Assembly: GCA_916048095.2 (NCBI GenBank)
Contig: OU696592.1
Location: 2,596,415-2,660,414, forward strand
Direction: 5' to 3'
Length of the DNA: 64,000 bases
Source: Sacculina carcini
Lineage: Eukaryota > Arthropoda > Thecostraca > Sacculinidae
The notes under the pieces are model-generated. The model was not told the origin of the DNA and did not search any database. It was given only the letters and a program-made list of their open reading frames with translations. The position numbers were made by a program, and so were the translations under genes. Positions within the stretch are counted from its first letter, which is position 1; each line of letters begins with the position of its first letter. Positions 1-64,000 of the stretch are shown in pieces.

Positions 1-809
1 TTGTTGGACTGGGTGGCCAGGTTCGGCATGTGTCTCTCTATCACGTCAGACCGAGGGCGTCAGTTTGTCTCTGACCTCTGGAAAGACTTGTGGGCGTTAC
101 TTGGAGCACAATTAACCACGTCCTGCGCCTACATGCCCCAACAGAACGGTCTGGTTGAGCGCATGCACCGGCAACTGAAGACATCATTGACAGCTGCACT
201 GCAAAATAATATCAATTGGCCATCAACTCTCCCCGTCGTACTAATGGGAATGCGTTCGTCGTACAAGCCCGACATAGGAACGTCTTCTGCAGAACTCGTT
301 CTGGGGGAGAAATTCCGGCTTCCAGGTCAATTTTTCACTGAGACTCATCCAGTTCCAGCGAGTGAGATGGCGCGCCAGTTGGTTAAGTCATTTGCTGACT
401 TAAAGCCTGTCCCGACAGCTTGGCATCGCCGCTATGACGCCCACCGGCCTTTCATCTCACCGTCACTGTCAACCGCTTCGCACGTGTTCGTAAGGCAGCG
501 TTAGAGCTTCGCTATCTCCTCCATACCAAGGACCATATGCGGTGATTCATCGAGGGGAGAAGGCGTTTGTGATAAACAATAACGGCAAGGAAGATACGGT
601 TGCAGTGGACCGACTGAAGCCCGCACATTTGGAGCGGAGTGACCAGACTTCACAGACGCCACTCGCGGCCTCGTCTTCAGCGCCAGTTCGTGCTGATTCA
701 CCACAGACGCCAGATCAAACTCCATCGCCAGCGTCAACATCTCCGCCGACTGTCAGAATCTGGTCCCGGCGCTCCAGACCAGTGCGGCCTCCATATCGCT
801 TCAGGTAGT
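1..809 (+). pseudogene. Ty3/gypsy pol 3' part (integrase core and C-terminal tail), G1
   Basis: This is the end of a Ty3/gypsy polyprotein; the rest lies upstream of the window. The integrase catalytic core is visible: ITSDRGRQFVSD holds the second catalytic Asp and QNGLVERMHRQLK holds the Glu of the D,D-35-E triad. It would insert element cDNA into the nuclear genome. Frame 1 stops near 504. The match continues in another frame (PPYQGPYAVIHRGEKAFV, then VDRLKPAH), so there is a frameshift at about 500-520. The tail ends in WSRRSRPVRPPYRF just before the polypurine tract. A second member of this family ends at 28,038-28,267 with a nearly identical tail. Integrase identity is clear; the copy is inactive as read. 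Confidence 0.85.
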
Positions 810-821
810 CGGTGCAGGCAC

Positions 822-1231
822 CTGTGGGGGGGCTGTGGCCAGTGACCCCGCTCGTCGTATATTTATATGGATATATGGCAGCGGCCAGTGTGTTGGCTAT
901 CCATACTGACGTCACTGCGTGTATGAGTGTGTGTGTGATATTGTTTGTATGCCTGTGTGCATGTGCGTGTGTGTGAGTGTCACTGGACACAAGTTGCGTT
1001 GTACGTTCGTTCACCCTTCACTGTGTAATACATTCATTCGCTCATCAACCACGCCAGTGTTTGCATACGCCTTGCTGCTACAGGTGTTAGATATCGTCAA
1101 CGAAACAAAAACGATGAAAAAACACAGAACAATCAAAATGTTATTAAAAAAATATATATCTACATGCAGGTGTTATATATATCTATATAAAATAATTGGA
1201 GTCGGGGTCACCACTTGTAGGAACGCCTACA
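822..1231 (+). repeat. Polypurine tract and candidate 3' LTR of G1
   Basis: A G-run (about 822-833) directly follows the pol stop and is a good plus-strand primer site. The LTR candidate starts TGTGGCCAGTGACCCC at 834 and ends ...CCTACA at about 1231 (roughly 398 bp). Inside is an inverted pair near the ends (AGTGACCCCG / CGGGGTCAC). The related LTR at 28,291-28,679 has the same TGTGGCC start and CCTACA end. The left partner LTR is outside the window, so the right border is inferred. Confidence 0.6.
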
Positions 1232-1890
1232 GTAACGAGTAAATAACACACACGAGCTGCAACGAACAACTGGTCTATTTTCAGAAGCACAAAGTGTTGT
1301 TGTCTTTACACCTTCACATTTGGCGCACACAACAACAACAAACAACAACAACAACATATATTTAATATAGCGCACATATTTATACACAGGCGCGAAAAAG
1401 ACAACCGACAGGAACATCACAGCGAGCAGGGAGTAGGCACAAATAGAAAAATGAAAACACGTTTGCAAACTGGAACATGCTAGATGGCCGTTGGCTATCA
1501 GATAGCTCATCAGCCCTTGAAACAGGTTTTGTTTTTTTCCTGTCGGGTGTCTAGCCACCCTCCTCAATGCAGAACAGTGGGGGAGCCGGTTTAGTCGCCG
1601 ACGACTCGACCATGAATCTGGTTGTACTGGAATTACACGGTTAACAAGGTCTAACAATAAAACAGAAACAATATAACAATTACATGATATTTAACTATTA
1701 AATAAATAGAAATAACAGACGGCGGCCACAAGGATAAATCTCAAAGCAACTTTGAAAATTGACGCGACAGAACAAACTGTGAACTATCAATACAGTGTCA
1801 ACTTATATTGACTATGAATTTGACATAATTGAGATTACTATGAGTACTATGTAAACTGAGACGCGCTGTACATTAGGAAGTAATCAACGA
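1232..1890. repeat. Non-coding stretch with a SINE-like repeat at about 1483-1655
   Basis: No gene is seen. From about 1483 to 1655 the DNA shares blocks with 20,545-20,700, such as GCCACCCTCCTCA and TTAGTCGCCGAC, and a related start (AGATGGCCGTTGGCT) with the 3' end of the spacer repeat at 13,751-14,384. The remainder is AT-rich with an AAC-rich run at about 1330-1355. Element class is not established. Confidence 0.4.
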
Positions 1891-1891
1891 T

Positions 1892-2690
1892 TTGACAAGC
1901 GAATCATTCATCGAATCGTTCAAAATATTTTGTAACGCTCAAGCTGTTCCCAACTCAGTGTATACTGACCATGCTGGCTATTTCACTTCTGGATTTCCGT
2001 ATCTGTCAAACTTTGCTTCATCCAATGATTTTGCGTCACATCTTCAGAGCTTGTCCATCAAACATGATACAATTCCTGCCTATGCAAACTGGGTAGGAGG
2101 AGTGTATGAACGGCAAACTCTAACTCTTAAACAGTGCCTGTTGAAATCCATTGGACGTGCTAAATTAACGTTCAGCGATTTGCTCATGCATATCTCAGAC
2201 GTGCAAATGGCGATCAACAATCATCCGATCACTTACCTTTACACAGAAATCGAAGAAGTGGTCGCACTGACACCAAACATGATATTGAAAATCCATTCAA
2301 ATCCGCATCTTTGCTTATCACAAATCAATCAAGACGACTACTTGTGGACACCACAGTCAAACGTCAATGTCACTCACGAGCAAATAAACGAGACATTTCA
2401 AAAGCAAACAAATTGTTTGATGAATTCAAACGAATGTAGTATTCGTCCTATCTGCTCAGTCTTTGCGACACAAGCCGCGACATTTTCCAAATTGATTGGT
2501 CAAACAGGATGAAAGTTGGAGACGTTGTGCTCATTAACACAAAGGAGCAGCCCCGGGTGCATTGGCACATGGGCAGAGTTATCCGACTTATTCATGGAGA
2601 TGACGGCAAAGTCAGAACTGTTATATTGAAGACGCCGCACAAACTGCACATTATGCCACCAATCATCTGTACCCACTAGAGATAGAAGCA
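1892..2690 (+). pseudogene. BEL/Pao-type integrase C-terminal half
   Basis: This is a remnant of a BEL/Pao LTR polyprotein. Visible parts are the core around VYTDHAGYFTS (Asp region), the BEL-typical ANWVGGVYERQTLTLKQ (Glu region), and AINNHPITYLYT. After a frame change near 2500 comes the C-terminal module MKVGDVVLINTKEQPRVHW, typical of BEL/Pao integrases. Gag, protease, RT and the first integrase Asp are missing, and no LTR pair was recognised. Inactive fragment. Confidence 0.75.
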
Positions 2691-2759
2691 ACTCATAATG
2701 GCGATAGTCGACACCAGGTGTTGTCAACCACCAGATGAAACTCCGAGAAGGCAAGTGAG

Positions 2760-3235
2760 AAAAGCAGCTCAGCGTCAGAGGGGCCTAGTACAACATCTGA
2801 TCAAGTAAGGCCAAGTTTAATGTGTTTTTCAATTCCTTTTCAATCCTGTAGCCTGTCATATCAAATTCATTATAACATTCCGAATAGATTCAGTTAATCA
2901 AGTTTCGCTCACTGATTCACAGTCAATGTTTCTGAATGTGCAGGCACATCTTTTCTGGGGAGGGTGTGAGAAAATTAATGGCAAATTATTCATTTCACAC
3001 TTTGCTAAACAATAAAACGTTACTTTGAGGTTCGCTAAAATATAAGCAGTCCAAAGCTCATTGTCTGCGTGAAAAGTTCGCGACGCCAAGTACACGCGAC
3101 CCGAAGTCACGTGACCTGTGACGTCAGCACGCTACTGGTGAGCGACGATTGCTGCGTCTGGCAGTGTTGTAATTCATGTTCGTGGTTTTTGGGAGTGAGC
3201 GCTGGTGCATTGATTGTTCATGAGCTTTATTTTGC
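2760..3235. other. No gene seen
   Basis: AT-rich DNA after the BEL/Pao fragment. No protein similarity, RNA gene or clear repeat boundary was seen. Confidence 0.4.
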
Positions 3236-3356
3236 TATTCAACTTCAACTTCAACTTGTTTATCAACTTCAATTTCAACTTCAACTTCATTATCTTTATC
3301 AAATTCAACTTCAACTTCGACTTAAGCTTCGACTTCAACTTCGACTTCAACATCAT
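3232..3356 (+). repeat. Imperfect TTCAAC hexanucleotide array
   Basis: About 120 bp of TTCAAC/TTCGAC-type units with point variants. Because the period is a multiple of three it is open in several frames. The leucine/glutamine-rich and lysine-rich ORFs crossing it are by-products of the repeat. Confidence 0.8.
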
Positions 3357-3799
3357 TTTGGACTGATACATGAACGAAGGACCTTACGAAAAGTTCACGT
3401 TGCTGTAGAGACACCATCTTTACAACTGAGGTGGGTGGCTTACTTTTCTGTATCATCAATGTGTTTTGGACTGTTTACTGATTAACTGTTAAGCATAATC
3501 TACAGTGAAATAGTCGGACCTATCACACAAATTCAAATTCGAACACAACTTCAACTCCGGATGACTCCACGTCCATCCTCACACTTGACAAAGTCTTGTA
3601 GGACGACAGCTTCACTCCAAATATCTGCCAATTCCTCATTCAATCATCTCTTATTGATAAGATTTGAAACCGGTCACCAATGTGAAATATTACAATTCAA
3701 CAAACACAGTACCTTGCACTTAAATATCTGCACTACCTTTCGGCTAAATTATACCCAAATATGTAACTCAATTCATCCGCGGGGAACATAAATTGACCA

Positions 3800-4118
3800 T
3801 GTGAGATTCTGGTCAACCTGCACTCGAGCCTAATTTGGCTATGTGCAGTAGAAGCATCAACAACAACAATGTATTTGCGAACGATTGTTTTCAGCATGTT
3901 TTCTTATATTCTCGTATAATATGTAACTAAATACGTGTTGTGCTTAATGAAAATTGCTGCTAAAAGTTGAGCATTCGCTCTCTTATGTTTTGTAAATTAG
4001 ATGCGTTAATTGTTTGTGTACCAGCTTAAACATCTATGCATGATCTGATCGTTCACAGACATGTCGTGACTTTGAGTTTAATAAAGCCTTTCGTTCAGGC
4101 TCGTTGAGTTTCTTGACA
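3800..4118 (+). repeat. Candidate 5' LTR of gypsy fragment G2
   Basis: A TG...CA block (TGTGAGATTCTGG to TTTCTTGACA) ends about 40 bp before the first ATG upstream of a gag-like frame. It has an AATAAA signal near its 3' end (4079-4085). No second LTR copy exists in the window, so limits rest on the TG/CA ends and position alone. Confidence 0.35.
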
Positions 4119-4155
4119 ATTTGTTAAGCTCAAAATAATCGACGCTGGTTCCATC

Positions 4156-5790
4156 ATGGAATTTTTTTTAGACCTTTGCGATTCGAGGGCAATGACGAGA
4201 CTACCGCGGAACAGTGGACGCATTGGCACATGACGTTGAACAATTGTATCTCATCTCTCTCTGTGATGCATCCAGACACTTCTCCGAACAAACTCAGCAT
4301 TCTCATCAATTTTATATCACCGAATGAGTACTCTCTCATCACCCATTGTGTAACGTATGATGAAGCAATCAGCGTGTTGAAATCGACTTACGTCAAACCC
4401 AAAAACACAGTACATTCACGGAATCTGCTGGCCACCAAAAAGCAATCTGCAGGAGACAAAATTGATTCGTTTCTGCAATCTTTGAAAAGTATTGCAAATG
4501 ATTGTCAGTTCAGCGCCGTGAATGCACTTGAACATTGGAACCAGGCAATTCGTGACGCGTTCATATCTGGCCTGGCGTCGGACGAGATCCGCCAGCCACT
4601 GATATCAAAAACTTGATCAGACATTGGAGTCGGCAGTGGCCACTGCGCGCAGCCTAGAAATGGCTCAGATGAACGCCGCTGTTTACGACCTGCGTATGAA
4701 GCAGTTACGGAGGTCACTCCTAGAGAAGCGGTGTCTCCGGACTCAGATGCAGAATGTTCTGCTATGCGCAAAACGTCAACAACTTTCCAGTTCTGCGGGA
4801 AACCACCTCATCCGCGATGGAGCTGCCCTGTCAAAGATTCACTGTGCAGGAACTGCGACAAAAAGAGGCATTTTGCCGTAGTGTGTAGATAATCTTCCTC
4901 GATAAGTAACCCCGTAAGAACAAACGCTGCACTGAGTATCGCTTTTACGCGGTCATTTGATTCTTCTAAACATCCCATGCTTTCTGTGGAAACTGATCGG
5001 AGACAATTCAAGGCTATGGTAGACAGTGGAAGCACGGATAACGTCATACGACCAGATATCGCAAAACAGATGCATCTGAGAATTCTCAAATCAAGAGAGA
5101 CCGTGTATATGGTGTCGTCTCAACTGATGAGCCGTACTAGAGGGTACTGTCTAGTGGACATATCGGTCGAAGGAAATATGTACCGCAAGGTACGCCTGAC
5201 CATTATGCCTGATCTGTGTGCACCGATGATACTCGTCCAGCCTTTCATGAGACTCCATCGCACGGTCCAGTTCAAATTCGGAGGAAATAATCCGAATTTG
5301 CAAGTATGTGGAGTGGCACAAATGAATATCGATCCACCTGCCCTGTTCTCCAATCTTACTGAAAACTGCCGTCCCATCTGCACAAGAAGCCGCTATTACT
5401 CGTCTTCTGATCGAGAACTCATCGATAACGTAGTTCTAAAGCTACTGAATGAAGGCATCATCACCAAGTCGAAATCACCGTGGAGAGCCCAGGTCGTGAT
5501 AACTCATAATGAACGACACAAAAAGCGAATGGTGATTGAATATTCATCCACAATCAATAAATTCACTGAGCTGGATGCCTTTCCTCTTCCAAAAACTTCG
5601 AACATCATTCATAGTATCACAAAATATATGGTGTTTTCCAAAATGGATATGAAATCGGCGTACTATCAATGCCCTAATCGTGAATGTGACAGGAAGTATA
5701 CAGCGTTCGAAGCTGTTGGAGAACTCTTTGAGTTCGTTCGTTCGTTATTTGTGTTTATGGGGTGCACCGGCCTCTGGACCACACGGCACC
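4156..5790 (+). pseudogene. Truncated Ty3/gypsy gag-protease-RT, G2
   Basis: Domains in order: a gag-like region (FEGNDETTAEQWTHW onward, 4170-4616); a zinc-knuckle region (CRNCDKKRHFAVVC, about 4840-4890); an aspartic protease with VDSGSTDN (about 5017-5040); and the N-terminal part of reverse transcriptase with DAFPLPKTSNIIHSI, FSKMDMKSAYYQ (first catalytic Asp) and KYTAFEA. It stops before the YxDD box. The ATG at 4156 is out of frame with gag across a T-run at 4162-4169, and there is a stop near 4614. The RT is cut at about 5770-5797, where the minus-strand I/Nimb element begins, so it is both frameshifted and truncated. Confidence 0.8.
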
Positions 5791-5939
5791 CCCCAGTCTA
5801 TTTACAGCCCAAACACCCTAAAATGATGGACATGAGGAATGGAATGATGAAATAAATAAGTGTGATAGTGAACAAAATGAATGTGAAAGTCAAGAAATAA
5901 AACTCAATAAATAATTCTAAAAGGCAAAAGCCGTAAAAA

Positions 5940-6650
5940 CTAAAAAATGCAACCCTCAATGACCGCCGATTGCTCCTGTCCGAGAACAACGTGAATAGTC
6001 CGAACGGATCCAAGAAAACGTTGACGCGCCTCTGAGAATGATGAGTATTCCACCAGGATGTGCTGCACGGAGAGACGTGCATTACATGCGCTGCACGTGG
6101 GTTCAGGTTGTCCGAGTAAAAGAGTGCGATGCGTATCGTACGTGTGACCAACACGCAGACGACAGAGCGCCACTTCCTCGGACCTCTTCCGGCGAAATGA
6201 GCACATCCAATGTCCGATTTCGGGCTTCACAGCTTTAAATTTGTTAGAACCACATTCGTCCCAGGAGAGCTGCCAGCGAGAACGGATAAAACTATGTATA
6301 ATAGGATAAAAGTCCGAATACGGAATGGGAAAGTTAAAATAAAATTAATATAAGTCTAGTTCAGCAGCTCGTTTTGCGGCTCTGTCAGCTCGCTCGTTGC
6401 CCAAGATACCAATATCGGCCGGAATCCAGCAGAACTTTACGCGCTTGCCCTGGTGGTGGATGATATCAAGAGGGATAAAAATCCTCTGTAAAAGAGGATG
6501 TAAGGAGAAAGACGAAAATGAAGTTAAAGCACTAAGCGAGTCGGATAGAACTAAAAACAATGAAAATGAAGATGAGCGAATAAAAACCAGGCACAGCAGG
6601 ATAGCTTACAGTTCAGCCGTGTAAATGGAAGCGCTCGGTGGCAGCGTGCT
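5940..6650 (-). pseudogene. RNase H and C-terminal tail of the I/Nimb-like ORF2
   Basis: RNase H pieces are IYTAEL, VLSDSLSALTSF (catalytic Asp) and WIPADIGILGNERADRAAK. The first lies in a different frame from the others. The tail (6230-5940) has VALCRLRVGHTYDTHRTLLL, then CSACNARLSVQHILVEYSSF, the Cys/His motif that closes ORF2 in I, R1 and related clades. Frame changes and the missing RT mark it as dead. Confidence 0.75.
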
Positions 6651-6666
6651 CGAGCGGCACGTAACT

Positions 6667-7593
6667 CTACTTACGGCTGCGCTGTAAGCGACCCCAGCAA
6701 CGACATCGCTCTCGCAACGCCGTAAGACACGCGTCTGTCCACCAAGGAACAGGACGCCGCCGGGGAAGCGATGCCGTACGCGGAATGCTCTGTTTGGCAC
6801 AGGTGAAAATAGCCTCAGTAAAATCTGCGACGCTGGGTCGAAGTGTGGGGTCGCCCATGGCTTCCAGTGTCAAGCAATCATAGCGGACCCAATGAGCTCG
6901 TTTGAAATTCCATCTCGGTGGTCGTGTTCCCAGCATAGGTACCTCATTGAGACAGATCCATATAGGGAAGTGGTCACTCCCATGCAGACTGTTCTCAACG
7001 GTCCAGCTCGTGGATGCCTGCAGACTGGGACTGCACAGACTGAGGTCCAGAGCGGACATGCTTCCCGATGGCATGGTACAATGTGTATATGTGCCTGTGT
7101 TTAAAATACCTATGTCCAATACAGTTAAAATATCCTCCATAATAAAACCACGGCTACAATATGCATCACAACCCCAAAAAGGGCTGTGAGCATTAAAATC
7201 GCCCAAAACATAAAAAGGGGGTGAAAGTGAACTGATTAAAAACTCGACGTCAGCCCTTGGGAACGGGCGACCAAGCGGCAGGTACAATGAGCACCCTCTC
7301 ACCTCCCTACCACCCAGCCAGCACCGAACCGCAACCACCTGCAAATCTGGCTGAATATGCAGACGGCGACAGGTTATACTGGTGCGAACAGCCAGCATAA
7401 CCCCGCCATGGGCTATAGTCGAGCTGGGATTCTCATATCTAAAAACATTGAAATCCTGAATACTAAAATACGAAGAAGTTAAAAGCTTAGTCTCCTGTAT
7501 TGCTAAAATCGACGGTTGTCGGGAGTGTAAAATATGCAGTAAATCATTAAAATTCGGTCTAATACCTCTAATATTCCATTGTAAAATGGACAT
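6667..7593 (-). pseudogene. ORF2 N-terminal apurinic/apyrimidinic endonuclease (I/Nimb-like)
   Basis: The endonuclease nicks target DNA to prime reverse transcription. ATG at 7593 begins MSILQWNIRGIRPN. Catalytic blocks are visible: AIQETKL (Glu), VLGDFNAHSPFWG (Asp/Asn), LDLSLCSP and GSDHFPI (Asp/His). The domain is open as read. Where RT should follow, the sequence passes within about 20 codons into RNase H, so about 1.5-2 kb is missing by comparison with the family. Confidence 0.8.
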
Positions 7594-7886
7594 AAAAATA
7601 AATATAATGGAATAAAATACATATGAATACTCCCGTTGAAAAGTCACATATACACTAACAACCAGGTAGCACAGATACCTAATCGCATCGCTTGGCCGAT
7701 CGTCCTCTCTCCGCGTCAGGCGGGGACCCACTTGGAGAGGCCGAGAGCTTCCGCTTAGAGGAACTCTCCACCTCCATGGCAGTGGTGGGAGTCGCTCCGT
7801 CGTGTGCGGAAGGCGGTGCGCTAGCAGCCGCCGAGTGCGGAGATGCAGGGACTGCGCTCGCTTTGTGACCGGAAGATGCTCGCCGG

Positions 7887-9191
7887 TCACTCCTCGGTGA
7901 GGCTCACTTGACCGAACGGCGGCTCTTGTGTCGAACCACCGTCCAGTCTCCGGGTTTCCTCCGGTTCGGAGACGACCGCTTTGCTGGCTTGGAAACCTGC
8001 TGAGCGGCCGGTTTTTGCCGCCCTGACTAACCGGCATCGCTGCCGATTTGCCAGCGCGATCCATCGGCCGGTTGACCGGCCGATCGGCGACCCGCTGAGG
8101 TCGCCGCTCAGCAGCCTTTTCAGGCTGCTGGGGAGCGGCCGCCTCGGACCGCTGGATTGCGGCCGTCTGGGGCCGCTGGGTCGCGGACGCTTTGGACCGC
8201 TGGGATGCGGCCGTTGGCGACCGCGACACGGCAGCCTCCCCAGGCCGCCGATCAACCGGTGTTGGTTCATGCTCATGTTTGTCAGCCTCAGGTTCGATCA
8301 GCTTCAAGCCCATTCGTCCCGCCAGCTTCAAAAAGTCTCCAACAGTCAGCTTCTCCAGCAACGAGTCGACAGACTGTGGAGGCTGAGCCGACTTCGTGAC
8401 GACGCCGACATAGGACGGGCCTGATGGATGCGAGCTGCGATATACAGCACGCGCCTCGCCGAAACTGCAGCGCTGGGCAGCGCGGATAGCCAGAATTTCT
8501 TTTTCTTTCAGTCATTCCGGGCAGTCACGCGACGAGGACGCATGACCGCTGCTCGTGCAATTGACGCAGAAATACTCATTGTCACAATCAGCAGCGGTGT
8601 GCCGTTCGGATGAGCAGCGTCCGCAGATCTCAGCACGGTTGCAGCGGGAGCTCGTATGCCCGAAACGTTGGCACCTGTAGCACCGCATCGGGTTGGGTAC
8701 GTAGGGGCGGACACGGATACGCTGACGGATGTCACCTATCTTGATGTCATCCGGCAGAACAGCACTGTCAAACGTGAGGAAGAAAGAGTGCGTTGGCACC
8801 TCGCTACCCTCACGCAGTCGGACGATGCGCTCCACGCGGATGACACCTTGGGATGCCAATCCGTCGCAAATATCCTCATCATCGACGCCCTCTAGCGCAC
8901 GACCGAACAGAACACCTCTGGCGTGGTTCATTGTCGAGTGCGCACACACCGAGATGGGGTGCTCACCCAACGCTTATTTTCGCCCGTACCTACGCGATAA
9001 CGGAACGTAGTTGCCTTTATCGCGCGGGTTGCTGCCGTCTCAGTGCCGTATTTAACCATCAACGATCTATCACGTTGTCTGTTGGTGTCGACAGGCACGT
9101 CGTCAATGTTTTTGAAACCGTCCATGCGACGGAACGGGTTCAATGAAGATAGTTTTATTTTCTCATCGGTGCTGGCAAACACCAACACCAT
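7887..9191 (-). pseudogene. ORF1 (Gag-like, three CCHC knuckles) of the I/Nimb-like element
   Basis: ORF1 binds element RNA in this group. The N-terminal part (NPFRRMDGFKNIDDVPVD) is followed after a frameshift near 8,940 by ARGVLFGRALEGVDDEDI and three knuckles: CYRCQRFGHTSSRC, CGRCSSERHTAADC (both C-X2-C-X4-H-X4-C) and CVNCTSSGHASSSRDC (longer last spacing). A further frameshift near 8,510 leads into a Pro/Ser/Arg-rich tail with repeated SGPRRP-type blocks (8276-7887). At least two frame changes make it non-functional. Confidence 0.75.
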
Positions 9192-9240
9192 CGGAGTCGG
9201 AGCAACACAGTCAGTTCAGTCTCTGACTAACCCTCGCTGA

Positions 9241-9702
9241 GTGTGCACGTGTTTTCCGTCGCTCGTTCGCGCCCGGCTGTCTACGCTTCGCTGACGCTCA
9301 CAGACGACAGATCCTGCTTTCTGCTAACGCTGAGTGTTCATTGAGTTATATTTCAGTTGTTTTATTATTATATTTGATTTAGCGTTATTTTGATTTTTCA
9401 TTACTCGTTTTGTTCATTGATAATATTTGCCTTTTTAAAGGCGGATATTTTCTTCTTGCGAGCTCATTCATTTACTTTTAAGACTGTTTAAGACTTTTAA
9501 GTCAATTAATCTTTTTTTATTTCAGGTTATATATTTGAATTTTTATATTTTGTTTCTGAATGTGATTGAGAATCAGGGTTCGCAGCCATAGTTGCTTTGC
9601 AATCTTCCTGCTGAATTCTCTCATCACATTCTTTTTCGTCACTTTTCAGTTCAGTTTGTATATTATTTAATTTAACTTTGTCTATAAACATAAGTGTTGT
9701 TC
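9241..9702 (+). other. Probable 5' UTR of CR1-like element copy 1
   Basis: No gene. This 460-bp stretch lies between the reverse-oriented I/Nimb element and the long CR1-like ORF. Its first part is GC-richer and then becomes T-rich. It likely holds the 5' UTR and internal promoter of the LINE, but copies 2 and 3 are truncated and cannot confirm the 5' limit. Confidence 0.35.
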
Positions 9703-12700
9703 ATGGATATATGTATTATTTTCTGTCTCATGTCTGTTTTGTTGATGTGGCGGGCCGAAAATTGTAGCCCCGCCCCGACGGCTAACGGCCGGTTTTCCCG
9801 TTTTCCGTCAGCGCCCAGCTCTTTCCTCGCACTGAGGTGCCAACTAATTCTGTGTTGCTCTCATACTCTGTCTTTGTGGTCGCCCATTGGACATTTTGCC
9901 TTGCGATATGTGTTTAACAATGAGCTCTCAATAAATTGTTCTCACATGTGTTTTCTAGTGTTTTTCTTGTGTGTGTATTTGTGTGTATGTTTGCTTTGTA
10001 TTGTGTGTGTTGTATGCTTGTTTTTTGTTGTGAAATTTCGTATGCATGTGTTATGTGTTGTGTTTTTGTGTTCGCATGCGTCGTGCATTATGTGTTTATT
10101 TGTATGTCTGCTTTGCGTTGTGTGTGTGCCTTCTCACACCGTGGATTTGTCGTTTCTACTGATGATGTGTGGCGATGTTGAAATGAATCCCGGTCCTGCT
10201 CGACCACAAAAACGATTTTCAAATATACTTTTCGCCAACATCAGCGGCTTGTATAAGAACATCAGAGATTTGACAGCAGCCAGTCGCTCCAAGGATATCG
10301 TTATCTGTGCCGAAACGCTTGTGTCCGATTATCGGGACCAATCTGAGCTCTTGATGCCAGGTTTCAGTAAGCCATTGCTAATCAAACGTGACTCAAAAAA
10401 CAGGCGGCGTGGCATGGCAGTGTACGTACGCAAAGGCTTTTCAGCAACGAGAATTACAGCTCACGACTGCACTTGTCATGAATTTATGCTGCTGCGTGTC
10501 AACACCGCCTTGATGAATTTTTACATCTTTGGAGCCTACCGAAATCCAGACAGTAACGACTCTATCTACGAATGTCTCTTGTCAGCCATGTCAACAATTC
10601 AGGAGAAGGACACCAAGTCAGCATTTGTATTTGTGGGAGACATGAACGCCCATCACCGTGAGTGGCTCTTGTCGACATCTCCTACAGACGCTCATGGTAG
10701 AGCAGCATATGATTTCTGCAACATTTCTGGCTGCTCCCAAATGGTGTCCGGTCCCACACATCAAGCGGGAAACTGTTTGGACTTGGTTATGACAGACGTC
10801 TCAGATATCGTGAGTGTAAGCGTGGAAGCTCCAATAGGAAGTTCAGATCACTCGTCGCTGTCCGTGAAGTTGACATTGAGACAGAAGGTTTCTCCTTACA
10901 CGATTTCAAGGCTCGTGCACATGAAGAACAATGTTGACTGGGTGAAGGTGAATGATGAATTGGAAGCAATTAAAGTTTCAAATCTGCAGCAGAAGGAATG
11001 CCCCATCGATGCATTGAACAAATACATTACCGATGTCATCTCAAGGAGAGTGCCTACTAAAAAACTACGTTTTCGCTCTGATGACAAAGCCTGGTTCACC
11101 AACGAATGTCGCAGCGCTCGGGAATCCAAGCAGGAAGCTTACCACAAGTGGCTCCAATCACGCTCAGCCGATTCATGGAATGTCTACACTGAGGCCAGAC
11201 GGCATGCTGAGCATGTGTATTCAGAAGCGGAAACACGTCACTCAAAGAAACTTGCTGAAAAGCTAACATCTGCCAATGACGCCCACAAATGGTGGTCAAC
11301 GTTGAAATCGTCAGTGTTTGGACATGACCTGTCTGTCCCTCCTTTATTTTCAGCGAACGGTGAGCTCAAAATCAACCCAACAGAGAAGGCAGAGTTGCTT
11401 ATGGATTACTTCAATACCAAGCAATGTCAAGGGTCCATTCCGTCTGACGATTCATCTGTCCTCGCCCCGAAAATCAAAGGCATTGCCTTCCGATCAAAAG
11501 AAGTGGCGAATCTCATGAAAGACCTTGATGCCCACGGAGGAACAGACCCTCTGAATATGTTTCCGCTATTTTTCAAGAACACGGCAGATACTCTAGCTCC
11601 GAAGCTCAGTGTTCTTTTCAGGCGCTTGATGAAGACTGGTTCGTTTCCATCATGTTGGCGGGTTGCGAATATCACGCCCATACCAAAAGGAACCAATTCA
11701 GCTGATGTTGCAAACTACCGGCCAATATCAATTACGCCGATTCTGTCCAAAATATTCGAGCACTTGATATCTTCCAGACTGTCCAAGTTCCTGGAGAGCA
11801 ACAATCTGCTGTCGGAAAACCAATTTGCATACCGCAAAAAACTCAGCACGACTGACGCTCTGCTTACTATCACGCATGAGCTCCAGCAAGTGCTAGACAA
11901 AGGCAGTGAAGCCTGGATTGTGCAGTTGGATTTCTCGGCAGCATTTGACCGTGTGAGCCACCAGGGCTTGTTGCAAAAACTGAGAAAGATTGGAGTCGGC
12001 GGCCGTTTGCTAAGTGTTTTGCATCAATTTCTATCCAATCGCGTACAACGTGTTGCCATCGATGGAGCATACAGTGGCTGGCAGAGCATTGCGTCCGGTG
12101 TCCCGCAGGGAAGTGTGTTGGGTCCTATTTTGTTCAACATTTACACCGCTGACCTGTACACAACCACACGCAACCCTGTATATGGATATGCTGATGATAT
12201 CACCTTGATGGCTGTAATTTCATCTCCTTCGGACAGACCACAGGTGCGTCAAACGGTCAACGACGATCTCAGCAGCGTCCTGAAGTGGTGTGAGAGGTGG
12301 AATATGATGCTGAACACTTCGAAATCTAAATGCTTGTTGGTTTCTAGGTCACGTACCGTTCAGCCTTCACATGGAGCTATCCTCATAAATGGCGCCCAAC
12401 TCAACGTGTGTGATGAGCTCAAAATATTGGGAGTACATGTAGACTCAAAGCTGACGTTTGAGAGTCACATTCGGAAGCTAGTTTGTTCGGCATTGCGGAA
12501 ACTGGGAATTATAAGAAAGGCATATCGGATGTTCGGTAGCAGCACAATCTCAAAACGTTGTTTTCGCTGCTTCATTTTGCCAATTCTGGAGTACTGCGCC
12601 CCCGTGTGGTCTTCTGCTGCGGAATGTCACCTCAATCTCATCAACAGAGTTGTTAGAACCTGCAAGTTTCTCTGTGGTAACTTGGTTCTTGGTGATCTTT

Positions 12701-12927
12701 GCCATCGTCGAAAGGTCAGCAGCGTGTGCATGCTGTACAAGATCAAGCACAACGACCATCATCCGATGAGCAAGTCAATTCCTGATGATTTCGTGGCAGC
12801 AAGAAGCACACGGTTTACATCCAAACAGCATTCCCAGTGCATGGCTCCAATTCGTTTTCGTACAAAACAATTCCAACGTTGCTTTCTTCCGGCCACTGTG
12901 TCTACTTGGAACACGTTGAAGCAGTAG
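9703..12927 (+). CDS. CR1-like ORF2 with N-terminal 2A peptide, endonuclease and reverse transcriptase (copy 1)
   Basis: Uninterrupted frame of 1,074 codons from ATG at 9703. Order: a Cys/Phe/Val/Leu-rich hydrophobic N-terminus (about residues 80-147), then LLMMCGDVEMNPGP with the 2A motif at residues 158-165, then an apurinic endonuclease (ICAETL, FVGDMNAHHREW, SSDHSSL) and a full RT: PIPKGTNSADVANYRPISI, LDFSAAFDRVSH, SGVPQGSVLGPILFN and YGYADDITLM at 12,181. The C-terminal region has CAPVWSSAAECHLNLINR, usual for CR1/L2/Rex1 relatives. A 2A sequence makes the ribosome skip a peptide bond, releasing the upstream peptide; such motifs are known in APE-type LINEs of several invertebrates. No separate ORF1 was found. 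As the only intact copy of three it could be recently active. Clade is called at CR1-superfamily level only. Confidence 0.85.
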   Translation: MDICIIFCLMSVLLMWRAENCSPAPTANGRFSRFPSAPSSFLALRCQLILCCSHTLSLWSPIGHFALRYVFNNELSINCSHMCFLVFFLCVYLCVCLLCIVCVVCLFFVVKFRMHVLCVVFLCSHASCIMCLFVCLLCVVCVPSHTVDLSFLLMMCGDVEMNPGPARPQKRFSNILFANISGLYKNIRDLTAASRSKDIVICAETLVSDYRDQSELLMPGFSKPLLIKRDSKNRRRGMAVYVRKGFSATRITAHDCTCHEFMLLRVNTALMNFYIFGAYRNPDSNDSIYECLLSAMSTIQEKDTKSAFVFVGDMNAHHREWLLSTSPTDAHGRAAYDFCNISGCSQMVSGPTHQAGNCLDLVMTDVSDIVSVSVEAPIGSSDHSSLSVKLTLRQKVSPYTISRLVHMKNNVDWVKVNDELEAIKVSNLQQKECPIDALNKYITDVISRRVPTKKLRFRSDDKAWFTNECRSARESKQEAYHKWLQSRSADSWNVYTEARRHAEHVYSEAETRHSKKLAEKLTSANDAHKWWSTLKSSVFGHDLSVPPLFSANGELKINPTEKAELLMDYFNTKQCQGSIPSDDSSVLAPKIKGIAFRSKEVANLMKDLDAHGGTDPLNMFPLFFKNTADTLAPKLSVLFRRLMKTGSFPSCWRVANITPIPKGTNSADVANYRPISITPILSKIFEHLISSRLSKFLESNNLLSENQFAYRKKLSTTDALLTITHELQQVLDKGSEAWIVQLDFSAAFDRVSHQGLLQKLRKIGVGGRLLSVLHQFLSNRVQRVAIDGAYSGWQSIASGVPQGSVLGPILFNIYTADLYTTTRNPVYGYADDITLMAVISSPSDRPQVRQTVNDDLSSVLKWCERWNMMLNTSKSKCLLVSRSRTVQPSHGAILINGAQLNVCDELKILGVHVDSKLTFESHIRKLVCSALRKLGIIRKAYRMFGSSTISKRCFRCFILPILEYCAPVWSSAAECHLNLINRVVRTCKFLCGNLVLGDLCHRRKVSSVCMLYKIKHNDHHPMSKSIPDDFVAARSTRFTSKQHSQCMAPIRFRTKQFQRCFLPATVSTWNTLKQ
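10174..10197 (+). other. 2A-like ribosome-skipping motif (DVEMNPGP)
   Basis: These codons read D-V-E-M-N-P-G-P, an exact match to the D(V/I)ExNPGP consensus, preceded by a hydrophobic LLMMCG. Skipping would fall between the last Gly and Pro, giving a roughly 164-residue leader and an endonuclease-RT protein beginning with Pro. Confidence 0.85.
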
Positions 12928-13750
12928 GCATTCTCGCAGAACAATTTGAAGAAATTCAAGGCCAAAGTAAATGAAATGCTACTGAAAGAGCGGAATTGAC
13001 TGTTGAGTCTTATTAATTGTATATTTATTCATATTTATTGTTATTTATTCATGCTTATTGTTATTTATTTTCTATTTATTTATATTTATTCCTATTTTAC
13101 TCTCTATTTATTACTATTTATCATTGGTTGTTGTTATTTATTAAATTATACTTTTACTCAGTGTTGGCTGTTGTTGTTTATTGAATCATATTTATTGTTG
13201 TTGCTGTTTATTGAGTCATATTTATTGTTGTTGTTGTTTATTGAATCATATTTATTGTTGTTGCTGTTTATTGAATCATATTTATTGTTGTTGTTGTTTA
13301 TTGAATCATATTTATTGGTGTTATTGTTTATTGAATCATATTTATTTGTGTTGTTGTTACTTATTGAATCATATTTATATTTATTGTTGGATGTTTCTTT
13401 TTTGAATCATATGTATTGTTCTTGATTGTTATTTATTACTTATTTATCAATATTTATTCTTATTTATTGATGGCTGTTTTTTAATGAATCACATATTTAT
13501 TGTTGATTGTTATTATTTATTGAGGAACGTGGGCGGAGTGACATTATGGATTGTTATCGGATGATGGTTTATTATTTATTGTTATTTATTTATTATTTTC
13601 TTTCCAACTCTCTTTCTAGACTTATTTCTTTTCGAACTCTCTTTCTCTCTTAATCTTTTGGGCGCTTCCGGTACATGGGGCCACCTTAGGGTGGTAATAG
13701 TGCTTGCACTCTTCCCATGCTACTGGATTTGCCTGCAATTAATAATAAAC
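12928..13750 (+). repeat. 3' UTR of CR1-like copy 1 with 30-bp minisatellite (about 13,167-13,372)
   Basis: T-rich 3' UTR containing seven TTTATTGAATCATA-type units at 30-bp spacing, followed by CGGTACATGGGGCCACCTTAGG and the element end TTTGCCTGCAATTAATAATAA. The repeat is open in two frames (repeating LLLLLFIESY or CCCCLLNHIY), which creates spurious ORFs. Confidence 0.8.
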
Positions 13751-14384
13751 ACGAGTGTCGTCCTGGTCGTGTCTCAATGCATGACCACCTTTCGGCGGCC
13801 GTGGCCGATCGCCCGATGCACGACCAGCAGTTGGGGTGGTTGTAGGTTTTGAAGCCATTAATTTTTTGTTTGTCTCTGCGCACACGACCACCCACCTCTG
13901 CACGGCCCTACTGGGGGGAAGGGCAGAGCCAGCATGGGATGCCACGCCAGTGGTGGTGCGCGCTGTACGGGCACCGAATACCCCTGAGCTGGCTGCGAGA
14001 TCCGCCCGGTACGAGTCCGCGGGAGCTACAGCGCCGGGCCCGGACCAGCGACCCCACCGGTTCATCTGGACTCGGCAGCTGCAGCCTACTGCAAACGGCG
14101 GACACTGCACCGGGCGGGACCCCCTCGAGCACCACACACCTCACCCTTGACCCTTTTGTGCCCTATCCGGCCACCCGTGCCGGCGTCGGACCATTCTCTC
14201 CACTGTCGAGCAGCCACACAGCGGCCCCGTCGGGGTTCGATGCGCAGGCCAAAGACGAGTGTTGCGTCACGCCACCACTATACCCCGGGTGACGTAACAC
14301 TCAGCGGCCAGGATCCTGTTTGCCGATCCGACGGGGGAGGGTTTCCAGATGGCCGTTGGCTGCTAAACCGCTCAACCGCCCTTT
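13751..14384. repeat. GC-rich spacer repeat R, first copy
   Basis: A 634-bp block much more GC-rich than its surroundings separates CR1-like copies 1 and 2 and recurs, apparently identical, at 17,118-17,751. Its last 40 bp (GATGGCCGTTGGCTGCTAAA) resemble the start of the SINE-like repeat at 1483. Several overlapping short ORFs on both strands show no family motif, so I do not call a gene. It may be part of an unclassified retroelement into which the truncated LINE inserted. Confidence 0.6.
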
Positions 14385-16294
14385 AAAAACTACGTTTTCG
14401 CTCTGATGACAAAGCCTGGTTCACCAACGAATGTCGCAGCGCACGTGAATCCAAGCAGGAGGCTTACCACAAGTGGCTTCAATCACGCTCAGCCGATACA
14501 TGGAATGTCTACACTGAGGCCAGACGGCATGCTGAGAATGTGTATTCAGAAGCGGAAACACGTCACTTAAAGGAACTTGCTGAAAAGCTAACATCAGCCA
14601 ATGACGCCCACAAATGGTGGTCAACGTTGAAATCGTCAGTGTTTGGACATGACCTGCCTGTACCTCCTTTATTTTCAGCGAACGGTGAGCTCAAAAGCTA
14701 CCCAACAGAGAAGGCAGAGTTGCTTATGGATTACTTCAATACCAAGCAATGTCAAGGGTCCATTCCGTCTGACGATTCATCTGTCCTCGCCCCGAAAATC
14801 AAAGGCATTGCCTTCCGATCAAAAGAAGTGGCGAATCTCATGAAAGACCTTGATGCCCACGGAGGAACAGACCCTCTGAATATGTTTCCGCTATTTTTCA
14901 AGAACACGGCAGATACTCTAGCTCCGGAGCTCAGTGCTCTTTTCAGGCGCTTGATGAAGACTTGTTCGTTTCCATCATGTTGTCGGGTTGTGAATATCAT
15001 GCCCATACCAAAAGGAACCAATTCAGCTGATGTTGCAAACTACCGGCCGATATCAATTACGCCGATTCTGTCCAAGATATTCGAGCACTTGATATCTTCC
15101 AGACTGTCCAAGTACCTTGAGAGCAACAATCTGCTGTCGGAAAACCAATTTGCATACCGCAAAAAACTCAGCACGACTGACGCTCTGCTTACTATCACGC
15201 ATGAGCTCCAGCAAGTGCTAGACAAAGGCAGTGAAGCCTGGATTGTGCAGTTGGATTTCTCGGCAGCATTTGACCGTGTCAGCCACCAGGGCTTGTTGCA
15301 AAAACTGAGAAACATTGGAGTCGGCGGCCTCTTGCTAAGTGTTTTGCATCAATTTCTCTCCAATCGCGTACAACGTGTTGCCATCGATGGAGCATACATT
15401 GTCTGGCAGAGCATTGTGTCCGGTGTCCCACAGGTAAGTGTGTTGAGTCCTTTTTTGTTCAACATTTACACCGCTGACCTGTACACAACCACACGCAACC
15501 CCGTATATGGATATGCTGATGATATCACCTTGATGGCTGTAATTTCATCTCCTTGGGACAGACCACAGGTGCGTTAAACGGTCAACGACGATCTCAGCAG
15601 CGTCCTGAAGTGGTAAAAGAGGTAGAATATGATGCTGAAGACTTCGAAATCTAAATGCTTGTTGGTTTCTAGGTCACGTACCGTTCAGCCTTCACATGGA
15701 GCTATCCTCATAAATGACGCCCAACTTAGCGTGTGTGATGCGCTCAAAAAGCGTGTGTGATGTGCTGATAGCGTGTGTGATGAGCTCAAAAAATTGGGAG
15801 TACATGTAGACTCAAAGCTGACGTTTGAGAGTCACATTCGGAAGCTAGTTTGTTCGGCATTGCGGAAACTGGGAATTATAAGAAAGGCATATCGGATGTT
15901 CGGTAGCAGCACAATCTCAAAACGTTGTTTTCGCTGCTTCATTTTGCCAATTCTGGAGTACTGCGCCCCCGTGTGGTCTTCTGCTGCGGAATGTCACCTC
16001 AATCTCATCAACAGAGTTGTTAGAACCTGCAAGTTTCTCTGTGGTAACTTGGTTCTTGGTGATCTTTGCCATCGTCGAAAGGTCAGCAGCGTGTGCATGC
16101 TGTACAAGATCAAGCACAACGACCATCATCCGATGAGCAAGTCAATTCCTGATGATTTCGTGGCAGCAAGAAGCACACGGTTTACATCCAAACAGCATTC
16201 CCAGTGCATGGCTCCAATTCGTTTTCGTACAAAACAATTCCAACGTTGCTTTCTTCCGGCCACTGTGTCTACTTGGAACACGTTGAAGCAGTAG
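14385..16294 (+). pseudogene. CR1-like element copy 2 (5'-truncated, chimeric)
   Basis: Begins inside the region between endonuclease and RT, corresponding to 11,062 of copy 1, and contains the RT: FSAAFDRVSH and YGYADDITLM remain. Damage includes GVPQV instead of GVPQG, VLSP for VLGP, a stop at 15,575 (TAA where copy 1 has CAA), a TAA just after at about 15,615, and a duplicated GCGTGTGTGATG block at 15,730-15,780. All of these are shared with copy 3. From about 16,250 the sequence matches copy 1 instead, including the early stop after ACGTTGAAGCAG. Confidence 0.9.
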
Positions 16295-17117
16295 GCATTC
16301 TCGCAGAACAATTTGAAGAAATTCAAGGCCAAAGTAAATGAAATGCTACTGAAAGAGCGGAATTGACTGTTGAGTCTTATTAATTGTATATTTATTCATA
16401 TTTATTGTTATTTATTCATGCTTATTGTTATTTATTTTCTATTTATTTATATTTATTCCTATTTTACTCTCTATTTATTACTATTTATCATTGGTTGTTG
16501 TTATTTATTAAATTATACTTTTACTCAGTGTTGGCTGTTGTTGTTTATTGAATCATATTTATTGTTGTTGCTGTTTATTGAGTCATATTTATTGTTGTTG
16601 TTGTTTATTGAATCATATTTATTGTTGTTGCTGTTTATTGAATCATATTTATTGTTGTTGTTGTTTATTGAATCATATTTATTGGTGTTATTGTTTATTG
16701 AATCATATTTATTTGTGTTGTTGTTACTTATTGAATCATATTTATATTTATTGTTGGATGTTTCTTTTTTGAATCATATGTATTGTTCTTGATTGTTATT
16801 TATTACTTATTTATCAATATTTATTCTTATTTATTGATGGCTGTTTTTTAATGAATCACATATTTATTGTTGATTGTTATTATTTATTGAGGAACGTGGG
16901 CGGAGTGACATTATGGATTGTTATCGGATGATGGTTTATTATTTATTGTTATTTATTTATTATTTTCTTTCCAACTCTCTTTCTAGACTTATTTCTTTTC
17001 GAACTCTCTTTCTCTCTTAATCTTTTGGGCGCTTCCGGTACATGGGGCCACCTTAGGGTGGTAATAGTGCTTGCACTCTTCCCATGCTACTGGATTTGCC
17101 TGCAATTAATAATAAAC
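16295..17117 (+). repeat. 3' UTR of CR1-like copy 2 with 30-bp minisatellite (about 16,534-16,739)
   Basis: Matches the copy 1 3' UTR throughout by eye, including seven minisatellite units and their variants (GAGTCATA in unit 2, TTTATTGGTGTTATTG in unit 5-6). Offset is 3,367 bp. Confidence 0.85.
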
Positions 17118-17751
17118 ACGAGTGTCGTCCTGGTCGTGTCTCAATGCATGACCACCTTTCGGCGGCCGTGGCCGATCGCCCGATGCACGACCAGCAGTTG
17201 GGGTGGTTGTAGGTTTTGAAGCCATTAATTTTTTGTTTGTCTCTGCGCACACGACCACCCACCTCTGCACGGCCCTACTGGGGGGAAGGGCAGAGCCAGC
17301 ATGGGATGCCACGCCAGTGGTGGTGCGCGCTGTACGGGCACCGAATACCCCTGAGCTGGCTGCGAGATCCGCCCGGTACGAGTCCGCGGGAGCTACAGCG
17401 CCGGGCCCGGACCAGCGACCCCACCGGTTCATCTGGACTCGGCAGCTGCAGCCTACTGCAAACGGCGGACACTGCACCGGGCGGGACCCCCTCGAGCACC
17501 ACACACCTCACCCTTGACCCTTTTGTGCCCTATCCGGCCACCCGTGCCGGCGTCGGACCATTCTCTCCACTGTCGAGCAGCCACACAGCGGCCCCGTCGG
17601 GGTTCGATGCGCAGGCCAAAGACGAGTGTTGCGTCACGCCACCACTATACCCCGGGTGACGTAACACTCAGCGGCCAGGATCCTGTTTGCCGATCCGACG
17701 GGGGAGGGTTTCCAGATGGCCGTTGGCTGCTAAACCGCTCAACCGCCCTTT
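17118..17751. repeat. GC-rich spacer repeat R, second copy
   Basis: Second copy of the 634-bp spacer, apparently identical to 13,751-14,384, at an offset of 3,367 bp. No gene. Confidence 0.8.
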
Positions 17752-19733
17752 AAAAACTACGTTTTCGCTCTGATGACAAAGCCTGGTTCACCAACGAATG
17801 TCGCAGCGCACGTGAATCCAAGCAGGAGGCTTACCACAAGTGGCTTCAATCACGCTCAGCCGATACATGGAATGTCTACACTGAGGCCAGACGGCATGCT
17901 GAGAATGTGTATTCAGAAGCGGAAACACGTCACTTAAAGGAACTTGCTGAAAAGCTAACATCAGCCAATGACGCCCACAAATGGTGGTCAACGTTGAAAT
18001 CGTCAGTGTTTGGACATGACCTGCCTGTACCTCCTTTATTTTCAGCGAACGGTGAGCTCAAAAGCTACCCAACAGAGAAGGCAGAGTTGCTTATGGATTA
18101 CTTCAATACCAAGCAATGTCAAGGGTCCATTCCGTCTGACGATTCATCTGTCCTCGCCCCGAAAATCAAAGGCATTGCCTTCCGATCAAAAGAAGTGGCG
18201 AATCTCATGAAAGACCTTGATGCCCACGGAGGAACAGACCCTCTGAATATGTTTCCGCTATTTTTCAAGAACACGGCAGATACTCTAGCTCCGGAGCTCA
18301 GTGCTCTTTTCAGGCGCTTGATGAAGACTTGTTCGTTTCCATCATGTTGTCGGGTTGTGAATATCATGCCCATACCAAAAGGAACCAATTCAGCTGATGT
18401 TGCAAACTACCGGCCGATATCAATTACGCCGATTCTGTCCAAGATATTCGAGCACTTGATATCTTCCAGACTGTCCAAGTACCTTGAGAGCAACAATCTG
18501 CTGTCGGAAAACCAATTTGCATACCGCAAAAAACTCAGCACGACTGACGCTCTGCTTACTATCACGCATGAGCTCCAGCAAGTGCTAGACAAAGGCAGTG
18601 AAGCCTGGATTGTGCAGTTGGATTTCTCGGCAGCATTTGACCGTGTCAGCCACCAGGGCTTGTTGCAAAAACTGAGAAACATTGGAGTCGGCGGCCTCTT
18701 GCTAAGTGTTTTGCATCAATTTCTCTCCAATCGCGTACAACGTGTTGCCATCGATGGAGCATACATTGTCTGGCAGAGCATTGTGTCCGGTGTCCCACAG
18801 GTAAGTGTGTTGAGTCCTTTTTTGTTCAACATTTACACCGCTGACCTGTACACAACCACACGCAACCCCGTATATGGATATGCTGATGATATCACCTTGA
18901 TGGCTGTAATTTCATCTCCTTGGGACAGACCACAGGTGCGTTAAACGGTCAACGACGATCTCAGCAGCGTCCTGAAGTGGTAAAAGAGGTAGAATATGAT
19001 GCTGAAGACTTCGAAATCTAAATGCTTGTTGGTTTCTAGGTCACGTACCGTTCAGCCTTCACATGGAGCTATCCTCATAAATGACGCCCAACTTAGCGTG
19101 TGTGATGCGCTCAAAAAGCGTGTGTGATGTGCTGATAGCGTGTGTGATGAGCTCAAAAAATTGGGAGTACATGTAGACTCAAAGCTGACGTTTGAGAGTC
19201 ACATTCGGAAGCTAGTTTGTTCGGCATTGCGGAAACTGGGAATTATAAGAAAGGCATATCGGATGTTCGGTAGCAGCACAATCTCAAAACGTTGTTTTCG
19301 CTGCTTCATTTTGCCAATTCTGGAGTACTGCGCCCCCGTGTGGTCTTCTGCTGCGGAATGTCACCTCAATCTCATCAACAGAGTTGTTAGAACCTGCAAG
19401 TTTCTCTGTGGTAACTTGGTTCTTGGTGATCTTTGCCATCGTCGAAAGGTCAGCAGCGTGTGCATGCTGTACAAGATCAAGCACAACGACCATCATCCGA
19501 TGAGCAAGTCAATTCCTGATGATTTCGTGGCAGCAAGAAGCACACGGTTTACATCCAAACAGCATTCCCAGTGCATGGCTCCAATTCGTTTTCGTACAAA
19601 ACAATTCCAACGTTGCTTTTTTCCGGCCACTGTGTCTACTTGGAACACGTTGAAGATGGAGGCTTTCTCGCAGAACAATTTGAAGAAATTCAAGGTCAAA
19701 GTAAATGAAATGCTACTGAAAGAGCGGAATTGA
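17752..19733 (+). pseudogene. CR1-like element copy 3 (5'-truncated)
   Basis: Same 5' truncation point and coding lesions as copy 2 (stop at about 18,942, PQV, VLSP, duplicated GTGTGTGATG block). Its 3' coding end differs from copies 1 and 2: it reads ACGTTGAAGATGGAGGCT and continues to KKFKVKVNEMLLKERN before stopping at 19,733, probably the ancestral C-terminus. Copies 1 and 2 stop 13 or more codons earlier at GAAGCAGTAG. Confidence 0.9.
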
Positions 19734-20544
19734 CTGTTGAGTCTCATTAATTGTATATATATTCATATTTATTGTAATTTATTCATGATTATTGTTATTT
19801 ATTTTCTATTTATTTATATTTATTCATATTTTACTCTCTATTTATCGCTATTTATTATTGGTTGTTGTTATTTATTAAATTATACTTTTACTCAGTGTTG
19901 GCTGTTGTTGTTTATTGAATCATATTTATTGTTGTTGCGGTTTATTGAATCATATTTATTGTTGTTGTTGTTTATTGAATCATATCGATTGTTGTTGCTG
20001 TTTATTGAATCATATTTATTGTTGTTGTTGTTTATTGAATCATATTTATTGTTGTTGCTGTTTATTGAATCATATTTATTGTTGTTGTTGTTTATTGAAT
20101 CATATTTATTGGTGTTGTTGTTTATTGAATCATATTTATTTGTGTTGTTGTTACTTATTGAATCATATATATATTTATTGCTGGATGTTTCTTATTGAAT
20201 CATATTTATTGTTCTTGATTGTTATTTATTACTTATTTATTAATATTTATTCTTATTTATTGATGGCTGTTATTTACTGAAACACATATTTATTGTTGAT
20301 TGTTATTATTTATTGAGGAACGTGGGCGGTTTGACATTATGGATTGTTATCGAATGATGGTTTATTATTTATTGTTATTTATTTATTATTTTCTTTCCAA
20401 CACTCTTTCTAGATTTTTTTTCTTTTCGAACTCTCTTTCTCTCAGAATCTTTTGGCCGCTTCCGGTACATGGGGCCACCTTAGGATGGTAATAGTGCTTG
20501 CACTCTTCCCATGCTACTGGATTTGCCTGTAATTAATAATAATA
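19734..20544 (+). repeat. 3' UTR of CR1-like copy 3 with expanded 30-bp minisatellite (about 19,900-20,166)
   Basis: Homologous to the other two 3' UTRs but carries nine minisatellite units rather than seven, plus point differences. It ends in a (TAA)n-like tail (AATTAATAATAATAATAATAATT), which looks like the true LINE 3' end. Confidence 0.8.
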
Positions 20545-20784
20545 ATAATAATTGACAGGTCTTGTTTTTCTTCCCGCTGGGTGTATGGCCACCCTCCTCA
20601 CTGGCATAGGCCAGTGTGGGGCCGGATTAGTCGCCGACATTCCGACCATGCGGCTGGTTGTACCGGGTTACATGTTACCGGTAGCAGGCCGAGACCTGAC
20701 CAGACATGTCTGCCTTTAGTAGCCTTTTACGACACGCGGCAGCTACGGCGGCAAAATTCTAACCCCCTTACCGCAGGGGGGAAA
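20545..20784 (+). repeat. SINE-like repeat related to 1483-1655
   Basis: Starts right after the CR1-like tail. It shares GCCACCCTCCTCACTGGC and TTAGTCGCCGAC blocks with 1483-1655, and has GCCTTTTACGACACG and CTAACCCCCTTACCGCAGG near its end. No coding content. Class uncertain; no poly-A or target duplication was resolved. Confidence 0.4.
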
Positions 20785-21293
20785 TCTTATTTTAAATTTC
20801 CCATTCTGTATTCGGACTTTTATCCTATTATACATCGTTTCATCCGTTCTCGCTGCCAGCTCTCTTGGGACGAATGTGGTGCTGAAGCCCGAAATCGGAC
20901 ATTGGATGTGCTCTTATCGCCGAAAGAGGTCCGAGGAAGTGGCGCTCTGTCGTCTGCGTATGGGTCACACGTACGACACGCATCGCCATCTTCTACTCGG
21001 ACAACCTTAACCCACGTGCAGCGCATGTAATGCACGTCTCTCCGTTCAACACATCCTGGTGGAATGTCCATCATTCTCAGAAGCGCGTCAACGTTGTCTT
21101 GGATCCGTTCGGACTATTGACGAGGTTCTTGGACAGGAGCAATCGGCGGTCATTGAGGGCCGTATCTTATAATTTTTACGTATTTTGCCTTTTAGAACTA
21201 TTTATTGAATTTAATGTATTGACGTTCACATTAATTCCTTTCACCATCACCCTTATATATTTCATTGTTCCACTCTTCATATTCATCAATTAA
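20785..21293 (+). pseudogene. 3' end of a second I/Nimb-like element
   Basis: Plus-strand copy of the sequence seen reversed at 5,800-6,330: CCCGAAATCGGACATTGGATG, then the Cys-containing tail (TCSAC and QHILVE equivalents) and a shared 3' UTR ending near TTCATCAATTAATG. Only the last 500 bp remain, with frame breaks. This is the usual result of incomplete target-primed reverse transcription. Confidence 0.75.
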
Positions 21294-21838
21294 TGTGTTT
21301 TTTTTCTTTCTTTTTTTATTTTTACTTTTTTATTTCAGAAGTGTATTGACAATCACCACTCACATATAATAAATACAAACAGATACGTTTTGCCTTTACA
21401 TGCACACACACACCTATCAATTCAGTTAGCACCCGTAAATTTAACAACCACTGTACATTTTGGCAGAAACATTGAAACGCAAAACAACTCAATCGAGGCA
21501 CCAGCACAAACTACTCGCATGGGGAACATTTCAGTGAATCACACTAGTGGACGGCATTACGTTTGCCCGTATAGTGTCTAATGCTTGCGTTGTAGCTATA
21601 CAATGAGCGGTACGGTACAAGCTATACAATGAACGACAATTCAACAAATTCTCCAGAAATTGTGTCAAATGAGCGCGCCCACTCTTCAACAGAATGCGCC
21701 GAGTTCTTTAACATCAACTGCACATATACCGGTGTGCGGACGTTACAGGTATCATCCAAGTGAACAGATCATCATGTTCGCGAGTCCGTCACGTCAAAGC
21801 TTGTCACTCTGCCGCTCGTATTTCCTGACTCGCCACTA
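21294..21838. other. No gene seen
   Basis: Starts with a T-rich run (21,299-21,340). The remainder may include the 3' UTR of the adjacent minus-strand Tx1-like element, but no boundary is visible. Confidence 0.35.
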
Positions 21839-24800
21839 TTACGACATATTGAAGTTACACGTTGTCTCGTTCTGTTTCTGCTCCCATATCCTCCACATTT
21901 CATGCTTGGCTCTATCGGGTAGTTGTTTGCGGCATGTCTGACCTATTTCGTATTCGTTCATAATTGACACTATTAGTGCTTTTATATGCGGCTTCGCGTC
22001 GATATAACGTGAAGTATAAATGCATCTTTTCGCGACAGTAATTATCAATGTTTCTAAGTTCCTTTCAACCGGGAAAAACCTTTTTTTCTCGTTTTTCACT
22101 TGGGAACCTAGTGGCTCCAATTCCTAGTGTGTTCATTTCTTGTTGTATTTTTCTTGTAACGTGGCAGCTCCAGAAAAGCTGCAATATCGTTTCTGTGTGT
22201 GTTTTGCAGAACGTGCATGTGTGTGATTTTGTCATGCCGATCAAATATGCGGTTTTGTTTGTGTGGATGATTCTTTGTGTGATTTTGTAGTTGAAGTATT
22301 GCAAGTGTGTGTAATTTGTCACTGATTTAATGGTGTTTATACTTCCTGCTCTGTAGTGGCCAATATCTTCTATCCATTTTCTTTTCGTTCTCCCCAATTC
22401 CACTTGTGAATTATTCGTTTTATATGAAATCATGTTTTTATATGCAAATCGATTGAATTTTGTCGTATTTCTTATCATCCACCCTCGATAGGGAATGTTG
22501 GGTTGAATGTAATGACTCGAATGCTTCAGTACAGATTCCATTTTATCAATTCCTTTTAGAAGGCCAGTGTAATTGAGAGAATCAATTTTTATATTGAATT
22601 TATTCTGCATTTCCTGAAGCGTTAAAACTCTTTCATTCTTCTGTGTTTATTATATCGCCTATAAAGCGAACTCCTGCGTTATCCCATTTGTGAATTTTAC
22701 TTCTTTTATATTTCGTATAATCGGAGTACCATAAACTTTCACAGATGATGGTGCTGTCTTCCTGATTGGAGTTTTCGATAAAATATCGCCAGGCTATTAA
22801 AACGTCCTTCCAAAACTCGTTTGTTATTTTGTTTTCAATTTTTTTCAATTTTTGTGTTCCGTAATTCACTAAATCGCCGACGTCTGGAATGCTTAGCCTA
22901 GCTAAGCTAGTTCAGAGTCCGTCTGTTTCCTTCGCCAGTTTACTTATCCATCGAGCCATTATGCTGCGCATGAAAGCTACGATGTCGGTCATACATAATC
23001 CGTCTTCGCTGTAGTTCTGAATAAGTTGTCTCCGCTTTATTTTATCTGTCTTATTGTTCCATACAAATTTGAACAGAACACTTGACAATTTTTTCAGTTG
23101 ATTCTTGCTTAAACTTGGAATGGAATTGAACAAATGTACAAATTTGGATATGATAAGTGCTTTTATTATCGTTATTCTTCCTATTGGCGTTAAATTTCTC
23201 TTGCACCACAGCGCCAGCTCTAACTCTGCACTTTTCATGACTCTCTTATAGTTTTCTCTTATTCTCATATTGTCCGCGGTGTAGTGTATTCCTAGTATTT
23301 TCAGCTCTTCTACCCAATTGCTGCTTCCGGTTGGGGTAACTGGAGCATAACCACCAAGGGCAAGCAGCTTGGTTTTTGCTTGATTCAGTTTGAGTCCAGA
23401 CATCTCTGCAAATTTCACCAGTTCGTTGGTTGCATTTTCAATATTTTGGGCGTCACCTTCGAGAAATAGAACAGTATCGTCAGCATATTATGATATTTTA
23501 TTTCAACTTGATCGTGTATTTTGATTCCTCGGACGTCACTTGCTTTTGCAAGCCTGACAGCAATTAATTCTACTGCGAGGTTGAACAAATAGCCAGATAT
23601 AGGATCACCCTGTCTATTTCCGCGTTCTAGGAATATTTTTTCACCTATATATCCGTTCATGCCTATCCTGGAATAATTTCGCTTGTTGAAATAGAATAAA
23701 TTGATAAGACTTCTAAACAAAGGCCCAAAGTTATGTGCTTCTAGAATATTTTCCGTATACGTCCACGATACTGTATCAAATGCCGATTGGAAATCCGCTG
23801 CCAGGATTACGGCCGCAATTTGTTTTTTGTGTCAATGGTGGATGAGGTCAAATACCTATCTGGAGTTTTCAGCGATGTTTCTCCCTCGGATAACTTCAAA
23901 AAGTGTTGAATTTTTGCGCCAGAGTAGTCACAGGGCGGAGGAAGTACGACAGCATCGCACAACAATACCGATCCCTCAGCTGGCTAACTGCTGAACAGCT
24001 TGTTGATTATCACCGTGTTATTGCTGTGCACAACATTTGCGTATTCGGCGTGCCTAATCAACTCGCAAGCGAGGTCACGTTAAGCGCACAGCATGAGCAC
24101 AACACACGAGGCTCGACACAGTGTCTGCTGCCGCGCATATCGACCGAAACTGGAAGGCGGAGGCTGCTGTACAGTGGTGTACAGCTTTACAACAACGTCA
24201 AGGCAGACAAACTGCGAGTTGAATTCAAGTCCAAGCTGCACAAAGAGCTATTAAACCAGAGACCAATGTGACCAAATTAACGCCAAAAACACCAAGAAGC
24301 ATCATATTGACTGATTTTATCTGATTTTTATTTATTTCACCTTACCATTTCCATGCGTTCTATTGTGTTTTAGCACATTCACCAATTTTATACATTTCAT
24401 TCATCGAATTTTTATTCGAATTTCACTATGTACTTAAACGACAGAGCTAAAAAGCCATTTGTAATGGATGCTTTTGATAAATACATGATGATATATGCAG
24501 TTTGTGTTTGACTGATCAACCCTGAAATTACTTGTTTGATCCTTTCGGCAATCGTCCTTGATAAAATCTTGAAGTCTACGTTCAATAAGGATATTGGACG
24601 CCAATCTTTAATCTGGTGGCCCGTGGTACCACTCTTAGGAATCATGGTTATTGATGCCTCATTATGTGATCGTATTAATCCACCTCTTAACTGTGTTTCT
24701 TTGAACGCTTTAAGTAAGATATGGCCGATTGGGGCCCAGAATTTTTTAAAGAAACCTATAGTAAAACCATTTGGTCCTGGTGATTTACCGCTTTTCATTC

Positions 24801-26242
24801 TTGACATTGTGGCTTTTAGTTCTTCGAGCGTAATTTGTTGTTCTAAGCGAACTGCCTGCTCCCTTGTGATCTTTCGTAAAGCTTGCATATCTCGTGGATC
24901 TATTGGTGTTGTCGCCGCTGCTTTGTATGTTAACTTTATTTTGTCGCCCATCAATTTCAATATTAAAGCTTGTTCACTTACTTTTTCCCCTTCGTGATGG
25001 AAATATGTTAGTGACTTTCTGATGGCGTTTCTTTTTTCTAATGTTAAAAAATACTTTGTGCTTTTTTCACCTTGTTCATGCCAGTTACACTTTGATCTGA
25101 TTATCAGCCCCTGTACAATTTTTTCACGTTTCAGCTCCAGTCTTTGTTTTGCCTCTTCTACTCGAGCAAAATCCTGGGGACTTTTTGAAACGTTGAATTT
25201 TGCCTGTTGATCATTTATATCATCTTCCAGTTTGGCCAACTCTAGTTTCAGGATTCTTTTTCTGTGAGAGCTGTAACTGATTGTTTCCCCGCGAATCAAT
25301 CGCAGTAAGGTTTCATACAGCAGCTCCATACTAATGTTAACTCTCAAGTTGTCCACGTCCAGCTGCTTCAATTCTAACACTCTTTTTTGTGTGTTGTACA
25401 TATTAATTGTCTCTATGATGCAAGCATTTATTCTCTTCACGTATTCGTCATCGTCTAAGAGTGAGTCGTTGAATTTCCATAAACCGGGCCCTCTGTTTAC
25501 GTACGTTGCTATTTTAAGTTTTACCATTGAATGATCAGTTCTATAGCCCGGAACGATTTCACAACTTTCCACTCTGTTTGCTAAGTGGTCGCTAATAAAA
25601 AACATATCAAGTCGGCTAAATTTTAACGGTGTTTTTTTGAACCATGTATACACATTTTCGTCGTCATGCAAGTTTCTCCAAATATCAATCAGGCCGTGAT
25701 TATTTGCGATTTGCTTGAATACGTATTTCGCTTTCAAGTTGTGTTCCTTTTTGTAGTGCAGAGCATCTTTGGACTGGTTCATCGTGAAATTAAAATCACC
25801 GGCAATGATTATATGATCAGCATGTGAACATTTGCACAGTTCGTCTATTGTTTGGAAAAACGTAAGTGAATCCTCGTTTGGGCCGTAAATATTGATCAGG
25901 GCGTACGACTCTTTATCGACTAGTATTTTCACGTATACAAAATTCCCTGTGCTGGAAGTCTCGCATTCCACCTGCGTATGTGAAAAGCTCTTGTTTAAAC
26001 AGATGACAACGCCTCTAATGTTGGGGAATTTTTCACTAATCGAATGGTATCAGCTTCCATTCCATATTGAGTTGAACAACGGTATCTTTTCCTTTGTCAT
26101 ATGGGTATCTTGTAAAAATACTACGTTGTTGTCTTTTTTTTGTCTTCAAATAATTTATAACATCTCGTCTTTTCTTTACTTCGCCCAGTCCTCTACAGTT
26201 CATTGACATAATATTTAACGTGCTGCTGTTGGACCTGATCAT
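21839..26242 (-). pseudogene. Tx1/L1-like ORF2 (endonuclease-RT), interrupted
   Basis: From the 5' end: MSMNCRGLGEVKKRRDVINY opens the endonuclease (26,206 downward). A frameshift and a stop follow near 26,050-26,150. Then come IAGDFNFTMNQS, YRTDHSMVKLK, a long linker, RT motif DWRPISLLNVDFKILSR, a nested insertion (23,892-24,487), AADFQSAFDTVSW, RGNRQGDPISGYLFN, YADD at 23,476-23,487 in a shifted frame, and a C-terminal tail with CTFCKTHTETILQLFWSCH. The order and motifs fit the Tx1 branch of the L1 group. Several frameshifts and the insertion make this copy dead. Confidence 0.85.
23892..24487 (+). mobile_element. CR1-like 3' fragment nested in the Tx1-like RT
   Basis: About 595 bp in the opposite orientation to its host. 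It encodes the C-terminus of another LINE ORF2 (FCARVVTGRRKYDS, LSWLTAEQLVDYHRV, HNTRGSTQCLLPRISTETG, ending LLNQRPM at 24,271) followed by a 3' UTR ending AAATACATGATGA. Removing it rejoins the host reading frame as TAYI-RGRN, so limits are good to within the ambiguous TA at each side. It differs from the other non-LTR elements here. Confidence 0.8.
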
Positions 26243-26952
26243 TTCTTTTTGACTATTTCAACAATAAACTTTGCCGAACAAAACTTTTTAAACTGCGCTA
26301 AGGGTGCCGATATTGTAGATTGATTACGGGGAAAAATGACAGTTCGAATGAAAAATTTCGCCTCCAGGTATTTGTGCGTAACCATGTGTGCCATATTTCT
26401 GATTTTTTGTGTGTGAGGTGCCTGAGTGTACCTTCGTTTGTAAGGTGTCTGGGTATGCCCATATGCTCCAGTTGTCGACGTGTAATGATCTGCTTGAGGT
26501 GTCTGGGTGCGCTTGTGTTGTCGATGTACAGGTGTGTGTTGGTGTACGTGTATAGTGTCATGTAAGTGCGTGTGTCAGGAAGTATATGTAGTGTAAAAGT
26601 GTAGTTAAGAATGGTTATGGCTAGTTCGTGCGTGGTATCAGCAAAAACGTCGCGCCCGACCGTCTATGACTTGTACCTTGAGGAGTATTGTAGTGAGCAA
26701 CTAGATACCAACCGTCACTTTCTTTAATATTATATGACTATGGATGTGTTGCGAATATGCGTATTTCTCCAATTCTATGCCTTGCTGAAGTTACATTTTG
26801 CAACTTATATGTCCAGGAGTATACGATGCCTGTACTGTCAACGAATGTTCAGCTATGCAATCTTAGTCGGTGCATTGGACGGTTTATGCTATATTATTAC
26901 TCAAGGATTATATTATGCTGCTAAATGCAGAACTTTCTATCGTTATCTGTGC
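26243..26952. other. Spacer between ORF1 and ORF2 of the Tx1-like element
   Basis: No gene. It contains loosely repeated GGTGTCTGGGT words at 26,415-26,520 and TG-rich sequence. Its position between the two minus-strand ORFs suggests it is internal to the element. Confidence 0.45.
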
Positions 26953-27815
26953 TTATATGCTCGCAATAAGCTCGGTCAACTTACTTTCCTCGGGGATTCT
27001 CATCGCGTTTGACTCTTTCGTAACTTTGCAGTATGCGACTGCGTTTCTGGTGAACACAGTGTACAGTCGTTCTTTTCTTCTCAACTGCAGTAGGTTGTTG
27101 AAGATCTGTCGATTTCGTTGTGTGAGCAGTTCGTTCATGTAGATCCGCGGTCGACTCGCTCCTCGCTGGGCTTGCATGAAACGCATTTCATATATCATCT
27201 TCTTTGTTCCCACTCGGGTGAACTCGCAAATAACTTCATTTTTTCCGTACAATCTTTTGACTTCCTTGAAATCTTCCTTTTTCAGAACAATTTCCGGTAG
27301 TGATTCCTTTAAGCTGTCTAGAATCGTTTCCTCGAGTTGTTGGTATGTTTCAGCGGACTGTCGATCTCCGAACTGTTCGGATGTCAATATCAGCGTTGAA
27401 GCATTTGCTCGATATTCGATTTGTTCTGTACTTCTTTTTAGAGCCGAGTTTTCTTCCTGGCTTGTCCGTAACTGTCGCTCTAATTCAGCTATTTTTCATC
27501 TTTATCGTGCAGCTCGCTTTCCAGCATTTCCATTCGCCGCACCATGTAGTCAAATTTTGTTTCGAATTTTTCTACTATCAGTTGGGTGGATGATCGGATC
27601 AGGTTTTCGAGCTTTCCGGTGTCTCCGTCGACAGTCAACTCAGCTTGCTTTGACGGTTGTTGTGGTGATTTTTTGCTCCTTTTTCGCTTTTTTGCACTTG
27701 TTTTGCTTGACACCGCAACTATGCTTTTCATTGCCGTCAGCGTGAGTTGCTTGTTCGCAGCACTAGCTGTTTCACTCGAGCGTTCGTCACAATCCTCGCT
27801 CGAACTCATGATCAT
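26953..27815 (-). pseudogene. Tx1/L1-like ORF1 (coiled coil and nucleic-acid-binding domain)
   Basis: ORF1 proteins of this group coat element RNA. The N-terminus is Ser/Lys-rich with a KKRKRSKK basic patch. A predicted coiled coil follows (EKFETKFDYMVRRMEML onward). The domain after it has VICEFTRVGTKKMIYEMRF and IYMNELLTQRNRQIFNNLL, typical of Tx1-type ORF1. A single-base frameshift in an A-run near 27,490 splits the frame. The pair ORF1-ORF2 on the same strand supports one element spanning about 21.8-27.9 kb. Confidence 0.75.
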
Positions 27816-28037
27816 GAGCTCAAGGTCAATTTATAAACACACTACTGTTGTTCACTACACTGGAATATTACTGGGCGCGTTGTTACACTGAAACTATGGT
27901 CGCATAAGCACGTCCGACCACAACCACGGTTCACACACGAATGAATTAATGTGCTTTAGCTTTCAATAGACTGGGCGGTGCCGTGTGGTCCTAGAGGTCG
28001 GTGCACTCCAAAACACAAATAAATAAGCAAACAAACA

Positions 28038-28267
28038 GTCGCACTCGACCGTTTGAAGCCGGCATTTCCCGAGAGGAGCCAAACCTCCAGCTCACCACTG
28101 CCGCTTTCAGCCCAAACTTCTCAAGGCGCCGCTGATGCAGCTGCGGTTCCCACGTCAGTAACGGAGTCGCCTGCTCCTGCTGGCACATCACACACACTCC
28201 GGCCTCCCTGAATTGTTTGGTCCAAGCGCGCCAGACCAATTCGCGCCCCAAGTCGTTTTCAGTAGTC
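28038..28267 (+). pseudogene. Gypsy pol C-terminal fragment, same family as G1
   Basis: Begins VALDRLKPAFPERSQ, equivalent to VAVDRLKPAHLERSD in G1, runs through a Ser/Pro-rich stretch to a stop near 28,211, and resumes in another frame as IVWSKRARPIRAPSRF before the polypurine tract. Only the last 75 or so codons of the element remain. Confidence 0.75.
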
Positions 28268-28290
28268 GGTGCCTCGCACCTGGGGGGAAA

Positions 28291-28679
28291 TGTGGCCTCC
28301 GCGCCACTATTGTATTGTGATATTATTTATTTGTATATGTGTTGCTTCATTTTTGGTTTCCGAGGTGCGTTTTTAGTCAGTCGTTGAATACACAGTTGCG
28401 TGTTATTATCGTTTGTAGGCGTTCCTATGTGGTGCGCCACGTGTAACTGCGTCTCGCGCCACATGGCGGTACCTGCCAGAAGCGCAGTGTCCTGTGCTGC
28501 TTGTCCTGTATGCCTGTGTGTCGTGTTGTGTTCATTCGTGATTTTACGTGTTTGATCTTGTGTGTATGTTTGTCCGTACTTGTCTTGCTCGTTCCTTGTT
28601 GTATGCACAGTCCGTCCGTCCAAAGCACTCACGTTGTAAATTTGTGTCGCTCCGTGGCGAGCCAAACGCCACACCTACA
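28291..28679 (+). repeat. Gypsy 3' LTR, same family as the G1 LTR
   Basis: Preceded by a polypurine tract (GGGGGGAAA, 28,282-28,290). It begins TGTGGCCTCCGCGCC and ends CGCCACACCTACA (389 bp). The TG...CA ends, size and terminal words agree with 834-1231. The element upstream is lost except for the pol tail. Confidence 0.7.
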
Positions 28680-29339
28680 ATATAAAAGAAAAAATATGCG
28701 TGTGTCTGTCCCACCAGCCTTGGTCCGATTTCAGCCAGCTAAAATTAAGGTTAAATATCATACCCAAAAATTATTCTTAAAACGTGTGAAATTGACGACA
28801 TTATAATGTGCATAATACATTCTATGCATTCTAATCATTTGAGCCAGGGACGATCAAAATTCATAATCTTTTCTCAATATTTCTCCACAACCTATTATCA
28901 CTCATCTAAATTGATTATGTAATTGTGTTGTTGTGTAATTTTCTTCTAGAATACGGTATAATGTGTAGGTCTTCAAAGTATACTGTGAAAGATCTACGGG
29001 GGTGTGAAGTGAAAATGATAAAGTCAAAATGACCCATGAAAACGCGAAAATTTTGGTCAATATTGTGACATATACCTCTCATAAACCATCAATAGCATAG
29101 CTATAAAAATTATACCGCCGTGTACAGAAGTTTTTTTTCCATGAACAGACTAATAATTCATACCCAAAAATAATTTACAAATGTGTCAAATCACAATTTC
29201 CATAAAAAATTGTACTTAAGTATCGGACGACCAAAGTTCATTACATTTTTCACGGTTTCTTTACTGACTAAGTCTTCAGCTTTGTGTCATTAATTGAGGA
29301 CGTGTTTCGGTAGCTCTGTGTTTGTGAATTGGTGAAGTG
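28680..29339 (+). other. No gene seen; probable 5' region of LINE D
   Basis: AT-rich. Words such as ACCGCCGTGTACAGAAG resemble the AT-rich repeats at 52.4-53.5 kb. It leads into ORF1 of the LINE at 29,340. Confidence 0.35.
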
Positions 29340-30104
29340 ATGGCAAAGGCGGCAAGTACTTCGGAACTGAGACAGGCACTTATAGACTATCTGAAAAGTG
29401 AAGATGTTTTGAGTATAATGAGAGAAATTATTGTGGCTCCGGCAGTTGAGGCTGCTGTGTCAGCGGTGCTGCATACCAGGAACGATGAAATTTCTGCTCT
29501 TAAAGTGGAGCTAACAGAGGCGCAGGGTAGAATCTGCATACTGGAGCAGAGCAGCAGATGCAAAAACATCAGTGTCATGGGTATCACCGAAGTTGAAGGT
29601 GAAAATCCAATGCAAACAGTCGATGAACTTGCTTTGAGCATTGGAGTCAACCTCGCAGAAGATTACATTGAAGGAGTTCACCGGATTGGCAACCGAACTG
29701 AAGGTAAATCTCGACCTCTCCTGGTCAAACTTGAGAGATAACCCAAGCAATTCCACAAAGCCAGGTCAATGTTGAAGAACTCATCGACGAAAAAACATGT
29801 CTATATAAACGATCACTTGACTGCGAACAACATTAAATTGGCATATGACCTGCGGCAAATGCGAAAAAACGGAAAAATTTACGCGGTATGGAGCGACCAT
29901 TCTGGCATATTCATGCGGATTACTGAGCGCGCCCGTGCGGTGAAGGTCAAGTCAATGACCGAGGCCCAATCACACATCGGGCCAGTTAGTACAGCGACAG
30001 AAACAACGGGTCCAGGTTTGCCACAAAGTCATCAGTCGACTGTTGAACCAAACCAAGCCGTGCGTACAAGGAATGTCGCAAGGAAAAACAATCGTAAAAG
30101 TTGA
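29340..30104 (+). pseudogene. ORF1 of LINE D (CR1/L2-like), one in-frame stop
   Basis: L1-ORF1-like protein: a short helical N-terminus (SELRQALIDYLKSEDV), a likely coiled coil (EISALKVELTEAQGRICILE), an RRM-like section (ISVMGITEVEGENPM, EGVHRIGNR, RPLLVKLER) and a C-terminal section (YINDHLTANNIKLAYDLR). One in-frame TAA at 29,739 splits an otherwise single frame ending at 30,104. Unit B keeps only the last part, because the tandem duplication begins at 29,925 inside this ORF. Confidence 0.7.
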
Positions 30105-30189
30105 GCCAAGCTGATGTATCCATCGCAGTATATTGCATGGAACACACGATTGTGTCAATCTATTAGTCTTATTCACTCGTTAATTAGAA

Positions 30190-30560
30190 AAATATCGCCT
30201 TATAGCCGATCATTTCTGTCTGTTTGCGTATGCTTTTGCTTGTGACAATGTGCGAATGTGTGTGTGCGTGTGTGAGAGTGTGTCTGCATGAATTTAAAAG
30301 AGGAACAATTTGTGTGTGCGTGCGTGTGTATGCGTGTGAAATATGTTGATGTCCTTATGCGTTCAAGTGTATGAAACGTACTGTTTGTGTGTGTGAGTGT
30401 GTGCGTGTGTGTGAACCATATCCTTGCCCTCAAGTTGTAGTGTGTATGTGGGCATGTGTGACTGAGCCAAGTGTGTGTGTACATATGTGGGGGTGGATGC
30501 ATACATGTGTAAGTTGTGAGGTGGGTTGCGGGTGCTCTTGTGTATCATTGAGGGATCTAG
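30190..30560 (+). repeat. TG-rich spacer between ORF1 and ORF2 of LINE D
   Basis: Degenerate TGTG/GCGTGTG sequence between the two ORFs. The histidine/threonine-rich ORFs read on the minus strand here are repeat artefacts. It repeats in unit B at about 46,120-46,490. Confidence 0.6.
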
Positions 30561-30575
30561 TGAAACATCTTGACA

Positions 30576-33453
30576 ATGGTTGATGTGAACACAGATTATG
30601 CTGACATCGATGAGACAAACAACCTTAATGTGGAAAATAATAATTTTGACGTATATGACATTGACACCTTTAACTGCATGTTCCGAAACACGAAGGGATT
30701 TATGACACTTCATTTGAATGCACGTAGTTTTAATAAGCACATTGCACATCTAACATTCTTCTTGAGTGATCTTGAAGTAAATATCGATGTAGTTGCCATA
30801 TCAGAAACATGGGTGAACGACACTTCGATTGATTTTTGTTGTATGGCGGGATATCAAGTGTTTCACCAGATACGTCAGAACAGAAGAGTAGGTGGCGTAG
30901 CCGTATTTGTCAAAAACATGCAGCAAGCCAGACACATACATCGTCTCAGTGTAGGAATACCTGACTTGATGGAAGTGATCACGGTGTATATCTCTGTTAA
31001 GAGCAAAGTAATTAGAATGTCTTGCGTCTACCGTCCTCCGGGCACACCTATCAACACGTTCACTGAAGAAATGAAAATTAATTAATGAATTAGTCGATAA
31101 TTCGAACAGCCATAATTAGATGATTATGGGCGATTTCAATATAAGCTTGCTGAACTCTGACGACCACTTGCCAACTCGGATTTTCATTAACGATATGACA
31201 AGTAATTGGTTTCTTCCACTGATCAGGTCAGTGACTAGAGCATCGACCAAATCAAACACTGTGATTGATAATATATTCACAAATTGTGTGACCAGCTCAC
31301 TATCAAGTGGCGTAATCTGCGAAGACATTTCTGACCACTTCCCGATATTTACACTGTAGAATGAACCTGATTCTACGCAAAAAGAAAGTACTTTTTTGAA
31401 AAGACGATATTCTACAAAAAGGCTGCAACGAATCAATCATGAACTGGAACAAACAACCTGGGACGTTATACAAGGCGATGATATAAATGTGTCATACGAA
31501 TTTTTCCTCAGTCTTTACCTTCAGTTAGTAAATAAGCATATGCCGATGTATGAAGCTAAGAACAAAATTGCTCAGCATAAACCGTGATAACTAAAGGCAT
31601 AAATTATCGAGCTGTACCAAGCGCCACATGTACGCAAACTTTCTCGTGACAAAAAATGAAGTTGATAAAGAGTCTTACATTGTGTACAAGAATGCATTGA
31701 CTAAAATCGTCAATAAAAGTAAGCAGCTGTACTATCGCAAGCTATTTGCGCAAAGATCGGTTTCGGCCGAGGTGGAATGGGCGAAAATTTAAAGAGAAAT
31801 CAACATGGTACCGCAAAAGAAAATTAAAATTAATAAGATTGGAAATGATAATGGTCCATCCGATAGATCACAGACGATACCTGATTCTCTCAACGACTAC
31901 TTTTTCAACGTCGGAACAGATTTGTCGGAGAAATTACCATTGCTGACTATAAACTCCTTAAAACATGTGGAATCAATAAGCCACACTATGTTCATTGGTC
32001 CTACAACCGAATGGGAAATACTGAATATTATCCATCACAGTAAGGGACAACTATCCACCGATTGCAACAACATAAGCATGAACCTAGTCAAACATTCTTC
32101 AATACATTTATCCCGACCGCTGGCATATCTCTTCAACTTGTCCATTGCACAAGGTGTGTTCCCAACGCTGATGAAAACCGCCAAGATAATTCCTGTTCAC
32201 AAGTCAGGGGACAGGACTGATAAAAGCAACTACCGTCCGATATCGATACTTGATACATTCTCCAAAATATTTGAAAAATTATTCAATGATAGGTTACAAA
32301 AATTGATTGCTAAAAACCATGTTATCAACGAAAACCAATACGGGTTTCGATCAAATGTGGGTACGTCTCACGCTATCCTAGACGTGATAAATGAAATCAC
32401 CGATGGTTTTGAGAAAAAAGAGAAGATAATTGGTGTAATGCTCGATCTCAAGAAGGCATTTGATACTGTAAACCACGATATTCTCAAAGCAAAACTACAA
32501 TGTTATGGCTTGCGTGGCATATCCCATAGCTGGTTGTCATCGTATCTTTCAGAAAGGAGTCAGTACGTGTCACTAGAAGGTGAACTATCTATGCAAAAAA
32601 CGCTGAAATGTGGAGTGCCTCTGGGATCGGTATTTAGTCCAACACTTTTTTATTGTATATAAATGACATATTCAACGTAACACACATGTGTAAAATGATT
32701 GTTTTTGCAGACGACACCAATTTGTTTTTAGAGACAGAAATTACTTAGAAACTAGTAAACGAACATTAAATGTAAAAAAATCCTGTTACGTATCGTTCAG
32801 TTTACAAGATGAACCACACGAGGGGACTATAAAATTGGGAAACAATGTTATTGAAAAAAGGGAACAAGCGAAATTTTTGGGTGTTTTCATTGATAGCAAA
32901 CTAAATTGGAAACATCACATACACAATGTATCATCTCAATTAAGCAGAATAAACTTCATACTCAATAAAACACGGCACATATTTGATACAAAAACAAAGA
33001 CGCTGTTATACAACACATACTTTAAATCACATCTGCAGTATTGCTGTGAAGCATGGGGCAACACATATCAATCCAATTTATAGCCAATTTCAATTACCCA
33101 AAGAAAAGCAATAAGACTCATAAACAATACACATTACCATGACAACACTTCACATTTCTTCAAGAAAACTCCACATTTTGAAATTCAGTGACCAAATCAA
33201 ATTCAGCACACTAGCAAAAATGTTTAGTGCTTTTCATTACCAATTACCTACGAATATACAGAGCAAATTTGTACTGAATCACAGACATGCGGATAAATTT
33301 GCTCTGTCCTACACACGTACAAGAGCAAGAAACATTTCCTTCTTTCATCAGGGTGTCAAACTTTGGAATCGATTGCAAGTTTTCCTTGAAAAATACCTTG
33401 CGATGTCAGCATTCAAGAAGCATATCAAAGCAGAATTCCTGAAACATTACTGA
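30576..33453 (+). pseudogene. ORF2 of LINE D (endonuclease and RT), unit A
   Basis: ATG at 30,576. Endonuclease blocks: AISETWVND, SCVYRPPGTP, MGDFNISLLNS and SDHFPIF. RT blocks: IIPVHKSGDRTDKSNYRPIS, LDLKKAFDTVNHD, GVPLGSVFSP (Leu where Gln is usual) and VFADDTNLF at 32,701. The C-terminal part includes HLQYCCEAWGN. Stops occur at about 31,083, 31,357, 31,585, 32,660 and 33,080, with frame changes between blocks, so it is dead. The 3' end has AATAAATGATGATGATGATGA near 33,700, the short-repeat tail typical of CR1/L2-type LINEs. Confidence 0.85.
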
Positions 33454-33714
33454 TCCCTTTATATGTCGTGATAGTTGATCTCAATGGGAGCACCGACGAC
33501 CCACATGATTTGTGCTTAAAACCTTCGAATTATCTACGTTCTGTGTCATCTTACCCACATATTACGCTATGTCTATGTGTTATATAGTTTTTGTACGGTT
33601 TGTTTGTATGTTGATCGCGGGCTACACAATCCTTTCGGATTATCATGGCCTGCCGTCTGTGTATTGTATGAGTGAAATTGTGTATTGTGAAAAGCAAAAT
33701 AAATGATGATGATG

Positions 33715-34281
33715 ATGACTAACTGCTAACTGTATCTCACCCATTTAAATATATTTAACCATCATGTTGAAAATTTTGCCTACCACGATACGGTATAGTT
33801 CCTTAATTTTTTCAAGCGTACTTTAAAAATTACGCTGGTTTAAAGTCAAAATGACCTGTTGCAAATTTTTAAAAGAAAGGCCCTCATTTGGACACATATT
33901 TTACCTTAACCATTTGGTTGATATAAATCAAAAATATACCAACATGTAGGAATTTGTGGTTGACGCTAAATGTGTAAGTGCTGTATCGAAAATGAATCGA
34001 AAAGGTTCAATAACATTAGATTGATAACATTTGTTTTAACGAATTTTTTCCAGGCCCTCGCCTCCTGCAAAGGCAGCATATTACAGCATGTACTTTAGAA
34101 CGCTAAACCTAACCTAACCCAAAGTCTATGAAAAATATAGAAACGTTTTTGCGCGTTTTTAAGCGTTTTTTATATAAATTAGCTCAATTTAATGCTCTTG
34201 AATCCTTACGCAGCCTAGACCGGAATGTTTACCTGCTACAATATTCAGCTTAACAATTTTCACGAAAAAATTCAATAAATG
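33715..34281. other. AT-rich non-coding DNA of unit A, left of the Harbinger
   Basis: No gene. Matches unit B at 49,670-50,232. It contains CTAAACCTAACCTAACCC at 34,102, too short to be a telomeric array. Confidence 0.6.
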
Positions 34282-34284
34282 TAA

Positions 34285-34310
34285 AGCCGTGGTCACACGA
34301 GGCCAATTGT
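34285..34310 (+). repeat. Harbinger left terminal inverted repeat
   Basis: Begins AGCCGTGGTCACACGAGG and ends CCAATTGT. One mismatch to the right TIR (T for C at position 6). Adjacent target copy TAA at 34,282-34,284. Confidence 0.9.
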
Positions 34311-34312
34311 CC

Positions 34313-34356
34313 GAGGCACCTTTCGACATATATTAATATATGTCGAAAGGTGCCTC
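34313..34356. repeat. 44-bp near-perfect palindrome at the left edge of the PLE array
   Basis: Inverted repeat starting GAGGCACCTTTCGACATA, mirrored in its right half. The right half equals the 3' part of the hammerhead-like motif at 35,779 and 37,269 (stem II, GAAA and stem III region). An inverted piece of the terminal motif at the array edge fits PLE insertion structures. It begins two bases after the Harbinger TIR. Confidence 0.75.
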
Positions 34357-34508
34357 GGGCAAAAATGAGTTTTTCGGTACTACTGGGAAAGCTCTCTGAG
34401 AACCAGAAGAATCTGGTGAGACGTATAGAGAAATGTACATACAAAAGAAACAACACAGAAAATGCTGTAGAATTTAACAGAGCATGCATTACAAATGGCC
34501 TACTTCCA

Positions 34509-34510
<2 letters not shown>

Positions 34511-34574
<64 letters not shown>
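34511..34574. repeat. (TA)n microsatellite inside PLE unit 1
   Basis: 64 bp of pure TA, translated as an Ile-Tyr repeat joining the two ends of the deleted PLE protein. Confidence 0.95.
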
Positions 34575-34576
<2 letters not shown>

Positions 34577-35671
34577 TTTAAAAACCATCCGGACATGAAA
34601 CCATCTATATATGTACGGTATATAGATGACATTTTTGTAAACGTGGAAGACGAAATGAACTTGCATGCAATGAAGGACTACTTTGAAAAAAACTCCTGTT
34701 TAAAATTTACCATCGAAAATGAAGCAAACAACCAACTCCCATTTCTGGACATACTGATTCAAAGAGACGTAACATCATTCATAACATCGGTGCAAGTGAA
34801 ATCCACAAATCTAGGTTTTTGCATGAATGCAAGGAGTGAATGCCCAGAGCAATACAAACGCAGTGTAATTAGCTCGTACATCAAGAGGGCGCTAACTCAC
34901 TGTTCAACATGGACTAATACAGACGCGGAAATCAATAGAGTCGGCAAATTATTGACTAATAATGGCTACACACAAAAAGACATCGATGACGTAATCAGAC
35001 AAAAACTACATGACTTCATGATTACGAATGAAAACAACCGAGACAGAGACCAAGATACACTCAAATTAGATTACAGAAACACTATGAGCTCAAATTACAA
35101 ACAAGACGAGACTGCACTTCAGAAAATCATTAGGAAACACGTTACTCCATGTCAACCAGAAACAAAAACTAAACTAGTCATTTACTACAAAACTCGAAAA
35201 ACATATCAGTCGATTGTCAAGAATAGCTGCCTACCAAGGACCGAAGAGACGCAAAAATTGAACGTCGTGTATTCACATATATGCCAAACTGGAGACTGCA
35301 GTCTCCGTAATTCTGAATACATCGGCCACACAACAACAACCTTGCACAAGCGACTCACTGCTCACTTGCACGACGGCGCTATTTTTCGACACTACGCGCA
35401 AGAGCATAACATCAAGCTCAACAGAACAATCCTCACTGACAATACATCCGTCATTTGCCAGGAGCATAACATCAGAAAGCTCAAAATGATAGAGGCAGTG
35501 TTGATTTGTACGTGGAAACCAACTATAAACGTCCAACAACAGCCTGACGTAATTCTTCCATCTATTAGACAAAACAACATCAACAACCAACAGAGAAGCG
35601 CATCACAACATCCTGCACCTAGCCACAATTTATCTACATCAAACGGCAGTGCAAATGTGCACTCGGCATGA
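34575..35671 (+). pseudogene. PLE RT C-terminus plus GIY-YIG endonuclease, unit 1
   Basis: The open frame enters from the TA array. RYIDDIF (34,616-34,636) is the RT catalytic box with its two Asp. QLPFLDILI follows, as in other PLEs. The GIY-YIG nuclease has VVYSHI at 35,264 and SEYIGHTT near 35,315, with a CQTGDC insert and a KRLTAHLHD helix. The enzyme would nick DNA and prime cDNA synthesis. Without the N-terminal half of RT it cannot be autonomous. Ends at the stop at 35,669. Confidence 0.8.
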
Positions 35672-35778
35672 ATTTTTTATACTTTTATATTGGAATTTTA
35701 ACGTATTTAACGTCTCATTCAAATTTGATTTTCAGTTTAGTGTATATTTATTTACGATTGTTATGTGTATATATATAT

Positions 35779-35822
35779 GCCCCTGAAGATGACATTAATA
35801 TATGTCGAAAGGTGCCTCGGGC
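35779..35822 (+). ncRNA. Candidate hammerhead ribozyme, PLE junction 1
   Basis: Read as a minimal type I fold: stem I GCCC (35,779-35,782) with GGGC (35,819-35,822); core CTGAAGA (35,783-35,789); one extra T; stem II GACAT/ATGTC (35,791-35,795 and 35,802-35,806); core GAAA (35,807-35,810); very short stem III in GGTGCC; cleavage expected after TC at 35,818. Hammerheads in PLE terminal repeats are established. The extra base before stem II and the short stem III leave activity unproven. Confidence 0.7.
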
Positions 35823-35970
35823 AAAAATGAGTTTTTCGGTACTACTGGGAAAGCTCTCTGAGAACCAGAAGAAGCTGGTGAGACGTATAGAGAAATGTAC
35901 ATAAAAAAGAAACAACACAGAAAATGCTGTAGAATTTAACAGAGCATGCATTACAAATGGCCTACTTCCA

Positions 35971-36068
<98 letters not shown>

Positions 36069-37308
36069 TTTAAAAACCATCCGGACATGAAACCATCTAT
36101 ATATGTACGGTATATAGATGACATTTTTGTAAACGTGGAAGACGAAATGAACTTGCATGCAATGAAGGACTACTTTGAAAAAAACTCCTGTTTAAAATTT
36201 ACCATCGAAAATGAAGCAAACAACCAACTCCCATTTCTGGACATACTGATTCAAAGAGACGTAACATCATTCATAACATCGGTGCAAGTGAAATCCACAA
36301 ATCTAGGTTTTTGCATGAATGCAAGGAGTGAATGCCCAGAGCAATACAAACGCAGTGTAATTAGCTCGTACATCAAGAGGGCGCTAACTCACTGTTCAAC
36401 ATGGACTAATACAGACGCGGAAATCAATAGAGTCGGCAAATTATTGACTAATAATGGCTACACACAAAAAGACATCGATGACGTAATCAGACAAAAACTA
36501 CATGACTTCATGATTACGAATGAAAACAACCGAGACAGAGACCAAGATACACTCAAATTAGATTACAGAAACACTATGAGCTCAAATTACAAACAAGACG
36601 AGACTGCACTTCAGAAAATCATTAGGAAACACGTTACTCCATGTCAACCAGAAACAAAAACTAAACTAGTCATTTACTACAAAACTCGAAAAACATATCA
36701 GTCGATTGTCAAGAATAGCTGCCTACCAAGGACCGAAGAGACGCAAAAATTGAACGTCGTGTATTCACATATATGCCAAACTGGAGACTGCAGTCTCCGT
36801 AATTCTGAATACATCGGCCACACAACAACAACCTTGCACAAGCGACTCACTGCTCACTTGCACGACGGCGCTATTTTTCGACACTACGCGCAAGAGCATA
36901 ACATCAAGCTCAACAGAACAATCCTCACTGACAATACATCCGTCATTTGCCAGGAGCATAACATCAGAAAGCTCAAAATGATAGAGGCAGTGTTGATTTG
37001 TACGTGGAAACCAACTATAAACGTCCAACAACAGCCTGACGTAATTCTTCCATCTATTAGACAAAACAACATCAACAACCAACAGAGAAGCGCATCACAA
37101 CATCCTGCACCTAGCCACAATTTATCTACATCAAACGGCAGTGCAAATGTGCACTCGGCATGAATTTTTTATACTTTTATATTGGAATTTTAACGTATTT
37201 AACGTCTCATTCAAATTTGATTTTCAGTTTAGTGTATATTTATTTACGATTGTTATGTGTATATATATGCCCCTGAAGATGACATTAATATATGTCGAAA
37301 GGTGCCTC
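35819..37308 (+). mobile_element. Penelope-like element unit 2 (internally deleted)
   Basis: Same structure as unit 1, 1,490 bp, with a longer (TA)n at 35,973-36,066. The N-terminal piece has a stop created by a base change (TACATAAAAAAG for TACATACAAAAG in unit 1). Confidence 0.8.
36067..37163 (+). pseudogene. PLE RT C-terminus plus GIY-YIG endonuclease, unit 2
   Basis: Appears identical in protein sequence to unit 1 after the TA array: RYIDDIF at 36,108-36,128 and YIGHTT near 36,807, stop at 37,161. Offset from unit 1 is 1,492 bp. Such identity means very recent tandem formation, ongoing conversion, or an assembly repeat error. Confidence 0.8.

Positions 37309-37312
<4 letters not shown>
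37269..37312 (+). ncRNA. Candidate hammerhead ribozyme, PLE junction 2
   Basis: Second copy with the same bases in every core and stem position as 35,779-35,822; predicted cleavage after 37,308. Confidence 0.7.
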
Positions 37313-37563
<251 letters not shown>

Positions 37564-37574
37564 TACATTTTGTC

Positions 37575-39646
37575 TCATATCCGATCCAGTTGCCACGGAA
37601 CCGACAAATGTGTGTTGAACGCTTCCATATACTGTCTTCTAAGCTCGCCAGCTGCTCTGGTATGGTTGTTGGATAAAAATCCCACTGTCTCTCGGCTCAA
37701 AGATTGCAATGATCCTGCAGTGACCTCTCGTCTCCAGGAGCCCACATTAATATCACCGTTGTTCAAGTCTTCACTATCCACAGAACCAGACGAAAAATAC
37801 TTTTTTGGAGACGTTTTACGCAGCCAATTGTGGAGGGCGCACGCAGCTTTCACCAAGGCAATTGTCGTGTCAATCTTTAAATCAATTGGCCTCAAGAAAA
37901 TTCGGAATCTTGAACATAGTATTCCAAATGCGTTCTCCACCACTCGCCTCGCCCTTGACAACCGATAATTGAATATCTTTTCGCATTGCGTGAGGTTACG
38001 ATGGCTGAAGGGTTTCAGCAGATTGGTCTGCAAGGGAAAAGCGTCATCCCCCACACAAACCCCACCTTTAGGCCAATTAAGGAGGTTTCTCTCCATCGCT
38101 ATGTTCAGGGAAGAGTTCCTGAATACAGTGCTGTCCGACGCCCTGCCATCGTTGCCGACGTCGATGTATCTGAAACAGTACTCTGCGTCAACCAGGGCAA
38201 ACAGAACGATGCTGTAGTAGCCTTTGTAGTTGTAGAAAGCTGATGCGCTGTCTTTTGGACGAGTAATACGGACATGTTTCCCGTCGAGAGCGCCGCAACA
38301 ATTAGGAAAATTCCACCTTGTATTGAACGAGTCTTGAATTTTTTTCCACTCCTCAGCTGTATCAGGTACCTGCAGCACGTAAAATATATAGTCGCATACA
38401 GCTAGACATTACCGCTACAGCTAGACATATTGACCGCGGCTTACATGGTATGGTACATGGTATGGTATGGTACATGGTAATACATGGTATTGATATTCTG
38501 TTGCTTTTTCAGAATCTACAGGGACCAGTGCTAGAGGAAGAGGAGAACAAGGAAGAAGAAGAGTTCCCAGACACGCCAGTCATTGAAGACCAGCCTGCTT
38601 TAGAGGATGGGGTTTCAACAAACGTGCAGTATACAGAGACTGACTCAAGTGGATTGAAGCACTCAAGTGATGAGCCCACTCCGAGTACCTCCAAACGAAA
38701 AATGGGGAGAAAAAGATTTTCCCATTCTTCAAACGTTCCATCAGCTATATCCCAACTTCGAAAAGTTGCTGAGATGGTGAGTGTGGAGGAGGATGAATAC
38801 GACAAATTCGGCAGTTTTATTGCCTCCCAAGCTAGAAAATTGCACTTGAGGAATTTTCTGATACTGCAGATAAAAGTAACCGATCTTTTCACCGAGGAGA
38901 GACTGCGAGCCATGAAACCCACTGTTCAAACAAGCAGCTCCCAATGTTTGCCAGACGGTGATTTTTGTACATCTCTTTCATTCGAAGAGCTTTAAACGTT
39001 TTTGATCCTTTGTTATTTATCGTTTATGGTTATACCTTCGTTTGTTTGTCTTTGAATTTGAAATATATCTTTGTGGTTATGTGTTGGGGTTTTACTTTTA
39101 CTAGTTTACTGTGAATAAAAACTAATTATATATGATAGGGAAAAAAAATAATATAAATCATAATAAGAACAAATCATATGGGTTTATTCTTACCTTGATG
39201 TACGAAGCAAGACCATCGTAAACTGCCCTCAACACATCATACAGAAACGTAGATACGCTGTTGTGCGGAACTCTGAATAGTAGAGCAAGGGAATGCAGGC
39301 TGTCACCACTGGCCAGATATCTCAAGGTTATTTCTAACTTCATTTTCGCAGAAAGAGCAGGCCTCATCACGCTGTTCTGTTTTTCGATCGCAGGAGACAC
39401 GATCTCTAATAACTCGTTAAACTTATCTTCGTCCATGCGTAGAACATTTCTGTACGACAAAACGTCTTCGCTCAACAGTTCTTGAATCAAGTTGTCTGAT
39501 GCCCCAAATTTGTTTCTTGCGTAAATCCATGGTTTCACCCATATTTTCGCGCTTGTGCCTCGCTCTTCCTCTTGTAGTTCGTTTTCAATTTCATCGCACA
39601 CAATTGATATGCAGTGCTTTAAAAAATTCCTTTTGATTTTTGGCAT
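37575..39646 (-). CDS. Harbinger DDE transposase, two exons
   Basis: Exon 1 runs 39,646 to 39,194 (ATG at 39,646, [10 protein letters not shown]) and ends TACATCAAG|GTAAGA. Exon 2 runs 38,369 to 37,575 after a GTGCTGCAG acceptor, in phase 0, giving about 415 residues, usual for this family. Exon 1 has a helix-turn-helix-like [20 protein letters not shown]. Exon 2 has [10 protein letters not shown] (first Asp), [14 protein letters not shown] (second Asp) and [13 protein letters not shown] (Glu), the complete DDE set. It would cut and paste the element at 3-bp TWA targets. No stop or frameshift was seen in either exon. An upstream in-frame ATG exists at 39,742. The splice is predicted from consensus only. 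Confidence 0.85.
38440..38492 (+). repeat. Short GGTATGGTACAT direct repeats
   Basis: Several overlapping copies of ATGGTATGGTACATGG-like words just upstream of the BESS exon acceptor. Function unknown. Confidence 0.6.
38512..38995 (+). CDS. BESS-domain exon, antisense inside the transposase intron
   Basis: Open from a good acceptor (TGTTGCTTTTTCAG|AATCTACAG) to a stop at 38,993. Acidic start ([12 protein letters not shown]), basic patch ([12 protein letters not shown]), then [20 protein letters not shown], resembling the BESS motif found at the C-terminus of MADF-BESS proteins. MADF or Myb-like DNA-binding proteins are the usual second gene of Harbinger elements. No MADF exon was found upstream; its expected place is taken by the PLE array and transposase exon 2. 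AATAAA at 39,114 could end the transcript. May be a broken gene. Confidence 0.55.
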
Positions 39647-39734
39647 GATCGGCAAAGCACCACCACCACTGAGAGAACTAGTCAGGACAGCAAGACAAAC
39701 CACACTGAACGTACTATGCACCACATCTATTGGC

Positions 39735-39858
39735 TTGGACAATTACTGGCCTCGTGTGACCACTCGCAAGCCAATTGTTGGCCAAGCCAACTGTTGGCCT
39801 AGCCAACGCTTGTCCGCTGCAAGCCAACAGTTGGCTAGGCCAATCGTTGGCTTGGCCA
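39735..39858. repeat. Harbinger right subterminal TTGGCC/GGCCAA cluster
   Basis: About ten TTGGC/GCCAA words in alternating orientation, several forming short palindromes such as CCAATTGTTGGCC and GCCAACAGTTGGC. A second copy of TGGCCTCGTGTGACC, the inner TIR word, is at 39,747. Clustered subterminal words of this kind are typical transposase or accessory-protein binding sites. Confidence 0.7.
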
Positions 39859-39884
39859 ACAATTGGCCTCGTGTGACCGCGGCT
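39859..39884 (-). repeat. Harbinger right terminal inverted repeat
   Basis: ACAATTGGCCTCGTGTGACC then GCGGCT, the reverse complement of the left TIR with one mismatch. Followed by TTA at 39,885-39,887. Confidence 0.9.
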
Positions 39885-39887
39885 TTA

Positions 39888-40489
39888 TGGGCCATCTAAA
39901 ATGATGACAACACTTTTCATATGAAAATGCATTTGATACATAGCATCCATAGAAGTATATTATCACATTTTGTTAAAACACATTTGACCGCTAGAAGCGG
40001 TTGACAGGTATAACCGGCTTCCGTAATTAGCGGTTTCCGCTGTATTTTAATATGCCTGCTAAGTGACTTCTTATAATATACAGCATAACTGGTGTCAAGT
40101 AATTACAAAGTACAGTTGATTACAGATTAGTTGATTACAAATTGTTATAAAATGTAGCAGTGTTTACATTAAATATATTATATAAAACTATATTACATTA
40201 AATATATTAATTAAATATTGTAGGTATTATTGCGTATAACACAACGGGGAAGCGAAACAAGTAAAACTATGCGTATCATACTAGGGAGAGTGACACTACA
40301 CGCATGTAGAACCAAATCTATACCACTAATTCCCAACGGGCACATTTGTTCCCACTTTTTACCTTTTATTCTATATATTCAATAATAGCCTAGTTATTCA
40401 TTATTTTTGGTTTATATATAATTAGTGCATTACTCAGCTAAAAGTACAATACCTACAGCCCATACCAACCCATACGCCTACAATACCTA
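39888..40489. other. AT-rich non-coding DNA of unit A, right of the Harbinger
   Basis: No gene. Continues the match to unit B at 50,236 onward. The uninterrupted site for the unit B insertion is ATTCTATATATTCAATAA at 40,369-40,386. Confidence 0.6.
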
Positions 40490-41187
40490 TGATTGAAGCA
40501 GCAGCAGGTTCTCTGAACAGTTTCTTCTGATCTACAAATACGCGTAGCATCATGTAGACCCAGGTTTTGTACTGTCTGTGGGTCTGACAATCCCATCACT
40601 ACTCTATCTCTAATCAAAGAGTCTCTGCACGATTCGCAGAAATTGCACTCAGAGGATATATCTTTCAGACTTGTTAGGAAATCATCAAAACACTATCCGA
40701 TGTTTTGTGATCGTATATTTAATTTTCTCCTTGCAAGTACTTCGTTACGCTGTCCCTTGAAATATTTTTGTAGCATCTCAATGATGACTGCAACACTTTG
40801 TTTCTGTTCTAACGACAAATCAAAATTCTCTACAACTTTGATTGTTTCATCTGCCAAGCATGATCGTAAAGCTGCCATTTGTTATTCAGGTGCAGCTGAA
40901 GGTAGGTTAGATAACAGGAAGAAATCGTCCCACCTTCTTCTCCAGATTCTGAAGGATTGTTCTCGATTTGTGGAGATGTCCAGTTTTTCTGGTTGAGAAT
41001 CCTTGCCAATCCATGATAATAATGAGCTACGTGATAACTTTTTCTCATCATCCACATCATCTGATCGGCGCACATGCACACTTGACTCAGTTGTCGGCTG
41101 CGCCATGTTTAGCTTGGTCGTCTGCTGAGACCGAAACCTCACATCAAATGTTATCTGAGCCAATGCTTCTATGCGCCGGGAAAGCAA
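40490..41187 (-). pseudogene. Gypsy gag relic, unit A
   Basis: The minus strand encodes a gag related to that of G3 but diverged: KLDISTNREQSFRIWRRRWD (G3 has KLDLSVDRGESFSIWRERW), then LRSCLADETIKVV, YFKGQRNEVLARRKLN, and after a stop CFDDFLTSLKDISSECNFC. No LTRs were recognised. It is an old solo gag fragment; frames break near 40,690 and 40,880. Confidence 0.7.
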
Positions 41188-41539
41188 ACAAGCGAGTCAC
41201 ACACACAACTAAAATCAGACTGTATTGACACTTCGCTCACACTCTCACCCTCATGCACTCAAACATACAAACGGTACAAACATACAAGCAGTAGGAGCAC
41301 ACAGAGGCGCACAGCAACACAGTACCAGTGCACTCACAACAATACTGATAGTTAAATATATACTAAAAGTTATAATTGTATTTCTACAAATATCCGTATA
41401 CTTATAGTGGTAAGGGTGATTTTTTGTTGTACTTTAATGCAAATATTGCTATTTATACAAAATTCCATATTATAAAATATTCCTCTACTACATGAAACTA
41501 TTATTTGCTAATAAGTGCTTTTAATTTCAAATCCACATG
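41188..41539. other. No gene seen
   Basis: Between the gag relic and the Tigger-like left end. CA/AC-rich words at the left, AT-rich to the right. Same in unit B. Confidence 0.4.
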
Positions 41540-41997
41540 CAGTGGACCCTCCAAATAACGAACCTCTAAATAGCGGAATACTCAAAATAGCGGGATAATA
41601 TATTTGTCCCGATCAAAAACCTATCAACTACGTGTTAGTTACACCTCCGAATAGCGGAAACCTCCAAATGGCGGAATAGTCTATTGTTCCCCACTCATAG
41701 AGCACATCTGTATGGAATATACTGACTCCAGCTTGTCGGCTGACAACGGGTGGCGACATGGTGACATTAAAACAACACATTATATATCTACAGTGCCGAC
41801 GAGACATGTTATTGAACGTGGGCAATACAGCGAACGCAATTCTGCTCGCTCACATTTGGTAAACCTTCCGAGATTGTCGCCTCCAATGTCGATAATTTTT
41901 GCAGTGCTTGCGAACTGGCATAACTTCTGTTGCAAGCTGTTTGGTATAACCGAGTGACGTATTAGGGCTGACTATAGACAAATGCATAGGCAAATGA

Positions 41998-42234
41998 ATA
42001 TTATTAGGCATTGAAAAACTAGGAGGCCGCCTAGAACAGATTGGCGAGGATCTCGCACAAGAACCATGCAGGTCTTTAGACCTTGGTACATCATTCACAA
42101 TTCCGATTACTATTGCAGTGGAGTCCAACGATGTGTTTACATTGATGAGACGTGCCCTCCTGCAAAATGCAGCATACCAAAAACATGGATGTCCAGATGC
42201 AAACGCCGCAGAGCGGAATTATTTTTTGAGGTAA
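41998..42234 (+). CDS. Unrecognised 78-codon open frame
   Basis: Open frame without an initiating Met: GIEKLGGRLEQIGEDLAQE ... DVFTLMRRALLQNAAYQKHG ... AAERNYFLR, followed by stop TAA. The last codons overlap a possible splice donor (GAG|GTAATG), so it could be an internal exon of the Tigger-like element. Unit B carries the same frame with one extra in-frame codon (an added Gln). I do not recognise the family. Confidence 0.3.
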   Translation: MLLGIEKLGGRLEQIGEDLAQEPCRSLDLGTSFTIPITIAVESNDVFTLMRRALLQNAAYQKHGCPDANAAERNYFLR

Positions 42235-42332
42235 TGAATTTTTTTTGGTAGAATCATATGATTAAATAAAAAATGGTGAATAATAAGCGAATTTTTTGTG
42301 AAAACGAACGATTCACATTGAGAAGGGTTGAT

Positions 42333-42560
42333 TGTGCGAGTGCTAAGCTGTAGTAGCTAATCCTGCCAAGAGATGGCGCCCGCAGTCCATTCCATGCGTT
42401 GGCGTCGCCATGGGAACGGATGATGAATCGTTGTGCGCACAGCAGTGGCCTTGAGTGCAGTGACGTTATTACGGTTCAAGGTGTGAGTATTGTGTCGCAG
42501 GTGTTCATGTGTTATCGTGTTAATGTATTTTTGTATAGTCAAGTGTTCTCGTCAATAAAG
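42333..42560 (+). repeat. Gypsy G3 5' LTR, unit A
   Basis: 228 bp from TGTGCGAGTGCTAAGC to TCAATAAAG, matching 45,011-45,238 with about 11 differences. AATAAA lies at the 3' edge. An in-frame ATG at 42,408 links to gag, but whether translation starts in the LTR is unclear. Confidence 0.85.
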
Positions 42561-42567
42561 AAGCAAT

Positions 42568-43207
42568 GTGAAGAAGCGGTCAATCGATTCGCGTGGAGTG
42601 GGAAAATTGTTTCTCCAACAAAACTGGACTTATCTGTCGATCGAGGGGAGTCATTCAGCATATGGCGAGAACGCTGGACCGATTACGTTCTGCTTTCAGG
42701 ACTCAGAAGCCAAAGTCGTGCAATTCAAAAGGCGGTCTTACGGTCGTGTCTAAGCGACGAATCTCTGCGAATCGTCAAAAGTCTCGACATTCCAGAGGCC
42801 GACCGGGACAAAATTGACACAATTCTGCAACACCTGGACATCTACGCCAAAGGGCAAGTAAATGAGGTGATCGAGAGGAAAAATTTTAACTCTCGAAAAC
42901 AAAACGCCGGTGAAACTTTTGATGATTTTCTCATTAGCCTGCGAGAACTGAGTACCTCGTGCAACTTCTGTGACACCTGCAAGGAGAGCCTCGTTCGAGA
43001 TAGAATCGCCATGGGCATACAAGACTCGTGCACGATCAAGAAGCTGTGCAGCGTCCAAAATTTGAAGCTGTCTATGGCTGTGGACATCTGTCGCGCAGAA
43101 GAAGCTGCCTGTCGTGACACCGAACGTATAGAGACCGACAGAGTTAACCGCGTATACGGCGTCGGAGGACACCGACCCAGACATCAAAGGTCTGGAACCA
43201 CCTCATA
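42568..43207 (+). pseudogene. Gypsy G3 gag, unit A
   Basis: Structural capsid-type protein: KLDLSVDRGESFSIWRERWT, LRSCLSDESLRIVKSLDI, YAKGQVNEVIERKNFNSRKQ, FDDFLISLRELSTSCNFCDT. It ends at 43,205. In a shifted frame two zinc-knuckle-type motifs follow, the second CRRCGKLGHFAKKC near 43,280-43,320, so a frameshift separates capsid and nucleocapsid. Could instead be a natural -1 shift; no slippery site was assigned. Confidence 0.75.
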
Positions 43208-43328
43208 GCAACGTGAGCGCAGCCGCTGTGGGAGGCAACACACGCCTGAAAACAAATGTCCGGCACGTGATCAAGAATGCAGACGATGTGGGAAACTTGG
43301 ACACTTCGCCAAGAAATGTCGCACTGCG

Positions 43329-43790
43329 ATGGGGAAAAACAGTGACAACAGACGTAGAAACAAGTCGCCAGACGACAAACCCGTGTCAGCTGCGATAGTG
43401 TCGAGCGTCACGTCGCTCAGAGCACCACGTGTGGACGTCGTAGTTGACGGGCGTATCACTGTTTCGGCTCTCCCAGACACAGGAGCAAACATAACTGTCG
43501 CCGGTCTGGACGTGCTCAATAAATTCGAGGACGAGAACAATCTGCTGCCAAGCACCGATCAGCCAGTGTCAGCCGACGGATTCCGCATGGAGCCAGCTGG
43601 AGTCTGCCCGACTACAATCGCCATCGGCGGGACAGAAGTCAGTGTGGACATCCACGTCATCAAAGGAGTGACTGGGCTGCTACTCTCTTGGCACGTTTGT
43701 CGGGCTTTGAAACTGATTCCGAGCGATTATCCTTCGCAAATGCAGACGCCGGTCGTACGAAGTGTCGCCGACCGCAAATCCCAACGGTAA
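43329..43790 (+). pseudogene. Gypsy G3 protease, unit A
   Basis: Retropepsin-like domain with catalytic ALPDTGANITVAG (about 43,467-43,505) and a downstream CPTTIAIGGTEVSVDIHVI. The open frame stops at 43,788. RT and RNase H should follow but are absent: the next conserved sequence is the pre-integrase linker. Confidence 0.75.
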
Positions 43791-43802
43791 TCGCCATCGT
43801 CA

Positions 43803-44990
43803 GTGGACAACCTCTTCGGCGAAATTCTAGACGTCTTCAGTGAGCGTCTTCTGTCACGTTTCCCGACATCATCACTGCAAGAGTCTGAAGACACCGAGGA
43901 AGAGACGACCATCGTGGCATTTGTAGCCGCTGAACCAGACATGTCAGACACCAACTTGCAGCAGGTTCGGAGTGAAAGTGCTTCCGTCCCGGAGATGCAG
44001 ATACTTCGAAAGGTCATCTTGGATGGTTTTCCGGATCATAAAGGCGATTTGGACCCCATGATCCAGCCATAGTGGACTGTGCGTGAACGCCTATCAGTGG
44101 AGGATGATCTTGTCTTCTACGGTCGACGACTTGTGATTCCGAAGGCGTTACGACGGGGAGTCCTGAACGAACTACACGCAAGTCATGCGGGTAAAGAGAA
44201 GACAAAACAGAGAGCTCGCCAGGTTGTGTATTGGCCAGGAGTGGACAATGACATCGACAACATGACGAAGCGATGCACGACATGCCAAAAGTACTTACCA
44301 TCGCAAGCCGCCGAGACTATCAGACATCACAAACAAGCCTCTCGACCTTTTGAGTTCGTTTCCATCGACTTCTGCGAGTATGGAGGGCACAAATTCGTTG
44401 TGCTGGTCGACCACCTCTCTGGATGGCAGTTTGTTAATGACTTGGGCTCATCTTCAGTGACGGGGAAGCTTCTCGACACATTACGGACCATGTTCTGCAT
44501 AGTGGGTGTGCCGGTAACCATATACTCCGATGGAGGCCCCCAGTTCACGTCAGGAGAGTTCGTCCGATTCGCTGAACGTTGGAAGTTCGAACACGTGCGT
44601 TCCTCACCACACTATCCGCAATCCAATGGGAGGGCGGAGGCAGCGATCAAGACGGCGAAAGCCCTCATCAAAAAGTGCTGGAAGGCGGAAAAAGAAGGAT
44701 TTGATCCTGATGAATGGTCAGAGGGAATTATCCAACAAAGAAACACTCCAGGACCGGACGGAAGATCTCCAGCCGAGATACTCTATGGACGACCAGTGCG
44801 GGACATGATTCCTGCACATAGACGCCAGTTCTCTGCGGAATGGCAGAAATCGAGCGAGGAAGCTGAGATCCGGAGCATCCGACGCTCCAGTCGACCGACG
44901 AGGCGCCGAGTCCAGAACCGTTTTCAACGCATCCAGAACTGCGTAGGTCTACCAGAGAACGAATACGTCCTCAAAGACTCATCGAAGTGA
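43803..44990 (+). pseudogene. Gypsy G3 integrase, unit A
   Basis: The linker (MQILRKVILDGFPDHKGDLD) reads through one in-frame stop (TAG at 44,070) into LVIPKALRRG, the HHCC zinc domain (HASHAGKEKTKQRARQVVYW, CTTCQ), then the catalytic core: VSIDFCEYGG (Asp), YSDGGPQFTS (Asp) and NGRAEAAIKTAK (Glu). The C-terminal tail is basic. The core is intact in this copy; in unit B it has a stop. Confidence 0.85.
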
Positions 44991-45010
44991 TGAGGACGTC
45001 TAGGGAGGCG

Positions 45011-45238
45011 TGTGCGAGTGCTAAGCTGTAGTAGCCAATCCTGCCAAGAGATTACGCCCGCAGTCCATTCCATGCGTTGGCGTCGCCATGGGAACGGATG
45101 ATTACTCGGTGTGCGCACAGCAGTGGCCTTGAGTGCAGTGACGTTATTACGATTCAAGGTGTGTGTATTGTGTCGCAGGTGTTCATGTGTTATCGTGTTA
45201 ATATATTTTTGTATATTCAAGTGTTCTCTTCAATAAAG
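45011..45238 (+). repeat. Gypsy G3 3' LTR, unit A
   Basis: 228 bp matching the 5' LTR. Preceded by a short purine run (AGGGAGGCG at 45,002-45,010) that could serve as polypurine tract. No clear target duplication was found next to the LTRs. Confidence 0.85.
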
Positions 45239-45353
45239 ATCCAGACCAAAACATTGATAAGCATTGCTGCAGAACACACTTCCAAATAACAGATACTTCC
45301 AAATAGCGGAAATTTTTCTCGGTCTCTTTGAGTTTGCTATTTGGAGGGCCGTC

Positions 45354-45880
45354 TTTACTTAATAGTGAAAACTCACGGTTATTCAGCTGGAGCTCAATTA
45401 ATTTATTCAAATTACTGTAATTTCATTGCTAAATGTACAAAAATATTACCCATAGTAGTCATGATTATTGTATTTAATAGTTATCATGTGTTAATACATT
45501 GTTTGTTCTTAGTTAATTGAAATAATTTAAGTAATGTGATAAAGAACACGGTGTCAGTTTGGAGTTGATTATTCTCATTTTGAAGTTGAAAAGTATATAT
45601 ATATATATATTGGTCATAGAGCTTTGCAGGCTGAATGAAACAAAGTGGTAGTTGAAATAGAACTGGCATATATAGGGATATTTTCGTTGGTAAATAGTGA
45701 TTGGATATTATATGGGGATGTTCATTAGATCTCTGGCGTTTGGGTAGCCACGGAACAACACAAGTTGATAACGTGAGTGCTTTGGACCGACTGTATTTAC
45801 AAGCACAGCCATAACAGGACAGGACGATCGGACACACGTACAAACAAGCTCACGCACACATGGTCCTACAACACATACAC
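45354..45880. other. AT-rich end of unit A
   Basis: No gene. Ends with ACACATACAC at 45,880, where unit B begins with GAGCACGCCCGTGCGG. This is the tandem junction. Confidence 0.6.
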
Positions 45881-46505
45881 GAGCACGCCCGTGCGGTGAA
45901 GGCCAAGTCAATGACCGAGGCCCAGTCACACATCAGGCCAGTTAGAACAGCGACAGGAAAAAACGGGTCCAGGTTTGCCAAGCCAGGCCGTGCGTACAAG
46001 GTATGTCGCAAGGAAAAACAATCGTAAAAGTTGAGCCAAGCTGATGTATCCATCGCAGTATATTGCATGGATCACATGATTGTGTCAATCTATTAGTCTT
46101 ATTCACTCGTTAATTAGAAAAATATCGCCTTATAGCCGATCATTTCTGTCTGTTTGCGTATGCTTTTGCTTGTGACAATGTGCGAATGTGTGTGTGCGTG
46201 TGTGAGAGTGTGTCTGCATGAATTTAAAAGAGGAACAATTTGTGTGTGCGTGCGTGTGTATGCGTGTGAAATATGTTGATGTCCTTATGCGTTCAAGTGT
46301 ATGAAACGTACTGTTTGTGTGTGTGAGTGTGTGCGTGTGTGTGAACCATATCCTTGCCCTCAAGTTGTAGTGTGTATGTGGGCATGTGTGACTGAGCCAA
46401 GTGTGTGTGTACATATGTGGGGGTGGATGCATACATGTGTAAGTTGTGAGGTGGGTTGCGGGTGCTCTTGTGTATCATTGAGGGATCTAGTGAAACATCT
46501 TGACA

Positions 46506-49400
46506 ATGGTTGATGTGAACACAGATTATGCTGACATCGATGAGACAAACAACCTGGATGTGGAAAATAATAATTTTGACGTATATGACATTGACACCTT
46601 TAACTGCATGTTCCGAAACACGAAGGGATTTATGACACTTCATTTGAATGCACGTAGTTTTAATAAGCACATTGCACATCTAACATTCTTCTTGAGTGAT
46701 CTTGAAGTAAATATCGATGTAGTTGCCATATCAGAAACATGGGTGAACGACACTTCGATTGATTTTTGTTGTATGGCGGGATATCAAGTGTTTCACCAGA
46801 TACGTCAGAACAGAAGAGTAGGTGGCGTAGCCGTATTTGTCAAAAACATGCAGCAAGCCAGACACATACATCGTCTCAGTGTAGGAATACCTGACTTGAT
46901 GGAAGTGATCACGGTGTATATCTCTGTTAAGAGCAAAGTAATTAGAATGTCTTGCGTCTACCGTCCTCCGGGCACACCTATCAACACGTTCACTGAAGAA
47001 ATGAAAATTAATTAATGAATTAGTCGATAATTCGAACAGCCATAATTAGATGATTATGGGCGATTTCAATATAAGCTTGCTGAACTCTGACGACCACTTG
47101 CCAACTCGGATTTTCATTAACGATATGACAAGTAATTGGTTTCTTCCACTGATCAGGTCAGTGACTAGAGCATCGACCAAATCAAACACTGTGATTGATA
47201 ATATATTCACAAATTGTGTGACCAGCTCACTATCAAGTGGCGTAATCTGCGAAGACATTTCTGACCACTTCCCGATATTTACACTGTAGAATGAACCTGA
47301 TTCTACGCAAAAAGAAAGTACTTTTTTGAAAAGACGATATTCTACAAAAAGGCTGCAACGACTCAATCATGAACTGGAACAAACAAACTGGGACGTTATA
47401 CAAGGTGATGATATAAATGTGTCATACGAATTTTTCCTCAGTCTTTACCTTCAGTTAGTAAATAAGCATATGCCGATGTATGAAGCTAAGAACAAAATTG
47501 CTCAGCATAAACCGTGATAACTAAAGGCATAAATTATCGAGCTGTACCAAGCGCCACATGTACGCAAACTTTCTCGTGACAAAAAATGAAGTTGATAAAG
47601 AGTCTTACATTGTGTACAAGAATGCATTGACTAAAATCGTCAATAAAAGTAAGCAGCTGTACTATCGCAAGCTATTTGCGCAAAGATCGGTTTCGGCCGA
47701 GGTGGAATGGGCGAAAATTTAAAGAGAAATCAACATGGTACCGCAAAAGAAAATTAAAATTAATAAGATTGGAAATGATAATGGTCCATCCGATAGATCA
47801 CAGACGATACCTGATTCTCTCAACGACTACTTTTTCAACGTCGGAACAGATTTGTCGGATAAATTACCATTGCTGACTATAAACTCCTTAAAACATGTGG
47901 AATCAATAAGCCACACTATGTTCATTGGTCCTACAACCGAATGGGAAATACTGAATATTATCCATCACAGTAAGGGACAACTATCCACCGATTGCAACAA
48001 CATAAGCATGAACCTAGTCAAACATTCTTCAATACATTTATCCCGACCGCTGGCATATCTCTTCAACTTGTCCATTGCACAAGGTGTGTTCCCAACGCTG
48101 ATGAAAACCGCCAAGATAATTCCTGTTCACAAGTCAGGGGACAGGACTGATAAAAGCAACTACCGTCCGATATCGATACTTGATACATTCTCCAAAATAT
48201 TTGAAAAATTATTCAATGATAGGTTACAAAAATTGATTGCTAAAAACCATGTTATCAACGAAAACCAATACGGGTTTCGATCAAATGTGGGTACGTCTCA
48301 CGCTATCCTAGACGTGATAAATGAAATCACCGATGGTTTTGAGAAAAAAGAGAAGATAATTGGTGTAATGCTCGATCTCAAGAAGGCATTTGATACTGTA
48401 AACCACGATATTCTCAAAGCAAAACTACAATGTTATGGCTTGCGTGGCATATCCCATAGCTGGTTGTCATCGTATCTTTCAGAAAGGAGTCAGTACGTGT
48501 CACTAGAAGGTGAACTATCTATGCAAAAAACGCTGAAATGTGGAGTGCCTCTGGGATCGGTATTTAGTCCAACACTTTTTTATTGTATATAAATGACATA
48601 TTCAACGTAACACACATGTGTAGAATGATTGTTTTTGCAGACGACACCAATTTGTTTTTAGAGACAGAAATTACTTAGAAACTAGTAAACTAACATTAAA
48701 CGTAAAAAATCCTGTTATGTATCGTTCAGTTTACAAGATGAACCACACGAGGGGACTATAAAATTGGGAAACAATGTTATTGAATGTTATTGAATATGTT
48801 AATGTTATTGGAACAAGCGAAATTTTTGGGTGTTTTCATTGATAGCAGACTAAATTGGAAATTACATACACAATGTATCATCCCAATTAAGCAGAATAAA
48901 CTTCATACTCAATAAAACACGGCACATATTTGATACAAAAACAAAGACGCTGTTATACAACACATACTTCAAATCACATCTGCAGTATTGCTGTGAAGCA
49001 TGGGGCAACATATATCAATCCAATTTAGAGCCAATTTCAATTACCCAAATAAAAGCAATAAGACTCATAAACAATACACATTACCATGACAACACTTCAC
49101 ATTTCTTAAAAAAAAATCCACATTTCGAAATTCAGTGACCAAATCAAATTCAGCACACTAGCAAAAATGTTTAGTGCTTTTCATTACCAGTACCTACGAA
49201 TATACAGAGCAAATTTGTACTGAATCACAGACATGCGGATAAATTTGCTCTGTCCTACACACGTACAAGAGCAAGAAACATTTCCTTCTTTCATCAGGGT
49301 GTAAAACTTTAGAATCGATTGCAAGTTTTCCTGAAAAAATATCTTGCGATGTCAGCATTCAAGAAGCATATCAAAGCAGAATTCCTGAAACATTACTGAT
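46506..49400 (+). pseudogene. ORF2 of LINE D, unit B
   Basis: Same frames, stops and motifs as unit A: YRPPGTP, GDFNISLLNS, SDHFPIF, LDLKKAFDTVNHD, GVPLGSVFSP, VFADDTNLF. It has extra damage downstream of about 48,590, including a duplicated TGTTATTGAA block near 48,775-48,805 and several small indels. A remnant of ORF1 lies at 45,881-46,040 and the TG-rich spacer at about 46,120-46,490. Confidence 0.85.
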
Positions 49401-50728
49401 CCCTTTATATGTCGTGATAGTTTATCTCAATTGGAGCACCGACGACCCACATGATTTGTGCGTAAAACCTTCGAATTATCTTCGTTTTGTGTCATCTTAC
49501 CCACATATTACGCTATGTCTATGTGTTATATAGTTTTTGTACGGTTTGTTTGTATGTTGATCGCGGGCTACACAATCCTTTCGGATTCTCATGCCCTGCC
49601 GTCTGTGTATTGTATTGTATGCTGAAATTGTGTATTGTGAACAGCAACATAAATGATGATGATGATGACTAACTGCTAACTGCTTCTCACACATTTAAAT
49701 ATATTTTACCATCATGCTGAAAATTTTGCCTCCCACGATACGGTATAGTTTGTTAATTCTCTCAAGCGTTATTTAAAAATTACGATGTTGTAAATTCAAA
49801 GTGACCTGTTGCAAATTTTGAAAAGAAAGGCCCTCATTTGGACACATATTATACCTTAACCTTAAATACTTTGGTTGATATAAATCAAAAATATACCAAC
49901 ATGTAGGAATTTGTGGTTGACGCTAAATGTGTAAGTGCTGTATCGAAAATGAATCGAAAAGATTCAATAACATTAGATTGATAACATTTGTTTTAACGAA
50001 TTTTTTCCAGGCCCTCGCCTCCTGCAAAGGCAGCATGTACTTTAGAACGTTAAACCTAACCTAACCAAAAGTCTATGAAAAATATAGAAACGTTTTTGCG
50101 CGTTTTTAAGCGTTTTTTATATAAATTAGCTCAATTAAATGCTCTAGAATCCTTACGCATTCAGCCTAGACCGGAATTTTTACCTGCTACAATATTCAGC
50201 TTAACAATTTTCACGAAAAAATCCAATAAATGTTATGGGCCTTTTAATCTAAAATGATGACAACACTTTTCATATGATAATGCATTTGATACATAGCATC
50301 CATAGAAGTATATTATCACATTTTGATAAAACACATTTGACCGCTAGAAGCGGCTGACAGGTATAACCGGCTTCCGTAATTAGCGGTTTCCACTGTATTT
50401 TAATATGCCTACTAAGTGACTTCTTATAATATGCTACATAACTGGTGACAAGTAATTACAAAGTACAGTTGATTACAGATTAGTTGATTACAAATTGATA
50501 TAAAATGTAGCAGTGTTTACATTAAATATATTTTATAAAAATATATTACATTAAATATATTAATTAAATATTGTAGGTATTATTGCGTACAACACAACGG
50601 GGAAGCGAAACAAGTAAAACTATGCGTATCATACTAGGGAGAGTGACACTACACGCATGTAGAACCAAATCTATACCACTAATTCCCAACGGGCACATTT
50701 GTTCCCACTTTTTGCCTTTTATTCTATA
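49401..50728. other. AT-rich non-coding DNA of unit B with the Harbinger empty site
   Basis: No gene. Contains AATAAATGTTATGGGCC at 50,227-50,242, the uninterrupted version of the unit A Harbinger target (TTA at 50,233-50,235). Confidence 0.7.
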
Positions 50729-50739
50729 CTAGCATTTAA

Positions 50740-51205
50740 ACCCGCCCGTTGTGCGGAACAATTCATAAAATTAAATTCATATTTAATTAGTAAACATATT
50801 GCAAATTAAAACAACATATTGCAAATAGATTATAGTAAATCCATACAAATGTTGATCAATTGAAAAGTCTAAATTTAATTATTTTGTATTGTTATTTTGA
50901 CAAAATACTATCCCTCTACCCGCCTCATATTTAAACCTGCCCGTCGTGTGGAATAATTCAGAAATCGAACACGATCCGCTCTGGACTTTGAAGTCAAATC
51001 CGTTAGTTTTGTATATGAACTCGTTTTACACGGTGAAATTAAACGTTATATTGTCTACAGTTGATGCCACCGGGAGATTATTATCTCATAAACATGATCC
51101 ATCGCTTCGTTCACGTTTGAAGCCCCTGATCAATACCATTGAGCGCGCGCAGTTAGGTCACCTCGTATTCAAGCATACACGCACACAGACAGACAGATTA
51201 TTCCT

Positions 51206-51281
<76 letters not shown>

Positions 51282-52115
51282 TTTGAACCCGCCCGTCGTG
51301 CGGAACAATAAATAAAGTAAAATTCATATTCAATCCATAAAATAAACTGAATACAAATAAAAAAGCAAAAAAAATAACCTGTATATACGTTCACCAATAA
51401 AAACTCAAAACCTGCCCGTCGTGCGGAATAATTCAGAACACAAACACATAACAGACAATGGAAATTCTAGCATATAAACCGGCCCGTCGTGCGGAACAAT
51501 TCATACCATTAAATCTGTATTCAATTTATAAGCGAAAATAAATATGAATTGATAAAGAAAAGAGTAAACCCATAAAAAGTCTAAATTTCTGTATTTTTAT
51601 ATTATTTTGACAAAATAGTTTGCCTAAACCGCCTCATATTTAAACCTGCCCGTCGTGCTGCATAATGCAGAACTCAGACACAAAACAATGAAAAATGACT
51701 AATTTATTTATCATAATGTTTTCAAAATATATTTATTACTCAACATCACCATCTAGCATTAAAACCCGCCATTTTGTGCAGAACAATAAATAAAGTAAAA
51801 TGAATATTGAATTAATAAAAAATGATTAGACATTAAAAAAGAAAAATTAAACCCATAAAAAGTCTTAACCAATAGAAAAGTCTAAATGTGAATGTTTTTA
51901 TTTTAGATATGGCAAAATATTTTCCCTCGAACTGCCTTGTATTTAAGCCCGCCCGTCGCGCGGAACTATAAATAGACTATAATGAATCAAAAATTAAAAA
52001 GCTTATCCAATAGAAAAATATAAATTTGTAAATTCTTGTTTTAATTATTGACGAAGTTTTTTCCTCAACACTGGTCAAATTCACACCCGTCCTTCGTGTA
52101 TAGAAATTCAGAGGT
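50740..52115. repeat. Array of CCCGCCCGTCGTGCGG motif units
   Basis: Copies near 50,742, 50,934, 51,285, 51,409, 51,478, 51,643, 51,764, 51,946 and 52,085. Two subtypes recur: one with CCCGCCCGT...CGGAACAATtCAT/AATAAA and one with CCTGCCCGT...CGGAATAATTCAGAA. The second often follows ATTTTGACAAAATA. Divergence increases toward the right. Confidence 0.75.
51212..51279. repeat. (TA)n microsatellite
   Basis: About 68 bp of TA inside the unit B insertion, directly before an AACCCGCCCGTCGTGCGG motif. Confidence 0.95.
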
Positions 52116-52334
52116 GTAGCACTATCAAAACAATGAACCTTTCTGTCATCTCTATAATTCTAGATTAATGCTTCCGCTAAAACAGCATATGCATATAGTT
52201 GGCATTGCATGATATTACAACCCGTATCCTTATGCAGCTTAAGCGTATGCAACTTGAAATTAAATCAATTAAATTATAATTAAAATTCAGTAGTTAAGTT
52301 TGTTCCCAGTAGCATTTTAACCAATTCCATTCAA

Positions 52335-53600
52335 TTCATGTGTGATCGCAAGTGCGCATAATAGATGTCAAATTGGCAACATGACATTTTACTTTTACAC
52401 CGCCGTAACTTCCTTCAGATACTCTTTGGAAAATTTAAAATTATACCGTATTGTAGAAAACAAAATTTATAGCACGATGGTATAATTTATTTTGATGTGT
52501 GACAAATAGTTCTTGAGAAATAGGTAGAAAAATGAATTAATTTTAGTCGCCCGGTATCAAGTGTAATTTTGGATGTATTTGAGAATTTTGCCAATATTAC
52601 ACGTTTTTTTATCATTTGTGGGTATAAATTATAACTTATCTTGTAGTACAAAAAATTATCTACACAGTAGTATATTCCTGTGTAATCGCAAGTGCGCATA
52701 ATAGCTGTCAAATTGACAATATTTCCTTTTGACTTTACACCCCCGTAACTTCCTTCAGATACACTTTGGAAAATTACAAATTATACCGTATTGTAGAAAA
52801 CAAAATTTATAGCACGATGGTATAATTTATTTTAACGTGTGACAAATAGTTCTTGAGAAATAGGTAGAAAAATGAATTAATTTTAGTCGCCCGGTGTTCA
52901 AGTGTAATTTTGGATGTATTTGAGAATTTTGCCAATTTTACACGTTTTTTGTATAATTTGTGGGTATAAATTATACCTTTTCTTGTAGAACACAAAATTA
53001 TCTACACAATAGTATCATTTTTATAGCTGTACCATTGCGGGTTTATAAGGAATAGATAGCGAAATAGTGACCAAAATATTCACGTTTTTTATGTGCTAAT
53101 TTTGCCTTTTTGTTTTTGTCATTTACACTTCACACCGCCGTAACTTTTTTTAACATACTTTGGAAAATTAAAAATTATACCGTGTTGTAGCAAACAAAAT
53201 TTCCAGCATGATGGTATTATTTATTTAGATGTGTGATAATTATTTTTTGAGAAATAGAGAAAAACTTATAGAAAATCGGACGCGTGGAGTTTGAATAAAA
53301 TTTTGAATGTAGATTGAATTTTTTCCATTTTACCTGTTTTATATTCAATTTTTGGGTATAAATTATAATTTGTTGAGTAGAAAAGAATATTGTCTACACA
53401 GTGGAATAACTGTATAAATGTACCATTGCTGGTTTAGGAGGAGTAGTCTTCAGAAAATTGACCAAAAGTTTTGCATTTTTCAGGGTTCATTTTGTCTTTT
53501 CACCGCTATAACATTTTGTGGTTTCATTTTTAAAATTTGCAATTTAGTATAAAGTGTAGACGAGAAAAATTTCCAACATGATGGTATAAATTTCAGCGGG
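52335..53600. repeat. Tandem AT-rich repeat, two close copies and a diverged third
   Basis: Copy 1 from about 52,338 (TGTGATCGCAAGTGCGCATA), copy 2 from about 52,681 (same word), and a diverged third from about 53,090 (CCGCCGTAACTTTTTT). Shared words include CGTAACTTCCTTCAGATAC and TAGCACGATGGTATAATT. Period about 345 bp. Non-coding. Confidence 0.75.
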
Positions 53601-53656
53601 TACGCCAAGTCATGGCCGAGAAGCAGCTCATAGAAAATGCACCAAGGAAGGTGGGA

Positions 53657-53666
53657 CACACACACA

Positions 53667-53726
<60 letters not shown>
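53657..53726. repeat. (CA)n microsatellite
   Basis: About 70 bp of CA near the right end of the unit B insertion. Confidence 0.95.
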
Positions 53727-53729
<3 letters not shown>

Positions 53730-53859
53730 GATCTCTTTTATATATATAGATATTCAATAATAGCCTAGTTATTCAATATTTTTGGTTTATATATAATTAG
53801 TACATTACTCAGCTAAAAGTACAATACCTACAGCCCATACCAACCCATACGCCTGCAAT

Positions 53860-54562
53860 ACCTATGATTGAAGCAGCAACAGGTTCTCTGAACAGTTTCT
53901 TCTGATCTACAAATACGCGTAGCATCATGTAGACTCAGGTTTTGTACTGTCTGTGGGTCTGACAATCCCATCACTACTCTATCTCTAATCAAAGAGTCTC
54001 TGCGCGATTCGCAAATATTGCACTCAGAGGATATATCTTTCAGACTTGTTAGGAAATCATCAAAACACTATCCGATGTTTTGTGATCGTATATTTAATTT
54101 TCTCCTTGCAAGTACTTCGTTACGCTGTCCCTTGAAATATTTTTGTAGCATCTCAATGATGACTGCAACACTTTGTTTCTGTTCTAACGACAAATCAAAA
54201 TTCTCTACAACTTTGATTGTTTCATCTGCCAAGCATGATTGTAAAGCTGCCATTTGTTATTCAGGTGCAGCTGAAGGTAGGTTAGATAACAGGAAGAAAT
54301 CGTCCCACCTTCTTCTCCAGATTCTGAAGGATTGTTCTCGATTTGTGGAGATGTCCAGTTTTTCTGGTTGAGAATCCTTGCCAATCCATGAGAATAATGA
54401 GCTACGTGATAACTTTTTCTCATCATCCACATCATCTGATCGGCGCACATGCACACTTGACTCAGTTGTCGGCTGCGCCATGTTTAACTTGATCGTCTGC
54501 TGAGACCGGAACCTCACATCAAATGTTATCTGAGCCAATGCTTCTATGCGCCGGGAAAGCAA
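53860..54562 (-). pseudogene. Gypsy gag relic, unit B
   Basis: Same minus-strand gag fragment as 40,490-41,187, with a few substitutions (for example LQSCLADETIKVV for LRSCLADETIKVV). Same stops. Non-functional. Confidence 0.7.
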
Positions 54563-55713
54563 ACAAGCGAGTCACACACACACACAACTAAAATCAGACT
54601 GTATTGACACTTCGCTCACACTCTCAACCTCATGCACTCAAACATACAAACGGTACAAACATACAAGCAGTAGGAGCACACAGAGGCGCACAGCAACACA
54701 GTACCAGTGCACTCACAACAATACTGATAGTTAAATATATACTAAAAGTTATAATTGTATTTCTACAAATATCCGTATACTTATAGTGGTAAGGGTGATT
54801 TTTTCTTGTACTTTAATGCAAATATTGCTATTTATACAAAATTCCATATTATAAAATATTCCTCTACTACATGAAACTATTATTTGCTAATAAGTGCTTT
54901 TAATTTCAAATCCACATGCAGTGGACCCTCCAAATAACGAACCTCTAAATAGCGGAATACTCAAAATAGCGGGATAATATATTTGTCCCGATCAAAAACC
55001 TATCAACTACGTGTTAGTTACACCTCCGAATAGCGGAAACCTCCAAATGGCGGAATAGTCTATTGTTCCCCACTCATAGAGCACATCTGTATGGAATATA
55101 CTGACTCCAGCTTGTCGGCTGACAACGGGTGGCGACATGGTGACATTAAAACAACACATTATATATCTCCAGTGCCGACGAGACATGTTATTGAACTTGG
55201 GCAATACAGCGAACGCAATTCTGCTCGCTCACATTTGGTAAACCTTCCGAGATTGTCGCCTCCAATGTCGATAATTTTTGCAGTGCTTGCGAACTGGCAT
55301 AACTTCTGTTGCAAGCTGTTTGGTATAACCGAGTGACGTATTAGGGCCGAGTATAGACAAATGCATAGGCAAATGAATATTACTAGGCATTGAAAAACTA
55401 GGAGGCCGCCTAGAACAACAGATTGGCGAGGATCTCGCACAAGAACCATGCAGGTCTTTAGACCTTGGTACATCATTCACAATTCCGATTACTATTGCAG
55501 TGGAGTCCAACGACGTGTTTACATTGATGAGACGTGCCCTCCTGCAAAATGCAGCATACCAAAAACATGGATGTCCAGATGCAAACGCCGCAGAGCTGAA
55601 TTATTTTTTGAGGTAATGAATTTTTTTGGTAGAATCATATGATTAAATAAAAAATGGTGAATAATAAGCGAATATTTTGTGAAAACGAACGATTCACATT
55701 GAGAAGGGTTGAT

Positions 55714-55941
55714 TGTGCGAGTGCTAAGCTATAGTAGCTAATCCTGCCAAGAGATGGCGCCCGCAGTCCATTCCATGCGTTGGCGTCGCCATGGGAACGG
55801 ATGATGAATCGTTGTGCGCACAGCAGTGGCCTTGAGTGCAGTGACGTTATTACGGTTCAAGGTGTGAGTATTGTGTCGCAGGTGTTCATGTGTTATCGTG
55901 TTAATGTATTTTTGTATAGTCAAGTGTTCTCGTCAATAAAG
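55714..55941 (+). repeat. Gypsy G3 5' LTR, unit B
   Basis: 228 bp. Shares the bases that distinguish the unit A 5' LTR from the 3' LTR (GAGATGGCGCC, GATGAATCGTTG). Confidence 0.85.
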
Positions 55942-55948
55942 AAGCAAT

Positions 55949-57171
55949 GTGAAGAAGCGGTCAATCGATTCGCGTGGAGTGGAAAAATTGTTTCTCCAAC
56001 AAAACTGGACTTATCTGTCGATCGAGGGGAGTCATTCAGCATATGGCGAGAACGCTGGAGCAATTACGTTCTGCTTTCAGGACTCAGAAGCCAAAGTCGT
56101 GCAATTCAAAAGGCGGTCTTACGGTCGTGTCTAAGCGACGAATCTCTGCGAATCGTCAAAAGTCTCGACATTCCAGAGGCCGACCGGGACAAAATTGACA
56201 CAATTCTGCAACACCTGGACATCTACGCCAAAGGGCAAGTAAATGAGGTGATCGAGAGGAAAAATTTTAACTCTCGAAAACAAAACGCCGGTGAAACTTT
56301 TGATGATTTTCTCATTAGCCTGCGAGAACTGAGTACCTCGTGCAACTTCTGTGACACCTGCAAGGAGAGCCTCGTTCGAGATAGAATCGCCAGGGGCATA
56401 CAAGACTCGTGCACGATCAAGAAGCTGTGCAGCGTCCATAATTTGAAGCTGTCTATGGCTGTGGACATCTGTCGCGCAGAAGAAGCTGCCTGTCGTGACA
56501 CTGAACGTATAGAGACCGACAGAGTTAACCGCGTATACGGCGTCGGAGAACACCGACCGAGACATCAAAGGTCTGGAACCACCTCATAGCAACGTGAGCG
56601 CAGCCGCTGTGGGAGGCAACACACGCCTGAAAACAAATGTCCGGCACGTGATCAAGAATGCAGACGATGTGGGAAACTTGGACACTTCGCCAAGAAATGT
56701 CGCACTGCGATGGGGAAAAACAGTGACAACAGACGTAGAAACAAGTCGCCAGACGACAAACCCGTGTCAGCTGCGATAGTGTCGAGCGTCACGTCGCTCA
56801 GAGCACCACGTGTGGACGTCGTAGTTGACGGGCGTATCACTGTTTCGGCTCTCCCAGACACAGGAGCAGACATAACTGTCGCCGGTCTGGACGTGCTCAA
56901 TAAATTCGAGGACGAGAACAATCTGCTGCCAAGCACCGATCAGCCAGTGTCAGCCGACGGATTCCGCAGGGAGCCAGCTGGAGTCTGCCCGACTACAATC
57001 GCCATCGGCGGGACAGAAGTGAGTGTGGACATCCACGTCATCAAAGGAGTGACTGGGCTGCTACTCTCTTGGCACGTTTGTCGGGCTTTGAAACTGATTC
57101 CGAGCGATTATCCTTCGCAAATGCAGACGCCGGTCGTACGAAGTGTCGCCGACCGCAAATCCCAACGGTAA
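55949..57171 (+). pseudogene. Gypsy G3 gag and protease, unit B
   Basis: Gag (to 56,586), a shifted-frame zinc-knuckle region and protease with ALPDTGADITVAG (57,169 stop). Unit A has Asn at the residue after DTGA, where this copy has the family-typical Asp. As in A, RT and RNase H are missing. Confidence 0.75.
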
Positions 57172-58371
57172 TCGCCATCGTCAGTGTACAACCTCTTCGG
57201 CGAAATTCTAGACATCTTCAGTGAGCGTCTTCTGTCACGTTTCCCGACATAATCACTGCAAGAGTCTGAAGGCACCGAGGAAGAGACGACCATCGTGGCA
57301 TGTGTAGCCGCTGAACCAGACATGTCAGACACCAACTTGCAGCAGGTTCGGAGTGAAAGTGCTTCCGTCCCGGAGATGCAGATACTTCGAAAAGTCATCT
57401 TGGATGGTTTTCCGGATCATAAAGGCGATTTGGACCCCATGATCCAGCCATAGTGGACTGTGCGTGAACGCTTATCAGTGGAGGATGATCTTGTCTTCTA
57501 CGGTCGACGACTTGTGATTCCGAAGTTGTTACGACGGGGAACCCTGAACGAACTACACGCAAGTCATGCGGGTAAAGAGAAGACAAAACAGAGAGCTCGC
57601 CAGGTTGTGTATTGGCCAGGAGTGGACAATGACATCGACAACATGACGAAGCGATGCACGACATGCCAAAAGTACTTACCATCGCAAGCCGCCGAGACTA
57701 TCAGACATCACAAACAAGCCTCTCGACCTTTTGAGTTCGTTTCCATCGACTTCTGCGAGTATGGAGGGCACAAATTCGTTGTGCTGGTCGACCACCTCTC
57801 TGGATGGCAGTTTGTTAATGACTTGGGCTCATCTTCAGTGACGGGGAAGCTTCTCGACACATTACGGACCATGTTCTGCATAGTGGGTGTGCCGGTAACC
57901 ATATAATCCGATGGAGGCCCCCAGTTCACGTCAGGAGAGTTCGTCCGATTCGCTGAACGTTGGAAGTTCGAACACGTGCGTTCCTCACCACACTATCCGC
58001 AATCCAATGGGAGGGCGGAGGCAGCGATCAAGACGGCGAAAGCCCTCATCAAAAAGTGCTGGAAGGCGGAAAAAGAAGGATTTGATCCTGATGAATGGTC
58101 AGAGGGAATTATCCAACAAAGAAACACTCCAGGACCGGACGGAAGATCTCCAGCCGAGATAATCTATGGACGACCAGTGCGGGACATGATTCCTGCACAT
58201 AGACGCCAGTTCTCTGCGGAATGGCAGAAATCGAGCGAGGAAGCTGAGATCCGGAGCATCCGACGCTCCAGTCGACCGACGAGGCGCCGAGTCCAGAACC
58301 GTTTTCAACGCATCCAGAACTGCGTAGGTCTACCAGAGAACGAATACGTCCTCAAAGACTCATCGAAGTGA
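57172..58371 (+). pseudogene. Gypsy G3 linker and integrase, unit B
   Basis: Same integrase as unit A but with additional stops: one in the linker (TAA near 57,250, where A has TCA), the shared TAG at 57,451, and TAA at 57,904 just before SDGGPQF, which separates the two catalytic Asp residues. Clearly inactive. Confidence 0.85.
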
Positions 58372-58391
58372 TGAGGACGTCTAGGGAGGCG

Positions 58392-58619
58392 TGTGCGAGT
58401 GCTAAGCTGTAGTAGCCAATCCTGCCAAGAGATTACGCCCGCAGTCCATTCCATGCGTTGGCGTCGCCATGGGAACGGATGATTAATCGGTGTGCGCACA
58501 GCAGTGGCCTTGAGTGCAGTGACGTTATTACGATTCAAGGTGTGTGTATTGTGTCGCAGGTGTTCATGTGTTATCGTGTTAATATATTTTTGTATATTCA
58601 AGTGTTCTCTTCAATAAAG
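58392..58619 (+). repeat. Gypsy G3 3' LTR, unit B
   Basis: 228 bp with the 3'-type diagnostic bases (AGAGATTACGCCC, TATATTCAAG) also seen in unit A's 3' LTR. Confidence 0.85.
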
Positions 58620-59258
58620 ATCCAGACCAAAACATTGATAAGCATTGCTGCAGAACACACTTCCAAATAACAGATACTTCCAAATAGCGGAAATTTTTCT
58701 CGGTCTCTTTGAGTTTGCTATTTGGAGGGCCGTCTTTACTTAATAGTGAAAACTCACGGTTAGTCAGCTGGAGCTCAATTAATTTATTCAAATTACTGTA
58801 ATTTCATTGCTAAATGTACAAAAATATTACCCATAGTGGTCGTGATTATTGTATTTAATAGTTATCATGTGTTAATACATTGTTTGTTCTTAGTTAATTG
58901 AAATAATTTAAGTAATGTGATAAAGAACACGGTGTCATTTTGGAGTTGATTATTCTCATTTTGAAGTTGAAAAAGTATATATATATATTGGTCATAGAGC
59001 TTTGCAGGCTGAATGAAACCAAGTGGTAGTTGAAATAGAACTGGCATATATAGGGATATTTTCGTTGGTAAATAGTGATTGGATATTATATGGGGATGTT
59101 CATTAGATCTGTGGCGTTTGGGTAGCCACGGAACAACACAAGTTGATAACGTGAGTGCTTTGGACCGACTGTATTTACAAGCACAGACATAACAGGACAG
59201 GACGATCGGACACACGTACAAACAAGCTCACGCACACATGGTCCTACAACACATACAC

Positions 59259-59930
59259 AATGACACGGACAAACATGACACACGGAAATACAGACAAACA
59301 GGCGTACACACAGCTGGTAGGGTCACGAGGTGGCGCGAGACGAAATTCGTGTGGCACCACAGACCTGTTCAAAAAACAACTTTTTACAATTGTATACCCT
59401 CGTATACCCTCTGGCACGGTTTCACATGCTTTTTGGCATAAAAAGCCTGAAAATTATAACCATTTTTGTCTAAAATATCTCTATATACTGCCTCAATGGA
59501 CATGAATTAATTGCGCCCGATACAGCAGGAAGTACGCAATTTTGCCTTGCACCGCGCATATATTTGCACCGCGCATATATACTTATAACTTGTGTTACAA
59601 TCGAAATTGGTGGACAAATTGGGTCACAAATTGAAGCATTTGTTCCTGCAATAATTTTTTCTAGTGACTATTGGCGAAAAAACGCATCATATCGAGAAAA
59701 ATAACATGAACAATTCCACATGAATCAACAATTACACATGAACATTGTTCATGTGTAATTTATATATTCACTTGAAAACCTGTGGTGTGATCGTGTGCAG
59801 TGAGAGAGAGAGAGTGTGTGAGGGGTTGTGTCTGAGTGCGTGAACGTATTAGTGAGTCTATGTGTGAACGTGTATAGTTGAATTGTGTATCGCGTGCGAG
59901 AGTGTGTGAGCGAGTGTATAGAGTTGTGTC
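59259..59930. other. No gene seen; contains a hairpin at 59,730-59,760
   Basis: Sequence right of the duplication. A perfect inverted repeat with 14-bp arms (ATTACACATGAAC core) and a 3-bp loop lies at 59,730-59,760. The remainder is unremarkable. Confidence 0.5.
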
Positions 59931-60172
<242 letters not shown>

Positions 60173-60179
60173 TCCGTAT

Positions 60180-61070
60180 GTCACGGTCTGAGCCAATGTA
60201 TCGCCACCTAGATACAGGCCAACGCCACCTAGATACAAGGCCGTTTCACGATTTTGTGACGTCACAGTGTTCGGCCAACGTCGGTGCAGTGTGTATGTGC
60301 TGCGGTGCACTATTAGTTGATATTATGCGTACGCCGGTGCATTATTTTCACAAATACTCCCAAATTTAGATGAAACCTTGCATTCAGAAGCTGTTTAATG
60401 CTTAGCAATTGTTTTTACAACCAAATACAAACAAAATTTAGGAGGTTGACGATCATGTATTGTACCAAGCGTGCGAATTAACAACAAGAAAACGGTCAAA
60501 TATAGCAGCCAATATGACATGTTTCATTAATTGCTTGCCACAGTGAATTCAGACACGGGTGCGCTATTTAATTCAAAATTCACAACATGCTGCAGCTCAT
60601 CAACATGTCGACAAAAACGTGTTTACACACTTCACGAATACAACATTGCGAAATACAAAGCCAATTACTGAGCATAAATTCAAGCATTGACAAACAACAA
60701 TAAATGTGATGGTTAATGATGATCAAATACCACATAGAACAGCGGTCCGAAAAATGCGCTAATTATCCGCTGATAGATATTGTAAGTGTGTTTGTAAGTG
60801 TCGATTTGTCAATTGTAAGTGTCGCTAAGTGAGGAACTAAAGGTCGGATAGAAGGACAAATGCGTGTTTTTATCAATTCGAACTCTTTCATTTTCGCTTA
60901 TATCGACTTCCTGCCATTAAATTTGTTCGAACCACTGGATTCATAAGATTTCTCAGCGGTGCCAAGAAATCAATGTATAGACACGCTTTCACATGAGAAT
61001 ATTGAATAATCGATCTTAAAGCAAATCCATGGGCAATATTCATTCTATATCAACGATAATGACACACGTA
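60180..61070. other. No gene; contains duplicated GCCACCTAGATACA words
   Basis: CGCCACCTAGATACA occurs at 60,202 and 60,223 and again at 62,593. TGACGTCA, a CRE-like palindrome, is at 60,257-60,264. The rest is AT-rich without recognisable features. Confidence 0.4.
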
Positions 61071-61074
61071 GATA

Positions 61075-61312
61075 TACACCATATCACACATTACCGCCAT
61101 ATCACACATTAACACCATATCACAAATTACCACCATATAACAAATAAACACCATATCACACATTAACACCATATCACACATTAACACCATATCACAAATT
61201 ACCACCATATCACAAATAAACACCATATCACACATTAACACCATATCACACATTAACACCATATCACAAATTACCACCATATCAGAAATAACACCATATC
61301 ACACATTAACGC
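61075..61312. repeat. 18-bp minisatellite (CACCATATCACACATTAA)
   Basis: About 13 units alternating between CACATTAA, CAAATTAC and CAAATAAA endings, so a higher-order pattern of four or so units is visible. The minus-strand Met-Cys-Asp-rich ORF over it is an artefact. Confidence 0.85.
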
Positions 61313-61520
61313 ACAATTCGCACGCATAAACATTTACATATATATTATTGGCATGTCTTGTTTGATAGCTGTCATCCATTTCTTTCAGACCACTTCGTCT
61401 TTCGGTAAACAGAAAACGCTCACCTTGGAGCCACTATTGTAGTGGTCTTTGCACCCGGACACATCACTTATCTGGCATGTTTCCTGAACAACATAATAAC
61501 AAAATATTGATACACTAAAC

Positions 61521-61885
61521 TTGGGGTTCTCAACCTTTTAATGGTTCCATACCACCAATGTCCAATATGGTTCAATACCCGCGACTTACTTGACTGTTCA
61601 AATAATTATCACCAATCCTATCATAATTTGCCAGTTTGTCTTCCTGATCCACGAATATTTCAATCGCTTGAATTTATTGTAATTTGGATACGGATTACTA
61701 AAAAATAGCCAATGATAAATTTGTTATTTTATTATTATTTGATTTATTTTTTTTAATTTTGTTACTTTTAATATTATTATAGATATTGTTAATTTATAGC
61801 AGTATCCAGAAATTTAATTCCATACCTCCAACCTTTAATTCCCATTCCACCAAGGGGTATGGCTACTCCCGGCTAATAACCACTG
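61521..61885. mobile_element. Small non-autonomous hAT element
   Basis: 365 bp. The left end TTGGGGTTCTCAACC and right end (inverted) CAGTGGTTATTAGCC are diverged forms of the CAGTGGTTCTCAACC end of many hAT elements, and GGGGTATGGCTACTCCCGG near the right end is also typical. Target copies of 8 bp flank it: CACTAAAC (61,513-61,520) and GACTAAAC (61,886-61,893), seven of eight identical. No coding capacity. Confidence 0.75.
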
Positions 61886-61893
61886 GACTAAAC

Positions 61894-62849
61894 AATCACA
61901 ACGCAGTACCAGGTTTTCTCAAACAATGGGAGTAAGAATCGTAAGATGTAATAGAGAATGTCATTACTAAGATATGAAATGCAGTGCATAAAATGATCAA
62001 ATATTTAAAAAAGATTGAGACATATCTTAACTAATTCAACAAAATCAGGTTCAACGGAAGAGATAAATGAGTGAGCATTTATTGACTTACCTTTCACTCC
62101 GAAAGGTGAAATTCTCCGGAATACACAAATCTAATAATACTTGAGGTAAACTTGCGGGAAACACTGCAGCACTGCTTAAAGTATGATAGAAGCAACAGCG
62201 AATGCAAACGCTCAATGTCACTACAATTGTGAACGCAATACTAACAGAAACACGTCGAACCAACTACGCTGCACTGAAATTATAATGCGCACAACGCCAT
62301 AAAGAATTATCACAGCGAACACACGTAAAATCGCAAAACGCGCAACGCCAAAAGTACACACAACACCACAAACACGCGCAACGCTACACTAAATGACCAC
62401 GAACTGACAACGACACTCGACACTGACGAATTGATCACGTGATCGGCGATGCAGCGTCAGCGTTTCAATGGTTTTTAGCTGAGTCATTAGCATCGGTTTG
62501 TAGCTGAGTCATAGCAAGCTGTGATACCCAAGTAGCGTTAGGACGAACGGGCTGACGTAACACCCCCCATGGGGAGGGTATGGAAGGACCAACGCCACCT
62601 AGATACAGGCCCTTTCACGAAAGTAGGACGTCATCGATTGCGGTCGCTTCACTCGTACGGGCGATACGCGTTGTTATTAGAAATTTTGCTCAGTGCGGGT
62701 GTTTGACTTTCATTCATTTAGTGCGGGTGCATGACTTTCAGGCTCAATCAAGTTTGAAAATCATGTTAACAACATAAGAAGCTTCAAATTGCAAATGGAA
62801 ACACCGAATATATTTAAAACAACATACGCACATCACAGGCATACAACAA
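61894..62849. other. No gene seen
   Basis: Contains two TAGCTGAGTCAT words (62,476 and 62,502) and the segment CCAACGCCACCTAGATACAG (62,589), which recurs at 60,219. Otherwise featureless. Confidence 0.4.
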
Positions 62850-63469
62850 CTACACACGAGACAACGTAGACAGTTTTCGTTTCAAATTTTTGGCACAAAT
62901 ACATGAATTTCGATCGGAACAATAATTATTAAGAAGAACGTTCACACTCGCCCACACAATTTTTTCTACAACTGAGTCTAGGTTATGTTTGTTAACACAA
63001 TGCGAGGTATTAAACATGATTCCGTGGTCATTAAGCTGTTGCAAAATGTGAAAAAGAGCAATTTCCCTGTGCCTACCTACAGTCGAAAACTCCCTAAACT
63101 CAAAACATATTTAACAGTTAAATAAGAAAACATGACAATATTAACAACGGTATCACTTGGATAAAATAAACATCCTCTATCTATACCTTTAACATAGGAA
63201 AAACGTTCTGGTGATATTGGTTCATTTTTTGTAGTTAAGATAGTTTTGCATGAAACACACTGTTGTTTTTTTGAAATAGAATAGGAGCAATAACCGGCTA
63301 CATAAACAATAACAGGAAGATATTTATAACAATTTTCGATATCTGCACTACAAATATAAATAACAAAACCCCCTGCCTGTCTTAATCTATCGGGATGGTA
63401 TTCTGATGAGCATGTAACATCTTTTAGTGTGATACTACCTTTGAACACGGGCAATTTTAAAGCAATCAA
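62850..63469 (-). pseudogene. P-like (THAP9/P-element-type) transposase C-terminal relic
   Basis: The minus strand reads VIVYVAGYCSYSISKKQQC, CVSCKTIL, then YVKGIDRGCLFYPSDTVVN, a pattern seen at the C-terminus of P-element/THAP9-like transposases and related RNase H-fold transposases. After a frame shift at about 63,080 it continues FHILQQLNDHGIMFNTSHC and VNVLLNNYCSDRNS to 62,850. The catalytic region and DNA-binding THAP domain are absent. Family assignment is from pattern memory only. Confidence 0.45.
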
Positions 63470-63850
63470 TGATCTTACTCTGATTTTTTTCTCGCACTTT
63501 TTTTCTCGCTCTCAGTGCTGCTTCGGCTGTGTTAGCGAGTGGACGTTCATTTTTGTGATCCTAAATATTTGAAAGTTTTCAGGGAAATTTCAACAGTTTT
63601 CTAGGGTTGTTCTGCTCCAAATTATTTTAGAGAGTGTGCACGTCATTCGGTGTTCGTCGGTGCATTCCTAATTAACATCCCTGGTGCTATAGAAGCAGGA
63701 AAATTTTGATTATTTCGTTAGTTTTGTTGTATTTCGGGCGATTTTGAATGAAATGCTTTTTTCGGCTAAAACTTCTGCGCAAAAAAACGTGCTCTCATCC
63801 GATAAGCAACCCGCGAAACGAACAATTTTTTAGTCTATTTTATATTCTTC
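63470..63850. other. No gene seen
   Basis: T-rich sequence between the transposase relic and the terminal minisatellite. Confidence 0.4.
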
Positions 63851-63854
63851 TCAA

Positions 63855-64000
63855 CTTCACCACTTCAGTCTACCGCTTCCACTTCAGTCTACCACTTCAG
63901 TCTACCGCTTCCACTTCAGTCTACCACTTCAGTCTACCGCTTCCACTTCAGTCTACCGCTTCAGTCACTTCAGTCTACCGCTTACACTTCAGTCTACCAC
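63855..64000. repeat. CACTTCAGTCTACC minisatellite running off the window
   Basis: CACTTCAGTCTACC(A/G) with alternating CTTC or CTTCCA linkers, giving a compound period of about 15 and 21 bp. Continues past base 64,000. Confidence 0.9.

Follow-up and report, generated by a model that had tools for sequence, protein, structure and literature searches.

A chimeric LINE in a three-copy array, best read as the product of unequal exchange within a tract shared by two insertions

How did three LINE copies on the same strand, separated by two identical copies of a segment (R), come to lie in tandem, and why does the middle copy resemble one neighbour in its first part and the other neighbour in its last? 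We addressed this question in the window, that is, the whole stretch of 64,000 nucleotides under analysis, which belongs to contig C30 of a 264-Mb assembly with 43 contigs, and with related copies elsewhere in the assembly. The parts of the locus are as follows.

7925-9208, minus strand: stretch of host element E to the left of copy 1; adjoins R in five of six fetched E copies (L003, L005, L006, L007 and L008); strand from open reading frames (ORFs) read by eye
9204-9208, no strand: left target-site duplication (TSD) of copy 1, AACAC; the same five bases lie at 13748-13752 and are single in E copies L005 and L006
9209-13747, plus strand: copy 1 (A), a young APE-type LINE of full length, whose ORF (9694-12927) encodes an endonuclease and a reverse transcriptase
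12426-12885, plus strand: tract T of copy 1, without differences among the three copies; the derived changes define a minimum shared block of 12494-12857
13748-14384, minus strand: first copy of R, read as the segment of E that separates the two LINE insertions; its first bases are copy 1's right TSD; contiguous with its flanks in E copies L003-L008
14385-17114, plus strand: copy 2, chimeric LINE that matches copy 3 as far as T and copy 1 beyond it; flanked on the left as copy 3 is and on the right as copy 1 is
15793-16252, plus strand: tract T in copy 2, putative site of exchange, from three-copy identity and alignment
17115-17751, minus strand: second copy of R, identical to the first
17752-20551, plus strand: copy 3 (B), older 5'-truncated LINE in E; right junction at this locus only, among 40 matches listed
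19160-19619, plus strand: tract T in copy 3, likely conversion donor, from shared derived changes and the direction test
20552-20779, minus strand: stretch of host element E to the right of copy 3; R adjoins it directly in E copies L003-L007, and 28 unaligned bases separate the two in L008

Comparison of the window with itself shows that positions i and i+3,367 agree over 12426-16252 (= 15793-19619), a repeat of 3,827 bp with 0 mismatches, and that the base adjoining each end differs. A first-pass annotation had placed this match at about 12,425 to 16,250, within two bases of the exact limits. It had also described copy 2 as a chimera bearing copy-3 variants followed by copy-1 variants, and the mapping of diagnostic sites that it proposed bears this description out. 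In a three-copy alignment spanning 11060-13750 (copy 1), 14385-17117 (copy 2) and 17752-20546 (copy 3), copies 1 and 3 differ in 189 columns. Copy 2 carries the copy-3 state in the first 89 of these (47 substitutions and 42 gap columns) and the copy-1 state in the last 100 (36 substitutions and 64 gap columns), with one switch, no alternation, no third state, no private column and no exception. Were the 83 substitutions ordered at random, one switch or none would arise with a probability of about 5e-24, a formal value only, as neighbouring sites are linked. The switch point falls inside a 460-bp stretch without any difference among the three copies (tract T). Length variants follow the same partition, as the first-pass annotation had indicated: the duplicated GTGTGTGATG block, with 42 bp extra, is present in copies 2 and 3 only, and a minisatellite with a 30-bp unit is 7.3 units long in copy 1 as well as copy 2, and 10.3 units long in copy 3. 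Three units of about 22 bp (AGCGTGTGTGATGAGCTCAAAA) are likewise found in copies 2 and 3 only, at 15727-15792 and 19094-19159, where they stop precisely at T's left boundary.

The surroundings of the LINEs belong to an older element. E copies elsewhere in the assembly read straight through both LINE insertion points of the window: in L003, L005, L006, L007 and L008, the stretch ending near 9208, the stretch 13748-14384 and the stretch 20552-20779 are neighbours (the last 20 bases of R are unaligned in L008, and the left part is seen from 8146 on in L005), and L004 shows R (from 13963) and 20552-20779 only. Because these copies are contiguous across the LINE sites, what the first-pass annotation had named a spacer is best described as 637 bp of the older non-LTR element E lying between two LINE insertions, and we rejected R as a transposon or spacer in its own right since the E copies carry it contiguous with both flanks. 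E itself appears to be a minus-strand non-LTR element, judging from ORFs read by eye and without a domain scan (8512-8970, CCHC-like; 6667-8361, endonuclease-like), and it probably extends further left than 7925.

Other repeats were seen in the window and elsewhere in the assembly. The segments 5811-6346 and 20783-21300 form an inverted pair, 85.6% alike over 536 columns, whose right member starts just past the end of E. A diverged relative (78-80%) of the E end at 20552-20779 lies at 1482-1630, seen through the E copies and directly at 1522-1630. Three E copies, at G000:C20:3353205, 3375439 and 3397666, are spaced 22,234 and 22,227 bp apart and possibly mark a large tandem array.

The junctions distinguish the outer copies from the middle one. 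Copy 1 is bounded by two AACAC, and copy 3 sits in the CCCTTTGACAGG of E with an apparent TSD of 2 bp only, TT (with 17750-17751). Copy 2 is flanked on its left by CCGCCCTTT, as copy 3 is, and on its right by AACACGAGTG, as copy 1 is, with no matching target-site duplication; such hybrid flanks point to a recombinant rather than an insertion. Full-length matches to the four kinds of junction occur at this locus only (2/40, 2/40, 1/41 and 1/40 of the matches listed, which are the best scored candidates). With the query for the 5' junction of copy 3, 21 of the 40 listed matches fall on G000:C35 (7.2 Mb), all within 0.1-3.0 Mb, a LINE-rich region.

Copies 1 and 3 are best taken as separate insertions of one LINE family into one copy of E. 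We rejected the possibility that they are old duplicates of each other, as their junctions and duplications differ and as they share 0 derived changes in the 1,366 sites 5' of T. The ORF of copy 1 (9694-12927) contains both Pfam RVT_1 (1.3e-36) and Exo_endo_phos_2 (2.3e-10). It also contains GDVEMNPGP at 10171-10197, a 2A-like, putatively ribosome-skipping motif upstream of the endonuclease and after a hydrophobic-rich stretch. Such motifs are known in non-LTR retrotransposons (PMC4981915), and copy 1 resembles the APE-type elements named there in combining endonuclease, reverse transcriptase and 2A-like motif.

The two insertions appear to differ in age. Outside T, over 2,078 sites polarised against 38 to 52 relatives, private changes number 10 in A and 60 in B (12922 is private in both), and A has 3 further private changes in 1,360 sites further 5'. 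By this measure of mutation load, B is the older insertion, with about 2.9% divergence since insertion as compared with 0.4-0.5% for A. For the polarisation, 72 loci outside the array were offered and 38 to 52 were used per segment; loci were dropped if the alignment covered <80% of the segment or had <93% identity, and only the best stretch was taken. The segment 13191-13339 was left out, giving 712 sites 3' of T, and gap columns were uncounted. This count replaced an earlier polarisation with only about 8-14 relatives per site. Trees of the segments gave no usable support value, and distances only were used.

Tract T departs sharply from the divergence around it. Its 460 identical bases (12426-12885, 15793-16252 and 19160-19619) contain 0 differences between A and B, whereas 80 of 2,078 sites differ outside it (Fisher p = 1.5e-7); the A-B distance is 0.035 in the 5' part, 0.000 in T and 0.071 in the 3' part. 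None of 20,000 random placements of 80 differences yielded a clean run of 460, the longest being 382. Moreover, A and B have eight derived changes in common within T (12494, 12556, 12570, 12624, 12660, 12669, 12679 and 12857), each present in 0 or 1 of 52 other copies. Outside T, shared derived changes number 0 in 1,366 sites 5' and 2 in 712 sites 3' (Fisher p = 3.5e-5); the two on the 3' side are uncommon elsewhere too (12951, 3 of 46 others; 13630, 1 of 50 others), which tells against the conversion reading. Constraint across the family was rejected as the source of this identity, since other copies show 7 to 14 mismatches to T and the changes common to A and B are derived. A third element as the source was also rejected: 37 of the 40 scored matches lie outside the array, all at 98%, in a search that scored the best 40 of 919 first-look candidates.

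A crossover keeps copies 1 and 3 whole, from separate chromatids, and therefore cannot alone explain why they are identical in T. The first-pass annotation had proposed an original array of copy 1, R and copy 3 that recombined within about 460 bp. The chimera and the exchange within T are backed by the hybrid flanks, but a history of exchange only is incomplete given the identity of A and B in T and their eight shared changes. Gene conversion between A and B, or one event that both converted and duplicated, is needed as well.

The direction of the conversion is likely from B to A. If T derived from A, 1.7-2.2 changes would be expected in it, and 13.3 if it derived from B, as compared with 8 seen; the likelihood ratio for B as donor is 26, or 112 with the further 5' sites of A, and assumes an even mutation density.

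Tract T can also be compared with L064, the nearest relative of A in the 5' part: 12 of 460 sites differ between L064 and A in T, and 3 of 1,366 upstream (p = 1.2e-5). However, the 3' part of A is also more diverged: 18 of its 19 nearest 5' relatives have 5-9 mismatches in 305 bp and L064 has 36, as compared with 3-8 mismatches in 1,366 for the 5' part and the same relatives. Raised divergence is thus not unique to T, which counts against the test with L064. That locus (C8:3914799-3916164 and its right flank) is 99.8% identical to A in the 5' part and only 84% over 12886-13190, and is perhaps another mosaic LINE.

Beyond the right edge of T by 37 bp, copies 1 and 2 have three changes within 9 bp (12922, 12925 and 12930), one of which ends the copy 1 ORF at 12927; copy 3 is changed at 12922 and 12923. 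This cluster possibly reflects error-prone repair next to the conversion, or chance.

We propose the following history. The 5'-truncated B would have inserted into E before A; the junctions and the mutation loads are directly observed, and the order is suggested by the loads. Full-length A would have inserted later, in the same orientation and 637 bp from B, in the same E copy. A stretch of 364-460 bp would then have been copied between the two, more likely from B to A (the sharing is observed, and the direction follows from the expected numbers of changes), creating a pair of perfect direct repeats at a distance of 3,367 bp. In the last step, the tract of B on one chromatid would have crossed over unequally with the tract of A on another, giving rise to copy 2 and to an additional R. 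Crossing-over is indicated by the one switch point, by the hybrid flanks and by the perfect identity of 3,827 bp, and unequal exchange within T is the best reading of copy 2. The most economical sequence of steps has crossing-over take place in the 460 bp that conversion had just made identical, since the second step uses the product of the first; the data would fit conversion either before or during the exchange, and leave the order of the two unfixed. With 0 differences between the two 3,827-bp units, their divergence has a 95% upper bound of 0.08%, so the exchange is recent, although an assembly loop would look alike. We lean, by a little, towards this whole history of two insertions, conversion and unequal crossing-over being correct.

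An assembly loop would mean that the assembler walked the T-R loop twice in a true A-R-B locus whose two LINEs already had T in common. A loop walked twice on a 460-bp repeat gives exactly the observed structure, including 0 differences in 3,827 bp, and among the listed matches the assembly holds no other copy of the junction for comparison. Against this, 43 contigs for 264 Mb suggest long reads, which would span 460 bp easily, and the shared changes in T require real conversion regardless; we thus consider such an artefact unlikely, and the finding of conversion would stand even if the third copy were a loop. A real event could instead have been a single repair, in which a broken end in A copied the tract of B, jumped back to the 3' part of A on the sister or homologue, copied through R and the 5' part of B, and then annealed within T to the other end. 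This scheme predicts the observed order, 5'A-T-3'A-R-5'B-T-3'A-R-5'B-T-3'B, exactly, and sequence insertion by multi-invasion repair has been described in yeast (PMC10499017); however, it requires two template switches and an annealing step, nothing favours it over two events, and we give it a small chance.

Crossing-over may alternatively have come before conversion, with copy 1 converted later from either of the other two copies. This order would end in the same sequence, but for copy 2 to carry all eight changes without a later conversion the crossover must fall between 12857 and 12886, and the exchange site would have been in sequence about 4% diverged; this order, too, strikes us as distinctly improbable. 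Finally, a LINE that had switched templates could have retrotransposed separately to give copy 2. The genome may contain mosaic LINEs, L064 being a candidate (99.8% versus 84% to A), but R is duplicated without a difference, the flanks are hybrid, and insertion does not duplicate 637 bp of target. The second R and the hybrid flanks in effect refute this explanation, to which we attach scarcely any weight.

Under our preferred history of conversion followed by exchange, the locus would be a nearly intact record of how interspersed transposons become a tandem array, with a readable order of steps: an older and a younger insertion, a patch made by conversion and, recently, an exchange inside that patch. 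We tentatively suggest, at rather less than even confidence, that conversion primed the crossing-over or that both took place in one multi-invasion repair event. If so, short ectopic conversions in nests of LINEs of unlike age would build patches of perfect identity that later become sites of copy-number change, and a single multi-invasion event would make this locus a natural footprint of that process outside yeast. The tract state in two-copy alleles is predicted to tell conversion before the exchange from conversion with it. If the array is real, it should be unstable now, as three perfect 460-bp repeats remain. Our search of the literature on conversion and recombination found no account of this locus, which says little as it was made without the species name.

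Recombination between LINEs that makes duplications with a chimeric LINE is already established, and the present locus adds an instructive extra step. In the three human genomes described in PMC9675761, 96 LINE-1 events were reported among 493 Alu and LINE-1 events, and 4 of the 96 were duplications. Our locus shares with the LINE-LINE homologous recombination described there the same orientation, a homologous breakpoint, a chimeric element and a period of a few kilobases, whereas here the exchange tract shows signs of a conversion that came before or together with the exchange, and a single older element contains both LINEs. For interlocus (ectopic) gene conversion, PMC3924818 gives most tract estimates as 50 to several hundred bp, and the 364-460 bp of T fall within this usual size; in contrast to the duplicated genes of that account, conversion here would have joined two transposon copies, with a gain in copy number following or accompanying it. 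Multi-invasion-induced rearrangement (MIR2), as presented in PMC10499017, is known from yeast assays and could give conversion and insertion in one event, and nothing at this locus separates it from two events.
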